DNA of 64,000 nt from Fimbriimonadaceae bacterium (GCA_020850355.1 JADZEX010000050.1:1-64000); one strand, 5' to 3'. Positions 1 to 64,000 are shown, counted from the first letter of the stretch. Notes: generated by a model from the sequence alone, not told the origin. A program made the numbers and translations.

Positions 1-1144
1 CCAGCAGCGCCGTCGCCGCGCCGGCCACCGCCGCCAGCAACTGGTCCTGTCGCGCCCGCGCGTCTTGGGCCGTCACGCGGGCCGCGGCTTCCAGTTGCGC
101 CCGCCGCAGCAGCGCAGCGTTGTGCCGCCAGACCAGCACCTGACGCGCCGCCAGCAGCAGGTAGAATAGGGTGGCGCCGACACCCAGCCGGAAGACCGCA
201 CTGCTCCAGGTGTGCTCGATGGTCGTGGCGAGCAGCAGCAGTGGCACCAGGCCGGCCACCAGCGGCACCCAGCGCCGCGCCGCGCCCAGCCAGCGCGGCG
301 GCTCCACCGGCTCGACGGCCGGCCGCTGGGCCGCTCGCAGCTCCTGCCAGGCGGCCGAGCCGAAGGCCAGGAAGCCGACCTGCCAGAGCCAATCCAGCAG
401 GCCGCCGTCGGGCGCCGTGCCCTGCTGGGCCTGGACCCACAAGAAGCTGAGATCGGCCACCGCGCCGGCCACGGCGCCGAGCACGAGATGCCGGACGGCG
501 CTCGCCGTGCGCAGCGCGGAGGGCTGCCAGAGCAGGTGCAGGCAGGCGTAGAGCAGCAGCAGGTCGAGCATGGGATAGAGCGCCGCGACCGCCGTCGCCA
601 GCGTCACCGGAGCGCCCGGCGGCTGCAGTTGCCGTAACACCAGTTCGACCACCCCGACCCCGGCTGCGACCACCACCAGCAGGTAGTCGAGCACCAGCCG
701 GGCCCGCTCGGCACGGCCGGCAGCCGGCAGAGCCAGCCGCAGCAGCGCCGCCGCGGTCAGCAGGTAGAAGGCCACGAAACAGGCATCGGCGCTCGACGGA
801 AACGGCTCGCGGCCGGCCAACAGCAGCAATCCGGCCCAGATCAGATTGCCGGCCCAGGCCGCTGTCAAGCCAGCGGCCAGCAGGGCCCAGCCACCCCAGC
901 CCAGGTCACCCCGCCGCCGCGCCGCGCGGGCCTGCCCGGCCGTCAGCCCCGCCGCCAGCCCGGAGCCCAGCACGATGCTCAGGTTGGTGAGCCACGACAT
1001 GGTCCGCGAGGCCGGCTCGCTGAACGGAATCAGAGCGGCCTGGAAGCCCAGCAGGAGGCACGCCAGCCACGGCCACGGCAGGATCCGCGGACCTGCCGCG
1101 ACAGGGCCTTCCAGAGCCTCAGTCGTCTGGGCGATCGGTCGCAT
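1..1144 (-). CDS. Membrane sensor protein, N-terminal part (C-terminus beyond window)
   Basis: An open frame read on the minus strand from ATG at 1144 runs off the left edge, giving 381 complete codons with no stop. The translation is dominated by about eight to nine hydrophobic segments alternating with short Arg-rich loops. Around residue 113 it reads FPSSADACFVAFYLL, resembling the P-S-x-A-D-x-x-(Y/F)-x-x-F-Y pattern common in the multi-TM sensory domain of diguanylate cyclases and histidine kinases. After the last TM segment comes an amphipathic stretch (residues about 345-381) rich in Arg, Gln and Ala, ending in LLAAVAGAATALL, which looks like the start of a cytoplasmic signalling domain. 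I infer a membrane signal-transduction protein; the output domain lies outside the window. Confidence 0.7.
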   Translation of the reverse strand, partial: MRPIAQTTEALEGPVAAGPRILPWPWLACLLLGFQAALIPFSEPASRTMSWLTNLSIVLGSGLAAGLTAGQARAARRRGDLGWGGWALLAAGLTAAWAGNLIWAGLLLLAGREPFPSSADACFVAFYLLTAAALLRLALPAAGRAERARLVLDYLLVVVAAGVGVVELVLRQLQPPGAPVTLATAVAALYPMLDLLLLYACLHLLWQPSALRTASAVRHLVLGAVAGAVADLSFLWVQAQQGTAPDGGLLDWLWQVGFLAFGSAAWQELRAAQRPAVEPVEPPRWLGAARRWVPLVAGLVPLLLLATTIEHTWSSAVFRLGVGATLFYLLLAARQVLVWRHNAALLRRAQLEAAARVTAQDARARQDQLLAAVAGAATALL

Positions 1145-1235
1145 GTCAGCCTATCGTCAGCCCGCTGGTCGGACATAGCGGACCACGACAACATGCGCCC
1201 AGCGGCGCGTCAGGTTCGGGTCAACTGGCGGTCGG

Positions 1236-1904
1236 TCAGCCCTCAGCGGCCGGCTGCGCGGCGGCGTCGGCCGGCTTGGCCGCCGCCGCCGGCGCGCTGA
1301 TCGTGAAGCTGCTGGCAATCGCCTCGAAGGTCGGCCGGGCCTTCACGAACTCCTGCGGCGAGGTGGCGCAGGTGATCACCGCGGCCTGGTCGCCACTCAA
1401 CAGAAACCAGGCGATCGCCTGCACCGGCCGGTTGCCGGAGCGGTAGGTCGTCAGCAGATACTTGGCTTCCTGGCCGGCCAGCGTCGTGTCGCCAGCGGAG
1501 GCCTCTTTGTAGAGCTGGATCGCCCCACTGAGGTTGCGGCGGCTGGCGTCGAAGTAGCCCGCCAGCGTGGTCCCGGCGGGGATCGTCTCCAGCACGACGT
1601 TGGCGGTCGGCATCGTGCCGCCGGTCGTCGCGGCCGGTCCGACGAAGGCAATCGCCGTGCCGAAGTAGTTCTCCAAGGGCTGCCAGCGCAGCGGATAGCC
1701 GATGCTGAAGCCGCGGTCCGGGTTGGCGAACTGCTTCAGCGGCACCGCCGGATTGGCCGCCGGCTGGCCCTTGCTGGCGGCGGCGTCGGCCGCCGCGTCC
1801 GTCGCCGGAGCGGCCTTGGTCGGTGCGGCCGGCTGGCCGCAGCCCGTCAGCCCCAGCACCACCGCCATGCCCCCCACCGCCGCCAGGCATCGCCACTGCC
1901 GCAT
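1236..1904 (-). CDS. Secreted lipoprotein, PsbP/DUF1795-like
   Basis: This is a 222-residue protein. The start at 1904 was chosen because GGGGAGGA lies just upstream and a signal peptide follows directly; longer in-frame starts only add low-complexity residues. The lipobox LTGC lies near residues 18-21, so the mature protein should be a lipid-anchored Cys. An Ala/Pro-rich linker follows (to about residue 55), then a compact domain beginning FANPDRGFSIGYPLRW. That resembles the GFSI-x-YP-x-x-W opening of PsbP-like/DUF1795 domains. The tail is again Ala/Pro-rich. It is divergent from the amidohydrolase at 2023. The function is unknown; the fold assignment is by motif only. Confidence 0.75.
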   Translation of the reverse strand: MRQWRCLAAVGGMAVVLGLTGCGQPAAPTKAAPATDAAADAAASKGQPAANPAVPLKQFANPDRGFSIGYPLRWQPLENYFGTAIAFVGPAATTGGTMPTANVVLETIPAGTTLAGYFDASRRNLSGAIQLYKEASAGDTTLAGQEAKYLLTTYRSGNRPVQAIAWFLLSGDQAAVITCATSPQEFVKARPTFEAIASSFTISAPAAAAKPADAAAQPAAEG

Positions 1905-1974
1905 TGTGCCATCCTCCCCGATCAGGCCCTTACTGTAACACATTCGCGCCGCGGCTGCCCGGCCGGCTGCTGCC

Positions 1975-2003
1975 TTGACGCCGCCTGAGCCCCGCCCTAC
2001 CAT
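1975..2003 (+). promoter_or_regulatory. Candidate sigma-70-type promoter for the amidohydrolase
   Basis: TTGACG at 1975-1980 and TACCAT at 1998-2003 are separated by exactly 17 bases. Transcription would begin near 2010, leaving a leader of only about 13 nt that opens with GAGGGAG, the Shine-Dalgarno of the GTG start at 2023. The -35 is identical to those at 3407 and 8813. The -10 is weak and the very short leader is a reason for doubt. Confidence 0.4.
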
Positions 2004-2022
2004 GCCGCCGAGGGAGCGAACG

Positions 2023-3318
2023 GTGAGCGATCTGCGCCTCGTCGGCGGCACGGTGGTCTGTCTCGATGCGGCGCGCCGCATCCTGCTCAACGGCGAGGTC
2101 GGCTGCAGCGCTGGCCGGATCGACTACGTCGGCCCCGCCCGTCCCGAGGCTGCGGGCAGCATCGTCGATTGCCGCGGCAAGGCGCTGCTGCCGGGCCTGG
2201 TCAACGCCCACACCCACGCCGCGATGACCCTGCTGCGGTCGTACGCCGACGACATGCCGTTGCAGCCGTGGCTCGAAACCCGGATCTGGCCCGTCGAGGC
2301 CCACCTCCGGCCGGAGGACGTCTACTGGGGCACCCAACTGGCGGCCCTGGAGATGGTCCGCGCCGGCGTGACCTGCTTCCACGACATGTACTGGCACGCC
2401 CCCGAAGCCAGCCGCGCCGGCCTCGAGGCCGGCCTGCGAGTGGCCCCGTCGGGCGTCCTGATCGGTCTGCTACCGACCTCCGACGCGATGTTGTCCGAGG
2501 CGATCGACTTCGTCGACGCCTGCCTCGCCGCCCCACACCCCCGCCGCCACGTGCGCTTCGGGCCGCACGCCCCGTACACCGTGCCCGACGCCTACCTTGA
2601 AAAGGTAATCGCCGCGGCCGCCGAGCGCCACGTACCGGTCCACATCCACCTCGCCGAAACGGCCAAGGAGATCCACGACAGCATCGCGGCCCACGGCGAG
2701 CCGACCGTCCGCCACATGCACCGCGTCGGGCTGTTTGAGGTGACCACCTGCGCGGCGCATTGCGTGCACCTGGAACCCGACGAGCTGGAGCTGCTGGCGG
2801 CCAAACAGGTTGGGGTGCTGGCCAGCCACACCAGCAACCTCAAGCTCGGCTGCGGCATCATCGCGCTGCCCGACCTGCTGGCCGCCGGAGCGGTGGTCGG
2901 CCTCGGCACCGACGGCACCGCCTCCAACAACAACCTGGACATCCTCGAAGAAGCCCGCCTGGCCGCCCTGCTGCACAAGGGCGTCCGCCGCGACGCCACC
3001 CTGGTAACCGCCTGGGAAGCCCTCGAACTGGCCACCTGGCGCGGCGCCCAGGCGATCGGCCTGCCCGACCTGGGACGCCTCACCGTCGGCTACCGCGCCG
3101 ACCTGATCGCCGTCGACCTCTCCGCCCCCCACCTCTGCCCCGGCACCAACGTCGTCAGCGACCTGGTCTACGCCGCCCAGGCCAGCGACGTCACCGACAT
3201 GTATGTCGGAGGCGCCCCCGTGATGCGCGACCGGCAGATCCTCACGCTCGACCAACCCGCCGTCCTGGCCAAAGCCCGCGAAGCGGCCCAACGGTTGATC
3301 CGCCTCGCCGCCAGTTAA
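2023..3318 (+). CDS. Amidohydrolase, MTA/SAH deaminase-like (MtaD/TrzN family)
   Basis: This is a 431-residue metal-dependent hydrolase. It begins SDLRLVGGTVVCLD, the usual N-terminal beta-sandwich start. The metal site is visible: NAHTHAAM (H63, H65), HIHLAE, HCVHL, and GTDGTASNNNLD near the C-terminal third. The stretch SHTSNLKLGCG followed by LGTDG is characteristic of the subgroup that deaminates S-adenosylhomocysteine, methylthioadenosine or related purines, and of TrzN-type amidohydrolases. The GTG start at 2023 follows GAGGGAG with six bases of spacing. An ATG at 2002 is in frame but sits inside the candidate -10 and lacks a ribosome site. The protein is cytoplasmic. Exact substrate cannot be told from sequence. 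Confidence 0.85.
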   Translation: MSDLRLVGGTVVCLDAARRILLNGEVGCSAGRIDYVGPARPEAAGSIVDCRGKALLPGLVNAHTHAAMTLLRSYADDMPLQPWLETRIWPVEAHLRPEDVYWGTQLAALEMVRAGVTCFHDMYWHAPEASRAGLEAGLRVAPSGVLIGLLPTSDAMLSEAIDFVDACLAAPHPRRHVRFGPHAPYTVPDAYLEKVIAAAAERHVPVHIHLAETAKEIHDSIAAHGEPTVRHMHRVGLFEVTTCAAHCVHLEPDELELLAAKQVGVLASHTSNLKLGCGIIALPDLLAAGAVVGLGTDGTASNNNLDILEEARLAALLHKGVRRDATLVTAWEALELATWRGAQAIGLPDLGRLTVGYRADLIAVDLSAPHLCPGTNVVSDLVYAAQASDVTDMYVGGAPVMRDRQILTLDQPAVLAKAREAAQRLIRLAAS

Positions 3319-3406
3319 GCCAACGGCCCCGCAACGCGACTCCAAACTCGTCGCGACGCTGCAGTAGGAGCTTTGCGGAGCTGTTGCCAAGAGTCTGGGA
3401 CTCCCC

Positions 3407-3436
3407 TTGACGCCCGGCGAGGGGTTGTGTTATACC
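3407..3436 (+). promoter_or_regulatory. Promoter of the secretin-like gene (shared motif)
   Basis: TTGACG (3407-3412), an 18-base spacer, then TATACC (3431-3436). The stretch from about 3401 to 3440 nearly repeats at 8807-8845. The common core is CCCCTTGACGC-CGGCGAG with TTGTGTTAT before the -10. A perfect inverted repeat GAGTC-TGG-GACTC (3391-3403) abuts the -35; it is not preserved at the second copy. The leader would be about 40 nt. Confidence 0.7.
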
Positions 3437-3483
3437 ATCGCCCAGCGGCAACCCACCGTTCCGCCGCCAGACAGGGGACTGCA

Positions 3484-6400
3484 GTGAAGCGCGCGCAATG
3501 GGTGCTGGCGGTGTGGGTGGCTGGGTTGTTGGGTACGACGGCTGGCGGTGCGACCGTCGAGGAACTCAAGGCCGCGACCGCGGCTCTCACCAAGGCTCGC
3601 GAGGAAGCCAAGGTGTGGCAGGACGCGCTGGCCGCCGCTGCCCCGGCGCTGGCCGCAGTCAAGCTCCAGGACCCACCCGGCAAGACCGTGACGGCGGTCG
3701 CCGAGGCCCTCCAGACCACCGCCAAGCTGCCGGCGGCCGAGGCGGTGACCAGGCGCGTCGGCGAGTTGAAGCCGGGCGAGGGGCTGCACCGCAAGCTCAC
3801 CGATGCGCAGCCGACGGCCGAGGACCGTAAGAAGCCTGCGTGGGAGGCGCCAGCGGTCGCCGCCGAAGCCGAGTTGGCGCTCTTCGCGGCCAGTCCGAAG
3901 CCGGGCGAAGCGCTGCAGACCGCCCGGGATGGCTACCAGACGGCTCGCGACGCCTGCTCGGCGACGCTCACCAAGGCGCTGCAGGCGTGGGCCAAGTCGT
4001 TCGAAGACCTCGCGGCGAAGCCACCGGATGGCGCCACCTGGCTGCCGAAGCTGGGGGCACGGCTCGCCGGGCTGCTGGCGCTGGAGCAGCAGCGGGTCAC
4101 CGTCAACGAGCTGGTCACCCGGTTCAATAAGCTGCAGCCGAGTCCCGCGGTGTCCGCGGAGAACGACCTTTGGAAGCCAGCCGCGGCAGCCGTGACGGCG
4201 GTGGCACCGACGCTCGAAGCGATCAGCACCTACCTCCAGACGGAGGCCACCAAGGGGCAGCAACTGGCGGCTACGTTCCAGCAGTCGCCGCGCGCGGCGG
4301 CGGCGGCGGCCGTCGAGTGGTTGCACCAGGCCCTGACCGCGAAGGCCGCCGTGGCGACGTTGCGAGCGACGCTGGCCGATTGCTGGTCGGCCTGGCAGCA
4401 GGGCGAGCTGGCCAAGGAGGTCGCCGCCCAGCAGCGTGCGGACGCCACCCTGAAACAGTCGGTGGCGCGCCTGATGTTCGAGCACGAGGTGCTCTCTGAC
4501 GCGATCTCCGGGGCGCACGACGGCTGGGTCACCGCCGCGATTGACCTGTACTACTTCGACAGCGTGGCCCGGCTGATGAAGACGTTGCGGCCCGACTTCG
4601 AACCGAGCGAGCCGGCCGACCAACTGGAGACCGCTGCGCGCCAGGCCCGCCAGGCCTTGCTGGAGGCCCAACTGGGACAGGCCGACCTGTACCGCAATCT
4701 GGTCACCGCCCGGCGCCGCCTGGAGGAGCATCTCGACGAGCTGGCCGCCCAGACCCGCTGGGCCGCCAACCGCACGGGCTTGGACAGCTATCTCAAGAGC
4801 CTCAAGAAACGCCTCGAGACCCAGCGCTCCGACGCCACCGACGAGGCGCTGAAGGGCGACTTGGACCGGGCGATCCAGCGGATCGACGCGGCGGTCGAGG
4901 AGCTCGGCGTGCCGAACGCCACCCCACCGGGTGGGTCCACCACGACCGGCCAGACAACGTCAGAGTCCGGGACGACCGCGCCAGCGGCGCCGGCGGCAGA
5001 GGCCCCTACGCCGGCGACGCCCGCGCCAGCGCCGACCCCGCCGGCGGCCGCGCCGCCCAGCAATACCGCGGACTCCGACCGCGCCAGCCTCGACCAGGCG
5101 GTCTCCGACTATCAGCAGGCGGTGCGTTACCTGGTGGGCCTTGACACCAAGATGGCCGAACTGCGTCGCGCCACGGTGAGGGCAGCTTGGGCGGCTTTGG
5201 AGGCCGCCTCGGCCGTGCGCGACCAGCGCACGCTGTGGATTGCCGATGCCACCGCGCTCAGTCCAGACCCCCTCCGACGTTGCCGGATCAGCGCCCAGCC
5301 TGACAGTCGCCGGCTGATCGTCCGCGGCATGCCGCTCGACGTCACCGCCGCGCGCGACATCATCAATGCCGTCGATGTCCCGCAGCCGCAGGCCTTGCTG
5401 ACCATCTGGAACATCAGCCTGGCCGGCCAGGCCGACCATGGCGGCACCGACTTCAGCCGTTTCAATGCCGCACTGCGGGAAGTCGATGCGCTGGTCGCCG
5501 ACCGTGGCAACTGGGTCCGCGCTGCCGTCGGTGAACTGCAACAGAGCCTCTACGAAGCGATCCACCTCTACGCGGAATGCTGGGCCCGCTCTCTACGCGC
5601 ACCTCAGGCTGGCGATGCCGTAGACGACGAGGCGCTGCGTTGGGCGCGGTACAGCGTCTATCCCGAGGAAGTCACCCGCCGCCTGGGACTGGTGCAATTG
5701 GGCGAGGCCGGTGCGAATGGGCCAGCGACGCTCGCGCAACTGGTCAAGCAGCCGAGCCTCGCGCAGACGCGCGAACCGGCTCTCAGCCGCCTCCTGTTGC
5801 CCGATCCCCTGGCGACTCCAACCCTCGGCGAGATGCTGACGGTCCTGGCGCTCTGCCGGCCTGAGGTCCGTGATCTGGTGCTGGCAGCGTTCCAGGACCG
5901 GCTGGAGGCCAAAGCCAACGGGCCGCGGACGGTCTACCTGGCACCCGATCCCTACCCCTTCCACGGCCGCGTCTACCGGCCGGACGAGGAGGCCAAACCG
6001 ACCTGGGTCGACCGGCCCTCCAAGCCCGGCCAGTGGTTCCCGAACCTCCAGGCCGCGGTGCGCCAGGCGCCGGTGGTGCCAGGCGAGGCGCGCCGCTGGC
6101 AGGATCTGCTACGCCTGCAGTGGGCCCTGCGTGAGCTGGAGGAACTGCGGAGTGGCCTCACCGCCGACAATCTGCAGCCCACGCTGGCGCGGCTGACGGC
6201 CATCTACGGCGCATTGCGGCAGAGCCGGGCGACGACGGCAGCGGCCTGGCCGGACACCGATCTCGAGGGTTGTCGGCGGGCGGTGGCGGCCCAACCGAAT
6301 GCTGTGGATAGTGTCTCGAAAGCGCTGGAGGTCGCGTCCGCCAGGCTGGACGGCGCCACCCGGAACTACCGCCCCGTCGCCCCCAGCGCCGTCACGCCGG

Positions 6401-8574
6401 CCCAGAGCGAGTTGGTGATGGCCATCCAGCGCGCGGCCTTGCGACGCGTGCATGGGCGGCTCGATGTGCTGGTGAGTTACTGGCACCGCTTGCAGCACGT
6501 CCCGCTGTCGATGACCGCGCAACGGGTGCAGGCCGAGGCGCTGGAGATCAGCAACTGGTACTGGTCGCAGCCCAACTTGCGACCCGACGTCGGGCCGGGC
6601 GCGCCGGTGACGGCCGATCCGCGGACCGAGATGGCGGCCTTGGCGACCCTCTTGCATCCCAACGAGGCCGACCCCCGGACCTGGATCCACTACCGCATCA
6701 CCGGCGCCTCGGCCAACGCCCGCATTGCCGCCGCCGACGAACTGATCAAGGGGCTGGTGACCGCCTTCGACGCCGATGTCGAGCAGCACTTCGGACGCCC
6801 GATGCTGAAGGCTTTGGACGCCCACTTGCGGCGTTGTCGGCTGAACGTCGGGATCATGCAGCGGCAGTCGGTGCTGACCACCAACCGGGTGCTGGCCCAC
6901 ACCGAGGGCCAGGCCAGCGCTGCGTTGACGATTGGCCAGGAAACCGATGTGTTGCAGGCCGCCACGCAGTACGGCATGCTGGCGCTGAGCGCCCAAACCG
7001 GCAACCTGCTGCAGTTGCTCAGCACCTTGACCAGGCAGGAGCCGGCCAAGGAACCGCGCGCGGACGTCTATGCGGTGACGCCGTCCAGCACCTTCCAGGT
7101 GACCCCAGTGGTCGACCCCAGCGGCCAGGCGTTGCGCTTCCGCTTCGACCACCTCTACCTCAACCCCGTCGCCCAGGCCGATGGCAGTGTCTCGCCCGAA
7201 CTGCCCCGGGTGGAGCGCCACTCGGTCAGCACCGAAGTGCAGGTCAGCAATCTCGAGATGCGCGAGGTGGCGCGGTTCGAATCGAACGTCCGCCTGGGCA
7301 TCCCCAGCAAGCGCTCCGGCGGGTTGCCGATCTTCAAGGACATCCCGGTCCTCAACGAACTGCCGCTGATCGGCTGGTTCAGCCGCCGCTGGGGCAAGGC
7401 CGGGGTGGTCCAGGAGAACCTGGTCCTAGCCCAGACGACGATCTACCCGACGATCCTCGAAATGAGCGCGCTGCTCACGCCAACCGTGGACATCGAGCGG
7501 ATCCAACTGCCGCCAGCAACCACGCCGCCGGCCGCCGGCAGCGCCAGCGCTGCCACGCTCACCACGCTCTTCCCAGCAGCCACCGGCCTGCTGCGCTCGT
7601 GGGACCAGGCCGCCGGGCGTGGCTTGCTGGAGTACAGCCAGGACGGTGTCGTCTACACGGCCAGCTTCACGGCGGGCAGTCTGGCCAAGGACGACGGCGG
7701 ACTGGCAGCCCAACTCGCCGCGACCGGCTCTTTCAAGACGCGACCGCCCGGCGACCCGGGCATTGCGCGGCTGGTGCGTTGCGTGATCACCCAGGACGCT
7801 GGCGGTACGGTGCAGGCCAGCGACCTGGCGTTCTCGTGGACCGACGCTACGTTGACGGCCAAGGCTGGACAAGCACGCTGTAGCATCACCGCCGGCCCGC
7901 AGGGCCTGGTGGTGAAGCCATCCGACGTAGTCCTGGGCGACCTGCTGCTGGCAGCCCTGCTCCGCGAACCGCGGTTCCAGCTCACCTCTCCAGCCAACGC
8001 AACTGCCGTCGTGATCTTCCGCGGTGGCCAGTGGGCCGTGGTGGGACTGCGGCTGAAAGGGGGGCCCGACACTGTGGTGCTACCCGACCACACCGGCCGC
8101 ATCACGGTGTGGGACCGCGGCGCTGCCAAAGGAGCCGTCACGCTGACAATCGGTGGACAGTCGTACACCGCGAGCTTCGTAGGCAAGGATGTCGCCGGAG
8201 ACAGCGCCGGCCTGGGCACCCAGCTTGACGGCACAACCTCCTACCAGGCCGCGGCTGGGATGCAACCCGGCTTCGACCGGGCCGTGCGGATGAACGTCAA
8301 GTACTCCTCGAAGGACGAGATCAAGGTCGCAGCGCTCGGCTTCGAGTGGGTCAGCGGGACGCTCCGCCGGATCCAGGCGCACGACCCGCCGTTGCTCACG
8401 GCCCCCGGCCTGTGGCGGGGCGAACAGGCCGTCCGGCCGGCCAAGCCGCTGGTCGGCAACCACCCCAAGTCAGATGAAGTCGGAGCCGGCTCTGTTTTCG
8501 AGCCGATGGACGTCAAGGCGGCGCTGGCCTTCGTGAACTCGGAGTGGCGGCTGGTCGGGCTGAACCAGCCGTAG
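3484..8574 (+). CDS. Very large secreted protein with a secretin-like segment, function unknown
   Basis: This is a 1696-residue protein. The GTG start at 3484 follows AGGGG and opens with a signal peptide (KRAQWVLAVWVAGLLGTTAGG). Residues to about 560 are Ala-rich, helical and probably coiled coil, followed by a Pro/Ala/Thr linker (about 480-530). Near residue 605 SRRLIVRGMPLDVTAARDII resembles a secretin N-domain (NolW type). Near 1250-1320, GGLPIFKDIPVLNELPLIG with a preceding VQVSNLEMREVARF matches the closing part of the secretin pore domain, though the usual core repeats in between are not recognisable to me. The C-terminal ~370 residues hold two related segments (G-x-x-x-x-WD...YTASF...D-x-x-GL-x-x-QL). 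I infer an outer-membrane or periplasmic assembly protein; whether it forms a secretin ring is unproven. Confidence 0.7.
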   Translation: MKRAQWVLAVWVAGLLGTTAGGATVEELKAATAALTKAREEAKVWQDALAAAAPALAAVKLQDPPGKTVTAVAEALQTTAKLPAAEAVTRRVGELKPGEGLHRKLTDAQPTAEDRKKPAWEAPAVAAEAELALFAASPKPGEALQTARDGYQTARDACSATLTKALQAWAKSFEDLAAKPPDGATWLPKLGARLAGLLALEQQRVTVNELVTRFNKLQPSPAVSAENDLWKPAAAAVTAVAPTLEAISTYLQTEATKGQQLAATFQQSPRAAAAAAVEWLHQALTAKAAVATLRATLADCWSAWQQGELAKEVAAQQRADATLKQSVARLMFEHEVLSDAISGAHDGWVTAAIDLYYFDSVARLMKTLRPDFEPSEPADQLETAARQARQALLEAQLGQADLYRNLVTARRRLEEHLDELAAQTRWAANRTGLDSYLKSLKKRLETQRSDATDEALKGDLDRAIQRIDAAVEELGVPNATPPGGSTTTGQTTSESGTTAPAAPAAEAPTPATPAPAPTPPAAAPPSNTADSDRASLDQAVSDYQQAVRYLVGLDTKMAELRRATVRAAWAALEAASAVRDQRTLWIADATALSPDPLRRCRISAQPDSRRLIVRGMPLDVTAARDIINAVDVPQPQALLTIWNISLAGQADHGGTDFSRFNAALREVDALVADRGNWVRAAVGELQQSLYEAIHLYAECWARSLRAPQAGDAVDDEALRWARYSVYPEEVTRRLGLVQLGEAGANGPATLAQLVKQPSLAQTREPALSRLLLPDPLATPTLGEMLTVLALCRPEVRDLVLAAFQDRLEAKANGPRTVYLAPDPYPFHGRVYRPDEEAKPTWVDRPSKPGQWFPNLQAAVRQAPVVPGEARRWQDLLRLQWALRELEELRSGLTADNLQPTLARLTAIYGALRQSRATTAAAWPDTDLEGCRRAVAAQPNAVDSVSKALEVASARLDGATRNYRPVAPSAVTPAQSELVMAIQRAALRRVHGRLDVLVSYWHRLQHVPLSMTAQRVQAEALEISNWYWSQPNLRPDVGPGAPVTADPRTEMAALATLLHPNEADPRTWIHYRITGASANARIAAADELIKGLVTAFDADVEQHFGRPMLKALDAHLRRCRLNVGIMQRQSVLTTNRVLAHTEGQASAALTIGQETDVLQAATQYGMLALSAQTGNLLQLLSTLTRQEPAKEPRADVYAVTPSSTFQVTPVVDPSGQALRFRFDHLYLNPVAQADGSVSPELPRVERHSVSTEVQVSNLEMREVARFESNVRLGIPSKRSGGLPIFKDIPVLNELPLIGWFSRRWGKAGVVQENLVLAQTTIYPTILEMSALLTPTVDIERIQLPPATTPPAAGSASAATLTTLFPAATGLLRSWDQAAGRGLLEYSQDGVVYTASFTAGSLAKDDGGLAAQLAATGSFKTRPPGDPGIARLVRCVITQDAGGTVQASDLAFSWTDATLTAKAGQARCSITAGPQGLVVKPSDVVLGDLLLAALLREPRFQLTSPANATAVVIFRGGQWAVVGLRLKGGPDTVVLPDHTGRITVWDRGAAKGAVTLTIGGQSYTASFVGKDVAGDSAGLGTQLDGTTSYQAAAGMQPGFDRAVRMNVKYSSKDEIKVAALGFEWVSGTLRRIQAHDPPLLTAPGLWRGEQAVRPAKPLVGNHPKSDEVGAGSVFEPMDVKAALAFVNSEWRLVGLNQP

Positions 8575-8812
8575 CGCTGAGCACGCAGGGTGGGTTGGTT
8601 GGGCGGGCCTGGAGCGGCACTCCTGCGGCGGTCGCGGCGTGCCGCCGGCCGACTCTGGCGGCAGGCGGATATAGCCACATGCCGTGAAGCCGCATCACGA
8701 GTGGCCCAAGTGGTTGCACGGCGGGCCATCGCAGTGCCACATGCCTGATGAACACGTTGCGTAGCTTCAATGCAATACCTCTGTTGCGTCTTCCGAGACT
8801 CAGGGATTCCCC
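8575..8812. other. Intergenic stretch between the two secreted-protein genes
   Basis: There is no convincing open frame, terminator or RNA gene in this stretch. Its 3' end (from about 8797) begins the promoter block that is repeated from 3391. With 8813-8887 it forms the whole 313-base gap between the flanking genes. Confidence 0.5.
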
Positions 8813-8842
8813 TTGACGCTCGGCGAGCCATTGTGTTATGTC
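8813..8842 (+). promoter_or_regulatory. Promoter of the 627-residue partner gene (shared motif)
   Basis: TTGACG (8813-8818), an 18-base spacer and TATGTC (8837-8842). Flanking bases repeat those at 3407-3436: CCCCTTGACGC before the spacer, CGGCGAG inside it and TTGTGTTAT leading into the -10. The inferred leader is about 40 nt and ends in AGGAGG ahead of ATG 8888. Confidence 0.7.
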
Positions 8843-8887
8843 ATGCGCGTCGCTGGAAGAGGCCAGCGGACCGACAGGAGGGTGATC

Positions 8888-10771
8888 ATGCGTCCGGGGA
8901 TCGTTGGCAGGGCCGCGTCGCGCGGCTGGGTAGCGGCGGGTCGCTGCATGGTTGGCGTTGGCCCGGTACCAACCCGGCTCGGCTGGCTGTTGCCGGCCCT
9001 GGTGCTGTCGCTCGCCAGCCCCTCGTGCTGGGCGACGGCGCTGCTGTTGGAGGTGAAGGGCGAGGGCCCCGAGGCATCGGCCATCGGGCTCCGCGACATC
9101 CAGACCGAGAACGTCGCGGGCACCGACCGCACCGCCGAGGTGCGGGCCACCGGGTACTGGCGGCTGACCCCACTGCAGGTGCGGCGGGTCGACAGCGGCA
9201 AGCCGTACATCAAGAAGGCCGAGTTCATCGTGCCGGCGAAGAACCCGTTGTCGAAGGCTCTCGAGGAGACCGAGTCCGCCCAGATCGTGAAGGGCGCCAG
9301 CGCTGATCTCGGCAGACTCAAGACCTGGATCGACGCAGGCAGCGCGAACCCACCGGCCGCCGCGCTGAACCAGGCCGCGCTGGAGGTCGTGGCGCGCACT
9401 GCCGTGGGCCAACACCAGTTGTACCAGATCCGGGACCAGACCCCGCAGGCCTCGTGGCTGTTCCAGCGCGCTCGCGCGGTCCCTGCGAAGCCCCAGGCGG
9501 TCCAGAACCTGAGCTGGCACTGCTACGGCTACACACTGGACGGGGTGGAGCTGACCGACTCGATTCCCACCACCGTCTGGGAGGTCCTGCTGGAGACGCC
9601 GCCGCTGCCGCTGAACATGCGGACCGATGCGCTGCCTGGCGACTTCAAGCTGGAACTGCGCTTCAATCTCGGCGGCGAGGCCCCAGAGGTTGAGACGTTC
9701 CTACCGACCGCGGTGACCGCGACCAGGTCCAGGCCGGCCGTCACCAACGACTACAGCGGCCAACTCGGCGCCGGAGACTCCGCCCCCCGTGTCTTCACGT
9801 TCCGACTGGCCGGCGCGACGACCGAGGATGCCAGCCGAGTCGCCAACGCCAACGCCGATCTGCCGACGAAACTGAAGAGCGGCAACGTCACCCTCAGCGA
9901 CGTGTTGATGTTGCCGGGCTTCGTGGCGAACATGCTCTCGGAGATCACCAACGCTCGGGTCTCGTTCGGCGTCCTGAACTGGCGCGGCAAGAACCAGGAG
10001 ATGTACGGCCTGACCATTCCGCTGGCCGAGATCAACGGCAAGGGCCGGCCCAATCTGGTCGACTTCGGAGCCACCATCGCCTACGCCGATGGGGTCTTTG
10101 GCGGCGGCACGATCGGTTTCGGCAAGGGCCTGCTGCAGATCACCCTGGGCGCCTACCATCGGGATGGACGGCCGATTGAGTATGCGACAGGCTACCATGT
10201 CGACATCGGCCGGGCCCTGCTGGGCGACTACGACAAGGCCAAGGAGCCGCTCAGCGTGATCCTCGAGGCCGACGGCGTGGTGCCCTGCTTCGACCGACTG
10301 CGATCGCTGGACGGCAAGGTCTGGACGTTCAGTACGGACCGCAACAAAATGGCCCTGGCCAAGGACGACCCGCAGCAGGGACAGACGCCCGGCCAGGTCC
10401 GCTGCAGCCTGAACGGTGGCGAGCCGGTGCTGCTGGAGACCGCCGCGGCCGGCCCGCCAACGACGCCATCGCCTGCCGCACCGCCGTCGACCGCGACGAT
10501 TGTCGGGAAGGGCGTTGACAAGCTCACGGCCAAGAAGGACGAGAGCATCGCGATCCAGCTTTGGGTGGTCAGCAACGGACAGGTGGTGTCTGACGGTGGG
10601 CTCATGGCTTGCGTCCTCGGCGGTGCCCAGCTCACTGCCCAGCCGAAGAACGATGGCTTCGAGGTCTCCCATCCTGGCACCGAGGTCCCAGCCAAGATCG
10701 CTGTGATCGCCACCGACAAGGACGGCAAAGTGATCGCACAGCGCGTGCTCGACATCGAGGTGACGAAGTAG
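8888..10771 (+). CDS. Secreted protein of unknown function, likely partner of the secretin-like protein
   Basis: This is a 627-residue protein. ATG at 8888 follows a perfect AGGAGG with six bases of spacing. An extended N-region with several Arg precedes a hydrophobic segment (about residues 30-50, ending CWATALLLE), consistent with a long signal peptide. I recognise no known domain. The middle is mixed alpha/beta with FNLGGEAPEVETFLP and a Gly-rich stretch (GVFGGGTIGFGKGLLQ). A Pro/Thr/Ser linker near residues 520-535 leads into a final ~90-residue beta-rich, Ig-like segment ending in IAVIATDKDGKVI. Its promoter is a near copy of the upstream gene's, so the two are probably co-expressed although transcribed separately. 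The function is unknown. Confidence 0.65.
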   Translation: MRPGIVGRAASRGWVAAGRCMVGVGPVPTRLGWLLPALVLSLASPSCWATALLLEVKGEGPEASAIGLRDIQTENVAGTDRTAEVRATGYWRLTPLQVRRVDSGKPYIKKAEFIVPAKNPLSKALEETESAQIVKGASADLGRLKTWIDAGSANPPAAALNQAALEVVARTAVGQHQLYQIRDQTPQASWLFQRARAVPAKPQAVQNLSWHCYGYTLDGVELTDSIPTTVWEVLLETPPLPLNMRTDALPGDFKLELRFNLGGEAPEVETFLPTAVTATRSRPAVTNDYSGQLGAGDSAPRVFTFRLAGATTEDASRVANANADLPTKLKSGNVTLSDVLMLPGFVANMLSEITNARVSFGVLNWRGKNQEMYGLTIPLAEINGKGRPNLVDFGATIAYADGVFGGGTIGFGKGLLQITLGAYHRDGRPIEYATGYHVDIGRALLGDYDKAKEPLSVILEADGVVPCFDRLRSLDGKVWTFSTDRNKMALAKDDPQQGQTPGQVRCSLNGGEPVLLETAAAGPPTTPSPAAPPSTATIVGKGVDKLTAKKDESIAIQLWVVSNGQVVSDGGLMACVLGGAQLTAQPKNDGFEVSHPGTEVPAKIAVIATDKDGKVIAQRVLDIEVTK

Positions 10772-10792
10772 CCGCCAGCGGCACGCGGCCGA

Positions 10793-12850
10793 CTACCCCG
10801 GCGCCGTCCCGATGCCGATGCTGACCTTGGCGAGGGCGCCCTGGAAGCCCTTCGCCTCGCCGTCGCCGCAGCGGCTGGCGAGGTCGGCGCCGAGGGTGAG
10901 GCCGTCGTTGGGCAGGTTGCGGATCCAGTTGCCGCCATCGCGGAGGGCGACGCGGGTGCCGTTGAGGTGGATCTCCAGCTTGCGCTCGTTGGTCAGCGCG
11001 GCGGTCACCATGAGCCAAGTCTGGGTGGGGACCTGGCCCCCGAGCACCTGGGCCTCGGCGCCGCCGCTGCGGAGGTGCCAGAGGAACTGGCCGCCGCGGA
11101 GTTCGAGGCAGTAGCCGTTGGTGGCGCCGCCGTGGCTGAGGATCACGCCGTCGGGGCCGGCGGCCAGCAGCTCGGCGCGGACCCAGAAGGGCTGCATCTG
11201 AATCGCCGGGCTGGCCTTCGACTCGACGGACAGACTGGCCTGGCCATCGAACCGGCGAGCCGGGCGGCCGGCGACCGTGGCGACGGTGGCGACCGCGGCG
11301 CCCTGCGACGTCAGGGCGCCGCCGACGGTGGGCTGGAGGTCAGCGCGGCTGAGGTCGATTTCGAACAGCACCTTGGCCGGCTCCGCCGGCGGCGGCGGTG
11401 GGGGCGGCAGTTTGGACGCCTCGGCCATCGCCAAGAAGGCTGCCAGGCGGCGCTGCAAGTCGGCTTTGACCTCGGCCAGGGCCGGGTCGCGGGTCAGGTT
11501 GCGCAGCTCGGCCGGGTCGGTCTGCAGGTCGTACAGCTCGTCGTCGCCAGGGAAGTCGGGGGCCGCGATGTACTTGTAGCGGGTCGTCCGGACGGCCTGC
11601 ACCGTCGGCAGACCGGGCAGGAAGCTGCGCTCGATGAAGTACTGGCCAAACACCTCGTCGCGCCAGCCCGCCGGCGCGCGGCCGTCGCCGATCACCGGTC
11701 GCAGGCTGCGGCCATGCTGCACCGCGATGGGCGGCGCGCCGCACAGGTCGAGGATGGTCGGGCAGATGTCCAAGCTGCTGGTCAGCGCCTCGACCTGCAG
11801 GCCCGCGCGGACCAGCGCCGGGTAGCGAACCAGCAGCGGGATCCGCAGCGCCTCTTCGTAGGGCAACCGCTTGTCGCCGCGGCGGTGCTCGCCGTGGAAG
11901 TAGCCGTTGTCGCTGGTGAAGATCACCAGGGTGTGGTCGAGTTGGCCCGTCTCCTCCAGCACCCGCAGCACCTCGCCGACGCTGTCGTCGACGTCCATCA
12001 CGCACTCGAACTGAGCGCGGCTGTTGGCCGGGTTCCAGGCCTTCGCCGGCGGCAGACGGTCGGGCACCGGGAGGTCCTTGTGCTGCTCGATGGCCTCCTT
12101 CTTGGTGCCGCGCACGTGACTCGCGCGCAGCCAGAAGGGCTTGCCGAAGTGGTCGTCGCCCGCGTTCGGCGGCTCGGGCAGGGCGGTGTCGGCCAGCTTG
12201 CCGGCGTTCTTGGCGGTCGGCTCGAACGGCCCGTGAACTGCCTTGTGGGCCAGGTAGAGGCAGAACGGTTGGGTGTGTGGCCGTCGGATGAAGTCGACCG
12301 CGTGCTTCGTCAGGAGCTCGGTCATGTGACCGGTGGCCTGGAACTCACGGCCGTTCTCGTTGAGGGTCGGGTTGCGGTAGACGCCCTGCCCCTGGAAGCT
12401 CAGCCAGTAGTCGTACCCCGGCCGCGGGTCGCTGAAGTTGCCCTGGTGCCACTTGCCGACGTACCCGGTCTGATAGCCCGCCGCCTGGAGCTGGGTGGCA
12501 AACGTCGGCAGGCGGTGGTCCAGCTCCTGGCCCTCGTTGGTCAGCACCGTGGTGCGTTGCGGCACGCAGCCGGTCATGCAGCAGGCGCGGCTGGGCGAGC
12601 AGAGCGAAATGGCGACGAAGTTGCTGCGGAACTGGGCGCCTTCGGCGGCCAGCCGGTCGAGGTGCGGGGTCTTCAGGAAGGGGTGCCCGTAGCAGCCGAG
12701 GTCGGTCGGGCCGAGGTCGTCGATCAAGATGAACAGCACGTTCGGTCGGCGGGCAGCCTCTTGGGCGCGGCCCCGCGAGGACAGAGCGACGGCCGCGCCG
12801 GCTCCGGCCAGGGCACCAAGTGCCGTGCGACGGTCCAGTAGGGAGGGCAT
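10793..12850 (-). CDS. Secreted sulfatase with C-terminal LamG-like domain
   Basis: This is a 685-residue arylsulfatase-family protein. It opens with an Arg-Arg signal (LLDRRTALGALAGAGAAVALS), suggesting Tat export. The metal-binding NVLFILIDDLG (D44, D45) and the formylglycine motif CSPSR (C84-R88) are intact, as is FTSDNGYFHGEHRRGDK further on. The catalytic part ends near residue 480. A run of seven prolines then leads to a ~200-residue beta-sandwich (IDLSRADLQPTVGG... to the end) of LamG/concanavalin type. ATG 12850 was preferred over ATG 12853 because GGAG is then six bases away. It lies 35 bases after the polysaccharide lyase-like gene and probably shares its transcript; the two may act on one sulfated uronic-acid polymer. 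Confidence 0.88.
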   Translation of the reverse strand: MPSLLDRRTALGALAGAGAAVALSSRGRAQEAARRPNVLFILIDDLGPTDLGCYGHPFLKTPHLDRLAAEGAQFRSNFVAISLCSPSRACCMTGCVPQRTTVLTNEGQELDHRLPTFATQLQAAGYQTGYVGKWHQGNFSDPRPGYDYWLSFQGQGVYRNPTLNENGREFQATGHMTELLTKHAVDFIRRPHTQPFCLYLAHKAVHGPFEPTAKNAGKLADTALPEPPNAGDDHFGKPFWLRASHVRGTKKEAIEQHKDLPVPDRLPPAKAWNPANSRAQFECVMDVDDSVGEVLRVLEETGQLDHTLVIFTSDNGYFHGEHRRGDKRLPYEEALRIPLLVRYPALVRAGLQVEALTSSLDICPTILDLCGAPPIAVQHGRSLRPVIGDGRAPAGWRDEVFGQYFIERSFLPGLPTVQAVRTTRYKYIAAPDFPGDDELYDLQTDPAELRNLTRDPALAEVKADLQRRLAAFLAMAEASKLPPPPPPPAEPAKVLFEIDLSRADLQPTVGGALTSQGAAVATVATVAGRPARRFDGQASLSVESKASPAIQMQPFWVRAELLAAGPDGVILSHGGATNGYCLELRGGQFLWHLRSGGAEAQVLGGQVPTQTWLMVTAALTNERKLEIHLNGTRVALRDGGNWIRNLPNDGLTLGADLASRCGDGEAKGFQGALAKVSIGIGTAPG

Positions 12851-12885
12851 CATGGACTCCAATCCGAGGCCGCCCGAACACCAGG

Positions 12886-15800
12886 CTAGGGCAGGAAGCG
12901 GACCGTGGCCAGGCTGTTCCAAGCGTTATCGGTGTTGCCGCGACAGACCAGTCGCAGGTAGCGCGTGGTCACCGGCTGTGGCAGCTTGAGGGTCTCCGGC
13001 GCGCTGCTGGCACCACTCGACTCGCCGCTCCAGACCGCGCTCCAGGTGCGGCCATCGGCGGAGGTCTCGACGGCGAACCGAGCGCGCCGCCGTTCGCCGC
13101 TGTACCAGGCCAGTTGCAGCGCCTCGAGGCGCCGCGGGGCGGCGAAGTCGAAGGCGATCCACTCCTGCTCCCCGAAGGCCGACCAGCGGGTTTCGGGGTC
13201 GGCATCGAGCACGTGCCGCGGCAGGTTGCCGTCGTCGCGGCTGGCGGTGACGTTGACGCCCGCCACGGTGGCCGGCGGCGAGGTGGTTTGGACCGGCGCC
13301 TCGGCCGTCGTCGCGCCGGTCAACGGGCGCTGCCAGCGTAGCAGATAGCTGCCGCTGGCGCCGCCCGGAGTGGTCAACCGGACGCTGCTGGCGCCGGGGA
13401 TGGTGGCCGCCGCCGCGACTTCGACCTTGACCCCCGGCGCGGCCGTCGCCGTCACCGTGGGCGGCGCGGTGACGCTGTCGGGAAGCTGGACGCTGTAGGT
13501 ATAGACCAGCGGCGTGAACTCTGGCAGCTTGCTGCCGCCGACGCGCAAGTCGGTCAGCGCCGGCGGCGGCGGGCTGAGCTTCCAATCGGCGATGGCGCTC
13601 ACCGCCGGCCGGGCCACGCTCGCCGGCTCACTGGCCAGACGGGCCCGGTAGACGACGCTGATGGTGGTGCTGCTGACGTCGCGCAGGTGGATCGCCAGCT
13701 TCGTCATGTTCTTGTTTTGGTTCTGGATGCTCGGGTTGGGCGAGCTCGGCAGCGGCGCCGCCGGGAGCACCTCGAACTGGGCGCCCGCCGGGCTCAGCAG
13801 CAGGGCCTGGCAGACCTTGCCGTTGCGCTCCAGGACGGCCTCGCGCCCGTCGGCGGCGAGGGTGGTCTTGGTGTTGGTGTCGCTGTGGCTGAACCACCAG
13901 ACCTCGCTGGGCCTGGCGGCGGTGATCTCGTCCTGCACCTGCAGGGCGCGGCGCTGGTCGAACAGCCGGAAGCCGCGGGTGACCTGCCGGGCGTGGGCGC
14001 GGTAGGCGTCGGTCAGGTCGACCACGGCCAGCGCCTCGTGCGGGGCACTTTCGAAGCGCTGCACCTTGCTGTCGCCGCGGGGGTTCTGGGAATCGGCCTC
14101 GGCGGGGTTGAAGACCAGGGTGTTGTGCCCCTCAGCGCGGATCCGGTAGAAGTGCCAACTCGGCAAGTGGTGGACATGCCCCTGGTAGGTCTGCCCCTCG
14201 GTCCCGAGGTCCATCACCCACTTCTCGCCGAGGGCGTACCAGGCGAAGCTGCCGAGGTCCTGATGGGCGTGGGCGATGCCGTTGCGGCCGGCTTTGAGGC
14301 CGGCGAAAACCGCGTCCGGGTCGGCCCACGAGCCGCGCAGCGTGACCACCTCGGCGCCGCGGAAGTGTCGGTCGAGCGGCGCGTCGGCGGCCTCGCCGGC
14401 TGCCTCAAAGGGCTCGTAGTAGATCAGGTCCTCGGGCGTGCCGTTGGCCGCGCGGCGCTGGTAGTCGAGGTAGAGCGGGTTCTGGTACCGCGCCGCGAGG
14501 TAGAAGAACGCCCAGTGGCGGTAGGTGCCGCCGCCCGACCCCGAGTCGGCGAAGTTGAAGTAACCGTTGCGCGGACTGCTGAGGTAGATTGGGAAGTCGC
14601 CCGACTTGCCGAAGCCCTGGTTGGCGCAGGCCTTGACCAACCCGAAGTCGGTGCCGCAGGCGGTTTCGAGGGCCCGCAGGTAGCTCAGCAGGTAACGCTG
14701 CGAGTAGCCCCAGTAGCCGATGCCCTCCCACCAGGCGCCGTCCGGCTCGAAGTGCTGCAACGGGATCTGGATGCACTGGAAGCCGGTGTCGAGGACCGTC
14801 GTGCCTTCGTCCGGCAGTTCGTCGAGCACCGCCAGCGCGGCAATGCCGCTGCCGCCGTTGCAGACGAAGTTCCAGTTGTTGGTAACCGTCTTCCAGCCCT
14901 GCCCCCCCTCGGCCTTCTGGCCGCTGTACGAGGCGTGCGACAGCCGTAGGCCGTGCTTCCAGAGCCCCTCGCGGAGGGTCTGGCGTTGCGCCGGCGTCCA
15001 GTCCTGGTAGAACCAGTCGTAGCCGATGGCGACGGCGTGCATCATCTCGGCGGTATCGAGGTAGTGCGCCGGGTTCCAGTCCGGGTAGTTGACCACCGCC
15101 TGCAGCTCCTGCCAGGCCCGCTCGCGCCACTGGGCGCCGCCGTCGAGGCGGTAGACCAGCCCCCAGTGGTAGATCCGGTCGAGCACATCGCGCGAGATGC
15201 TGAGCAGTCGGCGGCCGTCGGGGAGTTCGTGCTTCCGGACGGGCTTGGCGGCCAGCGCCGCGGCCTGCTGCTGGACGTTGGCATACCAGCCGCGGCAGAG
15301 CGGGTCGGTGGCGATCCGCTGGCGCAGCGCCGGCAACTGCTCGTCGAGCAGAATCAACCGCGGGTGCTGGCGACGCAGGCGTTGCAGCCAGGCGGTGGCG
15401 GGCGGCGAGTCGACGTACTTGCGGTAGTTGATCGCCGGCCGGTAAGGTCGCGGGTCGAAGCTCAGGGCGACCTCGTCGAGCACCCAGACCGTCTCCGGCT
15501 GGGGCTGCTGTTCCCACCCGGTGGCGGCGAGCCGGAGAGTGCTGATCTGGTCCCAGCCCGCTGGCTCGCGGGTCTCGCCGAAGGCGCGGAAGTGGAGGCT
15601 GAGCTGCTTCCAACCGGTCCAGTCGACGGTCACCTTGGCGGCGTAGTAGGACAGCGTCCCGGCCTGGCGCTGGGACTCGGCGATCACCATGAAGGTGTCG
15701 CCGTTGGCAGCCGCCGAGTGCAGCCAGAAGCTGAGGGTGTTGAAAGCGCTCAGGTCGAGCGGCCGCTGCCGCAGGGTCAGGCTGCCCTGCTTGCTGGGCA

Positions 15801-16005
15801 CCCAGCGCAGCGCCTGTTGACCACTGTGTCGCGGCTCGGCGACGGCCTCGCCACCGTCCCACCCGGCGGCGTCCTCACACCCCAGGGCCGCGGCCAACGC
15901 CGCCGGCCAGGCCGCCCTGGCGGCGGTGGCGCGGGCCTCCGACGGCGGCTCGGCAGCGCAGCCGAGGTACGGGGCGAACAGCAGCGGCAGCAAGCAGCGG
16001 CGCAT
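12886..16005 (-). CDS. Multidomain heparinase II/III or alginate-lyase-like lipoprotein
   Basis: This is a 1039-residue protein. ATG 16005 has GGAG six bases upstream; the open frame before it is Arg/Pro low complexity. A lipobox (YLGC, C16) predicts a lipid anchor. Domains in order: a beta-sandwich with SFWLHSAAANGDTFMV (about 40-175); an alpha/alpha toroid with RIYHWGLVYRL, YDWFYQDW and NGGSGIAALA (about 190-480); a heparinase II/III-type beta domain with AHAHQDLGSFAWYALG near residue 578; a Thr/Val-rich cadherin-like segment (about 790-870); and a C-terminal F5/8 type C domain with DADPETRWSAFGEQEWIAFD. The architecture fits a uronic-acid polysaccharide lyase (DUF4962-like toroid); polymer specificity is unknown. 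Confidence 0.85.
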   Translation of the reverse strand: MRRCLLPLLFAPYLGCAAEPPSEARATAARAAWPAALAAALGCEDAAGWDGGEAVAEPRHSGQQALRWVPSKQGSLTLRQRPLDLSAFNTLSFWLHSAAANGDTFMVIAESQRQAGTLSYYAAKVTVDWTGWKQLSLHFRAFGETREPAGWDQISTLRLAATGWEQQPQPETVWVLDEVALSFDPRPYRPAINYRKYVDSPPATAWLQRLRRQHPRLILLDEQLPALRQRIATDPLCRGWYANVQQQAAALAAKPVRKHELPDGRRLLSISRDVLDRIYHWGLVYRLDGGAQWRERAWQELQAVVNYPDWNPAHYLDTAEMMHAVAIGYDWFYQDWTPAQRQTLREGLWKHGLRLSHASYSGQKAEGGQGWKTVTNNWNFVCNGGSGIAALAVLDELPDEGTTVLDTGFQCIQIPLQHFEPDGAWWEGIGYWGYSQRYLLSYLRALETACGTDFGLVKACANQGFGKSGDFPIYLSSPRNGYFNFADSGSGGGTYRHWAFFYLAARYQNPLYLDYQRRAANGTPEDLIYYEPFEAAGEAADAPLDRHFRGAEVVTLRGSWADPDAVFAGLKAGRNGIAHAHQDLGSFAWYALGEKWVMDLGTEGQTYQGHVHHLPSWHFYRIRAEGHNTLVFNPAEADSQNPRGDSKVQRFESAPHEALAVVDLTDAYRAHARQVTRGFRLFDQRRALQVQDEITAARPSEVWWFSHSDTNTKTTLAADGREAVLERNGKVCQALLLSPAGAQFEVLPAAPLPSSPNPSIQNQNKNMTKLAIHLRDVSSTTISVVYRARLASEPASVARPAVSAIADWKLSPPPPALTDLRVGGSKLPEFTPLVYTYSVQLPDSVTAPPTVTATAAPGVKVEVAAAATIPGASSVRLTTPGGASGSYLLRWQRPLTGATTAEAPVQTTSPPATVAGVNVTASRDDGNLPRHVLDADPETRWSAFGEQEWIAFDFAAPRRLEALQLAWYSGERRRARFAVETSADGRTWSAVWSGESSGASSAPETLKLPQPVTTRYLRLVCRGNTDNAWNSLATVRFLP

Positions 16006-16072
16006 CGAACACTCCGCGAGCGGTCGGCTCGACCGGCTGGTTCGCGCCCCGGCGCAACCCTCCTGCCCAACG

Positions 16073-16104
16073 CCGCCGGCCCGGCGGAAGGGCCGGGCCG
16101 GCGG
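16073..16104 (-). terminator. Hairpin after the bc/bd-like respiratory operon
   Basis: Perfect 13-base arms (16073-16085 and 16092-16104) enclose GGAAGG. It sits 29 bases downstream of the last respiratory gene on the minus strand and upstream of the lyase gene's ribosome site. No real U-tract follows, so intrinsic termination is plausible rather than certain. Confidence 0.5.
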
Positions 16105-16132
16105 GAGTCGTTGGCCAGCGGGGCCGTCGCGC

Positions 16133-17746
16133 TCAGTTGGTTGGTGGCGCCGGGAGCGCGGACGCGGCCGGAGCCGGGGCCGGCAGCGGCGCGGCCGGTA
16201 CGGCGCTGGTCGGCGCCGCGCCGACGGGCGCCGCGGGTGCGGCCGGGAGCGCGGGCGCGACGCTGGCCGCGGGCGGCGCGGGCTCGACCGCGGCGCTCGC
16301 AGCCGGTGCGGGCGGCACGGCACTGTCCGGGGCCGGGGCCGGAGCCGGGGCCGGGGCCGCCCCGCCACTGCTACTGGTCGGCAACGGCGCTGGGGCGCCG
16401 AGGTCGGTGAGGCCCTCGAGGTAGGTCGCCAGCGCGGCGATCTCGCCCGGCGTGCCGACCAGCGGCGGCATGTAGGAGCGGTACGGCGAGTCGGCGCGGT
16501 ACTCGTGCAGCACCTGCAACAGGTTGACGATGCCCTCGTGGTTGCGGCCCGCCAGCAGGCCGCGCATCGCGCGGTAGCCCTCGCGGGTGTGGCACGAGAG
16601 GCACTGCCCCCGGAACATCAGCTCCCCGATGTCGCCAGGCGTCGCCCCGTAGGCCATCGGCGCGCGGGTCAGGTAGCCCTCGGCATTGTGCTTCTCGACG
16701 TCGCGCAGGCGGACGCCGTTGGAGTACATATAGCCGCCCACCACATACGGCTTGCGGAGCATCTCGCGGACCGTCTCGGAGGTCCCGAAAGCGATGAACG
16801 CGGTCAGCGCGATAGCCGCCGCGCCGCCCACCGAGAAGTCGGGCGCGTTGCGTTGGTCCGTGAATAGGAAGGCCGCCACGACCGTCGCCATCGACGCCAG
16901 GGCGGTTACCATCACCATGCGGGTGGCCGCCGTGAACTGCCCCGGCGCCGCGGTGCCGACGCCGCGCAGCAGCAACTCGCGCTGCTCGGGCGGCACGTTG
17001 GAGACGTACCAGATCACCAGGATCGGCAGGATCACGAACGACGGCAGCAGCCACTGCCGGGTCCAGGCCGCCAGCTCGCGCTTCAGGTCACCGTGCACCT
17101 GGCTGTCCAGCCGGCTGACGGTCCAGAAGGCCCAGACCCCGGCCAGCGAGGCGCAGATCAGCGTCCGGATCAGCAGACTCGGGAGGTAGGTCGGGTTGAA
17201 GAAGGCCTTCCAGAACAGCAGGAAGCCCGCCGCGTCGGGGGTGCCAATGGCGTTCAGCCAGGCGTCGGTGGGCGTCAGCATGAACGTCAAGATGCCGTTG
17301 ATGATCAACAGCGTGAGCCACGACGAGATGGCGTAGAGGTAGCCGATCTTGACGTGGGTCTGGTCCGAGACGCGGCCCCAGAGGTAGTAGTAGGCCGCCG
17401 CCGCCGCGAGCTCGATCACGAAGACGCACCACTCCATGCCCCAGCCGAAGACCCAGTAGTGGATCAGCGTGCTGGTGCCCGGGGCGGAGCCGAGGCCGAT
17501 GGCGAACCAGATCCCGACCCCGGTGACGGCGCCGAAGATGCTGGTGACGATCAGGAAGAAGCGGGAGTGAGTCTGCACCACCGCCAGCCAGTCGCGCCGG
17601 CCTTGCTTCAGGGCATGCCGCTCCAGCAGCGGCAGAAACAGCCCGCCGCCGACCGCGAAGTGCGAGATGTAGACGTGGACGATGGCGATGATGGCAATCA
17701 CCAGGCTGCTGCCAATCACCGGCACGTCCCAGGCAGGATAGTTCAT
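16133..17746 (-). CDS. CydA-like membrane subunit fused to a cytochrome c domain
   Basis: This is a 537-residue protein with about nine TM helices. It is recognisable as cytochrome bd subunit I-related: HVYISHFAVGGG (H24, H29) near the position of the heme b595 His, GMEWCVFVIE (E105, E112), WLTLLIINGI (N150, G151) matching the NGW region, and EMLRKPYVVG near residue 329 matching the GRQPW motif. The segment aligned with the b558 His shows LLIRTL (R194) instead of a His. No Q-loop insertion is apparent. A single c-type heme site CLSCH (C382, C385, H386) and SYMPPL (candidate Met ligand) follow. The last ~90 residues are Pro/Ala-rich. A GGAG lies seven bases before the ATG. I infer a terminal reductase that receives electrons through its own heme c. 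Confidence 0.8.
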   Translation of the reverse strand: MNYPAWDVPVIGSSLVIAIIAIVHVYISHFAVGGGLFLPLLERHALKQGRRDWLAVVQTHSRFFLIVTSIFGAVTGVGIWFAIGLGSAPGTSTLIHYWVFGWGMEWCVFVIELAAAAAYYYLWGRVSDQTHVKIGYLYAISSWLTLLIINGILTFMLTPTDAWLNAIGTPDAAGFLLFWKAFFNPTYLPSLLIRTLICASLAGVWAFWTVSRLDSQVHGDLKRELAAWTRQWLLPSFVILPILVIWYVSNVPPEQRELLLRGVGTAAPGQFTAATRMVMVTALASMATVVAAFLFTDQRNAPDFSVGGAAAIALTAFIAFGTSETVREMLRKPYVVGGYMYSNGVRLRDVEKHNAEGYLTRAPMAYGATPGDIGELMFRGQCLSCHTREGYRAMRGLLAGRNHEGIVNLLQVLHEYRADSPYRSYMPPLVGTPGEIAALATYLEGLTDLGAPAPLPTSSSGGAAPAPAPAPAPDSAVPPAPAASAAVEPAPPAASVAPALPAAPAAPVGAAPTSAVPAAPLPAPAPAASALPAPPTN

Positions 17747-17762
17747 GGTTGTGCTCCGCGGG

Positions 17763-18848
17763 CTAGGCCAGGAAGTACCCCAGGATGGTCAGGAGGGCCA
17801 GGAAGATCACCACGCCGATCCCGAGCTGGGTGACCTTGCGGCCCTGGGCCCCGCTGGGTGTGCGCGGGTCGAAGAACGGCACCAGGCACCAGAGCAGGCC
17901 GCCGAGGCCGAACAGGCCGATCCCGACGATCTCCCCGAGGGTCCCCGGGACGACCATGCCGATCAGCTTGAGGGCGGTGAACTGGCTCATGAAGTACCAC
18001 TCGGGATGAATCCCCAGCGGGGCCGCTGCCAGTGGGTCGCCCTGCGGGCCGAGCTTCCAGGGGAACAGCGCCGCCAGCGAGGAGAGCACCGTGAAGACGA
18101 CCAGCCAGGCGGCCAGGTCGCGCATCATGAAGTGCGGGAAGAATGGAACGCTGCGCCGCGCTTCAACCGGCTTCGCCTCTTCGCTCTCGGGGAGCGCGTT
18201 GCCGTGCTTCTGGACCAGGAAGAGGTGCCCGGCCAGCAGCGGCAGGAAGATCAGCGGGAGCACCACCACGTGCAGCACGAAGAAGCGCTGCACCGTGGCA
18301 TCGCTGATGTCGGCGCCGCCGCGCACCACGACCGTGATGATCTGCGAGACGCCCGGCACGATTTCCGGCAGTGCCAGGCCGACGCGGGTGGCGCAGAGCG
18401 CCAGCTCGTCCATCGGCAGCAGGTAACCGGAGAAGCCGAACACCATCGCCAGTCCGAGCAGCGCCAGACCGCTCCACCAACCGAACTCGCGTGGTTGACG
18501 GTAGGCCTTCATGAAGAAGACGCTGAACATGTGGACGAACACCGCGCCCACCATCAGGTTGGCCGACCAGGCGTGGATCGAGCGCATCAGCCAGCCGAAC
18601 TGCACCTCGTTCATGATCTTGCGGACGGAGTCGTAGGACTCGGGCCCGGGGCGGTAGTAGACCAGCAGCAAGATGCCGCTGACCACCTGAACCAGGAACA
18701 GGAACAGCGCGACGCCGCCCCAGTAGTACCAGAAGGTGTGCCGATGGTTCGGCACCTGCTTGGCCTTGAGGTGATCCGCAGCCGCCGTCAGATCGAGCCG
18801 TGCGTCGCTCCAGGTCCAGGCGCGACGCAGCCAATTGGGCTTAGTCAC
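17763..18848 (-). CDS. Cytochrome b of a bc-type complex
   Basis: This is a 361-residue membrane protein with about eight TM helices, combining the cytochrome b6 and subunit IV parts. Heme ligands are visible as HAWSANLMVGAVFVH (first pair) and HVVVLPLIFLPLLAGH (second pair). The quinol-site motif is PEWY, inside GIHPEWYFMSQF. Start is GTG 18848, and the first eight bases overlap the end of the Rieske gene (GTGACTAA), implying coupled translation. It should oxidise menaquinol or ubiquinol and pass electrons to the Rieske protein. It lies 16 bases before the CydA/cytochrome c fusion, which may be its electron acceptor. Confidence 0.92.
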   Translation of the reverse strand: MTKPNWLRRAWTWSDARLDLTAAADHLKAKQVPNHRHTFWYYWGGVALFLFLVQVVSGILLLVYYRPGPESYDSVRKIMNEVQFGWLMRSIHAWSANLMVGAVFVHMFSVFFMKAYRQPREFGWWSGLALLGLAMVFGFSGYLLPMDELALCATRVGLALPEIVPGVSQIITVVVRGGADISDATVQRFFVLHVVVLPLIFLPLLAGHLFLVQKHGNALPESEEAKPVEARRSVPFFPHFMMRDLAAWLVVFTVLSSLAALFPWKLGPQGDPLAAAPLGIHPEWYFMSQFTALKLIGMVVPGTLGEIVGIGLFGLGGLLWCLVPFFDPRTPSGAQGRKVTQLGIGVVIFLALLTILGYFLA

Positions 18849-19338
18849 GGGACACCACCACCTTCCCGTCGGCGTACACCGCCTGGTAGGCCTTCAGCGG
18901 CTTCGGCGGCGGACCAGAGACGTTGTTGCCGGTTTTCGGATCGTAGACCCCGCCGTGGCAGGCGCAGTAGATGCGCTGCTTCTCGGGCTCGTAGGAGACC
19001 GTGCAGGCGAGGTGGGTGCAGGTCGCGCTGAGCGCCGTCCAGGTCTCGTCAGCGTGCCGGATCAGCAGCGCCGGGCGGCCAGCGAACTTGAACATCAGCG
19101 CGCTGTTGGGCGCCAGGTCGGCGACCTCCAGGGTCACCTCTTTGACCGCTGCATCCTTCAGCGCCTCGTCGGCGGCGGTGCCCAGGTACCGGTAGACCGG
19201 GTACCCCAGCGCCCCGACGTAGACCGCGCCCGCGGCCACCGTGACCGCCTGGATCGCGGTCCGCCGCGAGGGCTCGCCGGCCGGCTCGACAACCGGCTCG
19301 ACGGCCGGCTCCTGCGGGCCGTGGGTGGGTTCACTCAT
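18841..19338 (-). CDS. Rieske iron-sulfur protein of a bc-type complex
   Basis: This is a 165-residue protein with a short Pro/Glu-rich N-terminus, a twin-Arg plus hydrophobic anchor (SRRTAIQAVTVAAGAVYVGAL, about residues 24-45) and a Rieske fold. Cluster motifs are CTHLAC (C107, H109, C112) and CACHGG (C125, C127, H128). C107, H109, C125 and H128 should hold the 2Fe-2S cluster, with C112 and C127 forming the disulfide. A Gly-Pro-Pro-Pro loop follows, as in typical members. It overlaps the upstream membrane subunit by eight bases (ATGAGTGA) and the downstream cytochrome b by eight. Confidence 0.93.
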   Translation of the reverse strand: MSEPTHGPQEPAVEPVVEPAGEPSRRTAIQAVTVAAGAVYVGALGYPVYRYLGTAADEALKDAAVKEVTLEVADLAPNSALMFKFAGRPALLIRHADETWTALSATCTHLACTVSYEPEKQRIYCACHGGVYDPKTGNNVSGPPPKPLKAYQAVYADGKVVVSRD

Positions 19339-20476
19339 GGCTCGGCGCCTCCTCGATCGGGCGGGTCTTCAGGGCCAGCACAACCAGCCCCCCGACGATC
19401 ACCAGGGCCACCACGACCAGCACCAGGAAGATCCCCAGGATCCCCCAGTTCGGGGCCAGGTCGAAGGCCGTCCAAACGTCGAAGCCAGCACGCTTCAAGG
19501 TCAGGTCGCGGATCCCGTCGCGGACCGTGGCCATCACGATGCTGAGCAACGCGGCGACCGCTGGGGCGGCGATCTGGAGGTGCTTCAGCCGTACCCCGGC
19601 AGCGCCCTTCGGCGCGCTGGCGTAGCCCAGCAGACCGACCACGACCGCGGCGGCCCAGAGCACCAGCCAGAGCACCATGCCGAGCGCGCTGAGCGTGTGC
19701 CCCCGCAGATCGGCGGCGACGCCCTCCTGCAGGTTGCGCATCACCAGCAGCGCAAAGCCGCACTGTCCGACCGCGCCCAGCAGCACCAGCAGGCCGCCCT
19801 CGCGCAGCATCACCTGCCGCAAGGCGCCGCTGCGCAAGGTCGGCGCGCCCAACATGATCAGCCCCAGGCCGGCGGTCAGCAGGCCGCCGCAGAGCATGAA
19901 CGCCCAGCGGGGCCAGATGCTGCTGTCACCAAATGGCAGCGCGGTCCCGGTGGCGTTCTGGCGGTACATCTCGCCCCACACATCGGGCCGCAGCATGAGG
20001 GTCATGTTGGTGCTGTAGATCGCCGCGATCACCAGCCCCAGCAGCAGCGCGAGCCCCGCGAAGCCGGCCCACGGCCGAGCCTCGCCGGCCCGCGCCTGGC
20101 CCCAGTAGATCAGCGCGTACATCACCAGCAAGAGGCCGATCACCGAGATCCACCAGGCCCCGATCAGGATGCTGCTGACGTAGATCGCGCTGCCGTACAG
20201 TACCTGCGCGAAGAGCAACGGGGGTACGCCGAGGTTGATCAGGAACGTCATCACCGTCGGCATCATCCGCCCGAGCTGCCGCGAGCCGCTCAGCAGCGCC
20301 TGGTTGCCGCTGCGCCGTCCGCGCAACTCCCACAGCGCCGCGCAGCACAAGGCGCCGAGCATGAACTGCACCAGCGCGAAGTGCAGCCCCAGCAGGGCGA
20401 TGTGCAGCAGTTTGAAGAGCCAGACGGGGGCCGGCAAGCCGATGCCGTCCACCGCTGGGAAGGGGAAGCCTTGCAT
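19331..20476 (-). CDS. Second CydA-like membrane subunit, unassigned
   Basis: This is a 381-residue protein with about nine to ten TM helices. It opens with an amphipathic helix and LLHIALLGLHFALVQFMLG, comparable to the first helix of the CydA-like protein in the same operon. Further weak parallels are STNMTLMLRPDVWGEMY (cf. the NGW...NP...E region) and SIWPRWAFMLCGGLL. The conserved Glu pair and the GRQPW-like motif are not apparent, so it may be a degenerate paralogue acting as a scaffold rather than a catalytic subunit. AGGAAGTGAGG precedes the ATG. It overlaps the Rieske gene by eight bases, placing it in the same transcript. The CydA-like call is my reading by eye. Confidence 0.6.
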   Translation of the reverse strand: MQGFPFPAVDGIGLPAPVWLFKLLHIALLGLHFALVQFMLGALCCAALWELRGRRSGNQALLSGSRQLGRMMPTVMTFLINLGVPPLLFAQVLYGSAIYVSSILIGAWWISVIGLLLVMYALIYWGQARAGEARPWAGFAGLALLLGLVIAAIYSTNMTLMLRPDVWGEMYRQNATGTALPFGDSSIWPRWAFMLCGGLLTAGLGLIMLGAPTLRSGALRQVMLREGGLLVLLGAVGQCGFALLVMRNLQEGVAADLRGHTLSALGMVLWLVLWAAAVVVGLLGYASAPKGAAGVRLKHLQIAAPAVAALLSIVMATVRDGIRDLTLKRAGFDVWTAFDLAPNWGILGIFLVLVVVALVIVGGLVVLALKTRPIEEAPSHE

Positions 20477-20552
20477 GCGTGCCTCACTTCCTGTCCGCCA
20501 CCAGTCCGTCGCGCCGCGTCACCCCTCAACCACTCGGCGCCCACCAACCTGC

Positions 20553-21077
20553 CTACTGCGGCTCCGCCCACGGGCAACCGGTCGGCGGGGTGTACGACTC
20601 CGGGCGCTCGGCGAGCAACTCGGTCAGCCCCACCGACACCGCCAGCGCATCGTCGGCCGCCGCCAGAGCCTGCCCTTCGGCCGCCAACATCGCCAGGTCG
20701 GTTTCCTCCAGCAAAGCCAGCAGCAGCCGCTGGGCGATCCGCCAGACCCGGTGGACCGGGCAGCGCACCGCGCGGTGGCAACCACCGCCCAACATGCAGG
20801 AGTTCACCCCAATCGGCCCGTCCACCGCTTCGATCACCTGCCGCAGGCTGATCTCCGCCGGTGGCCGCGCCACCGCGAAACCACCACCCGGCCCGCGCCG
20901 GGCGCGCACCAGTTCCGCCTTCGCCAAGGCCGGCAGCAGCTTCTGCAGATACGCCTCGGGAATGTCCTGCGTCCGCGCCAGCTCCGCCACCGCCAAGGGC
21001 TTGCGGTTGGACTCCATCGCCAGCCGCACCATCAACCGCACCGCATACTCGCTGGTGCGTGATAACTGCAAGTTCAT
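20553..21077 (-). CDS. Rrf2-family transcriptional regulator, probable Fe-S sensor
   Basis: This is a 174-residue protein. Residues 1-60 form the winged helix typical of Rrf2 proteins (LSRTSEYAVRLMVRLA, then the IPEAYLQKLLPALAKAELV recognition region and GPGGGFAVARP wing). Three cysteines follow in the pattern SCMLGGGCHRAVRCP, spaced as in IscR/NsrR-type regulators that ligate an iron-sulfur cluster. GGAGG lies nine bases before the ATG. It sits 76 bases upstream of the respiratory operon on the same strand, so I infer that it tunes that operon in response to oxygen, NO or Fe-S status. The C-terminal ~45 residues are unassigned. Confidence 0.88.
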   Translation of the reverse strand: MNLQLSRTSEYAVRLMVRLAMESNRKPLAVAELARTQDIPEAYLQKLLPALAKAELVRARRGPGGGFAVARPPAEISLRQVIEAVDGPIGVNSCMLGGGCHRAVRCPVHRVWRIAQRLLLALLEETDLAMLAAEGQALAAADDALAVSVGLTELLAERPESYTPPTGCPWAEPQ

Positions 21078-21224
21078 TCACTGGCCTCCGGGTCCGGCAA
21101 TCCCTCCGGTTGACTGCAACGAACTCGCCGCCGTCAGGGCACGCCAAATCTGGGGCGCAGCCGGCTCTTCAAGCCGCTCTGACGGCGCTGACAAAACGGC
21201 GGCAGCGAGTCGCGGAGGCGCCCA

Positions 21225-21250
21225 ATTCCACGACACCGATGTCGTGGAAT
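21225..21250. repeat. Perfect inverted repeat (11-base arms, 4-base loop)
   Basis: ATTCCACGACA at 21225-21235 pairs with TGTCGTGGAAT at 21240-21250 around CCGA. It lies in the 257-base gap between the M42 peptidase stop (21335, minus) and the regulator start (21077, minus). There is no U-tract on either strand. It could be an operator for the Rrf2-type regulator or another factor, or a transcript-end hairpin. Confidence 0.6.
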
Positions 21251-21334
21251 CAGTCACCGGAGGGTGGATCCGACGGTGGTTTGGTGAGTCTGACGCGACT
21301 CGGCGCGGCGTGATGCGGTGTTCGCCGCGGGCGG

Positions 21335-22372
21335 TCAGGCGTAGGCGCGCAGGTACTCGGCGATCAGGCGGCCGCAGTTCAGCAGGGCGCCGAAGTGGGC
21401 CACTTCGTAGCCGTGGGTGTTGGCGGTGGCGAACGCCACGCAGGCCGGGCGGGCGGTGTGGCCCAACTTGGCGGTGATCGAGGCATCGCTGCCGAATCCG
21501 GCCAGGCAGGCGTGTTGGACCCCGATCTCCAGGTTCAACGCGGCCGTCGTCAGTTGGCGGGCGACCCGTTCGTCGTAGAGGTTGCTGCCGTCCTGCAGCA
21601 GGACCACCGGGCGCTCGTCGAGCAAGGTGTGGTACTCGTCGGCGACCGGGGCGATCTCGATGGCCAGCAGCACATCGGCCGGCAGGCGGGCCGCCAGCCA
21701 ACTGGCGCCGACCACGCCGGTCTCCTCCTCGCTGGTCACGGCGAAGACCACCTCCCGGTCGGTCACCGCCGCGCCGAGCTGGTCGAGCGCGTCCAACAGC
21801 ACGACGATCGCCGCCTTGTCGTCCAGCGCGTAGGCCGCCACATAGTCACCAAAGACGCGGGGCGTCTTGCGGTCGCGGGCGACCACTGCCTTGCTGCCGG
21901 GATGCACCCCGCGATCGTCCAGCGCGGCGGGGCTCAGAAACGTGTCAACCCAGACCATGTCCCAGGTCAACGCCTGCGAGCGGGCGGCGTACTGCGGCGA
22001 CTCCGCCGAGGTGTGGCGCGCGCCGAAGCTGAGGATCCCTGGGACCACGGCGTCGTCGCCCAGCACGTCGACCGGTCCCTCGCCCCAGACCCACGGCAGG
22101 CAGCCGCCGACCGGCCGCACCTGCAGGCGGCCCTCGTGATCGATCCGCTTCACGATCACGCCGATCTCGTCCTTGTGGGCGGTCACGATCACGCGGCCCT
22201 CGCGGCGGCCCGGGCGCACCACGTAGATGTTGCCGGCGCTGTCGACGCAGGGGCTCAACCCACGGCGTGCGAACTCGGCGATCACCAGCGGATCGATCTC
22301 ATCCTCGTGTCCGCTCGGCGAATGCGCGCGGCAGAGGGTGGTCAGCAGGTCGAGGGTGTCTTCTCGCGTCAT
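21335..22372 (-). CDS. M42-family metallo-aminopeptidase
   Basis: This is a 345-residue cytoplasmic peptidase. Metal ligands of the M42/M20 dinuclear site are visible in order: TAHKDE (H66, D68), ALDDKAA, TSEEETG (catalytic Glu plus ligand), AIEIAP, and ANTHG near the C-terminus. The segment after TAHKDE (GRLQVRPVGG) begins the dimerisation domain usual in M42 proteins. ATG 22372 was chosen because GGAAGG lies five to six bases upstream; the longer frame adds an unlikely 21 residues. Family members release N-terminal residues from peptides and form large complexes. It is encoded divergently from the glycoside hydrolase-like gene. Confidence 0.9.
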   Translation of the reverse strand: MTREDTLDLLTTLCRAHSPSGHEDEIDPLVIAEFARRGLSPCVDSAGNIYVVRPGRREGRVIVTAHKDEIGVIVKRIDHEGRLQVRPVGGCLPWVWGEGPVDVLGDDAVVPGILSFGARHTSAESPQYAARSQALTWDMVWVDTFLSPAALDDRGVHPGSKAVVARDRKTPRVFGDYVAAYALDDKAAIVVLLDALDQLGAAVTDREVVFAVTSEEETGVVGASWLAARLPADVLLAIEIAPVADEYHTLLDERPVVLLQDGSNLYDERVARQLTTAALNLEIGVQHACLAGFGSDASITAKLGHTARPACVAFATANTHGYEVAHFGALLNCGRLIAEYLRAYA

Positions 22373-22461
22373 CGCAGCCTTCCGACGGTTAGAGTGTTGC
22401 GCCGCCCGCGGGTGGCAGGAACCGGCGTGCAGCAACCGAACAGCGGTCGCTGGAGCCGCCG

Positions 22462-25050
22462 ATGCGCCGCCTCGTCTTGCTCTGCCTGCTGGCCCTCCCC
22501 GCCGGCGCCGCCGATCCGGCCTGGCTGCACTCCGAGCTGGGCGAGCCGCCGGCCGACTGGGTGCCCGCCCCCTACCGGCCTGTGCAGCGTCAAGGTGCTC
22601 GGCTGCAAGTGATCGGGCGCACCGTCGAACTCGCTCCGAGCGGCTTGCCGAGCAGCCTCACAGCGGCCGGGGCGCCGTTGCTGGCGGCGCCCGTGGCGCT
22701 TCGCGCGACCACCCCGGCGGGACCGCTGACCTGGCGCTGGGGGCCGCTCGGCTGGGGCCCGCCGGCGCCGCGGGAGCAGGTCTGGCTGAGTACGGCGCAA
22801 GCCGGCGACTGGCACCTGCAGATCGCCGCCGGCCTGGCCTACGACGGGCTGCTGACGCTGGTGCTGCGGCTGGACCCGCCGGACGGCGGCGGCACCCTCA
22901 GCAGCCTGGCGCTGGACGTGCCGCTGCGGCCGGAGCGGGCGCGCTACTTCAGCTTCTGGCCGGGGCAGTGGGGCTCCGCCGCCAACTCCGGCCCGTTGCC
23001 GGCCGCGGGGCTGGCGCTGCCCTTCAAGCCGCTGCTGTGGTGTGGCGACGAGGACCGGGGGCTGAGTGTCTGTGCCGAAGACGACGAGGGCTGGCAGCCG
23101 ACCGCCGGCCAGGCGCTGACCGTCGGCCCCAGCGGACAGCGGCGGCTGACCGTCAACCTGGTGGCCAGTCCGGTGCGCCTGGAGCGGCCCTGGCAGACCC
23201 GGCTGCTGTTGCAGCCGACGCCGCTCAAGCCGTTCCCGGCCGACCCGCACGCCCTGCGGATCAACCACGGCGGCTCCTACGGCCTGGAGACCGCCCCGTG
23301 GAGCGGCCATAGTTTCCAGATCCGCTACGACGCCGGCCGGCTCCTGGACGACCGGCAGGGCAGCCTGGAGCTGACGGTCACGCCGGGGTTCGACCCGCAG
23401 CGACCGTTGCAGCCCGGCGAAGTCGCCAGCCGCGGCAGCTTCAACCGTGAACTGCTCAAGCTGCAGCTCCCGAACGGTGACGAGGCCGGGCTCTACTGGA
23501 ACATCGACGACCGGGGGATGCGCTACTACGTTCGCCGCGGCCGCGAGCATCCGCTGGTGGCCGGGGCTCCCAATGGCTGGCGGCAGGGCCAGACCCACAC
23601 CGTCGCGCTGACCTGGGGCGACGCGCTGCGCATTTGGGTCGACGGCCAGGTGACCGTCGAGCAGCCCTTCGCCGGCTTGCTGGGCCAGCCGACTGACCTC
23701 ACCGGGGCGACACTGCTGCTGGGCGGTGACACCGCCAGTTTCGCGGTCCACGCGCTGCGGCTGGAACGGACGGCGCGGACGGTCTTCCACCCCGAGGCCG
23801 AGCCGACGCGGACGGCCGAGACCACGCTGCTGGAGGTCGGCCGGCGGCTGGGCAGTGGCGGCACCCGGCAGGGCGGCACCTGGATCCGCGGCCGCTTCGG
23901 TGAGGCGCTGGCCGGCTACGATCCGGCCCAGCCGGCGCTGACCCGGCTCGACGCACTGCGCGCGGCCGGCGTACGGACGCTGATTTGCCACGAATCCTGG
24001 ACTGACATCCAGGACTACGGCGTGACGCCGTATGCCGCGGAGCTGCGGTCGTTGGCGGCAGCCTGTCACGACCGCGGACTCAAGCTGCTGGTCTACTTCG
24101 GCTACGAGCTGAGCGACCGCGCTCCGGAATGGGCGGAGTGGCACGAGCAGGCGCTGGTCGCGCCGCGGCAGGGCGGCTACCAGCGCCAACCGCAGCAGAC
24201 CGCCTACACGGTCTGCTACAACTCGGTCTGGCAGAACTTCCTGCTGGAGCAAATCGCCCACGCCGTGCGCGAGTACGGGGTCGACGGGGTCTACCTCGAC
24301 GGCACCATCGAGCCCTGGGGCTGCAGCAATGCCCAACACGGCTGCGGCTATGTCGGGCCAGACGGCCAACGGCGACCGACCTGGCCAATCCGCGCGGTGC
24401 GGCGGCTGATGGAGCGGATGCACTGCTTCCTGACGCTGACCCGCGGCAGCGCGCTGATCGATGCGCACCAGTCGCTCTGCCTGATGACGCCGACCCTGAG
24501 CTGGTGCAGCGGCTACTGGGACGGCGAGCAGCTCACCAGCAACATCGCCGCCGGCCAGCAGCCGCTGGAGTACCTGCCGCTGGCCACCTTCCGCGCCGAG
24601 TTCATGGGCCGCCAGTTCGGCGTCCCGGCGATGTTCCTGAACTACGCCGGGCGGCCGTTCCAGCCGTCGCAGGCAATGGCCTTCAGCCTGCTGCACGACG
24701 TGCTGCCACGGGGCAGCGGGCTGGACGCGGTGCAGGCCTTCGTGACGCCGGTCTGGCGGGCCTTCGACCGCTTCGGCCGCGCCGGCGCGCGGTTCTACGG
24801 TTATTGGGACCCGGCCCTGCCGGTCAGCGGCGGCACCGCCACCGTCAAGGTCAGCGCCTGGGTCCGCAGCGGCGGCGAACTGCTGGTGGTCAGCAACCTC
24901 GGCCAGACCGCCGCGGCGGTCGACCTGGGGTTCCGCCGCCGGCCGCTGCGGGCGGTCGATGCACTCACCGGACAGGTCTACCCGCTGACCGCCGGCCGCC
25001 TGCGCCTGACCCTGCCGACTTTGGGTTACCGCCTGATCACGCTACACTGA
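22462..25050 (+). CDS. Secreted glycoside hydrolase-like protein with internal LamG-type domain
   Basis: This is an 862-residue protein with a clear signal peptide (MRRLVLLCLLALPAGAA) and GGAG ahead of the ATG. Residues 20-250 are a beta-sandwich. About 265-440 is a concanavalin-like/LamG module (FQIRYDAGRLLDDRQGSLEL... IWVDGQVTVEQPFAG). A TIM-barrel-like part follows, with ICHESWTDIQDYG, LLVYFGYELSD and EYGVDGVYLDGTIEPWG, typical of alpha-galactosidase or DUF6067-type hydrolases where Asp/Glu on strand ends are catalytic. A small C-terminal beta domain closes it (about 770-862). I take it to be an extracellular glycosidase; the family number and substrate are uncertain. Confidence 0.75.
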   Translation: MRRLVLLCLLALPAGAADPAWLHSELGEPPADWVPAPYRPVQRQGARLQVIGRTVELAPSGLPSSLTAAGAPLLAAPVALRATTPAGPLTWRWGPLGWGPPAPREQVWLSTAQAGDWHLQIAAGLAYDGLLTLVLRLDPPDGGGTLSSLALDVPLRPERARYFSFWPGQWGSAANSGPLPAAGLALPFKPLLWCGDEDRGLSVCAEDDEGWQPTAGQALTVGPSGQRRLTVNLVASPVRLERPWQTRLLLQPTPLKPFPADPHALRINHGGSYGLETAPWSGHSFQIRYDAGRLLDDRQGSLELTVTPGFDPQRPLQPGEVASRGSFNRELLKLQLPNGDEAGLYWNIDDRGMRYYVRRGREHPLVAGAPNGWRQGQTHTVALTWGDALRIWVDGQVTVEQPFAGLLGQPTDLTGATLLLGGDTASFAVHALRLERTARTVFHPEAEPTRTAETTLLEVGRRLGSGGTRQGGTWIRGRFGEALAGYDPAQPALTRLDALRAAGVRTLICHESWTDIQDYGVTPYAAELRSLAAACHDRGLKLLVYFGYELSDRAPEWAEWHEQALVAPRQGGYQRQPQQTAYTVCYNSVWQNFLLEQIAHAVREYGVDGVYLDGTIEPWGCSNAQHGCGYVGPDGQRRPTWPIRAVRRLMERMHCFLTLTRGSALIDAHQSLCLMTPTLSWCSGYWDGEQLTSNIAAGQQPLEYLPLATFRAEFMGRQFGVPAMFLNYAGRPFQPSQAMAFSLLHDVLPRGSGLDAVQAFVTPVWRAFDRFGRAGARFYGYWDPALPVSGGTATVKVSAWVRSGGELLVVSNLGQTAAAVDLGFRRRPLRAVDALTGQVYPLTAGRLRLTLPTLGYRLITLH

Positions 25051-25069
25051 GGGAGGAGCGATCGCGCCG

Positions 25070-25789
25070 ATGCCGTGTTCGGAGACAGCGGCGGTGGGTC
25101 TGGTGGTGGCGCTGTGGGACGAACTGCGGCCGATCGCCCGCCACCTGCGGCTGCGTGGCCGGGTCGGTCGGGTGCTGCGGGGCAACGTCGGCGGCGTGCC
25201 GCTGGTCGTCCGCCTGAGCGGCGTCGGTCGCGACCGGGCGGCCGCGGCGGCGCGGCTGCTGCTCACACAGCACGGCTGCGGCAGCCTGCTGACCGCCGGC
25301 TACGGCGGCGCGCTGGACCCGACGCTGGCCGTCGCTGACGTGCTGGTGGCCAGCGCGGTGCAGCGCGACGAGGCGCCGCCGGTGGTCAGCTCGGCGGACT
25401 GGGCCAGCGCCGTGGGCGGGCCGACGGGCCTCGTCTGGACCACCTCCCGGCTGCTCGCCGACCCGGCGGCGAAGGCCGCGGCGCACGCTGCCAGCGGCGC
25501 GGCGGTGGTCGACCTGGAGACGGCGGCGGTGGCGGCCGTGGCCAGCGAGCAGGGGGTGCCATGGCTCGGCCTGCGGGCGGTCAGCGACACCGCCAACGAG
25601 GCGTTGCCGGTGTTTGTCACCCGGCACTTTGACGAGCAGCGCGGCGAGCTGCGCCTCTACGCGATGTTTGCCTGGCTGCTGCTGCATCCCCGGCAGTGGC
25701 CGGTGGTGGCCGACTACGCCCGACGACAACAACGGATGGGCCGCGCCCTGGCCTTGGCGGTGGCGACGGCGGTGGAGCGACGACGATGA
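25070..25789 (+). CDS. Phosphorylase-superfamily nucleosidase (MTAN/HpnG-like)
   Basis: This is a 239-residue protein related to 5'-methylthioadenosine/S-adenosylhomocysteine nucleosidases. The N-terminal strand (GLVVALWDELRPI), the Gly-rich turn LSGVGRDRAA, LLTAGYGGAL and the substrate-site segment VVDLETAAVAAVASEQGVP followed by LRAVSDTANE match the family; the D/E-M/T-E-(S/T)-A-A motif is present as DLETAA. The hopanoid enzyme HpnG is closely similar in this region and cannot be excluded. The GGAGGAG site is about eleven bases from ATG 25070, which is long, so the true start may be slightly different. It overlaps the outer-membrane efflux gene by four bases (ATGA). Confidence 0.75.
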   Translation: MPCSETAAVGLVVALWDELRPIARHLRLRGRVGRVLRGNVGGVPLVVRLSGVGRDRAAAAARLLLTQHGCGSLLTAGYGGALDPTLAVADVLVASAVQRDEAPPVVSSADWASAVGGPTGLVWTTSRLLADPAAKAAAHAASGAAVVDLETAAVAAVASEQGVPWLGLRAVSDTANEALPVFVTRHFDEQRGELRLYAMFAWLLLHPRQWPVVADYARRQQRMGRALALAVATAVERRR

Positions 25790-27054
25790 CCGCAACCTGC
25801 CTGGCGCTGTTGCTGCTGGCCGAGCCGGCGGCCTGGGACCTGCCGCAAGTGGTGGCCACGGCGCTGGCCGACGGCCCGGCGGCGCGGCGCGCGCGCCTGA
25901 TCTGCGAGCAGGCCGAGGCCGCCGCGCAGCGCACCCGCCCGCGGCTGCAGCCGGATCTGACGCTGACCGCGGCGAGTGGCTGGCGCACCCCCACGGTGCG
26001 CGACCCGGCCGCGCCGAACGCGGTCGTCGAACGCGACTGGGCCGCCAGCGCCAACCTGGCGGCGCGGCAGACGGTGTGGCAAGCGGGCGCCAGCGGCGCC
26101 GCTCGGCGGGCCGACCTGGCGGTCGCGGCGGCCCGCTACGACCTGGCCGCTGCGCTGGCCAAGGTGCGCTACGAAATCGCCGTGGCCTACGTTGACCTGC
26201 TGGCTGCCCGCGGTGGCGTGGCGCTGGCCGCGGAGGGGGTGAAGCGGGCCACCTCGCAGGTCGAGCGGGTGGCCGAGCTGGTGAAGCTCGAGAAGGTCGC
26301 CGAGGTCGACCGGCTGACCGCCGAAGCCGGTCTGCTGGAGGCCCGCACCGGCCTGGCCGAAGCCGCCAGCGGCGCCGACCTTGCGGCCGCCAACCTGAAC
26401 CGCCTGCTGGGCCGACCGCTGGAGGCGCCGCGGGACGTGCAGCCGCTGGCCGACCTCCCGCCGGAGCTGCCCGCCCGCGCGTCAGCCGTGGCCTGGGCCC
26501 GCGAGCAGCGGCCCGAGGTGCAGGCGTTGCGGCGGCGACAGCAGGAGGCCGGGCTGGCGGCGGGGTTGATCGAAACCGCCACGCAGCCTCGGCTCGACCT
26601 CACGGGACAGCTCACCGCGCGCACCAAGACAGCCTTCGGTCCAGCAGCCGAGGCCGGCGTGGGGGTCGAACTGGTCTGGCCGCTCAGCCGCACCGACCAG
26701 GCCGCGGCGCGGCAGGCCGGCGCGGTGCGGGATCAGGCTGACCTCGCCGCCCTGGCGCTGACCGAGCTGCAGGACGGGCTGGCCCTGGAGGTCCTGTCCG
26801 CCTGGCGAGCCGACCAGACCGCCCGCGAGCGGCTGCTGCTGGCGACGGCGCGGGTCGCGGCGTTGACCGAAGCGCACCGCGTGAAGTTGCTGCAATACGA
26901 TCGCCAGCGCTGCACGCTGCTGGAGGTGCAGCAGGCCTTGCTGGAGCGGACCCGCGCCGAGCAGGACCGCGACCGGGCCCGCTACGCGGTCCACCAGGCC
27001 ACGGCCCAGGCCGCCGCGGCGGTCGGCAGCGACCTGACGGCGGTGCCCCGCTGA
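25786..27054 (+). CDS. TolC-like outer membrane efflux protein
   Basis: This is a 422-residue protein. ATG 25786 overlaps the preceding stop in ATGA, giving a short hydrophobic leader (MTATCLALLLLAEPAAW). Two long Ala/Arg/Glu-rich helical hairpins are visible (about 90-210 and 290-410), each with a beta-forming insertion (LTLTAASGW and LDLTGQLTART), as in the duplicated outer-membrane-factor fold. The family supplies the outer-membrane duct for tripartite efflux pumps or type I secretion. No membrane-fusion or pump gene adjoins it here, which is unusual. Co-translation with a nucleosidase suggests an accidental operon rather than shared function. Confidence 0.85.
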   Translation: MTATCLALLLLAEPAAWDLPQVVATALADGPAARRARLICEQAEAAAQRTRPRLQPDLTLTAASGWRTPTVRDPAAPNAVVERDWAASANLAARQTVWQAGASGAARRADLAVAAARYDLAAALAKVRYEIAVAYVDLLAARGGVALAAEGVKRATSQVERVAELVKLEKVAEVDRLTAEAGLLEARTGLAEAASGADLAAANLNRLLGRPLEAPRDVQPLADLPPELPARASAVAWAREQRPEVQALRRRQQEAGLAAGLIETATQPRLDLTGQLTARTKTAFGPAAEAGVGVELVWPLSRTDQAAARQAGAVRDQADLAALALTELQDGLALEVLSAWRADQTARERLLLATARVAALTEAHRVKLLQYDRQRCTLLEVQQALLERTRAEQDRDRARYAVHQATAQAAAAVGSDLTAVPR

Positions 27055-27063
27055 CCTGAAACG

Positions 27064-27105
27064 CCCCGGCCCGCCGCTCGACTGGTGTCGCGCGGCGGGC
27101 CGGGG
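27064..27105. terminator. Bidirectional hairpin between convergent genes
   Basis: Perfect 14-base arms (27064-27077 and 27092-27105) enclose a 14-base segment that itself contains CGAC-TGGT-GTCG, extending the stem past one mismatch. It lies between the TolC-like stop (27054, plus) and the pseudopilin stop (27127, minus). Only a short TTT follows on the minus side. Confidence 0.6.
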
Positions 27106-27126
27106 GCGAGGTTGGTCAGCCGTCAC

Positions 27127-27813
27127 CTAGTCGGCGGCGGCGGTCCACATCGGGGCCTTCGTTTCCTTCATCCACTTGCAGTGACCGTCGAAGAACTGCA
27201 GGTTGAAGCCCTCGTTGTGGCGAAGGTTAACTTGTCCGCGGCACAGCCCCCAACTCGCAACCGTCGAGACCGTGGGGTTGTTGTAGTCGACGTTGGCCGA
27301 GTTCCACATCTCGAGGGTGGTCAACTCGGCCGCTTGGATGGTGCCGGCCGGTTCGACGATCGTCGCCATCGTCACCACGCCGGTGGCGTTGCCCCAGGCT
27401 CCGGCGAAGTCGCCGCCGCCATAGGAACACGGCAGCGAGTTGGTCAGCGGACCGCTTCCGGCCGGGAACAAGTTGCGGTTCCAAGTGTTCGGGCTGTAGA
27501 CGTTCGGGCAGACCCAGATCTGGGAGTTCTTGACGTAGGGGTGCGCCAGGTCTGGGAACCACGCCAGCATGCCGGGGTTGGCCCAGTAGCAGAACAGTGG
27601 GCAGATCCGTTCGTCGTAGTCCTGCGAGTACTGCATGAAGGCCAGCCCGGCCTGCTTCAGGTTGCTGAGGCAGGAGTTCTGGCGCGCCTTCTCGCGGGCC
27701 TTGGCGAAGACCGGGAAGAGAATCGCAGCGAGAATCGCGATGATCGCAATGACCACGAGGAGTTCGATCAGCGTAAAGCCGACACGATTGCCCCGAGTCC
27801 GGAACTTGCTCAT
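27127..27813 (-). CDS. Type II secretion/type IV pilin-like protein (H-X9-DG)
   Basis: This is a 228-residue pseudopilin. The prepilin cleavage site is GFTLIE (cleavage after Gly, mature N-terminus [20 protein letters not shown]), followed by [13 protein letters not shown] and SQDYDE. The C-terminal signature is [12 protein letters not shown], i.e. His, nine residues, Asp-Gly. GGAG lies seven bases before the ATG. This family is hugely expanded in planctomycetes and Armatimonadota, and this form is one I associate with Armatimonadota. The product is probably processed by a prepilin peptidase and placed on the cell surface or in a secretion pseudopilus. Bases 27814-28038 upstream include the most AT-rich stretch I noticed here (about 27925-28010), the likely promoter zone. 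Confidence 0.92.
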
Positions 27814-28038
27814 GTGTCACTCCTCGGCACCGGCCGGACGGACGTCTCCCGACCAGCACCAGCTTTCGTTGATTGCGGCCCGCCGCCCAGGTCGGCGACC
27901 TGGTCTGGCGACACCGGTACGGTATTATGACTCCTTCCCGTCCCTCCTGCTGCCGCCGGTTAAGATATCAAGGCTGAGTGCCCCATCTCACAACAGTATT
28001 GTAACAACTACGTGTCCGACCGACCGGACCTGGGCGAT

Positions 28039-29124
28039 CTAGCGACCGAACGTCACCCACAGCGCCTGCAGCCAGTAGCGGGCGCTGTCGACGTAGGTCA
28101 GCAGGACCGTCCGGCCGCCGTCGGTGGCCAGCGCCGGGTGTTCCTTGCCGGCGTAGCAGAAGGCCTGGGTGAAGGCCTTGTGCCGGCTGCCGACGGTGCC
28201 GATGGTCTGGTACGGCCCCCAGGGCTGCGGCGCCAGGCAGCAGCGCAGTTGCTCGCCGAGGCCGACCGAATGCACCGCCAGCCAGCCGCCCAGCCAGGCG
28301 TTGTGGCTCAACGACAGCTCGCTGGGGAAGTCGCGCAGGCCCGGCAGATCGGCGGCCTGCCGCGGGTCGCTGCTCCAGGTCGCCGGTTCGCCGCCAGCGA
28401 AGTACTCGTAGGCGGCTGGCTGCGCCACCCGCGCCGAGTCGACTCGTGCCAGTTTGGCGTACTTCGCGCCGCCCCGCTCCTGGTACCCGACGACGTAGCA
28501 CCACGGCCCGCTGACGGGCTGTGCGACGGCGCTGCCGTAGACCGCCTGGCCGTCGCCGGGACGCCACCAGAGCGGGCTGCCGGCGGCGGCGGGGAGGCGG
28601 GTGAACTGCAGGTGGGCCAGGTCGGTGGCGTCCGCAGCAGCCAGCCCGTGGCCCTCCAGCCGAAAGTCGAACGGTCCCGTGCCAGTCACCGCGACCTGGC
28701 CGTAGTACAGCCAGAGGCGTTGCGACGCCGGGTCGTGCCACCCTCCGAGCGGCCAGTAGCGCAGATCGCGGCGGCCGGCCTCGGCCGGCAGTGGGGTCAG
28801 CACCGGGCGGGCCAGACCCGTCGCCGGGTCGCTGATGAACTGGTAGTCGCGCAGCCCGGCCGCGCCTGGCTGCCGGGTGACCGCGGCGCAGTTGCTGATC
28901 ATGCCGCGCCACCGCTGCTCTGGGTCGTCGGGCCCGAGCAGGAAGACATCGCCGAACAGCCAGACCTGACGGTCGCCGACCGCGATGGAGTAGCCGGCGT
29001 CGGTGCCGCTGACGCCGGCCTGGTTGTCGGTGAACAGCAGCCCGCCGTTGCGCACGGCGACGACCTCGACGGCCGCTGCCGCACCACTCGCCAGCAAGCC
29101 ACAGGTCAGCAGCGACCAGCGCAT
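28039..29124 (-). CDS. Secreted protein, DUF4185/beta-propeller-like
   Basis: This is a 361-residue protein starting at ATG 29124 (GGAG seven bases upstream) with a short signal peptide ending GAAAAVEVV. The body has repeating beta motifs such as VWLFGDVFLLGPDD, RLWLYYGQVAV, YVVGYQERGG and GWLAVHSVG, consistent with a five-bladed propeller of the GH43/GH32-like or DUF4185 type. The upstream frame to 29535 lacks any signal and is rejected. I infer an extracellular carbohydrate-active or carbohydrate-binding protein; catalytic residues were not identified. Confidence 0.65.
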   Translation of the reverse strand: MRWSLLTCGLLASGAAAAVEVVAVRNGGLLFTDNQAGVSGTDAGYSIAVGDRQVWLFGDVFLLGPDDPEQRWRGMISNCAAVTRQPGAAGLRDYQFISDPATGLARPVLTPLPAEAGRRDLRYWPLGGWHDPASQRLWLYYGQVAVTGTGPFDFRLEGHGLAAADATDLAHLQFTRLPAAAGSPLWWRPGDGQAVYGSAVAQPVSGPWCYVVGYQERGGAKYAKLARVDSARVAQPAAYEYFAGGEPATWSSDPRQAADLPGLRDFPSELSLSHNAWLGGWLAVHSVGLGEQLRCCLAPQPWGPYQTIGTVGSRHKAFTQAFCYAGKEHPALATDGGRTVLLTYVDSARYWLQALWVTFGR

Positions 29125-29386
29125 CGCTGTGCTCCGCCGGCAGATACCCCGGCGCTCGGTCAGATCCTCGTGAGCACGGCGTGAGCCGCGAGCTGGTGGT
29201 TTCGGAATCGCAACATGCGGCAATGAACTCCAGGGAGGAAGCGCCGTCTCTGGCACCGTAAGGGACGACTCGGCGGGATCGGCTGGCCGGCACGGCGACC
29301 CTGGCGCGGCACGCGGCAACCACCGGGCCGTCGAGCGTGGTAGACTGGATGGTGGGGTCTTGTCAGCGGTTGGTGGGAGACGCACG

Positions 29387-30967
29387 ATGCGGCGGCTCAG
29401 ATGGGCGTGGGCGGTGGCCGGCCTGGTGCTGACCGGGCGACTGGCGGTTGCCCAGCAGCCCACGGCGGCGCCGGTGGAGCCGTTCGAGCAGGCCACCTGG
29501 GCGGTGGCGGCGAGCCCGATCGACCAGGCGGTCACCCTGAAGCACCGCCAACGCGGCGTGGTTGGCGCGCTGCCCTGTTCCGACGTGGTGTTCTGCCGCC
29601 GCGTCTACCTCGATGTGATTGGCACGCTCCCGGAGCCGGCCGAGGTGACCGCGTTCCTGGCGGACCAGCGCCCCGGCAAACGCGCCCACCTGATCGATGC
29701 CCTGCTGGCGCGCGACGAGTACGCCGACTATTGGGCGCTGAAGTGGTGCGACGTGCTGCGGGTGAAGGCCGAGTTTCCGGTCAACCTGTGGCCGAACGCG
29801 GTGCAGGCCTACCACCGCTGGCTGCGCGACTCGATGGCCGCCAACAAGCCGTACGACCAGTTCGTCCGCGAGTTGCTGACCTCCAGCGGCAGCAACTTCC
29901 GGGTGCCGCCGGTCAACTTCTATCGGGCGGTCCAGGGCAAAGACGCCGCCGCCATCGCCGAGGTCGTGGCGCTGACCTGGATGGGCACCCGGCTGGCCGC
30001 CTGGCCGGCCGACGAGCGGGCCCAGCTGCTACCGTGGTTCTCGCGGGTGGTCTACAAGGCGACCGGCGAGTGGAAGGAAGAGATCGTCTGCGTCGACCCG
30101 AAGGCGACCACGCCGCTGGTGGCCAGCCTGCCCGGGACGGCGGCCAAGATCAGCGTGCCGCCCGAGGGCGATCCGCGGGCCGTGTTCGCCGATTGGCTGA
30201 TCCAGCCGGACAACCCCTGGTTCGCCCGCAACCTCTGCAATCGGGTCTGGTCCTGGATGCTCGGCCGCGGGGTGGTTCACGAGGTCGACGACCTGCGGCC
30301 GGACAATCCGCCGGCCAACCCGGAACTGCTGGAGACGCTGGAGCAGATTCTGGTGCAGAGCAAGTGGGACCTGCAGGCGCTGCTGCGGGCGATCCTCAAC
30401 TCGCGAGCTTACCAGCAGTCGTCGATTCCGCGCGCCAAGGGACCGACCGCCGAGGCGCTCTGCGCCTGGTACCCCGTGCGGCGGCTGGACGCCGAGGTGC
30501 TGGCCGACGCCCTGGTCTGGCTAACCGGCAGCGGCGAGACCTACTCCAGCAGCATTCCCGAACCCTTCACCTACCTGCCGGAAGACCAGCGCACCATCCA
30601 ACTCGCCGACGGCAGCATCACCAGCCCGTTTCTGGAGATGTTCGGCCGCCCGCCGCGGGACACCGGCTACGAGTCCGAACGCAACAACCAACCGAGCGAC
30701 GAGCAGCGCCTCTATCTGCTCAACAGCAGCGACGTGCAGCGCCGCCTGGAGCGCAGCCCGCGCCTGATTCGGCTGCAGTTGGAGTGCAAGGGCAACTACC
30801 AGACGCTAATCCGTGGCCTCTACCTGACGATGCTCTCACGGGAGCCCACGGCGGCCGAGCTGAAGACCGCCGAGACCTACGCCAAGAGCGGCCTGCGGAT
30901 GAACGAAGCGACCAACGACCTGGCCTGGTCGCTGCTCAATACCAAGGAGTTTCTGTACCGGCACTAG
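29387..30967 (+). CDS. DUF1549/DUF1553 protein (planctomycete cytochrome-associated type)
   Basis: This is a 526-residue secreted protein. ATG 29387 follows GGGAGA with six bases of spacing, and a signal peptide (LRWAWAVAGLVLTGRLAVAQ) follows. The DUF1549 part begins with VFCRRVYLDVIGTLPEPAEV and holds YADYWALKWCDVLRV. The DUF1553 part contains NPWFARNLCNRVWSWMLGRG, LLRAILNSRAYQQSS and a terminal NTKEFLYRH. Unlike many relatives there is no CxxCH heme site, so this is the short form without the cytochrome module. It heads a three-gene operon; the family's biochemical role remains unknown, but such genes accompany sulfated-polysaccharide use in planctomycetes. Confidence 0.88.
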   Translation: MRRLRWAWAVAGLVLTGRLAVAQQPTAAPVEPFEQATWAVAASPIDQAVTLKHRQRGVVGALPCSDVVFCRRVYLDVIGTLPEPAEVTAFLADQRPGKRAHLIDALLARDEYADYWALKWCDVLRVKAEFPVNLWPNAVQAYHRWLRDSMAANKPYDQFVRELLTSSGSNFRVPPVNFYRAVQGKDAAAIAEVVALTWMGTRLAAWPADERAQLLPWFSRVVYKATGEWKEEIVCVDPKATTPLVASLPGTAAKISVPPEGDPRAVFADWLIQPDNPWFARNLCNRVWSWMLGRGVVHEVDDLRPDNPPANPELLETLEQILVQSKWDLQALLRAILNSRAYQQSSIPRAKGPTAEALCAWYPVRRLDAEVLADALVWLTGSGETYSSSIPEPFTYLPEDQRTIQLADGSITSPFLEMFGRPPRDTGYESERNNQPSDEQRLYLLNSSDVQRRLERSPRLIRLQLECKGNYQTLIRGLYLTMLSREPTAAELKTAETYAKSGLRMNEATNDLAWSLLNTKEFLYRH

Positions 30968-30985
30968 TGCCGACAGGAGGGACCG

Positions 30986-32353
30986 ATGGGCAAGTCACGT
31001 CAACCGGAACTGGTCGACCGCCGCGAGATCATGCGCCGGCTGCTGTACGGCGCGGCCGGCACGGCGCTGATCGACCGGGTTGCCTGGGCCCAGGGCCTGG
31101 CCCAACCGACGCCGTCGGTGGCGGCCGCAGCCACGGGCACCGCGGCCGCCTTCCCGGTCAAGGCCAAGGCGGTGATCCAGATCTGGATGTGGGGCGGCCC
31201 CTCGCATCTGGATACCTTCGACCCCAAGCCCGAAGCCGGCTACGACTACTGCGGGCCGCTCAACAAGCCGATCGAGACCAACGTCAAGGGCATCCGGATC
31301 GGCGAGCTGCTGCCCTTGCTGGCGCAGCAGGCCGACAAGTACAGCCTGCTGCGCGGGATGACCCACGGCAACAACGGTCACGAGACCGCCAGCTATCTGG
31401 TGCAGACCGGCCGCCCGCCGGGCGAACGGCTGGTCTACCCCTGCGCTGGCGCGGTGGTCTCCCAGGCCCGCGGCTACGATCACGGCTACAAAGGCCTGAT
31501 TCCGCCCTACATCGTGCTCACCCGGCCGCAGGGGCGGTTCAGCGAGTCCGGCTTCCTCGGCCCGCGCTACAAGCCCTTCGCGACCGGCGGTGACCCGGCC
31601 GCGTCGCGCTTTGTGGTGGAGGGTGTGATCAGCGAATCGATCAGCGACGCCCGCCAGCAGAAGCGCCGGGAGCTGCTCCACAGCCTCGACAGCCTCGGCC
31701 AGGCGATGCCCGGCGAAGCCCGCTTCGATGCCCTCGACGCCTGTGAGGACAAGGCCTACGACCTGATTCTAGGCGATGCCGGCAAGCTCTTCGACCTCTC
31801 GCAGGAAGCTCCCGCGATGCGCGACAAGTACGGCCGCAACCGCTTCGGGCAATCCTGCCTGATGGCCCGCCGCCTGGTCGAGGCCGGCGTGCCGTACATC
31901 ACGGTCAACTACGACGGCTGGGACACCCACAAGACCCACTTCAACATCATGCAGCGCAAACTGCCGGAAATGGACAAGGCGATGTCGGCGCTGCTGGTCG
32001 ACCTCAGCGAGCGGGGCCTGCTCGAGAGCACCCTGGTTTGGTGGGGCGGCGAGTTCGGGCGGACGCCCAAAGTGCAGTGGGAAGCGCCCTGGAACGGTGG
32101 CCGCAGCCACTTCGGCGCCGCCTTCTCGGCTCTCGTGGCGGGCGGCGGCTTCAAGGGCGGGCAGGTGCTCGGGGCGACCAACAAAGAGGGCACCGAGGTC
32201 GCCGAACGGCCGATCTACCCGCAGGACCTGTTGGCCAGCATCTACCAGCAACTCGGCCTCGATCCCGACGGACCCTTGCCCAACTCGCGGGGGCTCGACC
32301 TCAAGCTGACCCTGCCCTCGAAGGGTCCCGGGCGACTCCGCGAGTTGATCTGA
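30986..32353 (+). CDS. DUF1501 secreted protein
   Basis: This is a 455-residue protein. AGGAGG precedes the ATG by five to six bases. The N-terminus carries a twin-Arg-like signal (RREIMRRLLYGAAGTALI), so export is probably by Tat. Family landmarks include WMWGGPSHLDTFDPKP, NGHETASYLVQTGR, FGQSCLMARRLVEAGVPYITV, GWDTH and WWGGEFGRTPKV. The fold is related to the alkaline phosphatase/sulfatase superfamily, with Asp and His as possible metal ligands. It lies 18 bases after the DUF1549/1553 gene, the standard pairing for these two families. Confidence 0.92.
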   Translation: MGKSRQPELVDRREIMRRLLYGAAGTALIDRVAWAQGLAQPTPSVAAAATGTAAAFPVKAKAVIQIWMWGGPSHLDTFDPKPEAGYDYCGPLNKPIETNVKGIRIGELLPLLAQQADKYSLLRGMTHGNNGHETASYLVQTGRPPGERLVYPCAGAVVSQARGYDHGYKGLIPPYIVLTRPQGRFSESGFLGPRYKPFATGGDPAASRFVVEGVISESISDARQQKRRELLHSLDSLGQAMPGEARFDALDACEDKAYDLILGDAGKLFDLSQEAPAMRDKYGRNRFGQSCLMARRLVEAGVPYITVNYDGWDTHKTHFNIMQRKLPEMDKAMSALLVDLSERGLLESTLVWWGGEFGRTPKVQWEAPWNGGRSHFGAAFSALVAGGGFKGGQVLGATNKEGTEVAERPIYPQDLLASIYQQLGLDPDGPLPNSRGLDLKLTLPSKGPGRLRELI

Positions 32354-32363
32354 GGAGCCACCG

Positions 32364-34742
32364 ATGCACGCTCGGGTGCGCTGGCTGTTCGCGGTGGCCG
32401 GCCTGCTGACGGCGGCCGGGGCGCAGACTCCGCCGGGGGGCGACCCGCGGATCGGCTACCTCTATCCGGCCGGCGGCCGCCAGAGCGCGATGCTGCAGGT
32501 GCTCGCCGGCGGACAGGGCCTGCGCGGCGTCGACGCCGTGCGAGTCTCCGGCGGTGGGATCACCGCCAGCATCGTCGAGTGGTGCAAGCCGCTGGGTCAG
32601 AAGGAGCTCGGTGACATCGGCTGGCACCTTCGCGAGGAGGTCAAGAAGCGCGCCGCCGAGGCGGCCGGCAAGACCTACGAACCGCCGATGGTCGATCCCT
32701 CCGAGATCCCCCCGCTGCCTGACCACTTCATCTGTCGCAACATCGGCACCATGTCGATCAAGGAGATGGACGACCTGCGGCTGAAGCTCTACGACCCGAA
32801 GAAGCAGCTCAACCCGCAAATCGGCGAGATGGTGCTGTTGCGCTTGACCATCGACAAGCAGGCCGAGCCGGGCGACCGCGAGCTGCGGCTGCAGACTCCC
32901 AATGGGCTGACCAACCCACTGCGCTTCCAGGTCGGCACTTTCAAGGAGTACTGGGAGCCCGAGACCAACATCCGGGAGGTGCCCACCAACCCGCCGTTGG
33001 AGGCGCCGGTGGTGATCAACGGGCAGATCATGCCCGGCGATGTCGACCGCTTCCGGCTGAAGTGCGTGCAGGGCCAAACGCTGGTGATCGAAGCCAGTGC
33101 CCGGCGGCTGATTCCCTACCTCGCCGACGCGGTGCCCGGCTGGTTCCAGGCGACGATGCACCTCTACGACACCAAGGGCAAGGAGATCGGCTACGCCGAC
33201 GACTACGGCTTTGATCCTGACCCGGTGTTGATTTTCAAGATTCCGGCCGATGGCGAGTACGATCTCGCCATCCACGACAGCATCTACCGCGGCCGCGAGG
33301 ACTTCGTCTACCGCATCGCCATCGCCGAGCGGCCGTTCGTGACGCAGATCTTCCCGCTCGGCGGCAAGCAGGGCTCCAACACGGTGGCCAACCTGGTAGG
33401 CTGGAACCTCCCGTCGCCGACCGCCGCCCTCGACACCATGCCGGGCCTCGGGACGATCCGGTTCGCGTCGCTGACCGCCGGTCGCTGGCGCTCGAACGCC
33501 ATTCCGTATCAGGTCGACACGCTGGCCGAGATCCGTGAAGAGGAGCCGAACGACGATCCTGGCAAGCCCCAGCCGATTGGCGTGCAGCGCGTTGTGAACG
33601 GGGTGATCAGCAAGCCCGGCGACCTCGACTACTACGAGTTCGTCGGCCAGGGCGGCAGCGAGATCGTCGCCGAAGTGGTCGCGCGCCGCCTCTACTCCCG
33701 GCTCGACAGCCTGCTGCGGCTGCTCGACAAGGACGGCCAGGTGCTCGCCAGCAACGACGACACCGAGGACAAGGAGTTCGGGCTGCTGACGCATCACGCC
33801 GACTCCTACCTGCGCTTCAAGCTGCCGGCCACCGGGCTCTATCGGCTGCTGGTCAGCGATGCCCAACGCGCCGGGGGCGAGGCTTACGCCTACCGGCTGC
33901 GCCTGACCCCACCGCGGCACGACTTCGCGGTGCGGATGTGCCCCAGCAGCATCAACGTGATGAGCGGCAGCTCGGTGCCGGTGACCGTCCAGGTGATCCG
34001 CGACGACGGCTTCGACGGCGAGATCATGCTCAACCTGAAGAGCGCCCCCGAGGGTTTCGTGCTCAACGGCGCCTGGGTCCCGAAGGGCCAGGACCGCGTT
34101 CGGATGACCGTCACGGCGCCGCGGCTGAAGGCTGGCGAGCCGACGCCGATTGTGGTGGAAGCCAAGGCGCTGATTGCCGGCAAGCTGGTGACCCGGCCGG
34201 TGACCCCCGCCGAGGATATGATGCAGGCCTTCGCCTATCGGCACCTGGTGCCGGTCCGCGAGATGCTGGCGGCGGTCTCCGGCTACCGGCGGTACGCCCC
34301 GGCCGGCAGTTTCGTGCTCGACCGGCCGCTCGCCGTGCCGGTTGGCGGCGAGGGCCAGGTGCTCTTCAAGACCGCCTCCAAGGTACCGCTGGAGACGGTC
34401 AAGCTGGAGCTCAAGGACCCGCCGGCCGGCCTCTCGCTGGGCGAGCCCGAAACGGCCGAGGGCGGGGTGGCGATCAGGATCCTGGCCGACGCCGCCAAGG
34501 CCAAGGTCGGCGATGCCGGCAACCTGATCCTGGAAGCTTTCAGCGAGTCGAAGGCGGCCAACGGGACGGTCCGGCGCAACTCGATGGGCTACCTGCCGGC
34601 GCTGCCGATGCAAGTCGTGGTGGCCCCGCCGCCCGGCGATCCGGGGCCGTCGGGCCAGCCCGGCGCGCCGGGCGCCGCCGGTGCGCCGGGGTTACCGGGA
34701 CGCCCCGGCGCGGTCGGCCCGGCGGCGCCGCGCCCGCAATGA
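32364..34742 (+). CDS. Secreted PPC-domain protein with collagen-like C-terminal tail
   Basis: This is a 792-residue protein. It has a signal peptide (VRWLFAVAGLLTAAGAQ) and lies ten bases after the DUF1501 gene. Two pre-peptidase C-terminal (PPC) domains are recognisable: about 216-322 (PGDVDRFRL... DGEYDLAIHD) and about 392-515 (EEEPNDDP... PGDLDYYEF... TGLYRLLV). A further Ig-like region spans about 520-750. The last ~33 residues are an uninterrupted Gly-X-Y run of about ten triplets (GDP GPS GQP GAP...), a collagen-like tail that is not usual for this family. The protein closes the DUF1549/1553-DUF1501 operon, where PPC proteins are common companions. Confidence 0.85.
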   Translation: MHARVRWLFAVAGLLTAAGAQTPPGGDPRIGYLYPAGGRQSAMLQVLAGGQGLRGVDAVRVSGGGITASIVEWCKPLGQKELGDIGWHLREEVKKRAAEAAGKTYEPPMVDPSEIPPLPDHFICRNIGTMSIKEMDDLRLKLYDPKKQLNPQIGEMVLLRLTIDKQAEPGDRELRLQTPNGLTNPLRFQVGTFKEYWEPETNIREVPTNPPLEAPVVINGQIMPGDVDRFRLKCVQGQTLVIEASARRLIPYLADAVPGWFQATMHLYDTKGKEIGYADDYGFDPDPVLIFKIPADGEYDLAIHDSIYRGREDFVYRIAIAERPFVTQIFPLGGKQGSNTVANLVGWNLPSPTAALDTMPGLGTIRFASLTAGRWRSNAIPYQVDTLAEIREEEPNDDPGKPQPIGVQRVVNGVISKPGDLDYYEFVGQGGSEIVAEVVARRLYSRLDSLLRLLDKDGQVLASNDDTEDKEFGLLTHHADSYLRFKLPATGLYRLLVSDAQRAGGEAYAYRLRLTPPRHDFAVRMCPSSINVMSGSSVPVTVQVIRDDGFDGEIMLNLKSAPEGFVLNGAWVPKGQDRVRMTVTAPRLKAGEPTPIVVEAKALIAGKLVTRPVTPAEDMMQAFAYRHLVPVREMLAAVSGYRRYAPAGSFVLDRPLAVPVGGEGQVLFKTASKVPLETVKLELKDPPAGLSLGEPETAEGGVAIRILADAAKAKVGDAGNLILEAFSESKAANGTVRRNSMGYLPALPMQVVVAPPPGDPGPSGQPGAPGAAGAPGLPGRPGAVGPAAPRPQ

Positions 34743-34826
34743 CCACCGCCCGCGGGATGACACCGCGGTGACCCCCGCCCCTGTTGCGCGGCCGAGCAGC
34801 GGCCGATAGGAGCTTGGAACAACGCG

Positions 34827-36005
34827 ATGCATGTTGTTGAGACCGTCCGCCCGAGCCTGCCTGCCAGCGTCACGCTGTCCCGTTTCGTCGGTCCCAGCGG
34901 CGTCGAGGACGTGCATCTGGTCGTCCGACCGACCGCCTATGGCAGCTTCGCCGAGCAGTTGGCGTGGGTCGAGGAGGCCTACCGCGCCGCCCTCGAGGAG
35001 GCCGGGCTGGACCCCACCAGCGCGGTCTTGCGGCGCTTCTTCTGCAGCGACTTGCCGAACCAGGCCGACGACCTGCTGGCCCGCCCTTTCAGCAACCCGA
35101 CCGCGCCGGACACGCCCTGCGGCGTTTCCTGGATCTGCCAGCCGCCGCTGCCGCCAGTCAAGGTCTCGCTATGGGCCTGGCATCTCCACGACCCGGCCGG
35201 CCCGCTCGACAAGACGCAGGACGGCCGCTCCTGCTCGGTCGACCGCGGTGAGCTGGTCCACCACTTCACCTGCGGCCTGACCTGCACCAGCTCGCACACT
35301 TCGGCCAACCAGACCCGTGGCGTGATGGCCGACTACGAGGCCTTCTTGACCGCCCGCGAGCTGACCTGGGCCGACCATGTGGCGCGGACCTGGTTCTTCG
35401 TGCAAAACGTCGACGCCAACTACCAGGGCCTGGTCACCGCGCGGCGCGAGCTGTTCGAGGAGCGCGGCCTGCGGGCCGACACCCACTACGTCGCCAGCAC
35501 CGGCATCGAAGGGCGCTGGGCGCAGGTCACCGCGAAGGTGATCCTCGACGCCTACGCCGTCAGCGGCCTGCGACCGGAGCAGGTCACCTACCTCCACGCT
35601 CTCGACCACCTCAGCCCGACCAGCCTCTACGGGGTGACCTTCGAACGCGGCACCGCGCTCGACTTCGCCGACCGCCGCCTGGTGATGATCTCCGGCACCG
35701 CCAGCATCGACCGCTGCGGCGAGATCGTGTGGCCCGGACAGGTCGACCGCCAGCTCGAACGCACTTTGGAGAACATTGGCGCCCTGCTCGCCCAGGCCGA
35801 CGCGACGCTCGCCGACATCGGCGTCTTCACGGTCTACCTCCGCGACCCCGCCGACTTCGACCTGGCCTGGCACGAGATGCGCCGCCGCTTCCCCGGCGTG
35901 CCGCTGGAAGTCGTGGTCGCCCCGGTCTGCCGCCCCGGCTGGCTGATCGAGATCGAGTGCCTCGCCCACCTGCCCGTCAACAACCCCGGGCTCCCGGCAT
36001 GGTAA
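34827..36005 (+). CDS. RidA/YjgF-like two-domain protein (chorismatase-like)
   Basis: This is a 392-residue cytoplasmic protein. Residues about 265-385 form a RidA/YjgF-type domain (RLVMISGTASIDRCGEIVWP, TLENIGALLAQADATLADI, VEVVVAPVCRPGWLIEIECLA-like ending). The N-terminal half holds a second, more diverged copy followed by GLTCTSSHTSANQTRGVM. Two tandem YjgF-like domains also occur in FkbO/Hyg5-type chorismatases, so a hydrolase of small unsaturated acids is one option. AGGAG lies some 14 bases ahead of ATG 34827, which is far, so the start is uncertain. Neighbours give no pathway clue. Confidence 0.7.
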   Translation: MHVVETVRPSLPASVTLSRFVGPSGVEDVHLVVRPTAYGSFAEQLAWVEEAYRAALEEAGLDPTSAVLRRFFCSDLPNQADDLLARPFSNPTAPDTPCGVSWICQPPLPPVKVSLWAWHLHDPAGPLDKTQDGRSCSVDRGELVHHFTCGLTCTSSHTSANQTRGVMADYEAFLTARELTWADHVARTWFFVQNVDANYQGLVTARRELFEERGLRADTHYVASTGIEGRWAQVTAKVILDAYAVSGLRPEQVTYLHALDHLSPTSLYGVTFERGTALDFADRRLVMISGTASIDRCGEIVWPGQVDRQLERTLENIGALLAQADATLADIGVFTVYLRDPADFDLAWHEMRRRFPGVPLEVVVAPVCRPGWLIEIECLAHLPVNNPGLPAW

Positions 36006-36042
36006 GAGGGGCGCGGCCGCCACAACGCCTCGAAGCCATCGC

Positions 36043-36801
36043 TTACTTCAGGAACAACCGCTCGCGCTCGGCCTCGCTCAGGCCGCGTTCGACGTACCAG
36101 CGGTAGTGCTCGTAGTGCGCCGCCCAGAGGTCGCCGTGGCAGCCGGCCGAGTAGGTCGGGTAGAACTGCCGCCGGCTGCGGGTGCTGGTGTTGACACCGC
36201 TACGATGCGGGGCCAGGCAGTGGAAGATCAGGATGTCGCCGGGCTGGGTCTCCACTGGCACCCACTCCAGGCCGAGCGCCGCGACTTCGGCGTCGGTCAG
36301 GCTGCGCAGCTCGCCGATCGGCGTCAGCGGCCGCTGGTGCCGGCCCGGCGCCAGCTCCAGCACACCGTTCGCCGCATCGGCCGCGTCGATGGCGACCATC
36401 ACGCTGGCCAGGTTCTGCGGCGGGAAGACCTGCCACCAGGTCCAGTCCTGATGCACCGCGTACCCGGCCGCGCCGGGCGGTTTAAAGATCACCTTGTCCT
36501 TGAAGAGCAGCGGCTCGTCGTCGTACAATCGCCGCAGCGGGTCGAGGATTCGCGGATCCTGCGCGACCGCCGCAAAGACCGGCGAGACGTCGGTCACCGG
36601 ATCGAACTTCTCGACCACCTTGCCCAACGTCGGATGCCCCCGAAACCGCGTCCGCAGGTTGTCATCATGGACCAGCTCCGAGGCCAGCAGCCGGTCACAC
36701 TCGGCGTGCATCGCCGCCACCTCGGCGGCCGTGAACACCGCCGGCAAGTGCAGGTACCCCTGCGCCCGCCACTGCTCCACCTGCTCGGTTGTCAAGTTCA
36801 T
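36043..36801 (-). CDS. Phytanoyl-CoA dioxygenase (PhyH)-family protein
   Basis: This is a 252-residue Fe(II)/2-oxoglutarate oxygenase family member. The double-stranded beta-helix shows the iron-binding triad HQDWTW (His-x-Asp) and the distal His in HCLAPHRSG. A 2-oxoglutarate-binding Arg is probably in STRSRRQFY. The opening VEQWRAQGYLHLPAVF is typical of PhyH proteins. ATG 36801 is preferred, as residues before it in the open frame do not fit the family; the ribosome site is weak. Members hydroxylate lipids or small secondary metabolites; the substrate here is unknown. It is divergent from the CoxE-like gene. Confidence 0.87.
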   Translation of the reverse strand: MNLTTEQVEQWRAQGYLHLPAVFTAAEVAAMHAECDRLLASELVHDDNLRTRFRGHPTLGKVVEKFDPVTDVSPVFAAVAQDPRILDPLRRLYDDEPLLFKDKVIFKPPGAAGYAVHQDWTWWQVFPPQNLASVMVAIDAADAANGVLELAPGRHQRPLTPIGELRSLTDAEVAALGLEWVPVETQPGDILIFHCLAPHRSGVNTSTRSRRQFYPTYSAGCHGDLWAAHYEHYRWYVERGLSEAERERLFLK

Positions 36802-36865
36802 GGCTATGGTATCCCGTTCCACCATCTGGAATATGATGCCAGGGGTGGCGACTGTCAGGTGGCGC

Positions 36866-38092
36866 ATGGTTGAGCGGCTGAGCGGCTTTGCGCGGGCGCT
36901 ACGGGCGGCCGGGCTGGGGGTCTCGCCGGCCGAGGTGCAGGATGCGGCGCGGGCGCTGGCGGCGGTCGAGGTGGCCGAGCGGACGGTGGTGCGTGACGTG
37001 CTGGCAGCCTGTCTGGTGAAGTCGGCCGAGCACCGGCCGGCCTTCGAGCGGCTGTTCGAGAGCTGGTTCCTGGTGCCCTGGCCGCCGGGCGAGGTGGGCA
37101 CCAGGAAGCGCCGGTCGCGCCAGCGGCCGACCGAGCAGGGGCAGCAGCGCGGCCGGGGGCGAGGCCAGAGCGTGGTGCCGCCGGAGCAGCCCCAGGAGAC
37201 CGGTCAGGCGCCCCAACCTGGGGAGCAGCCCCGCGACGGGCGCCAGCAGAGCAGCCTGGCCCGCCAGCAGGGCGAGCTGCAGGCTCAGGCGCAGGCGGCG
37301 CGTGAGCGCCACGCGCTGCAGCAACAGCGCGCCGCCGGGTTGGCGCAGCGGCCGCTCTGGCGGCGCTGTCCGGCCGACGAGGCGACCGCGCTCGACCGCG
37401 AGTGCGAGCGGTTGGGCCGCCTGCTGGTGACCCGCCACGGCCGCCGCACGCGACGCGACGCTCGCGGCCATGTCGATCTCCGGTCCACCATCGCCCGCGC
37501 TGCCCGGACCTACGGCGTGCCCTGGCCGCTGCTCCGCCGCCGCCGCCGCGTCAGCCAGACACGCCTGCTGGTACTGTGCGATGTCAGCGGCAGCGTGATC
37601 CGCGCGGCGCGCTTCCTGTTGCGCCTGCTGCACACCACCGGCCGGCTCTTCGACCGGACCACCGGTTTCGTTTTCGTCGACCGCCCGGTCCCAGCCGCAA
37701 GCCTCTTCCGCCAGGCCGATTTCGACCAGGCGTTGGCTGATCTGGAGCGGCTCCCTGGCCTCGACCTGCACGCGCTCAGCGACTTCGGCCACCTGGCGGT
37801 GCGCCTGCTGGACCAGCACGCGCCGCTGCTGACCGCGACGACCACCCTGCTGGTGCTCGGCGACGCGCGCTGCAATCGCTTCGATCCGCAGGTCTGGGCC
37901 TGGGAGCAGCTCGCGGCCCGCGTCGCGCAGATCGTCTGGCTGAACCCCGAACGCCGCGACCGCTGGTACACCGCCGACTCGCGCCTGCGCGAGCTGGAGC
38001 CGCACCTCACCCATCTGCTGCCGGCCACCACCCTGGCCGACCTGGCGGCCGCCATCGGCGAGCTGCTGGCGCGCCCCGCCCCGCCCCGCTGA
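36866..38092 (+). CDS. CoxE-like VWA-domain protein
   Basis: This is a 408-residue protein. The N-terminal region (VERLSGFARALRAAGLGVSP) and the C-terminal VWA domain match CoxE-type proteins. The MIDAS motif is CDVSGSV near residue 239. LGDARCNRFDP matches the family's GD-x-R-x-N segment, and IVWLNPERRDRWYTADSRL matches its closing region. In between lies a Gln/Arg/Pro-rich, low-complexity linker (about 75-165). CoxE works with a MoxR-type AAA ATPase in metallo-enzyme maturation; no such ATPase gene is in this window. The start may be ATG 36866 or GTG 36845. I infer a cytoplasmic chaperone-like role. Confidence 0.8.
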   Translation: MVERLSGFARALRAAGLGVSPAEVQDAARALAAVEVAERTVVRDVLAACLVKSAEHRPAFERLFESWFLVPWPPGEVGTRKRRSRQRPTEQGQQRGRGRGQSVVPPEQPQETGQAPQPGEQPRDGRQQSSLARQQGELQAQAQAARERHALQQQRAAGLAQRPLWRRCPADEATALDRECERLGRLLVTRHGRRTRRDARGHVDLRSTIARAARTYGVPWPLLRRRRRVSQTRLLVLCDVSGSVIRAARFLLRLLHTTGRLFDRTTGFVFVDRPVPAASLFRQADFDQALADLERLPGLDLHALSDFGHLAVRLLDQHAPLLTATTTLLVLGDARCNRFDPQVWAWEQLAARVAQIVWLNPERRDRWYTADSRLRELEPHLTHLLPATTLADLAAAIGELLARPAPPR

Positions 38093-38173
38093 CGGCCGCC
38101 CGACGCGCGGGCCGGCTGTGGTTCAACCAGGAGGACCCCCGCCCGGCGGGTCCAACCTGCTGGGGCGGGAGCG

Positions 38174-40183
38174 ATGGGCTTGAGCCTGGGCCTGGCAGAC
38201 CTGGTCGCCGACGGGGTGCCGGAAGCGGTTGCGCGGCAGGTGCTGGCGGTCTGGGCCGCGGTCCCGGCAGGCCTGGGGCCGCCGGAGCGCTGGCAGTGGT
38301 TGCAGCGCGAGCTGCCTGGCCGGCCGCCGCTGGCGGTCTGGCGCCGGCTCTTTGCGGCGGTTTACGCCGACTGGGACCAGGCCCAGGGCCCGCCGCCGGC
38401 CTGGCTGCCAACGGCCGACGACATCGCGCTGAGCAACCTTGGGCAGTTCGGCGCGGCGCGCGGGTTCGCCGACTACCGTGCGCTGCACGCCTGGTCGGTG
38501 ACCGACCGCGCCGGGTTCTGGGACGCGACGCTGCGCCGGCTGGGGATCCGCTTCGCCACGCCGCCGACGACGGTGTTGGCCGACCTGGCCGCCGCGGAGC
38601 ATCCGGACTGGTTGCCCGGTGCCCGGCTGAACATCGCGGCGAGCTGCTTCCAGGCCCCCGCCGACCGCGTGGCGGTGCGCTGCCAGACACCGGGCAGGCC
38701 GCTGCGCGAGACCACCTACCGGGAGCTGCAGACGCTCAGCCAGCGCGTCGCCGCCGGGCTGCTGGCGGCCGACCTGCAGCCGGGTGAGGCGGTGGCGGTG
38801 GTGCTGCCGATGGGGCTGGCGGCCGTTGCGGCCTACCTCGGCGTGATCCTCGCCGGCGGGGTGGTGGTTTCGATTGCCGACAGCTTCGCGGCGCCAGAGA
38901 TCGCGGCGCGGCTACGGCTCGGCGCGGCGCGGCGGGCGATCACCAGCGGCAGCCTGGCGCCGAAGCTGCGGGCCGCCGACGCCGGCCCGCTGGTGGTGGT
39001 TGAGCCGGCCGATCTCGGCGCTGGCGAGACCGCCTGGGACGACTTCCTGGCGGCCGCGGAGGGCGGCCCGCCGGTGCCCCGAGCCCCGAGCGACGCCTGC
39101 AACATCCTCTTCTCGTCAGGCACCACGGCCGAACCGAAGGCGATCCCCTGGACCCACCTGACGCCGCTGCGGGCAGCAGCCGACGGGCACTGGCACCACG
39201 ATCTGCAGCCGGGCGACGTGGTCGCCTGGCCGACCAGTCTGGGCTGGATGATGGGCCCCTGGCTGGTCTTCGCGACGCTCCTGAACGGCGCGACGATGGC
39301 TATTTACGAGGGTTCGCCACTGGGTCGCGGGTTTGGCGAGTTCGTTCAGGAAGCCGGCGTGACGATGCTCGGGGTGGTGCCGAGCCTGGTCAAGGCCTGG
39401 CGCCAGACCGGCTGCATGGAGCCCTTGGACTGGTCACGCGTGCGGCGCTTCAGCTCAACCGGCGAGTGCTCCAACGCCGACGACTACTTCTACTTGATGT
39501 GGCTGGCGGGCTGGAAGCCGGTGATCGAGTACTGCGGCGGGACCGAGATCGGCGGAGGGTACCTGACCGGGACGATGGTCCAGCCCGCCGCGCCGGGGAC
39601 CTTCAGCACGCCGGCCCTGGGGCTCGACTTCGTGATTCTAGATGAGACCGGCCGCTCGAGCAGCCAGGGCGAGCTGTTGCTGCGTCCGCCGTCGATTGGT
39701 CTGTCTGACCGGCTGCTCAACCAGGACCACCACGCGGTCTACCACGAAGGCCTGCCGGCTGGCCCGCACGGCGAGCTGCTGCGGCGGCACGGGGACCAGA
39801 TGGAGGCGCTGGGCGGCGGCTACTACCGCTCGCACGGCCGCGCCGACGACGCGATGAACCTGAAGGGCATCAAGGTCAGCTCGGCCGAGATCGAGCGCGC
39901 GCTGCAGGGCGTGGCGGGGGTCCTCGAGACAGCAGCGGTGGCGGTCAACGGGCCGGACGGCGGGCCCAGCCAACTGGTGGTTTTCGTCGTGCTGGCCCCG
40001 GGCACCGCCTCGAGCGGGTTACGCGGCACGCTCCAGAAGGCGCTACGGCGACACTACGGCAGCCTCTACAGCATCGGCGACGTGCAGGTGGTCGACCGCC
40101 TGCCGCGGACGGCCTCCAACAAAGTTCAGCGCCGCCTGTTGCGCGACAGCTACCAGCAGGGAGCCAGCCATGGGCCAACCTGA
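38174..40183 (+). CDS. Acyl-CoA synthetase (AMP-forming, acetyl-CoA synthetase-like)
   Basis: This is a 669-residue cytoplasmic enzyme of the ANL superfamily. The ATP-binding P-loop is LFSSGTTAEPKAI (about 311-323); the A5 region is EYCGGTEIGGGY; and the hinge/C-terminal domain includes GRADDAMNLKGIKVSSAEIE and a probable catalytic Lys in TASNKVQRR. An N-terminal ACAS_N-like extension carries FWDATLRRLGIRF. GGGAG precedes the ATG. It would activate a carboxylic acid to its CoA thioester. The 14-base overlap with the downstream 3-hydroxyacyl-CoA dehydrogenase implies a shared catabolic pathway, substrate unknown. Confidence 0.9.
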   Translation: MGLSLGLADLVADGVPEAVARQVLAVWAAVPAGLGPPERWQWLQRELPGRPPLAVWRRLFAAVYADWDQAQGPPPAWLPTADDIALSNLGQFGAARGFADYRALHAWSVTDRAGFWDATLRRLGIRFATPPTTVLADLAAAEHPDWLPGARLNIAASCFQAPADRVAVRCQTPGRPLRETTYRELQTLSQRVAAGLLAADLQPGEAVAVVLPMGLAAVAAYLGVILAGGVVVSIADSFAAPEIAARLRLGAARRAITSGSLAPKLRAADAGPLVVVEPADLGAGETAWDDFLAAAEGGPPVPRAPSDACNILFSSGTTAEPKAIPWTHLTPLRAAADGHWHHDLQPGDVVAWPTSLGWMMGPWLVFATLLNGATMAIYEGSPLGRGFGEFVQEAGVTMLGVVPSLVKAWRQTGCMEPLDWSRVRRFSSTGECSNADDYFYLMWLAGWKPVIEYCGGTEIGGGYLTGTMVQPAAPGTFSTPALGLDFVILDETGRSSSQGELLLRPPSIGLSDRLLNQDHHAVYHEGLPAGPHGELLRRHGDQMEALGGGYYRSHGRADDAMNLKGIKVSSAEIERALQGVAGVLETAAVAVNGPDGGPSQLVVFVVLAPGTASSGLRGTLQKALRRHYGSLYSIGDVQVVDRLPRTASNKVQRRLLRDSYQQGASHGPT

Positions 40184-41117
40184 GTTCGCCGCCGTCGGGA
40201 TCGTCGGGTGTGGCGTGATCGGCACCAGTTGGGCCGCCTGGTACGCCGCCCAGGGGCTGCCGGTGCGGCTTCACGACCGCGATCCGGCCACGCTGGCCAG
40301 CGCCGTCGAGCGCGCCCAGGGCCACCTCACGCGGCTGGTGGAGCTGGACCTGCTGCCGGCGGCGGCGGGCGCGGCAGCCGCCGCGCGTCTGACGGTCGCC
40401 GAGCGCCTCGAGGCCCTGGCCGACCAGCCGCTGATCCACGAGGCGGCGCGCGAGACGTACGAGGTGAAGCGCCCGCTGTTCGCCGCCCTGGACGGCCTGA
40501 CGCCGCCGACGACGGTGCTGCTCAGCAGCACCTCGGGTCTGCTGCAGAGCGAGCTGCAGCCGGTCATGAGGCATCCCGAGCGGAGCCTGACGGCGCACCC
40601 GTTCAACCCGCCGCACCTCGTCCCGCTGGTCGAGCTGGTGCCCGGCCCGGCCACCGCGCCGGCAGTCGTCGAGCGGCTGCAGGCCTTCTACGAGCAGCAC
40701 GGCAAGGTGCCGGTGGTGGTCCGGCGCGAGGTTCCGGGCCACCTCGCCAACCGCCTGGCCGCGGCGCTCTGGCGCGAGGCCCTGGACCTGGTGGCCAGCG
40801 GCGTGGCGACGGTCGAGGATGTCGATAAGGCGCTGACCGCCGGCCCGGGACTGCGCTGGGCGGTGCTCGGGCAGCATCTGATCTACCACCTCGGCGGCGG
40901 GCCGGGCGGCTACCAGCACTTCATCGACCACCTCGGCCCAGCGTTCGCGGAGTACTGGCGGACGATGCCGACCTGGACCAGCATCCCGCCGGAGACGGCA
41001 GCCGCAGCGGTGGCCGGCGTCAACGACCTGGTCGGCCAGCAGCCCACCGCCGACCTCGCGGCGCGGCGCGACCGGCGGCTGGCGGCCGTGCTACGGGCCC
41101 TGCGCGAGGTTGGCTGA
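40170..41117 (+). CDS. 3-hydroxyacyl-CoA dehydrogenase-family protein (carnitine/gulonate dehydrogenase-like)
   Basis: This is a 315-residue NAD-dependent dehydrogenase. The Rossmann motif is GIVGCGVIGTSWAAW (GxGxxG at 13-18) and the acidic residue binding the ribose is in LHDRDP. The catalytic region reads LLSSTSGLLQSEL followed by HPFNPPHLVPLVELV, and the helical C-terminal domain contains PGHLANRLAAALWREAL. The short length and HPFNPP motif fit L-carnitine or L-gulonate 3-dehydrogenases as well as plain 3-hydroxybutyryl-CoA dehydrogenase. AGGGAG lies seven bases before the ATG, inside the upstream gene. It ends seven bases from a convergent gene. Confidence 0.87.
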   Translation: MGQPEFAAVGIVGCGVIGTSWAAWYAAQGLPVRLHDRDPATLASAVERAQGHLTRLVELDLLPAAAGAAAAARLTVAERLEALADQPLIHEAARETYEVKRPLFAALDGLTPPTTVLLSSTSGLLQSELQPVMRHPERSLTAHPFNPPHLVPLVELVPGPATAPAVVERLQAFYEQHGKVPVVVRREVPGHLANRLAAALWREALDLVASGVATVEDVDKALTAGPGLRWAVLGQHLIYHLGGGPGGYQHFIDHLGPAFAEYWRTMPTWTSIPPETAAAAVAGVNDLVGQQPTADLAARRDRRLAAVLRALREVG

Positions 41118-41123
41118 CCGCGC

Positions 41124-42626
41124 CTACCAGGACCGGCTCGACTGCCCCAGGCGCTGCCGGCCGGTGTGGCTCGGCATCGCCATGTCCTCGGAGGGATCGA
41201 ACTCCGCTCCCTGATCGTCGGCGTCGTCACCGTCGAGCAGCCCACCGAGTCGGTTGCTGCAGTAGTTCCAGGCGTTTGTGACGATCGAGAGATGCTCACT
41301 GACCCAGTCGATCTTCTCGGACAGATCGCCCCCGAGGGCGGCGTCGAGACCATCCTGGTAGTGTCCGAGGTCGGTCAGGTCGTCGATGGCGCCCTCGTCC
41401 GGCTGGCGCTGGGCACGGTCCATCCAGTCCTGCACCTGGCCATACTGCTCGGCGGCGCCTTCGGCCCGCTCGGCCCAGTCGCCGAGGTCGACGTAGCGCG
41501 GCGCCAGCCAGGCGGCGAACTGCCACGGCGACGCGGCGGCGGCGTGACCAGGCGCGACCTTGGTGGGTCGCCCACTGAACAGCCAGCCGGCCCGCGACAC
41601 GGTGCGGTTGATCGTCTGCCCCGGCTGCGCGGGGTGAGGGAAGGTCACCCGCAGGCCGCTGAAGTGGTGCTGCCGCAGGAGCGGCCAGCCGGTGACGGTG
41701 GCCGGGGGGGTGGCGTCGTAGACCAACTCGGCGCGTCGGCCATCGGCCAGCTCCAGCGCCAGCAGCCGCCCGGCAGCGTCGCGGCGCAGCACGGTACGCT
41801 GCGGCCGCCAGACCTTGACCGTGGTGCGCTGGTAGCTGGACGGGTCGTAGTTCACCAAGAAGCCGTTGCGGTGCAGGTTCCACCTCAGCCGCGGCACCGC
41901 GGGGCTGCCATCGGCCTCGGGCTCACCGGCCAGCACGGCGACGCGCTCCAGCTCCGCTTGACCCGGCAAGGTCGGCAGCGCGGTCATGCGGCGCAGCTCG
42001 TTCTCGGCGTCGAACGCGGCACGCGCGGCGGGGGGCAGCTTGGACCGCATCTTGGCGAGGGCTTCCTTGCCCAGCTCACCCCAGACGCTGCCCTCCAGTT
42101 GCTTCCTCTCGTCCTTCGTCAGCAGCTTCTCGGCGGTCTGGCGGATCTCGCGGTTGCAGGCCGACAGCTTGTTCTTGGCGAGGATTGCCCAGAGCAGGTG
42201 CTGGATGTGCGACTGCGGCAGATCGGGGTGCTGCCAGGCGCGTTGCAGGATGGCCCGCAGCACGGTGGCTTTGGAGCCCTGCCACGGCGCGGCGCCGTAG
42301 CCCTCACCACGGCCCGGACCGTGGGTGCCGGCGCGCAGGCAGTAGCTCTGCAGATGCAGCTCCCAGCAGCCGACACCGGGCAACACCAGGGCGCCCTGCT
42401 CGCTGTGCGCCAGCGCTTTGCCGTCCAGCACAGCCGGCGGTTGCAGGCCATCCAGCCAGGGCATCGGCGGGCGGGCCTCGCGGAAGCTGCTGGTCAGCGG
42501 TGGCTCTTCCTTGAAGAGGTCATCGAGACTTGGCAGCTTCAGCTTCGGGATGCCCAGCCCCCCGAACTGCGCGCAGGTAGGGAGCACGACCAACAGCAGG
42601 AGACCGAACCAACGGTGCTGGCGCAA
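41124..42626 (-). CDS. Secreted protein of unknown function
   Basis: This is a 500-residue protein if it starts at TTG 42626, which has GGAGAG upstream and yields a good signal peptide (RQHRWFGLLLLVVLPTCAQ). An ATG at 42683 is in frame but lies beyond a strong hairpin and gives a poor leader. I recognise no domain. A conserved-looking block, QSYCLRAGTHGPGRGEGYG followed by LLWAILAKN (about 90-150), and a central GRLLALELADGRRAELVYD beta segment are the most ordered parts. The C-terminal ~100 residues are acidic and helical, ending with Asp/Glu-rich sequence. Convergent with the dehydrogenase. Confidence 0.65.
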   Translation of the reverse strand: MRQHRWFGLLLLVVLPTCAQFGGLGIPKLKLPSLDDLFKEEPPLTSSFREARPPMPWLDGLQPPAVLDGKALAHSEQGALVLPGVGCWELHLQSYCLRAGTHGPGRGEGYGAAPWQGSKATVLRAILQRAWQHPDLPQSHIQHLLWAILAKNKLSACNREIRQTAEKLLTKDERKQLEGSVWGELGKEALAKMRSKLPPAARAAFDAENELRRMTALPTLPGQAELERVAVLAGEPEADGSPAVPRLRWNLHRNGFLVNYDPSSYQRTTVKVWRPQRTVLRRDAAGRLLALELADGRRAELVYDATPPATVTGWPLLRQHHFSGLRVTFPHPAQPGQTINRTVSRAGWLFSGRPTKVAPGHAAAASPWQFAAWLAPRYVDLGDWAERAEGAAEQYGQVQDWMDRAQRQPDEGAIDDLTDLGHYQDGLDAALGGDLSEKIDWVSEHLSIVTNAWNYCSNRLGGLLDGDDADDQGAEFDPSEDMAMPSHTGRQRLGQSSRSW

Positions 42627-42642
42627 CGAACTCTCCACAACG

Positions 42643-42677
42643 GCATCGCCCCGGAAGGCGAGCCCCCGGGGCGATGC
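42643..42677. terminator. Hairpin between the protease and the unknown secreted protein
   Basis: Perfect 12-base arms (GCATCGCCCCGG at 42643-42654, CCGGGGCGATGC at 42666-42677) flank an 11-base loop. It follows the protease stop (42713, minus) by 36 bases and ends seven bases before the GGAGAG site of the next gene. Without a U-tract, it might be a terminator or a structure near the ribosome site. Confidence 0.45.
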
Positions 42678-42712
42678 TGTCACGGTCTGCGCTGGACGTC
42701 AAGCCCGGCATG

Positions 42713-45265
42713 TTACCAGGTGCGGACCATTCCACCGGCCGCCAGCGCCCGGTCGATAGCCGCGGCGAGCTCCTCGTAGTGCGCCGCCAGGAGGGCCTCA
42801 CCGGTCGGGCGGGCCTCGCTGTCGAGCGCCTTGCGGATCGCCTTGAGGTGCATCCGGGCCAGCGTGCGGGCGTCGGCCATCGCCGGGAAGTCGCCGCCCA
42901 GCAGGCCGGCCAGGCGGCCGATGTAGTTGCGCTGCGTGTTCCGCGCCAGCCGGCTCGGCGCCTTGGCGCCGGCCTGCGCGGTGGGCAGCGGCAGCTCGGG
43001 GAAGACCGCGCTGGTCAGCAGGTCACAGACCTCGGCCGGGGTCAGCGGCTGCTCGCCGGCCAGGGCGTAGGCCGCCTGGTCCTGGAAGGCCTGGATCTTG
43101 GCGCTCCCCAGCAGGTCGCCGAGCAGGGCCGCGCGACAGGCGTAGACCACGCGCTCGGGATCCAGGTGCGCCTTGACGGTGTAGGCGTCACTGTGCACGC
43201 TGGGCCCCAGCTTGCGCAGCAGCGCCGGATCGACCGCGGCGAACTCCTCGCTGAAGAGCGTCTTGAGCAGCACCTGCAACGCCGTGCGCTGCTGCGCGAA
43301 GCTCACGGGCACAACCGGATCGCGGCCGTTGGCATCGCCGCGGTGGTCGCGCGCCAGGGACCAGCCGCCGAGGTAGTCGCTGGCCCGGTAGAGCGTGTCG
43401 GGCAGCGCGCTGAAGAGGATCGCGAAGGCATCGCGGGCGCGCTGCCACTCGCCGCCGGCGGCGACGGTGCGGTCGATCACCTTGGGCAGCCCATCGCGCA
43501 GCAGCGCCACGCGGTGCTGCACCCAGTCGGTCGGCTCGCCCAGGTCAAACGTCGCGGTGCGCGGGTCCTGGGCCCGGCCGACATCCTCATCGGTGGCGTA
43601 GTCGCAGCCCGGCGCGCTGATCCGGGCGGCCACCGCCAGCCGCTCGGAGTCGTTGCCGAAGTGCCGGTAGCCGTACTCGATGGCCCGGTAGTCGTAGGGG
43701 CCAATGGTCGGGGTGTAGTAGTAGCCCTGCGGCTGGCCCGGCAGGGCGATGTTGGCGGGAGCGTAGTCCATCACGCTACCGACCAGGCCCTGCTGCTCGA
43801 CCAGCGCCTTGTCGTGCATCTTGGCCAACGGCAGCATCGTGCTGGCGATGAAGTTGTGGCGCAGGCCCAGGCAGTGGCCGACTTCGTGCATCGCCAGTTG
43901 CTTGATCAACTGCTGCAGCAGCTCCGGCGGCAGTCGGCCACCGGGGTCGCGGCCCTGGCGCGCCAGCTCGAAGCAGCTCGCGAGCTGCAGGTTGGCGGCC
44001 GTCGCGCGGCTTTGCAGGCGGCACTCGCAGCGCCAACTCGGCACCGCCGCGGAGTGCTCCGGCGACGGCGCCGCCGCGGCGGTGGCGCCGCTGAGGCCCA
44101 GCAGGCCAGCCAGGTCGGGGCTCAGCGCCGCCCGCTGGCTGCCGCCCGGCGCGGCGTCGGTCTGGGCCTCGAAGTCGAGCCGCTGCCAGCGGATCATGCT
44201 GTCGTCGAAGACCACCTCGGCCCCCAGGATCTGCCCGGTGCGGGGGTCAATCGCCGACGGCCCAATCGCGTAGCCGGCGTCCGCCGCGCCCCACCGGAAG
44301 GTGGTGTACCGCAGGTCGGCCGGGTCGAAGTCGTCATCGGCGGTCTGCTGGCGAACCTCGATGGCGTTGCGGATGCCGGCCTTCTCGTAGGCCTTGTTCC
44401 ACTCCAGAATACCGGCCCGGATGGCGCCGCGGTGCTGCTCCGGAACGGTCTTCTCGATCCACCAGACGATCGGCTCCTTGGCGTCGGAGACCGCCGCCGT
44501 CGGGTCGACCTTTTCGAGCTTCCAGCGGCACGCCAGGCGGACCTTGCTGGTGTCGTCGGCGTCGCTGCTGTAGTCGTTGACGACCTGCGTGAAGAACCCG
44601 ACGCGGTCGTCGGAGGCGCGCGGCTGGTAGCTGCCGAGGGCCGGCAGTTGGAGCACGTTGAACAAGAACTCGACACGGTAAGAGCTGTCCGGCGAGCTGG
44701 GGATCTCCATGCCCACCCGCAGCGAGAGGTTGGCCGGGAAGGCCTTGGCGCTCTCGATGCTGCTCCGGCTGGGGTCGATCCGCGTGCCGCGGACCAGGGC
44801 GCCGCCGAGCAGTGGGCTGCCCAGGTCGACCAGCATCGTGCCGCCCTCTTCGGCCAGGATCGGCAGCGCCAGGTAGACGCTGTCGGCGTGCGAGTTGGCG
44901 ACGGCGCCCGCGGCCGGCGTGCCGGCCGCGGCCCGGTGGATCACGTCGCGTTCGAGCAACTGCAACTGTGGCCCGACGCGGCGGAAGGCCATCACTTTCT
45001 GGTCGAGGATCACCCCCGCCACGGTCCAGCCCAGGCGCCCGCGGGCGAGCGTCGTGGCGACCAGGAAGTCCTGCATCAACTGATCGCCGCGGACCGCCGC
45101 GAAGAGCTTGTGCCGGGCGCCGTCCCAGTACAGATCGAACAGCCCCGCGCGCTTCTCAAAGCCCTTGGTGAACTCGCTGACTGGCGGCGGCCCCTTCGGC
45201 GCTTCTTGCGCCAGGCCGACTCCCAGTAGCAGAACCACCCCCCACAAGCACCGCCATCGTGCCAT
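42713..45265 (-). CDS. Secreted zinc metalloprotease (DUF5117/DUF4953, metzincin-like)
   Basis: This is an 850-residue protein with a signal peptide (ARWRCLWGVVLLLGVGLAQ) after ATG 45265. The zinc site is HEVGHCLGLRH (H460, E461, H464, H470), the metzincin pattern, followed by a Met-turn candidate SVMDYAPAN. The N-terminal part (FEKRAGLFDLYWDGARHKL, FNVLQLPALGSYQPRASDDRVGFF) matches DUF5117, and residues about 270-340 (WWIEKTVPEQHRGAIRAGILEWNKAYEKAG) the linker to the catalytic domain. These proteins are probably outer-membrane-associated or periplasmic proteases. The C-terminus is helical and of unknown role. Confidence 0.9.
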   Translation of the reverse strand: MARWRCLWGVVLLLGVGLAQEAPKGPPPVSEFTKGFEKRAGLFDLYWDGARHKLFAAVRGDQLMQDFLVATTLARGRLGWTVAGVILDQKVMAFRRVGPQLQLLERDVIHRAAAGTPAAGAVANSHADSVYLALPILAEEGGTMLVDLGSPLLGGALVRGTRIDPSRSSIESAKAFPANLSLRVGMEIPSSPDSSYRVEFLFNVLQLPALGSYQPRASDDRVGFFTQVVNDYSSDADDTSKVRLACRWKLEKVDPTAAVSDAKEPIVWWIEKTVPEQHRGAIRAGILEWNKAYEKAGIRNAIEVRQQTADDDFDPADLRYTTFRWGAADAGYAIGPSAIDPRTGQILGAEVVFDDSMIRWQRLDFEAQTDAAPGGSQRAALSPDLAGLLGLSGATAAAAPSPEHSAAVPSWRCECRLQSRATAANLQLASCFELARQGRDPGGRLPPELLQQLIKQLAMHEVGHCLGLRHNFIASTMLPLAKMHDKALVEQQGLVGSVMDYAPANIALPGQPQGYYYTPTIGPYDYRAIEYGYRHFGNDSERLAVAARISAPGCDYATDEDVGRAQDPRTATFDLGEPTDWVQHRVALLRDGLPKVIDRTVAAGGEWQRARDAFAILFSALPDTLYRASDYLGGWSLARDHRGDANGRDPVVPVSFAQQRTALQVLLKTLFSEEFAAVDPALLRKLGPSVHSDAYTVKAHLDPERVVYACRAALLGDLLGSAKIQAFQDQAAYALAGEQPLTPAEVCDLLTSAVFPELPLPTAQAGAKAPSRLARNTQRNYIGRLAGLLGGDFPAMADARTLARMHLKAIRKALDSEARPTGEALLAAHYEELAAAIDRALAAGGMVRTW

Positions 45266-45335
45266 CTCAGCCACCTTCAGAACCGTTTGGTGGCAGCATG
45301 ACACGCTGGCCGCGCGCGCGGCAAGCGGTGGGGCC

Positions 45336-46130
45336 TCAGGACCAGGCCCAGCCCAGCGAGTCGAGCAGACCTTGCAGCGCCCGCGCGGCGACCTGGAACT
45401 GCTCCGGCCCACCGCCAAGGTGCGGTTCCAGGCTCAGGTAGCCCTCCCAACCGCTCCGCTGCAGGTGCGCCAGCAACTCGGGAATCCGCCCGGCGCCCTG
45501 CCCGGCCGGCAGCACCCGCCCGTCGGCGTAGTCCTTGATGTGCAGGTACTCCAGGTGCGCGGCGACCGCCTCGTAGCCATCGGGGAAGGCGACCTCACCG
45601 GCGTGGACCCAGTTGGCAGGGTCATGGACCGCCCGCAGCGCCGGGGAGTTGACGCTCTGCAACAGGTCGCGGACGTTGGCAATCCGCTCACCGTAGATCC
45701 GCGCCTCGTTCTCGTGACACAGCAGCACCTCGGCCGCCGCGGCGCGGGCGGCCATCTGGCCGAGCCGGTCGAGCACCGCGCCGCGCCAGGTCGCCCAGTC
45801 GCGCTCGGGGATGAAGAACGAGAAGATCCGGATCCGTGGCGCGCCGAAGTAGTGGGCCTGCTCAATCGCCTGGTCAAGCCGCGCCAGTTCGGTCTCGAAG
45901 GGTGCCGTGATCTCGGACTTGCCGAGCGGCGAGCCGATGCTGAAGACCTCGACGCCGGCTTCCTGGAGCCGTGCCCGGACGGTCTGGCGCAGCTCACCCG
46001 CGAGGTCCAGCACGCCCCGACCCTCGGCCCCGCGCAGCTCCAGGGCCTGCACCCCGGCCGCCTGCATCACCTCGATCTGCGTCGTGATCTCTTTCGCAAT
46101 CTCGTCGCCAAAGACCGCCAGCTTAGGCAT
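45336..46130 (-). CDS. Sugar phosphate isomerase/epimerase-like TIM barrel
   Basis: This is a 264-residue xylose-isomerase-like TIM-barrel protein. The opening PKLAVFGDEIAKEITTQIEV, the LELRGAEG strand, LCHENEARIYG, AVHDPANWVHAGE and LEYLHIKDYADGRVLPAGQG are typical, with Glu, Asp and His suited to one divalent metal. The closing YLSLEPHLGGG matches this family in sugar-degrading bacteria. ATG 46130 overlaps the previous gene's stop by eight bases (ATGCCTAA). Physically linked to a Gfo/Idh/MocA oxidoreductase in the same operon, a frequent pairing for inositol or sugar-acid catabolism. Confidence 0.88.
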   Translation of the reverse strand: MPKLAVFGDEIAKEITTQIEVMQAAGVQALELRGAEGRGVLDLAGELRQTVRARLQEAGVEVFSIGSPLGKSEITAPFETELARLDQAIEQAHYFGAPRIRIFSFFIPERDWATWRGAVLDRLGQMAARAAAAEVLLCHENEARIYGERIANVRDLLQSVNSPALRAVHDPANWVHAGEVAFPDGYEAVAAHLEYLHIKDYADGRVLPAGQGAGRIPELLAHLQRSGWEGYLSLEPHLGGGPEQFQVAARALQGLLDSLGWAWS

Positions 46131-46560
46131 CGTCGTCGCTCCACACTGCTCGTTCGGCGCGCATCTGGCGCGGCTCGTCCAGCGTCTCGTCGTCCTCGTC
46201 CGCGGTGTCGTCGTGGTCGAGGTCCATGCCATCCTCGCCCTCCGGCCCGGGGCGCAGCCGTTCGGGATGGTAGAAGGTCTGGCGCTGCGTCCACAGCCCC
46301 ATCGCAAACAGCGCCGCGAAGGCGGCCCGGAGCACGTCGACGGTCAGCGTCGTCGGCCGCGCCGCAGGCTCGCCGAGCACCAGGTCGGCGACTTCGGTGA
46401 GGCTCCAGACCGCCAGCACCAGCGAGCCCACGATGAACGGCCGCCAGGTCCCCGCCAGCTCGCCGGCGCGGATCAGCCGGTAGAGCTGCAACGCCACCAG
46501 CGCCCCGAAAATCGCCAGGAAGAAGGCCACCGCCCGCAGCACCGCCGTCGCCTCAAACAC
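46123..46560 (-). CDS. Small membrane protein with acidic tail
   Basis: This is a 145-residue protein. The GTG start at 46560 overlaps the ispE stop by eight bases (GTGTTTGA), with GGAG seven bases upstream. Three hydrophobic segments are visible (ATAVLRAVAFFLAIFGALVAL, about 40-60 around FIVGSLVLAVWSL, and about 80-100 around AAFAALFAMGL), then a highly acidic C-terminus (DLDHDDTADEDDE). The open frame continues upstream inside ispE, but that part is out-of-frame shadow. No family recognised; it may be regulated simply as a co-translated member of the operon. Confidence 0.65.
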   Translation of the reverse strand: MFEATAVLRAVAFFLAIFGALVALQLYRLIRAGELAGTWRPFIVGSLVLAVWSLTEVADLVLGEPAARPTTLTVDVLRAAFAALFAMGLWTQRQTFYHPERLRPGPEGEDGMDLDHDDTADEDDETLDEPRQMRAERAVWSDDDA

Positions 46561-47452
46561 CGTTGCTCTCCAGCACCCGCCAGCCGACGGTCGCTGGCGA
46601 CGTGTCCCAGACCGCCCGGTCGGCGAAGGCCGCCCGGAGGGTCGCCACGACCGCCGCCGCCTGCGCTGGCGAGGCCAGCACAAACCACGAACCACCGCTG
46701 CCCGAGAGCCGCCAGGGCGGCAGGTCGAGCTGCTGCAGGACCGCCCGATCCGCGGCCACGGTGGGACTGATCGCCGCCGCCGGCGCCTCCAGGTCGTTGA
46801 CCAGCCAGGTCTCCGGGGCTGGCACCGCGCCTGCCCGCAGCGCCGTCGCCAACGTGGCGCTGGCCGCCCCAGCGGCCGGCCGGAAGTCGCGCAGCGCGCC
46901 GTACACCGCACCGGTGGAGACCCCGGCGGCCGGGGCCAGCACCACCACGCGGTAGCCGGTCAGCGCTGGCAGCGGCGTCAACTGCTCGCCCCGGCCCGCG
47001 GCCAGGGCGGTGCCGCCGTGTAGGAAGAACGGCACGTCACTGCCCAGCTCGGCGGCCAGCCGGGCGAGCTCGGCGGCGGGTACCGCCAGGCGCCAGAACT
47101 GCCGCAGCGCCGCCAGAGTCCCAGCGGCGTTGCCCGAGCCGCCGCCCAGGCCGCCGCCGACTGGGATCTGTTTGCGGACGGCGATGCTCACTGCCGGCCG
47201 GACCCCGGCCAGCGCGGCCAGTCCGGTCGCGGCGCGCCAGCAGAGGTTGCGCTCGTCGCACGGGAGGTGCGCCCCCTGCACGCTCAGCCGCAGGTCCGGG
47301 CTGGGGGTGAAGGTCAACTCGTCCCACAGCTCGATGGCGCAGAACACCGAGGCCAGGTCGTGGTACCCATCGGGCCGCCGACGGAGCATCTCGAGGGTCA
47401 GGTTGACCTTGGCCGCGGTGGCGATGCGCAGACAGCGGGTGGCGTCACTCAC
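46553..47452 (-). CDS. ispE: 4-diphosphocytidyl-2-C-methyl-D-erythritol kinase
   Basis: This is a 299-residue GHMP kinase, the fourth step of the MEP pathway to isoprenoids. Family motifs: AAKVNLTLEMLRRRPDGYHDL at the N-terminus (K15, N17, then the DGYH motif), PVGGGLGGGSGNAAG in place of the common PxxAGLGGGSSDAA, ELGSDVPFFLHGGTAL (substrate Asp), and LSGSGGSWF near the C-terminus. The GTG start at 47452 overlaps the upstream stop in GTGA. Length is normal for the family. It sits, unusually, in an operon with sugar-type oxidoreductase and isomerase genes, and a housekeeping enzyme is therefore probably under constitutive expression there. Confidence 0.93.
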   Translation of the reverse strand: MSDATRCLRIATAAKVNLTLEMLRRRPDGYHDLASVFCAIELWDELTFTPSPDLRLSVQGAHLPCDERNLCWRAATGLAALAGVRPAVSIAVRKQIPVGGGLGGGSGNAAGTLAALRQFWRLAVPAAELARLAAELGSDVPFFLHGGTALAAGRGEQLTPLPALTGYRVVVLAPAAGVSTGAVYGALRDFRPAAGAASATLATALRAGAVPAPETWLVNDLEAPAAAISPTVAADRAVLQQLDLPPWRLSGSGGSWFVLASPAQAAAVVATLRAAFADRAVWDTSPATVGWRVLESNGV

Positions 47453-48507
47453 AGCTCCGGCCGTACTTCCATCCCGCCGTGCCGCGCCGACTGGTAGATC
47501 GCTTCGATCAGCGCGATCGCCTTCCGCCCGCTGGCCACTGCGCAGCGGCAGGGCGCCCCGTCGCGCAGGTAGGGCACCACCTCGCGGTAGAGCAGCCGGT
47601 GGCCGTGGAACTCCTCGTGCCGCTCGGGCTCGTAGTCGGCCGGGTTGAAGGTGAACTCCTCGTCGCGCATCTGCCAGTCGACCAGCTTGCTGCCGGCGAA
47701 GCTGAGGCTGCCCTTCATGCCGTGGATGTCGATCCGGTCGCCGAAGTCGTTGTAGGCGCAGGTCGTCGCCTCAATCACGCCCAGGGTGCCCCGGCGGACC
47801 TGCAAGATGGCCACGGCGGTGTCTTCCACCTCGCACAGGTTGCGGTCGTGGCCGAGCGTGTCGTAGCGCGCCTGGACGGCCTCGATGTCGTCCATCAGGT
47901 AGAGCAACGCGTCGATCATGTGGACGCCCTGGTTGATGCAGGCGCCGCCGCCGTCCATCGACCAGGTGCCGCGCCAGCCCTGGTAGTAGACATCGTCGCG
48001 GTAGCGCCGGCAGAGGGCCTGGATCAGCGCCGGCGTGCCGAAGCGCCCATCGTCGAGGGCCTGCTTGGCGGCCACGAAGCTCTTCTGGTAGCGCGTCGGG
48101 AAGACCACCACCGCCCGCACGCCCTCGGCCTCGACCGCCTGCAAGATCGCGTCGACCCTGGCCAGGGTGATCTCCAGCGGCTTCTCGACGACGACGTGCT
48201 TGCCCGCCCGAATCGCCTCGACCGCGTGCTGGCCGTGCAATCCGGAGGGAGTGCAGATGGCCACGGCGTCGAGGTCTGGCCGGGCCAGCATCTGGGCGTA
48301 GTCCTGGTAGAACTCACAGTCGTACTTCGCTGCGTAGGCCTGGCCGTTGGTGGCGTTGAGGTCGCAACAGGCAATCAGCTCGGCGCCGGCGGTTTCGCGA
48401 AGAAAGTGGCCATGCACCTCGCCGATGCCGTTGTAGACCCCGTGACCGCCGAGGTTCTGGTTGGGGACCCCAACGCCAATCACGCCGAACTTCAGTGTTC
48501 CACCCAT
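47449..48507 (-). CDS. Gfo/Idh/MocA-family oxidoreductase
   Basis: This is a 352-residue NAD(P)-dependent oxidoreductase. The Rossmann domain starts GTLKFGVIGVGVPNQNLGGHG; the nucleotide-binding EKP motif appears in GKHVVVEKPLEI; and the catalytic part contains GGGACINQGVHMIDALLYLM (the family's His). ATG 48507 (GGAG nine bases upstream) is preferred over ATG 48516. It leads a four-gene, overlapping operon with ispE, a membrane protein and a sugar phosphate isomerase. I infer oxidation of a sugar, inositol or amino-sugar derivative; the exact substrate is unknown. Confidence 0.93.
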   Translation of the reverse strand: MGGTLKFGVIGVGVPNQNLGGHGVYNGIGEVHGHFLRETAGAELIACCDLNATNGQAYAAKYDCEFYQDYAQMLARPDLDAVAICTPSGLHGQHAVEAIRAGKHVVVEKPLEITLARVDAILQAVEAEGVRAVVVFPTRYQKSFVAAKQALDDGRFGTPALIQALCRRYRDDVYYQGWRGTWSMDGGGACINQGVHMIDALLYLMDDIEAVQARYDTLGHDRNLCEVEDTAVAILQVRRGTLGVIEATTCAYNDFGDRIDIHGMKGSLSFAGSKLVDWQMRDEEFTFNPADYEPERHEEFHGHRLLYREVVPYLRDGAPCRCAVASGRKAIALIEAIYQSARHGGMEVRPEL

Positions 48508-48628
48508 CGTCGCCATCTCCGGAGCGTTGTGCCGCGCGGTGTTCGCCAGAGGCCCCGCCGATCCTTTGCGGTCCACCGGTCGGCGCGGCAGACTAGGCCG
48601 ACCGGACCTCTGCCACCGGGAGCCGCCG

Positions 48629-48871
48629 ATGGATGCTGCCACGATCCAGGACCTGATCCGACGCCTCGACTGCCCCGAGAAGGCCGTCCGCAGCGAGGCC
48701 GCCGAACTGCTCGCCAAAGCCGGTGACCCGGTGGTGCCGCATCTCGCCGCGCTGATGCTGCCGGCCGACCACGATGCCGACCTGGCGCACTACGGGGTCT
48801 GGATCCTCGAACAGCTCGAGAGCCCCGCCGCGGAGGCCGTGCTGGCCGAGTTCTGGGAGCTCTACGGCTGA
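48629..48871 (+). CDS. Short HEAT-repeat-like protein
   Basis: This is an 80-residue protein with GGGAG six bases before ATG 48629. Two helical hairpins are visible (IQDLIRRLDCPEKAVRSEAA, then DADLAHYGVWILEQLESPAA), with the spacing of HEAT-type repeats. It is divergent from the oxidoreductase. Small HEAT-like proteins often serve as protein-binding accessories. No partner is obvious. Confidence 0.6.
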   Translation: MDAATIQDLIRRLDCPEKAVRSEAAELLAKAGDPVVPHLAALMLPADHDADLAHYGVWILEQLESPAAEAVLAEFWELYG

Positions 48872-48927
48872 CCGGCGGGGCGGCCCGGCCCGCTCCGGAG
48901 CGCGCCCAAACCCGGCTCCCAAGCGCG

Positions 48928-48957
48928 TTGACACCCCTCTTGGCGGCGTGTTATGAT
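48928..48957 (+). promoter_or_regulatory. Strong promoter of the HNH endonuclease gene
   Basis: TTGACA (48928-48933), an 18-base spacer and TATGAT (48952-48957), differing from consensus at one -10 base. GTGT immediately precedes TATGAT, as at the two promoters at 3407 and 8813. The inferred start, near 48964, leaves an unusually long leader of about 230 bases. Confidence 0.75.
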
Positions 48958-49197
48958 GCCGCCGGTTCGGATCATACATGACCATTGGGAGTCAACTGGT
49001 TCCGGGGTGCCCGCGTCACGGCGACTGCCGTTACGGTCTGGGCGCCGTGTTGCGCAGGCGCCGCAGGTGCCGTCCAAGGACGTCGAGCCGCTTGAGGTAC
49101 GACGTCTGGATAGTCCGGCCGACGCGCGACGCGACTTGCCCCTGAGCCCGCCCACCTGCCCCGGCAGCGGCGGGCTCGGTGTTTGGGAAGGTGCGTG
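48958..49197 (+). other. Long untranslated leader of the HNH gene
   Basis: Together with the gap before the promoter, this is part of a 326-base stretch without a convincing gene. An ATG-initiated frame from 48953 (81 codons) begins inside the -10 element and reads as Arg/Pro/Ser-rich low-complexity sequence, so I do not call it. No riboswitch class or small RNA was recognised by eye. It may carry a regulatory RNA structure. Confidence 0.4.
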
Positions 49198-49770
49198 ATG
49201 GATGGACAGGTGTTGGTGCTGAACGAGAACTACGAGCCGCTCAACATCACCAACCTGAAGCGGGCTGTGACGCTGCTGCATCTGGGCAAGGCCGAGGTCG
49301 TCGAGACCGTCGACCGCCAGGTGCGCAGTGCCCGGTCGCGCGCCGCGGCGCCCTCGGTGGTGCGGCTGGCCTACTACGTCCGCCGCCCCTACCCGCAACT
49401 GCGCGTCAGCCGCAAGGGCATCTTCGCGCGGGACCACTTCCGCTGCCAGTACTGCGGCGCCCGCGACCTGGCGCTGACCCTCGACCACGTGATCCCGGTC
49501 AGCCGCAGCGGTGCCCACGACTGGACCAATCTGGTCACCGCGTGCGTCGCCTGCAACACCAAGAAGGGCGACCGCACGCCGAGTGAGGCCGGGATGACCT
49601 TCCTGCAGGCCCCCTACCGGCCGCGCTACACGCCCTACATCAGCTTCCCGAAGTTCGTCACGGCGGTCCGCGACACCCGCTGGCACGCCTGGCTGAACCC
49701 CTACGCTGGGGGGATCGAGGCCGTGCTGAACGGCAGCTCATCGGTGGTCAGTGTGGCCGCCGGGGACTGA
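49198..49770 (+). CDS. HNH endonuclease
   Basis: This is a 190-residue protein. GGAAGG precedes ATG 49198. The opening DGQVLVLNENYEPLNITNLK is characteristic of a widespread chromosomal HNH family. The zinc-finger-like nuclease core is visible: CQYCG (first Cys pair), LTLDHVIPVSRSG (His of the HNH motif), NLVTACVACNTKKGDRTP (Asn and second Cys pair). C-terminal residues 145-190 follow the family. It is not associated with a phage or intein here, so it is likely a resident gene, perhaps in DNA repair; biological role unknown. Confidence 0.92.
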   Translation: MDGQVLVLNENYEPLNITNLKRAVTLLHLGKAEVVETVDRQVRSARSRAAAPSVVRLAYYVRRPYPQLRVSRKGIFARDHFRCQYCGARDLALTLDHVIPVSRSGAHDWTNLVTACVACNTKKGDRTPSEAGMTFLQAPYRPRYTPYISFPKFVTAVRDTRWHAWLNPYAGGIEAVLNGSSSVVSVAAGD

Positions 49771-49796
49771 TCGGCGCGGCCGGGACGGAGCGCGCG

Positions 49797-51164
49797 ATGA
49801 CCCGCCGGGATTGGTTGCAGCAGACGGTCGCCAGCGCCGCCGCAGCGGCGCTGGCGCGGTCGGCAGGCGCCGCCCGGCCGCCCAACATCGTCTTCATCCT
49901 GGCCGACGACCTCGGTTGGACCGATCTCGGGTGCCAGGGCAGCGGATACTACGAGACCCCCGCGATCGACCAGCTCTCGCGCGCCAGCTTGCGCTTCCCG
50001 AACGGCTACTCCTGCGGCCCGAACTGCCAGCCGACCCGCGCCGCGCTGATGACCGGGCTGTACGGCTCGCGGACCGGGGTCTACACCGTCGGCGGGATCG
50101 ACCGCTTCAACTGGCAGAGCCGCCCGCTGCGGCCGGTCGACAACATCACCAGCCTGGGGCGGCAGTTCCGGACCGTCGCGGAGGCCCTTCAGGAGGGCGG
50201 CTATGCCACCGCGATGTACGGCAAGTGGCACCTCGGCAACGACACGGCGGCGCCAGCTCAGCGCGGCTTTGCGGAAGCGCTGGTCTCCGAGGGCAAGCAC
50301 TTCGACTTCGTCACGGAGCCACGGGTCAGCGTGCCGCCGGGCACCTACCTCGCCGACTACCTCACCAACCGCGCCGTGGACTTCCTGGAACGGCAGGGCG
50401 ACCGGCCGTTCTTCCTCTACCTCCCCTACTTCGCGGTCCACGCACCGCTGGAAGCGAAGGAGGCCCTGACCGCCCGGTTCCGCGCCAAAGCGGCCGCCGG
50501 GGGCCACCAGAACCCGGTCTACGCCGCGATGCTCGCGAGCCTCGACGAGGGCGTCGGGCGCGTTCTGGCCAGCCTTGACCGGCTCCGCCTGAGCGACGAC
50601 ACGCTGGTGATCTTCAGCAGCGACAACGGCGGGGTGGGCGGCTACGCGCGCGAGCAGATCGCCAAAGACACCACCGACAACGCCCCGCTCCGGGGTGGCA
50701 AGGGGATGCTCTACGAAGGCGGGATCCGCGTGCCCTGGTTCTTCCGCTGGCCTGGCCGGATCCAGCCGGGCGTCTGCGAAGACCCCATCCTGAGCGTCGA
50801 CCTGCACCCCACCCTGCTCGACCTGGCCGGCCTGCAGCCAGCCGCGAAGCTCGATGGCGTCAGTCTGCGGCCAGCCCTGGAGGGCGGTCGGCTGCGCCGC
50901 GAGGCGATCTACTGGCACTTTCCCGGCTACCTCGGCGCCGGACCCGGCAAGTGGCGGACCACTCCCGTGGGGGCCATCCGAGTCGGCGACGAGAAGCTGC
51001 TGGAGTTCTTTGAGGACGGCCGGCTGGAGCTCTACAACCTGGCCCAGGACCTCGGCGAAAAGCAGAATCTGGCCGCCGCGCAGCCTGCCCGGGCCAAGGA
51101 GCTGCAGGCCCGCTTGCAGGGCTGGCGGCAGGCCACTGGTGCCAAGCTGCCGACCCACCGCTGA
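49797..51164 (+). CDS. Secreted sulfatase
   Basis: This is a 455-residue sulfatase. The N-terminus is a Tat-like signal (TRRDWLQQTVASAAAAALA). NIVFILADDLGWTDLGC supplies metal ligands D37 and D38, and the formylglycine motif is CQPTR (C77-R81), the Thr form common in planctomycete sulfatases. IFSSDNGGVGG with GGKGMLYEGGIRVPWFFRWP completes the active site. The C-terminal subdomain ends in GEKQNLAAAQPARAKEL, usual for arylsulfatase A-like members. It has no extra binding domain, unlike the sulfatase at 10793. It follows HNH by 26 bases but is probably functionally unrelated. The family removes sulfate from polysaccharides. Confidence 0.92.
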   Translation: MTRRDWLQQTVASAAAAALARSAGAARPPNIVFILADDLGWTDLGCQGSGYYETPAIDQLSRASLRFPNGYSCGPNCQPTRAALMTGLYGSRTGVYTVGGIDRFNWQSRPLRPVDNITSLGRQFRTVAEALQEGGYATAMYGKWHLGNDTAAPAQRGFAEALVSEGKHFDFVTEPRVSVPPGTYLADYLTNRAVDFLERQGDRPFFLYLPYFAVHAPLEAKEALTARFRAKAAAGGHQNPVYAAMLASLDEGVGRVLASLDRLRLSDDTLVIFSSDNGGVGGYAREQIAKDTTDNAPLRGGKGMLYEGGIRVPWFFRWPGRIQPGVCEDPILSVDLHPTLLDLAGLQPAAKLDGVSLRPALEGGRLRREAIYWHFPGYLGAGPGKWRTTPVGAIRVGDEKLLEFFEDGRLELYNLAQDLGEKQNLAAAQPARAKELQARLQGWRQATGAKLPTHR

Positions 51165-51171
51165 GAAGCTG

Positions 51172-51378
51172 TCAGTGCCGCGGGAGCTGCCAGGGGTCAA
51201 GCGCCGGCAGTTGCCGCGCCAGGCGGTAGTCGGCGACGCGCACCAGCAGAGCCACGGCGCTGCCGGGCGGCAGCACCTCCAACACCCACTGGCGGTCGAC
51301 CCGGCCGAACAGCCGCAGCGCCCGCTGCCGGTGCGCCGCACGGATCAGCACCATCGCGTCGGGATCGGTCACCATCAT
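51172..51378 (-). CDS. Small hypothetical protein
   Basis: This is a 68-residue protein (start ATG 51378, GGAG eight bases upstream; ATG 51375 is also possible). The sequence is basic at first (LIRAAHRQRALRLFG), then a short beta stretch (WVLEVLPPGSAVALLV). No family recognised. It is convergent with the sulfatase, seven bases apart. Coding character is supported mainly by the ribosome site. Confidence 0.45.
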   Translation of the reverse strand: MMVTDPDAMVLIRAAHRQRALRLFGRVDRQWVLEVLPPGSAVALLVRVADYRLARQLPALDPWQLPRH

Positions 51379-51490
51379 CGTCGTCACTCCGCCAGGTCTC
51401 GTGGCTCGCTGGTGAGTCCTGTACCCATCCAACGCCAAGCGGTTGACGCGCCGCGGTAACGCCGAGCTTGCGGCGGGCTGAAGATGGCCG

Positions 51491-51961
51491 TCAGATTGCC
51501 TCCACCCGCACCGCCGTCCGCACTGAGGCTGCGATGAAGCACTGCTCGTGGGCCTGCTCGTGCAGGGCCGCGACTTGCTCGGGGGTCGGTCGCGACGGAC
51601 CGCTCCAGGTGATCTGCGGGCGGAGGACGACCGCGCTGACCCACCAGACGCCGGCCTCGTTGCGGGTCATCGTGCCCTCGGCGGCGTCCTGGTAGGCGTC
51701 GCAGGTGAAGCCGGCGCCGGCCGCCAGGTAGAGGAACGTCAGCAGGTGGCAACTGGCGATGGCGGCCACCAGGGCTTCTTCCGGATCGATCGCGGCGGGG
51801 TCGCTCCAGGGCGGGCGGACCACCTGCGGCGACGGTGAGGCCGGCAGGGTCAGCCCACCGTCGAAGGTCCAAGTGTGGGCGCGGGAGTAGCGGCCGCTGC
51901 TGAACTCGGGGTCCTGGCGGGTCCAGGTGACGGTCGCATGGTGGTGCAGCGCGGCAGGCAT
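51491..51961 (-). CDS. OsmC/Ohr-like peroxidase
   Basis: This is a 156-residue protein. The two redox cysteines of the OsmC fold are present: C71 in AAIASCHLLTFLYLA and C141 in HEQCFIAAS. The N-terminal beta strands (ATVTWTRQDPEF, HTWTFDGG) and DPEEALVAAI match the family. GGAG lies eight bases before ATG 51961. It should reduce organic hydroperoxides in the cytoplasm, using thiols. It is the downstream neighbour of the secreted protein at 51978, sixteen bases away, and probably shares its transcript. Confidence 0.88.
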   Translation of the reverse strand: MPAALHHHATVTWTRQDPEFSSGRYSRAHTWTFDGGLTLPASPSPQVVRPPWSDPAAIDPEEALVAAIASCHLLTFLYLAAGAGFTCDAYQDAAEGTMTRNEAGVWWVSAVVLRPQITWSGPSRPTPEQVAALHEQAHEQCFIAASVRTAVRVEAI

Positions 51962-51977
51962 CGGGTCGGCTCCAGGG

Positions 51978-53798
51978 TTATGGCGGGGGCGGCAGCAGCC
52001 GCACGGTGCAGTCACCGACGACATTCCAGAAGGTGGCCCGTTTGCGGCCGATGCCGTTCTTGGCCAAGAGGCTGGCGTCGGCCGCCTCGGCCGTGAAGTA
52101 GCGCCGCCAGACATCGCCGAGGGTGCCCCCGGCCGCCAGCACCGGCCAGAGCTCGCGGGGCTGGTCGTAGAACACCTTCGAGCGGCCGATCAGCGCCAGG
52201 CCGCGGAGGTGGAACAGCAGGCATTCGCTGCCCTGCCAGAAGCCGTAGCCGGGCGAGTTGTAGGCCGCCTCGGCGGCGTGGGCCGGCGCGGTGCCCTCGC
52301 AGGCGGTGTAGAGCCAGAGGGCCGGCGTGTCGGGCAGGGTGCCGCCTTCGTACAGACTGCGGGTCACCGCAAAGTCGAGCTTGGCCGTGGTGCCGGCGAG
52401 GGTCGGGGTGAGTTTGCTGCCCTCGCGGCGCCAGTTGTAGATCACCCCGCCGACCGCCTGGTCGAGGGCCTTGGCGTCCGGGGCCTTGGCCCAGGCACAG
52501 CCCCACGGGTCGCCGTGCGCCTTCATCGCGCGGAAGACCGCCGGGCGATGCAGCCAGTCGACCACCTCGGTGAGGGTGACCTCGTTCTTCAGGATGTCGT
52601 ACCCCGGCTCCCGGAAGTCGGCCCACTCGGGCAGCGCGCGACGGGCGTCCTGCACCGATGAGCCCCAGCCGATGCCGATGTTGGCCGGCCGGCGGTCGGC
52701 CTGGTAGGCGCCGGCGCTCCAGCGTTGCCGCCGGGCGCACCAGTCCAGGAGCATTTCGCGTTCGCGCCGCTCGTCGAGCACCCACAACCGGTGCGGGTGC
52801 GGCGTGACCTCGGCGGTGGCGAACTCCAAGGCCTGCGGCCGGCCTTGCGCGTCGAGCAGATGGCGGCCCTGGGCGTCGACAATCTGCGGGTCGGGCATCA
52901 CCGCGGCGTGCCGCGCGTCGAGACGCGAGACAGCCAGTTCCGGGAGCGGCAGTGGGTTGGCCAACGTCAGATCGGCCGGCGCGCACTCGGCATTGCCCTC
53001 GGGCGCGACCGTGGCGTGCCAGCGGGCGCCCTCCTGCCGGACGGTCAGCGCGCCATCTTGCGCCAGGAAGAAGTCCTCAAACTCCAAGCCGCCCTGCTCG
53101 GCGGCGGTGGCGCCTTCTGCCGCGGCGGTGCGGCCTTGGGGGTAGACCAGGTACCACGTCGGCAGCTTCGTGCGGGGCAGGTGGTAGACCTCATCCCAGC
53201 GGCCATCGAGGTCGCCCAGCACGATGTCGGCCCGCATCGCCACCACCTCGGGCACCGCCCGCAGAAAGTGCACCGGCTCCTTGAAGGTCTGCTCGTCGGG
53301 TTGCTTCCGCCGCAGGGTCAGCGGTTCGTGCTTCCACCAGGCGTACTGCCGCACCAGCAGCGCGTCTGGGAAGGCGCCGACCAGCACCACCGCCTGCAAG
53401 TTGGGGTACTCCCGCCGCACGGCCTGCAGGCAGCGCCGCAGCGCCAGCAGCGTCAGCCCATCTTGGTGCCGCGGCCCGGCATAGACGGCGGTGGCGACGG
53501 CCGCGGCGGCCCAACCCTCGCGGGTCAGCGCCCGCAGCCAGCCGGCCAGAGCCGGCTGCAGGTCCGGTCCGGTTCCAGGCTGCGTCAGGCGCTCTTCAAC
53601 CAGCAACAGCACGCCCGGGGCGGCGGGGCCGGGGCCGGGCAGCGACTCCAGCGGCTGCCAGCGCGCCACCTCGGCGGCCTGGTCGGCGTCCAAATCGAGC
53701 GGCACCGCCGTCCCGCCAGCCGCCACCGCCGCGGTCCACGGAGCGGCTGCGAGCGGAGTCAGCGCCAGCAGCCCAAGCGTCCAGACCAGGCTGCGCAT
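51978..53798 (-). CDS. Secreted protein, possible caspase-fold (C25-like) cysteine peptidase
   Basis: This is a 606-residue protein. GGAGGAG precedes ATG 53798, and a signal peptide (RSLVWTLGLLALTPLAAAP) follows. An alpha/beta region includes GVLLLVEERL, LQAVVLVGAFPDALLVRQY and EVVAMRADIVLGDLDG. Later come KAHGDPWG (H428) and LYTACEGTAP (C500), the His-Gly and Ala-Cys pattern of caspase-like peptidases such as C25 gingipains. The remaining regions are undefined. The assignment rests only on these motifs; a non-catalytic role is possible. It is divergent from the GH5 gene. Confidence 0.55.
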   Translation of the reverse strand: MRSLVWTLGLLALTPLAAAPWTAAVAAGGTAVPLDLDADQAAEVARWQPLESLPGPGPAAPGVLLLVEERLTQPGTGPDLQPALAGWLRALTREGWAAAAVATAVYAGPRHQDGLTLLALRRCLQAVRREYPNLQAVVLVGAFPDALLVRQYAWWKHEPLTLRRKQPDEQTFKEPVHFLRAVPEVVAMRADIVLGDLDGRWDEVYHLPRTKLPTWYLVYPQGRTAAAEGATAAEQGGLEFEDFFLAQDGALTVRQEGARWHATVAPEGNAECAPADLTLANPLPLPELAVSRLDARHAAVMPDPQIVDAQGRHLLDAQGRPQALEFATAEVTPHPHRLWVLDERREREMLLDWCARRQRWSAGAYQADRRPANIGIGWGSSVQDARRALPEWADFREPGYDILKNEVTLTEVVDWLHRPAVFRAMKAHGDPWGCAWAKAPDAKALDQAVGGVIYNWRREGSKLTPTLAGTTAKLDFAVTRSLYEGGTLPDTPALWLYTACEGTAPAHAAEAAYNSPGYGFWQGSECLLFHLRGLALIGRSKVFYDQPRELWPVLAAGGTLGDVWRRYFTAEAADASLLAKNGIGRKRATFWNVVGDCTVRLLPPPP

Positions 53799-53972
53799 CA
53801 CTCTCCTCCCGGTCGAAGGACATTGGCCACGCGAGGCGGCCTCCCTCTGTGGGCCGCTGCCCGGCGCAGGTCGCGCGGTCACCGCTGGCAGGAGAGCAGC
53901 CGCCGCCGCCCAACCAGCAGGTTGCAGCGCGGCGCCGCGTCGGCACGTCGGAGCGCTGCGGGAGGAGCGTCG

Positions 53973-55511
53973 ATGGGCCGCACCAAGAGCCAGTGGTGGA
54001 GCCGCGTGATGCTGTTGTCATGGAGTCTGGCCTGCGCCGGCGGCTGCCGCGCCGCCGACGAGCCCACCTGGCTGCCCGCGAGTTGGGACCACCTGCCGCG
54101 CTGGCGCGGCTTCAACTTGCTCGAGAAGTTCCAGCGCGCCAACAACAAGCCCTTCGTGGAGCGGGACTTTCAGTTGATCCAGCGGCTGGGCTTCAACTTC
54201 GTGCGCCTGCCGCTGGACTACCGCTGCTGGATCGTGGGCGGCGACTGGGAGCGCTTCGACGAGCCGTGCTTGCGGGAGATCGACCAGGCCATCGAGTACG
54301 GGCGGCAGTACGGCGTCCACGTGATGCTGAACTTCCACCGCGCGCCGGGCTACACCGTGGCCAGCCCGCCGGAGGCCAAGAGCCTCTGGACCGATCCCGA
54401 CGCGCAGCGGGTCTGTGCGCTGCACTGGGCGACCTTCGCCAAACGGTACCACGGCATCCCCAACGAGCGGCTCAGCTTCAACCTGTTCAACGAGCCGGCG
54501 GGCGTCTCGGCCGAGCAGTACGTCGCCGTGGTGAAGCCGATTCTGGCCGCCATCCGGCGTGAGGACCCTCAGCGGCTGATCGTCTCCGACGGCCTGCAGT
54601 GGGGCCAGCAGCCAGCGATGGCGCTGCTCGAGCTGCAGGTGGCCCAGGCCACCCGCGGCTATGCGCCGGGGCCGTTGACACACTACCAGGCTTCCTGGGT
54701 CGGCGGGTCCGACCGCTACCCGCGGCCGACCTGGCCACGCGTGCTGGCCAGCGGACTGCTGGTCGATCCGCAGAAGGGCGGCATGTCCGATGAGGCCCGC
54801 CTGCCGCTGCTGGTCAGCGGCCCGCTGGCCGACGTCAAGACGCTACGGCTGACGCTGGACACGGTCTCCGGGCGGGCCAAGCTGGTGGTCAAGGCCAATG
54901 GCGCGGCCGTCTGGAGCCGCGAGTTCGTCTGCGGGCCCGGCGAGGGTGAGTGGAAGACGGCGCGCCACCTGCCGCAATGGAATCTCTATCAGAACGTTTA
55001 CGACAAGGCCTTCGACATCGACCTGCCGGCCGGCACCAACCGCCTGGAGGTGGCCGTCGACGGCGGTGACTGGCTGACGCTCTCCAAGCTGGCCCTGCTA
55101 CGCGCCGACGGCACGTCCGACGAGATCGCCCTCAGCAACGACTGGAACAAGCGCCCGGCCGAGCTGACTTACCAGCCGGCCGTGGCCGGGGCCCCGTTCG
55201 GCGCCAAGTCGGTCGAGGGCCGCGACTGGCTGCAGCAAACCGCCATCGCGCCGTGGAAGGCCTGGCAACAGGCCGGCGGCGGGGTGATCGTCGGCGAGTT
55301 CGGCGCCTTCAACAAGACGCCCCACGACGTCGTCCTGCGCTGGATGGAGGACTGCCTGGCCAACTGGCAGGCCGCCGGCTGGGGCTGGGCGCTGTGGAAC
55401 TTCCGCGGCAGCTTCGGCATCTTCGAGAGCGGGCGCCAGGATGTGCAGTACGAAGACTACGAAGGCCTCAAGCTGGACCGCCGGATGCTGGAGCTGATCT
55501 CGCGCTACTAA
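53973..55511 (+). CDS. GH5-type glycoside hydrolase with an inserted beta domain
   Basis: This is a 512-residue secreted enzyme. GGAGGAG precedes ATG 53973, and a signal with a possible lipobox (ACAGGC) opens the protein. The (beta/alpha)8 barrel starts at LPRWRGFNLLEKF. Catalytic acid/base E174 is in FNEPAG and nucleophile E442 in VGEFGAFN; H237 and Y238 (THYQ) are probable active-site residues. Between them, about residues 262-408 form a beta-sandwich (LVSGPLADVKTLRLTL..., TNRLEVAVDG) inserted in the barrel. Distal WGWALWNF is typical of GH5. Substrate is probably a beta-glucan or mannan. Confidence 0.9.
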   Translation: MGRTKSQWWSRVMLLSWSLACAGGCRAADEPTWLPASWDHLPRWRGFNLLEKFQRANNKPFVERDFQLIQRLGFNFVRLPLDYRCWIVGGDWERFDEPCLREIDQAIEYGRQYGVHVMLNFHRAPGYTVASPPEAKSLWTDPDAQRVCALHWATFAKRYHGIPNERLSFNLFNEPAGVSAEQYVAVVKPILAAIRREDPQRLIVSDGLQWGQQPAMALLELQVAQATRGYAPGPLTHYQASWVGGSDRYPRPTWPRVLASGLLVDPQKGGMSDEARLPLLVSGPLADVKTLRLTLDTVSGRAKLVVKANGAAVWSREFVCGPGEGEWKTARHLPQWNLYQNVYDKAFDIDLPAGTNRLEVAVDGGDWLTLSKLALLRADGTSDEIALSNDWNKRPAELTYQPAVAGAPFGAKSVEGRDWLQQTAIAPWKAWQQAGGGVIVGEFGAFNKTPHDVVLRWMEDCLANWQAAGWGWALWNFRGSFGIFESGRQDVQYEDYEGLKLDRRMLELISRY

Positions 55512-55552
55512 GCCCGCCGGAGGCCCCTCAGCGGGGCTGCGATCGCCTGCGG

Positions 55553-57592
55553 TCACTGCTCTCGCGGCGGTTGCCAGGCCAGGTCTTCACGCGCCAGGAC
55601 TACTGCGGCCACCGCGGTCCCGGCCTCCCGGTTGCGGAGCCGCACGGTCACCTCGCCAGCGGGCAGCTCCCAGGTCACGGCGTTGTTCCGCACGACCTGC
55701 CCCTCGCGGCGGTCGCGGAGCCGGTTCCAGGTCCAGCCGGGGCCGGTCGCGGTGGCGTCGTGGATCACCGGGGGGCGGTCGCCCAGGCTGAAGCTGAGGC
55801 TGTCGCTCTCGCCGTCCGGGGCCCGCAGCAGCAGCCAGACCGCGTAGCGGCCGGGGGTGCTGACCTCCAGCCGACAGGCCCCGCTGCCGGTGTCGCGGCC
55901 GCCGTTGAGGGGGACCTGCACGAAACCCCCGCCCGGCGCTGTCGGGTCGGTGGTCAGGACCATTGGCGCGGTCAGCAGCAGGTCGGCCGGGCGCAGCCGA
56001 AAGAGGCCAGGCGCAGTCGCGGCGTGGCGCGGCAGCTTGGCATTCAGCAGCCCGCCCGGTGGCAGCAGCGCGACCGTGCCAGCCGGCGCGGCGATCTGCA
56101 CGCCAGCCTGTTGCACTGGCGTCCCCTCGACCGCGGCGAACGCCCGACAGGCGGGCGGCAGCGGGCTGTTGACGACTTGCGTGGCGCCGGGGCGGAGCAG
56201 CCAAATCAGCGGATACTCGGCCGGCGCGGTCGGCGCGGTCAGGCCGTCCACCAGCAGGTCGGCCACGTTGTCGGCGACCAGCCGCGGCCGGGCATCGGGC
56301 GCGGCGCAGCGGAGGTTGACCTGCTCCAACCGCAGCCCGCGGACATGCCGCGCGTAGAGCCCCACCGCCGGCAGCCGGCCAAACATCTGCGCCTCGGGGT
56401 AGTTGCGGATCACCGGCTCGTCGACCACGCTGTCGGTGACCAGCTCGGACCCGCCGCCGCCGGTGAGACCGAGGTCGACCTGCCGCAGTGTGACCCCCTC
56501 GACTGGATGCCCCGGAATGCCGGTGATCGAGGACTCGAAGGTGCAGTCGGTCGCCGTGACGCGTTCGATCAGCACCTCGCGGATGGTGCCCGGCAGGCGT
56601 GGCTCGACCTGCTGCGTCCGGGCGCTGTTGCCGCCCCGATGGCCGAGGCGGATGAAGATCGGCGCCCGCAGGTTGTGCATCGTGAGGTCGCGGGCGACGA
56701 TCTGCCGGAGGTGCGAGCCGTCGACCGATTCGATGGCCAGTCCGCTCAGCGGGCGCTCCTGCGGCTGGACGCTGCCGCCGTAGAGGTAGCAATCGCGGAA
56801 GGTGATCGCGCTGAAGTCGTCGTGCGTCTCGGTGCCGATCTTGAGCGCATTGCAGGCTGACCAGATGCGGCAGCCGCTGACCTCGATCCGCGCCGACGGG
56901 TGATCCCGGCCGGGCTCGTTGCTCTTCAGCACCACCCCGTCGTCGCCGGTGATGATGTCGCAGTCGCGGACCTGGACGTCCTGGCAGGAGTTCAGGTCGA
57001 TGCCGTCGGTGTTCGGCCCGTGCAGCGGATTGCGGATGGTGACGCGCTGAATCAGCGCTTGCTGGCAGCGTTGCAGGTGGATGGTCCAGGAAGGCGAGCC
57101 GATCAGCTTAACGTCGCGGATCTGCAGTTCGCGGCAGCGCTGGAAGTAGAGGAACTGCGGCCGCGGTCGGGCGCGGTAGCCAAACTGCGGCGTGCCGCGC
57201 CAGGCTGGCCCTTGATAGGCCGGCCCGGCCTCCCACCAGGCCTCGCCCCGGCCATCGATGGTGCCGCCGCCCCGGATCTGGATCCCCACGGCGTCGGCCG
57301 CGCTGAGGAAGCGGCGGGTGGGGTAGTCGGTCAGCTTGTCGCCCCCCAGCAAGGTGGCTTCCGGGCGGATCAGCAGGTGGACCTGACTCTTCAGCAGCAA
57401 CGAGCCGCAGAGGTAGCGACCGGCCGGCAGCACCACCTCACCGCCGCCGGCCGCGGCGCAGGCGTCGACGGCCGCTTGCAGCGCGACGGTGTCAAAGGTC
57501 GTGCCGTCGCCGCGGGCGCCGTAGTCGCGGACGTTGAACTCGGCGGCGACCAACGCCGCGGGCAGCAGCAGGACGAGCAGCAGACCGCGCAT
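55553..57592 (-). CDS. GH28-type polygalacturonase-like hydrolase
   Basis: This is a 679-residue protein. GGAGG precedes ATG 57592, and a signal peptide (RGLLLVLLLPAALVAAE) follows. The N-terminal FNVRDYGARGDG and right-handed beta-helix identify GH28. Catalytic Asp residues lie in PNTDGID (D196) and TGDDGVVLK (D217, D218; K223). The usual GHG segment is replaced by SACNALKIGTE, so the catalytic-loop His is absent at that place, as in some GH28 relatives. C-terminal residues about 540-679 form a further beta domain (GRYAVWLLLRAPDGE, LPAGEVTVRLRN). I infer an extracellular pectin or rhamnogalacturonan hydrolase; specificity is uncertain. Confidence 0.88.
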   Translation of the reverse strand: MRGLLLVLLLPAALVAAEFNVRDYGARGDGTTFDTVALQAAVDACAAAGGGEVVLPAGRYLCGSLLLKSQVHLLIRPEATLLGGDKLTDYPTRRFLSAADAVGIQIRGGGTIDGRGEAWWEAGPAYQGPAWRGTPQFGYRARPRPQFLYFQRCRELQIRDVKLIGSPSWTIHLQRCQQALIQRVTIRNPLHGPNTDGIDLNSCQDVQVRDCDIITGDDGVVLKSNEPGRDHPSARIEVSGCRIWSACNALKIGTETHDDFSAITFRDCYLYGGSVQPQERPLSGLAIESVDGSHLRQIVARDLTMHNLRAPIFIRLGHRGGNSARTQQVEPRLPGTIREVLIERVTATDCTFESSITGIPGHPVEGVTLRQVDLGLTGGGGSELVTDSVVDEPVIRNYPEAQMFGRLPAVGLYARHVRGLRLEQVNLRCAAPDARPRLVADNVADLLVDGLTAPTAPAEYPLIWLLRPGATQVVNSPLPPACRAFAAVEGTPVQQAGVQIAAPAGTVALLPPGGLLNAKLPRHAATAPGLFRLRPADLLLTAPMVLTTDPTAPGGGFVQVPLNGGRDTGSGACRLEVSTPGRYAVWLLLRAPDGESDSLSFSLGDRPPVIHDATATGPGWTWNRLRDRREGQVVRNNAVTWELPAGEVTVRLRNREAGTAVAAVVLAREDLAWQPPREQ

Positions 57593-57644
57593 GACACCCT
57601 CCGGACCGCTCCGAACAGCGTTCGACCGTCGTACCGCGGGCGGC

Positions 57645-57941
57645 TCAAGCCTCCACAAAGCGAATGCTGGCCGGCCGTGGCAGGTTCAGGCCCGCCTCCA
57701 CCTCAATCGCTTTGACCGTCGCCACCGGCACCAGGCAGCCGGCGTGGCAGCGCGCGCAGACCAGCCCTGGTCCGCCGCGCATGATGCTGACCGGGTCCAC
57801 GGCCCCCAGCGCGTCGAGCCAGGTGGTCACCATCTCGCAGGGGCTGTCCCCCTCGATGGCCACCTGGCCGTCGGCCCGTTGCGCGGCCCGCACGGTGGTC
57901 GTGAAACCACACGAACCGGGCTCGACCTCCACCACCGTCAT
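57645..57941 (-). CDS. Small conserved cysteine-rich protein (DUF6951-like)
   Basis: This is a 98-residue protein with GGAGG seven bases before ATG 57941. Cysteines are placed as SCGF, SPCEM and CARCHAGC, and a KAIEVEAGLNLP stretch is near the C-terminus. This arrangement resembles a small conserved family (DUF6951, by recollection) found in methanogens and other anaerobes. Five Cys and one His could ligate metal or a cluster. The protein is cytoplasmic; function unknown. Confidence 0.7.
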   Translation of the reverse strand: MTVVEVEPGSCGFTTTVRAAQRADGQVAIEGDSPCEMVTTWLDALGAVDPVSIMRGGPGLVCARCHAGCLVPVATVKAIEVEAGLNLPRPASIRFVEA

Positions 57942-57975
57942 GAGCGTCCTCCGCCGCCGATGATACCAGCAAACG

Positions 57976-58011
57976 CGCCGCGGCGGACCCCGGCGGGGGT
58001 CCGCCGCGGCG
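57976..58011 (-). terminator. Terminator after the first repeat protein
   Basis: Perfect 16-base arms at 57976-57991 and 57996-58011 flank GGCG. On the minus strand it follows the stop at 58035 by 23 bases, then runs into CGTTTGC, a weak U-tract. Confidence 0.7.
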
Positions 58012-58034
58012 GTCAGTCCGGCCCGCGCACCCAG

Positions 58035-60077
58035 CTACTGCACGGTGGTGACGGTCGAGGTCTGCGGCAGCGTGCTGCCGATCACGGCCGGCGCCGAGAC
58101 CTTCACGCCGTTGACCGCCAGCTTGACGGTCGAGCCCGCGGTCTGCGCGCCGATCAGCTCGGAGCAGTAGAGGTAGACCGTGCTGCCGACGGCGACCGTC
58201 AGCGGCTGCGGGAAGGTGATGGTCCAGGTCTTGGTGCTCAGATTGAACGCCGGCGAGCCCGTGAGCACGCCGTTCGGCCCCTGCACCTCGATGCCGATCC
58301 GGCTGGCGGCGATGCTGCCGAGGTCCTGCAGCACCAGGCCGCTGACCTTGACCGGGCCGTGCTGCGCCGTGCAGACCAGCTTCAGCATCGGAGTCTTGCT
58401 GCCGGCCGGCGCGGTCGCCGGGGCCAGGTTGTGCGCATCGACCAGCAGCGCCGGCACCGGTGGCGTGACCAGGCTGGTGGCCGACGAGCTGGCCGGGACG
58501 CTGCCGGCGACGACGGCCGGTGAGGCGACCTTGACCTGCTTCACGGTCAGCTTGGCAGTCTTGCCGGCGGTGCCCTGGCCGAAGCTCTCGAGCAGGTAGA
58601 TGACGGCATTGCCGCCGGCCGGCACGCTCAGCGGGTTGGCGAAGTTGAAGGTCCAGGTGCGGGTCGAGGCGCTGAAGGTCGGCGCACCCGAGACGGGCGG
58701 CGTGGCGTTGACCTTCAGGAAGACCTTGTCAGCCGGCACGCTGCCCTGCTCTTGGACCACCAGCCCGGTGACGCTGACCGCGCCATTGGTGGCGGCGCCG
58801 ACCAGCTTCAGCATCGGCACGTCAGCCTGACCTTCGTTGGCGGTGGCTGGGGCCAGGTCGTGGGCGGTGACGGTCAGCGTGGGCTTGCTGGTGTCGACAA
58901 TGCTGGTGACCGCCGAGGTCTGCGGGAAGGACCCGCTGACCACCGCCGGCGCCGTCACCGCGACCTGCTTGAGGGCCAACTGCAGGGTCGTCCCGGCGGT
59001 CCCGCTGCCGACCGACTCCTGCACGTAGAAGAACGACGTCGCGCCCGCGGCGACGGTCACCGCCGCGTGGAAGGTGATGTTCCAGACCTTGCTGGTGCCG
59101 TTGTAGGTGGTGTTGGCCGCCACCGCGCCGCTGCCGGCGATCACGTTCAGCGCCAGCTTCGAGCCCGGCACCGTGCCGGTGTCCTGCAGTTCCAGCCCCC
59201 GCACGTTGATGGCGCCACCGACCGCGGTGCAGCCGATCTTGAGCATCGGCACGTTGGCCTGCCCGGGGTTGGCCGTCGCCGGCGCCAGGCTGTGCGCCGC
59301 CACGGTCAGGGCCGGCGGGCTGACGATGCTGGTGGTGCCGGAGCTGGCGGGCACCTGCCCGGTGACCAGCTTGTCGGCGGCGAGCTGCGAGACGTACAGC
59401 TTGGCGGTGCTGCCCGCAGTGCCGGGGCCGACCGCCTCGATCAGGTAGAACACCGCCGTGCTGCCAGCCTGGATCACTTGCGCGGTCGGGAAGGTGATGC
59501 TCCAACTGCGGTCGCTGCCGTTGACGACCGGCGTGCCGGTCAGGCTGCCCGTGGCGCCGACGACTTTCAAGGCCGTCTTGTCGAAGGCGATGCTGCCACC
59601 TTCTTTGGCCTTCAGGCCGGTCACCTTGACGGCGCCGCCGTTGGCCTTGCAGAGCAGCTTCAGCAGCGGGACGTCCTGGCCAGGCAAGGCAGTCGCCGGG
59701 GCGAGGTTGTGCGCCTCGACCGACAGACTGACGGTGACTGGCGACTTGAAGGCGGTGCCCGTGAAGTTGGCGGTGGCGTCGCTGGTCGAGACGATCACCT
59801 GCCGCGAGGTCGGCTGGAAGGCATAGCCCGCCTTGCGGGGCGTCACGGTGATCGGCTTGTTGAGCGCCCCCGTATGGACCGCGGCGGCGTAACTGCCGTT
59901 GGCCGCGGTGGTCGCTGGGGCGATCCCCTCAGAGAAGGTGACCTCGACGCCTGCTAGCCCAGCCCCCGCGCCATCGGCGACGCGACCGGTGATCTGCAGC
60001 GCCGGCGCTGCCCCGACCGGGACCGCCACCAGCGCCAACAACACACTCCACAGACGACCGACTCGGCCGTAGTTCAC
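58035..60077 (-). CDS. Secreted four-repeat protein A
   Basis: This is a 680-residue protein. GTG 60077 has GAGGAG eight bases upstream, and a signal peptide (RLWSVLLALVAVPVGAA) follows. Next is a carboxypeptidase regulatory-like (CNA-B-type) domain (LQITGRVADGAGAGLAGVEVTF, about 25-110). Four tandem repeats of ~140 residues follow, each with L-x-V-x-A-H-x-L-A-P-A-T, PMLKL-like and TWTITFP-like strands, and ending in a Ser/Thr-rich turn. All beta; no catalytic motif. It is about equal in size and architecture to the protein at 60239. I infer a cell-surface or extracellular structural or binding role. Confidence 0.8.
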   Translation of the reverse strand: MNYGRVGRLWSVLLALVAVPVGAAPALQITGRVADGAGAGLAGVEVTFSEGIAPATTAANGSYAAAVHTGALNKPITVTPRKAGYAFQPTSRQVIVSTSDATANFTGTAFKSPVTVSLSVEAHNLAPATALPGQDVPLLKLLCKANGGAVKVTGLKAKEGGSIAFDKTALKVVGATGSLTGTPVVNGSDRSWSITFPTAQVIQAGSTAVFYLIEAVGPGTAGSTAKLYVSQLAADKLVTGQVPASSGTTSIVSPPALTVAAHSLAPATANPGQANVPMLKIGCTAVGGAINVRGLELQDTGTVPGSKLALNVIAGSGAVAANTTYNGTSKVWNITFHAAVTVAAGATSFFYVQESVGSGTAGTTLQLALKQVAVTAPAVVSGSFPQTSAVTSIVDTSKPTLTVTAHDLAPATANEGQADVPMLKLVGAATNGAVSVTGLVVQEQGSVPADKVFLKVNATPPVSGAPTFSASTRTWTFNFANPLSVPAGGNAVIYLLESFGQGTAGKTAKLTVKQVKVASPAVVAGSVPASSSATSLVTPPVPALLVDAHNLAPATAPAGSKTPMLKLVCTAQHGPVKVSGLVLQDLGSIAASRIGIEVQGPNGVLTGSPAFNLSTKTWTITFPQPLTVAVGSTVYLYCSELIGAQTAGSTVKLAVNGVKVSAPAVIGSTLPQTSTVTTVQ
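58038..59745 (-). repeat. Four tandem ~425-base coding repeats (protein A)
   Basis: Repeats lie at about 58038-58460, 58461-58890, 58893-59318 and 59320-59745; borders are approximate. Each encodes the same beta-sandwich module beginning around LTV-x-AH-LAPATA. They are related to the four at 60242-61950. Confidence 0.75.
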
Positions 60078-60180
60078 CTTGGCTCTCCTCACCACCCACC
60101 CGTCACCGCGGACAGCCGACCATTCGGTCGGTTATGCCCGACTGCACTATGGTGCAAAACCGCCGGATTGGTCGGAAATA

Positions 60181-60218
60181 ACTCGGCCGGCCGCGCCCGA
60201 AGGGCGGGCCGGCCGAGT
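60181..60218 (-). terminator. Rho-independent terminator after the second repeat protein
   Basis: A 12-base perfect stem (ACTCGGCCGGCC with GGCCGGCCGAGT), continued by five more pairs past a one-base bulge to a GAA loop. On the minus strand it follows the stop at 60239 and leads into TTATTT, a fair U-tract. Among the hairpins I examined in this window, this is the one with the clearest U-tract. Confidence 0.85.
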
Positions 60219-60238
60219 CGAGTTGGCGAACGTCGCTG

Positions 60239-62293
60239 CTACCGCACGGTGGTGGTCGCCGAGACGAACGGGAAGCTGCCGCTGGTCACCGCGGCCGCAG
60301 TCACCTTGACGGCGTTGGCGGCCAGGCGCAGCGTGCTGCCGGCGGTGCCTGTGGCGGGGGTCTCGAAGAGGTAGAGCATCGTCGCGGCCCCACTGGCCAC
60401 CGTGACCGCCGTCGGGAAGGTCACCGTCCAGGTCTTGGTCGTCGCGTTGTAGGCGGGCGTTCCGGTGATCACGCCAGCGCTGCCCTGCACCTTGAGCGTG
60501 ACCTTGCCGCTGGCGATGCTGCCGGTGTCCTGCAGCACCAGCCCGGTGATCGTGACGCTGCCCCCGCTGGCGGCGCAGCTCAGCTTGAGCATCGGCACGT
60601 CGACGGTGCCGGCGGTGGCCGTCGCCGCGGCCAGGTTGGTGGCGGTGACCGTGAGGGTCGCCGCCGGGGCGCTGCCGATGGTGGTGAGGCCCGAGCTCAG
60701 CGGGAAGCTGCCGCTACTGACGGCTGGCGAGGTGACCTTGACCGCGTTGGCCGCCAGCTTGATGGTCTTGCCCGTGGTGCCGGTGCCGACCGATTCCAGC
60801 AGGTAGAACACCGTGCTGGCCCCGGCCGCGACACTCACGGCGCTGGGGAAGGTCACCGTCCAGGTCTTGGTGGCCGTGTTGTAGGCCGGCGATCCGGTCA
60901 GCGTGCCGGCGGTGCCGGTGACCTTCAGGCTGACCCTATCGGCCGTGATGCTGCCGAGGTCCTGGACCACCAGACCGGTGATCTTGACGGTGCCGTTGGT
61001 CGCGGCGCAGGACAGCCGCAGCATCGGCACGTCGACCTGACCCGGCGTGGCGCTGCTCGGCGCCAGGCTGGTGGCCGTGGTGGTCAGCGTCGGCACCGGC
61101 GGCAGGTTGATGCTGGTGACGCTGGAGTTCTGCGGGAAGGTGCCGCTGACCACGGCCGGCGCGGTGGCGACGACCTGCTTCGCCGAGAGCTGGATGGTCT
61201 TGCCGCCGGTGCTCGGGCCGACCGACTCGAACAGGTAGAACATCGTGCTGCCGCCGCTGGGCACGGTGATCACCTTCGGCAGCGTGACGGTCCAGGTCTT
61301 GGTGCTGCTGTTGTAGGTCGGTGAACTGCTCAACGTGCCACCGGAGCCGACGACTTTGAGCGACACTTTGTCGGCCGTGATGGTGCCCAGGTCGGCGATC
61401 ACGAGGCCGCTGATGTTGACGCTGCCGTTGGTCGCGGCGCAGCTCAGCTTGAGCATCGGCACGTCGGCGGTGCCGGCGTTGGTGGTCGCCGGCGCCAGGT
61501 TGGTGGAGGTCACCGTCAGGGTCGGTGGCGCGACGATGGAGACCGTGCCGGACATGTACGGCACGTTGCCGGTCACCATCGTGCCGCTGGGCACGGCCAG
61601 CTTCTGCAGGTAGAGCTTGGCGGTCTGCCCGGCGGTGCCGGTCCCGTACGACTGCAACAGGTAGAAGACCGTGCTGCTGCCGCTGGCGATGGTCACCGGG
61701 CTCGGGAAGGTCACGGTCCAGGTCTTGGTGCTGGTGTTGTAGGCCGGCGTGCCGGTCAGCGTGCCGGCGGCGCCAACCACCTTGAGGGAGACTTTGCTGC
61801 CGGCGATGGTGCCGCCGTCGATCGCGGTGAGGCCCGTGATCTTCACACTGCCGCCGCTGGCCGCGCAGGAGACCCGCAACAGTGGCACGTCGACCTGGCC
61901 CGGCACCGCCGTTGCCGGGGCGATGCTGGTGGTGGTCACGGCGCAACTGATCGCCTGCGGCTGCGCCGCGCCGCGAGCCGTGAAGTTGGCGACCACATCG
62001 CCGTCTGACACGACCACCTGGCGGGAGGCTGGCTCGAAGGTGTAACCCGCCAGACGCGGCGTCACGGTGATCGGCGTCTGCAGCGCCAGCGGTGGCACGG
62101 CCGCCCGGTAGGTCCCGTCAGCCGCGGTCTCAACCGGCGCAACGCCGCTGGAGAAGCTGACGGTCGCCCCTTCCAGCCCGTCGCCGGCACTGTGGCGCAA
62201 GGTTCCGGTGATCTGGGCCGCCAGCGCCGCTGGGGCAGCCATCAAGGTGGACAACAGGACCGCACAGAGCACGGTGGCACGACGGCTTCGCAT
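60239..62293 (-). CDS. Secreted four-repeat protein B
   Basis: This is a 684-residue paralogue of protein A. ATG 62293 begins a signal peptide (RRATVLCAVLLSTLMAAPAALAA). A CNA-B-like domain (about 25-108, with ADGTYRAAVPPL and YTFEPASRQVVV) precedes four ~142-residue repeats. Each repeat reads like LTVT-x-TNLAPAT...VPMLKLSCAA-x-NGS, then KTWTVTFP, FYLLESVG and GSFP. The Cys in SCAA is present in all four repeats but lacks an obvious partner. Repeats are more alike within this protein than in A. Terminator follows; a hairpin lies just upstream of the start. Function unknown. Confidence 0.8.
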   Translation of the reverse strand: MRSRRATVLCAVLLSTLMAAPAALAAQITGTLRHSAGDGLEGATVSFSSGVAPVETAADGTYRAAVPPLALQTPITVTPRLAGYTFEPASRQVVVSDGDVVANFTARGAAQPQAISCAVTTTSIAPATAVPGQVDVPLLRVSCAASGGSVKITGLTAIDGGTIAGSKVSLKVVGAAGTLTGTPAYNTSTKTWTVTFPSPVTIASGSSTVFYLLQSYGTGTAGQTAKLYLQKLAVPSGTMVTGNVPYMSGTVSIVAPPTLTVTSTNLAPATTNAGTADVPMLKLSCAATNGSVNISGLVIADLGTITADKVSLKVVGSGGTLSSSPTYNSSTKTWTVTLPKVITVPSGGSTMFYLFESVGPSTGGKTIQLSAKQVVATAPAVVSGTFPQNSSVTSINLPPVPTLTTTATSLAPSSATPGQVDVPMLRLSCAATNGTVKITGLVVQDLGSITADRVSLKVTGTAGTLTGSPAYNTATKTWTVTFPSAVSVAAGASTVFYLLESVGTGTTGKTIKLAANAVKVTSPAVSSGSFPLSSGLTTIGSAPAATLTVTATNLAAATATAGTVDVPMLKLSCAASGGSVTITGLVLQDTGSIASGKVTLKVQGSAGVITGTPAYNATTKTWTVTFPTAVTVASGAATMLYLFETPATGTAGSTLRLAANAVKVTAAAVTSGSFPFVSATTTVR
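60242..61950 (-). repeat. Four tandem ~428-base coding repeats (protein B)
   Basis: Approximate units: 60242-60670, 60671-61098, 61099-61530 and 61531-61950. Some stretches are nearly identical at DNA level (e.g. around the TKTWTVTFP coding segments), so recent duplication or gene conversion is likely. Confidence 0.8.
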
Positions 62294-62307
62294 GATCTCG
62301 CCTTTCA

Positions 62308-62333
62308 GCAGCGCGCCGGGCGAAGCGCGCTGC
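62308..62333 (-). promoter_or_regulatory. Hairpin in the leader of repeat protein B
   Basis: Perfect nine-base arms GCAGCGCGC (62308-62316) and GCGCGCTGC (62325-62333) enclose eight bases, ending 14 bases upstream of ATG 62293 and close to its AAGGCGAG ribosome site. It could control translation; no U-tract. Otherwise the 248-base gap 62294-62541 shows nothing else I can call. Confidence 0.4.
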
Positions 62334-62541
62334 ACGGGACCCGCGAAGCGCCAGCGGGGCGGCGTGGCGGGCCACCAGACCGGCGTCGGCGCGGTGCGAC
62401 CGACTCACGGGAGGGTATCCCCACCCCCGATCGTCGTCAAACGCGTTTTGTTTTTGAGGGACAAACCGTTCATCTCGGTGGCCATGCTCCAAGCGGGAGG
62501 TACCCCGCCGGCCGAGCGCAATCGGGCCAGTGGAGACGACG

Positions 62542-63906
62542 ATGATTCCGGCGGCCCTGCTGCTGTTGGCTGTGAGTGCCCCTCCCCAGCTGGTGCCGCG
62601 CATGGTCAGCGCGGAGCGCAGCAACTGCTTCGGGACGCAGACCACCTGCCTCCAGGAAGGCCACGAGTCGGGCCGGCTGCCGCAGTTTGTGGGCGAGATC
62701 GCCGCGACCGGCTTCGGGTGGGTCAAGGACTGGATCGGCGGCGGACAGGTCCGGCCAGGCGAGGAGCTGGCAGCGCGCTGGGGCACGGTGCCGGAGCACT
62801 GGCTGGTCTACCTGCGCACCTGCCGGGAGCTGCGGTTGCGGGTGCTGCTACGGGTCGACTGGCCACGCTACGATGGCCGCGAGCCGAGCAGCCCCGCGGG
62901 GCTGGCGGCGGTGGCTGCGTATTACGAGGCGATGGCCCGCCAACTCGGCGGGTGGGTCGACGACTGGGAGATCGACAACGAGCCGAACATCGGCAACGAG
63001 CGGCCGCGCGTCAGCCCGGCCGACTGCGCCGCGATCACCGCGGTGGCCGCGGCGGCGCTGCGGCGTGGGGATCCCGGCTGCCGGGTCTACGGCCCCGCCA
63101 CCGCGATGCTGCAGTGCCTGCACACCGCGCCCTACCCGTGGGTCGATCGCGCCGTCGCGGCGGGACTGCTGGAGTCGCTCGATGTCTTCTCGTTCCACCC
63201 GTACCGCCAGCCCTACCGGGCCGACAACGTTCCGGAGCACGCCTCGGAGTTCCACCCCTGGACCGTCTGGGGCAGCTACGAGCAGCAGTTGACCGACCTC
63301 CGCGCGCGGCTGGCTGCCGCCGGTCGGCCGCTGCCGCTGGCGGCCACCGAAGAGGGCTACCCCACCACCACCAACCGCGCCACGGGTCAACGGGAGATCA
63401 GCTACCTGACCCAGGCCAAATACGAGGCGCGGGCGATGATCTTGGACTTCGCCCTGGGCGTCCGGCCGCGCATCAACTTCATCTACAAGCGGCCCTGGAG
63501 CGACCCGCACGAAGACGAGCACCAGTTCAACCTGGTCAACGCCGACGGCCTCCGGCGGCCGGCCTGGCAGGCCGCCCAGAACGTCTGCGCGGTGCTCGAC
63601 GACAGCCTCCGTCCGGCCGGCCCGTTGCGCTTCGCGGCGCCGCCGGAAGCGCACGCCAACGGGTCGGCCTACACCCGGCCCGATGGCGCGCTGGTGGTGC
63701 TGCTGTGGGCCGCGGTGCCGGCAGTCGATGCCCCGCGGGAGTGGACCGCGCAAGTCACCCTGCCGCGCCGCGCGCAACGCGCGGTGGCCTACGACCTGCT
63801 GGCCGCCGCCCCGGTGCCCGGCCGCGAGCTGGCGGTCGACGGCGACCTTCTGCCGGCGGTGCCGCTGCGCGATGGGCCGTTGGCCGTGGTGGTTGATGGG
63901 ACCTGA
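62542..63906 (+). CDS. Secreted clan GH-A glycoside hydrolase (GH39-like)
   Basis: This is a 454-residue protein. GGAG six bases before ATG 62542 sets the start; a short hydrophobic leader (MIPAALLLLAVSAP) follows. The TIM barrel includes GFGWVKDWIGG, LLRVDWPRY and the acid/base motif DWEIDNEPNIG (E147). Further on, LDVFSFHPY and LAATEEGYPTT (nucleophile E270, in the T-E-x-G pattern) complete a clan GH-A active site similar to GH39 xylosidases. A C-terminal beta segment (about 360-454) ends the protein. Substrate unknown. Confidence 0.82.
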   Translation: MIPAALLLLAVSAPPQLVPRMVSAERSNCFGTQTTCLQEGHESGRLPQFVGEIAATGFGWVKDWIGGGQVRPGEELAARWGTVPEHWLVYLRTCRELRLRVLLRVDWPRYDGREPSSPAGLAAVAAYYEAMARQLGGWVDDWEIDNEPNIGNERPRVSPADCAAITAVAAAALRRGDPGCRVYGPATAMLQCLHTAPYPWVDRAVAAGLLESLDVFSFHPYRQPYRADNVPEHASEFHPWTVWGSYEQQLTDLRARLAAAGRPLPLAATEEGYPTTTNRATGQREISYLTQAKYEARAMILDFALGVRPRINFIYKRPWSDPHEDEHQFNLVNADGLRRPAWQAAQNVCAVLDDSLRPAGPLRFAAPPEAHANGSAYTRPDGALVVLLWAAVPAVDAPREWTAQVTLPRRAQRAVAYDLLAAAPVPGRELAVDGDLLPAVPLRDGPLAVVVDGT

Positions 63907-63925
63907 CGGCAACCTGCGGCGGGCA

Positions 63926-64000
63926 GTGTCGGTCCAGACGGTCGTGCCCAGAGCACTTGAGCCGGGGCTGCCGACGGTGGTGATCCAGGGAGCGGTCGGG
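63926..64000 (+). CDS. Possible 5' end of a gene running off the window
   Basis: A frame beginning with GTG 63926 stays open for 25 codons to the edge and reads plausibly (SVQTVVPRALEPGLPTVV). There is only a weak GGCGGG upstream. It is too short to judge; a chance frame is possible. Confidence 0.3.
   Translation, partial: MSVQTVVPRALEPGLPTVVIQGAVG

Follow-up and report, generated by a model that had tools for sequence, protein, structure and literature searches.

Secretins are ring-shaped pores of the outer membrane through which bacteria export proteins and fibres; their rings are 12-17-fold and have a central gate. A 257-kb contig in the genome of a Fimbriimonadaceae bacterium (6.67 Mb in 117 contigs) carries a gene for a protein of 1696 residues that recalls a secretin in two widely separated places, and next to it a gene for a secreted protein of 627 residues; we call these genes and their products A and B. 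The locus raises the question of what a secretin-like protein of such a layout could be, and whether its neighbor belongs with it. A preliminary description of the window, that is, of the whole 64,000-nucleotide stretch analyzed here (JADZEX010000050.1:1-64000), had treated the two as a pair and suggested a surface or secretion apparatus of this lineage.

Gene models

Both genes lie on the plus strand and proved to be real and intact, as had been proposed, and each product begins with a hydrophobic, signal-like segment. Gene A (3484..8574) opens with GTG at 3484, codes for 1696 residues across 3484-8571 and closes with a stop codon ending at 8574; the call draws on the reading frame, on the profile match described below and on codon usage. 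Gene B (8888..10771), called from its reading frame and from homology searches that came back empty, opens with ATG at 8888 behind an AGGAGGG Shine-Dalgarno sequence and codes for 627 residues across 8888-10768, the stop codon ending at 10771. Codon usage in both genes matches the rest of the window. In A, a hydropathy peak of 1.62 at residues 7-25, together with inspection of the sequence, points to a likely signal peptide at residues 1-22 (3484..3549, plus strand).

Relationship of A to known secretins

The preliminary description had seen secretin N-like and C-terminal-like motifs some 600 residues apart, and the Pfam profiles find both, with about 560 residues between them. Full-length A matches PF03958 (Secretin_N) over residues 570-636 at E 2.6e-6, with 28.0 bits against a cut-off of 28.2; trimmed to residues 343-1334, it passes that cut-off with 29.3 bits. 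The match to PF00263 (Secretin) at residues 1195-1307 is weak (11.5 bits, E 0.23), and across searches A stays at 11.5-13.1 bits against a cut-off of 27.5. The same profile matches 8 of the 12 family members with a best E of 6.6e-4, the best full-length member attaining 18.4 bits against that same 27.5. For PF00263 and for every curated secretin equivalog (GspD, PilQ, SctC), all members of the family stay below the cut-off: TIGR02516 (SctC) gives 11.2 bits for A and 31.5 for the best homologue with a cut-off of 238, TIGR02517 (GspD) gives 13.7-15.5 bits with a cut-off of 351, and TIGR02515 (PilQ) gives 10.8-12.4 bits with a cut-off of 284. Of the secretin models, NCBIfam SctC matches the largest number of members (6 of 12, best E 6.6e-8).

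With the family profile as query, a search of PDB sequences had MxiD as its best match and InvG as its third, over the N3 domain and the first secretin strand. Profile-profile comparison of the family with 16 canonical secretins of the same phylum gave two local matches, collinear in both, one at N3 and the first strand (P 4e-4) and one at the C-terminal half (P 7e-4). Neither the inner-barrel GG motif nor the gate-1 hairpin region can be made out in the A family, and a recognizable N-terminal domain set of the GspD or PilQ type is absent from A. Weak matches to alpha-xenorhabdolysin, PspA, SMC and similar models fall on coiled coils and were set aside as due to composition.

AlphaFold2 models were obtained for A (residues 343-1334, with 11 homologues; mean pLDDT 55, pTM 0.45) and for a Pyrinomonadaceae homologue, L073 (mean pLDDT 67.6, pTM 0.53); the two have one alignment set in common and hence are not fully independent of each other. 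N3 and the coiled coil are modeled with fair to good confidence, the latter as two long helices with pLDDT of about 65-83 in A and about 80-92 in L073. In the barrel part pLDDT is mostly below 50 in both models; the strands follow the secretin order and number about 7, against 8 plus gate loops in ordinary secretins. Foldseek searches of the PDB with the A model returned GspD, InvG, MxiD, EpsD, pIV and PilQ in nearly all of the top 14 places (V. cholerae GspD at E 3e-3), and with the L073 model InvG, EpsD and GspD made up the top six. Global TM-scores were low for both models, though secretins head the lists, and the fold matches therefore support kinship, not atomic detail. Secretins (InvG, MxiD, GspD, EpsD) come first by sequence profile and, independently, by predicted fold; neither the missing secretin profile match nor the unrelated fold that the preliminary description had named as speaking against a secretin was encountered. 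The fitting term for A is secretin-related: SctC and GspD are its nearest kin, and it is a member of neither.

Two insertions in the secretin-like core

Across the family the parts of the protein come in a fixed order. A signal peptide and an N-terminal region of variable length precede the motif LYYF.D..R..LNP and a segment of coiled-coil type; these are followed by PDSkt.f.RG..eDv..vk.iI..fD.P.PQAr.tLw..ql, by a long insert with the motifs PDP..tTTLgE.L and RvAAAD.miK, and then by G.iqr.SiLatNR..Arvdp.AsA and a conserved C-terminal block, F.VTPvFDPsGQAlRF...RieRHtvNTEVQlSN...GGiP...vPiIGwF.r...QtsiYPTi. In our reading of the alignments, this block would match the C-terminal part of canonical secretins strand for strand, with LATNR the probable counterpart of LSTPR and vPiIGwF that of IPvLGxLF; strong conservation of the IPIIGWF motif and of that of the last strand extends over both phyla in which the family occurs.

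In A, whose parts are given here with plus-strand coordinates, the poorly conserved N-terminal region (residues 23-342, 3550..4509) is Ala-rich and helix-like by composition, and it is missing from a 974-residue homologue (L059). The first half of a split N3/Secretin_N domain, a strand and a helix with LYYFDSVARL (residues 349-368, 4528..4587; family motif LYYF.D..R, model elements E7-12 and H19-26), is parted from the second by a coiled-coil hairpin between N3 helix 1 and strand 2, which is seen in the structure models (residues 378-579, 4615..5220) and has a Pro-rich turn at residues 476-525. Across the family the N3 motifs are 186-332 residues apart with this insertion. The second half is the Secretin_N match itself (residues 570-636, 5191..5391), where MxiD led the PDB profile search, and it runs into the first secretin-domain strand, ALLTIWNISLAG (residues 636-648, 5389..5427; model E294-306), aligned to the canonical PQVxIE strand. 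Next comes a largely helical domain in place of the outer-barrel lip (residues 657-1117, 5452..6834), delimited by length comparison and the models and carrying the motifs PDP..TTLGE and RxAAADxMIK. Beyond it lie a strand with the LTTNR motif, by alignment, motif and model the counterpart of canonical LSTPR (residues 1120-1133, 6841..6882), and the C-terminal half of the secretin-like domain (residues 1195-1334, 7066..7485), recognized by the PF00263 match and by alignment A1, which comprises the conserved C-terminal 300 residues of the family and also served as a profile. The protein ends in a 372-residue tail that is special to A and holds a tandem pair of repeats of ~160 residues (7579..8571; repeat score 119, the highest among 500 shuffles being 53); tails in other members have 19-101 residues, or are longer and unrelated.

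The sites of the two insertions can be set beside those of known secretins. In InvG the variable insertion sits between helix 1 and strand 2 of N3 (PMC6155069), and both models have the coiled coil at this SctC-like site. In BfpB the first part of the outer barrel consists of the residues directly after N3, up to ~85 residues on (PMC12114550), and the lip of T2SS secretins, at the extracellular edge, has 51-60 residues (PMC8563730). By these placements the helical insert would be located where the lip would be, with an ordinary stretch of ~75 residues replaced by several hundred: from the first strand to the LATNR/LSTPR motif the family has 345-861 residues (486 in A), against 67-80 in those canonical proteins of the same phylum whose motifs could be located. 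An alpha-helical membrane crossing by the insert was rejected, as a strongly hydrophobic segment is conserved nowhere in it. From the positions of the insertions alone we infer that the outer face bears a helical cap and that the coiled coils form arms in the periplasm.

With the T3SS secretins InvG, MxiD and YscC the family has in common the N3 insertion between helix 1 and strand 2, a first secretin strand of the 'LSLWIIDI' type, and TIGR02516 as its best curated model (E 6.6e-8, in one member). It differs from them in that their own insertion is a loop or beta-hairpin whereas that of the A family is a coiled coil, in its large helical lip-region domain, and in scores far below the SctC cut-off; no SctC above the cut-off was found in the ten family-carrying genomes searched. 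Like the T2SS secretins (GspD/EpsD), which are among the top Foldseek matches, A has a Secretin_N and then a Secretin domain, but it scores below the GspD cut-off, has its lip replaced, shows no recognizable N0-N2 set and has no gsp genes nearby. The type IV pilus and Tad secretins (PilQ, BfpB, RcpA) and phage pIV are alike in the secretin fold; unlike them, A has a replaced lip, no recognizable N0-N2 domains and no pilus genes nearby, and its family is without viral or plasmid homologues, none having been found, so that a phage or plasmid origin of A was rejected.

Family and distribution

Named relatives put the genome in Armatimonadota. Sequence searches of the closest relatives (40-60 genomes) found no homologue of A, and none came from a pattern scan in which the single protein was run against 84,980 species genomes; all three genomes from its own family and the single one from its order lack a homologue. 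Among the 291 Armatimonadota genomes searched, 10 others carry a homologue (9 of them strong), in four other families. Scanning the genome collection with the A1 profile returned 11 loci, a minimum as the scan relies on exact short patterns; 5 are in Acidobacteriota (two Acidobacteriaceae, two Pyrinomonadaceae and one gp4). The phylum-wide search and the profile scan overturned the status of A as a lineage-specific orphan, and the view of the locus as a trait of this lineage had to be given up: the nearest relatives are without A, and other Armatimonadota families and Acidobacteriota have homologues. A short match at G037:C313 was discarded, being outside the secretin-like regions in a protein that looks thioredoxin-like.

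Homologues in both phyla keep the same layout as A, with one copy in almost all carrier genomes (one plus a fragment in G132). A tree of 15 cores is poorly resolved and does not part the two phyla into two clean groups, and the highest identity of the A core, 47%, is to a Pyrinomonadaceae protein; this fits, without proving, a transfer of the family between phyla. Our search of the open-access literature turned up no account of the family, in keeping with the earlier remark that no described system has this layout, and it apparently represents a rare, undescribed branch of the secretin superfamily in two phyla.

In the ORF lists of the window and of the homologue loci, we saw no secretion ATPase, platform or pilin/pseudopilin gene adjoining A or its homologues, and no gsp operon context; no gene neighbors are conserved across the homologue loci. 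Synteny by way of the upstream amidohydrolase gene was of no help, the nearest usable relative (G001) being without an A-like gene there, and an anti-phage defence neighborhood was rejected with scattered matches only. Hydrolase genes adjoin several homologues: a patatin-DUF3376 protein is encoded 32 bp downstream of one (G074), a beta-lactamase-family hydrolase 28 bp upstream of another (G132), an alpha/beta hydrolase beside a third (G138) and an M36 peptidase beside the one on the gp4 contig. Hydrolases are common, and that these are cargo is only an idea.

Gene B and the upstream element

A gap of 313 bp lies between the two genes, which have separate upstream regions. A similarity of 96 bp connects these regions, at 3345..3440 before A (core 3407-3433, TTGACGCCCGGCGAGGGGTTGTGTTAT) and at 8751..8846 before B (core 8813-8839), both on the plus strand. 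Allowing up to 3 mismatches, TTGACGCnCGGCGAGnnnTTGTGTTAT is present at 3407 and 8813 and at no further site in the 6.67-Mb genome, and its reversed control gave 0 matches genome-wide at the same tolerance. With the B copy as a DNA query against the whole genome, the A copy was found at E 5.7e-7 and the next best match at 0.56. The preliminary description had spoken of nearly the same promoter; the likeness is borne out by this element, common to A and B and unique in the genome, but a simple consensus scan called no sigma-70 promoter and the -10 box is poor, which leaves a promoter plausible. With two copies only, genome-wide, common regulation of A and B is likely.

Protein B has no match in Pfam, NCBIfam or the PDB, no homologues were detected in relatives' genomes, and no homologue of A has a B-like neighbor. 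The co-occurrence survey in Armatimonadota that had been advised thus turned up homologues of A in 10 other genomes and a B-like partner beside none of them, and the pair is not a conserved unit. A domain common to A and B was considered, a local alignment having seemed promising, and rejected, since 38 of 1000 shuffles matched or beat that alignment and B was not among the matches of a profile built on the A repeats.

Discussion

We give roughly an even chance to the reading in which A is a divergent secretin, exported to form a stand-alone outer-membrane ring with a helical cap and periplasmic coiled-coil arms, and B is a co-regulated, lineage-specific partner or cargo. Once exported, A would assemble into a homo-oligomeric ring in the outer membrane and work on its own as an accessory channel or a docking ring. 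The N3 part of the ring would lie in the periplasm with one coiled-coil hairpin per subunit at the T3SS variable-insertion site, these arms reaching towards the cell wall or an inner-membrane partner, and one large helical domain per subunit, instead of the lip, would either form a cap or gate on the outer side of the pore or be a module of the cell surface. The C-terminal repeats would be a species-level addition. Protein B, secreted under the same upstream element, would most simply be cargo or an accessory of A. We hold the channel reading of A with moderate confidence and the membership of B in its system with low-to-moderate confidence; a surface or secretion apparatus, as first proposed, is still a reasonable supposition once the words "of this lineage", which were wrong, are dropped.

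The replaced lip and gate regions, the loss of the inner-barrel GG motif and the fewer, poorly predicted barrel strands would also suit a secretin-derived scaffold that keeps the ring fold in the periplasm, made into a structural or tethering ring by the helical domain and the coiled coil, and forms no outer-membrane pore; so would the absence of secretion genes near A or its homologues. We consider this possible but doubtful: the remaining strand order and the last-strand and IPIIGWF motifs, so well conserved in two phyla, suggest that the barrel is apparently still needed. It is quite improbable that A is the outer-membrane exit of a canonical T2SS- or T4P-like machine encoded elsewhere, replacing or supplementing the ordinary secretin. 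The genome has 8 canonical secretin matches of its own, and secretins occur in every Armatimonadota genome tested, yet A, present in about 10 of the 291 genomes, is missing from most relatives with such machines, is not near them and has no recognizable N-terminal set of their GspD or PilQ type. The low PF00263 score of the single protein might even suggest a chance resemblance, with A an unrelated helical secreted protein; this is hardly credible against two collinear profile matches repeated family-wide and secretins at the top of the fold and PDB-profile lists.

Whatever A is, there is a little less than an even chance that A and B are unrelated neighbors, the upstream element being a local promoter duplication with no joint function. 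The lack of homologues of B, the lack of a B-like neighbor beside any homologue of A and the fact that the two genes do not form an operon agree with this, but both proteins are predicted to be exported, their genes are adjacent and codirectional, and the 96-bp element is common to them and found nowhere else in the genome.

Going further than the divergent-secretin reading, the family might be the outer-membrane core of an undescribed, horizontally moving export or surface-display system of one or a few proteins, an idea that we think rather unlikely. A secretin barrel with a helical lid outside would there have internal coiled-coil actuators instead of N0-N2 and an inner-membrane platform, and its cargo would be B or, on the side of the homologues, the hydrolases. 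The family itself would show the reach of remodeling in the secretin fold, with N3 and most strands kept and the lip swapped for several hundred largely helical residues, and the coiled coil built into N3 would be a second sign of how far this fold can change. Its presence in Armatimonadota and Acidobacteriota also points to a role in export or in the envelope that goes undetected by current models of secretion systems.

Canonical secretins of the genome, and genes elsewhere in the window

Canonical secretins were present in all Armatimonadota genomes tested, and, apart from the divergent secretin-like protein A, the genome to which the window belongs has eight canonical secretin-domain matches, for example on its contigs at C22:93455-93946, C72:96-602, C6:28346-28846, C88:4433-4912 and C38:194727-195197. 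Away from A, window 27127-27813 (minus strand) encodes a pseudopilin-like protein (N-terminus [24 protein letters not shown]), of a kind plentiful in Armatimonadota. Also on the minus strand, a gene cluster at 16133-20476 was judged by eye to resemble a quinol-cytochrome c oxidoreductase, with cytochrome b and a Rieske-like protein, and two polytopic membrane proteins flank it.

Relatives of A and their neighbours

In genome G074 a likely operon (L061:615-14275) opens with the A homologue and further encodes a patatin-DUF3376 protein of 1575 aa and a secreted protein of 1345 aa that shows a weak match to TPR. A SIR2-domain-like protein (L072:9669-10841, minus strand) matching ThsA models (E 6.5e-17) is encoded some 3 kb away from an A homologue of Acidobacteriota.

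Genome G132 holds one full-length copy and one fragment; the latter, a partial copy of the conserved secretin-like block on a different contig (L065:3074-3508), is probably a decayed copy. A distant, compact relative of 561 aa in G091 (L068:4536-6221) lacks the coiled coil but seemingly retains a helical insert, and this may indicate in what order the insertions arose.
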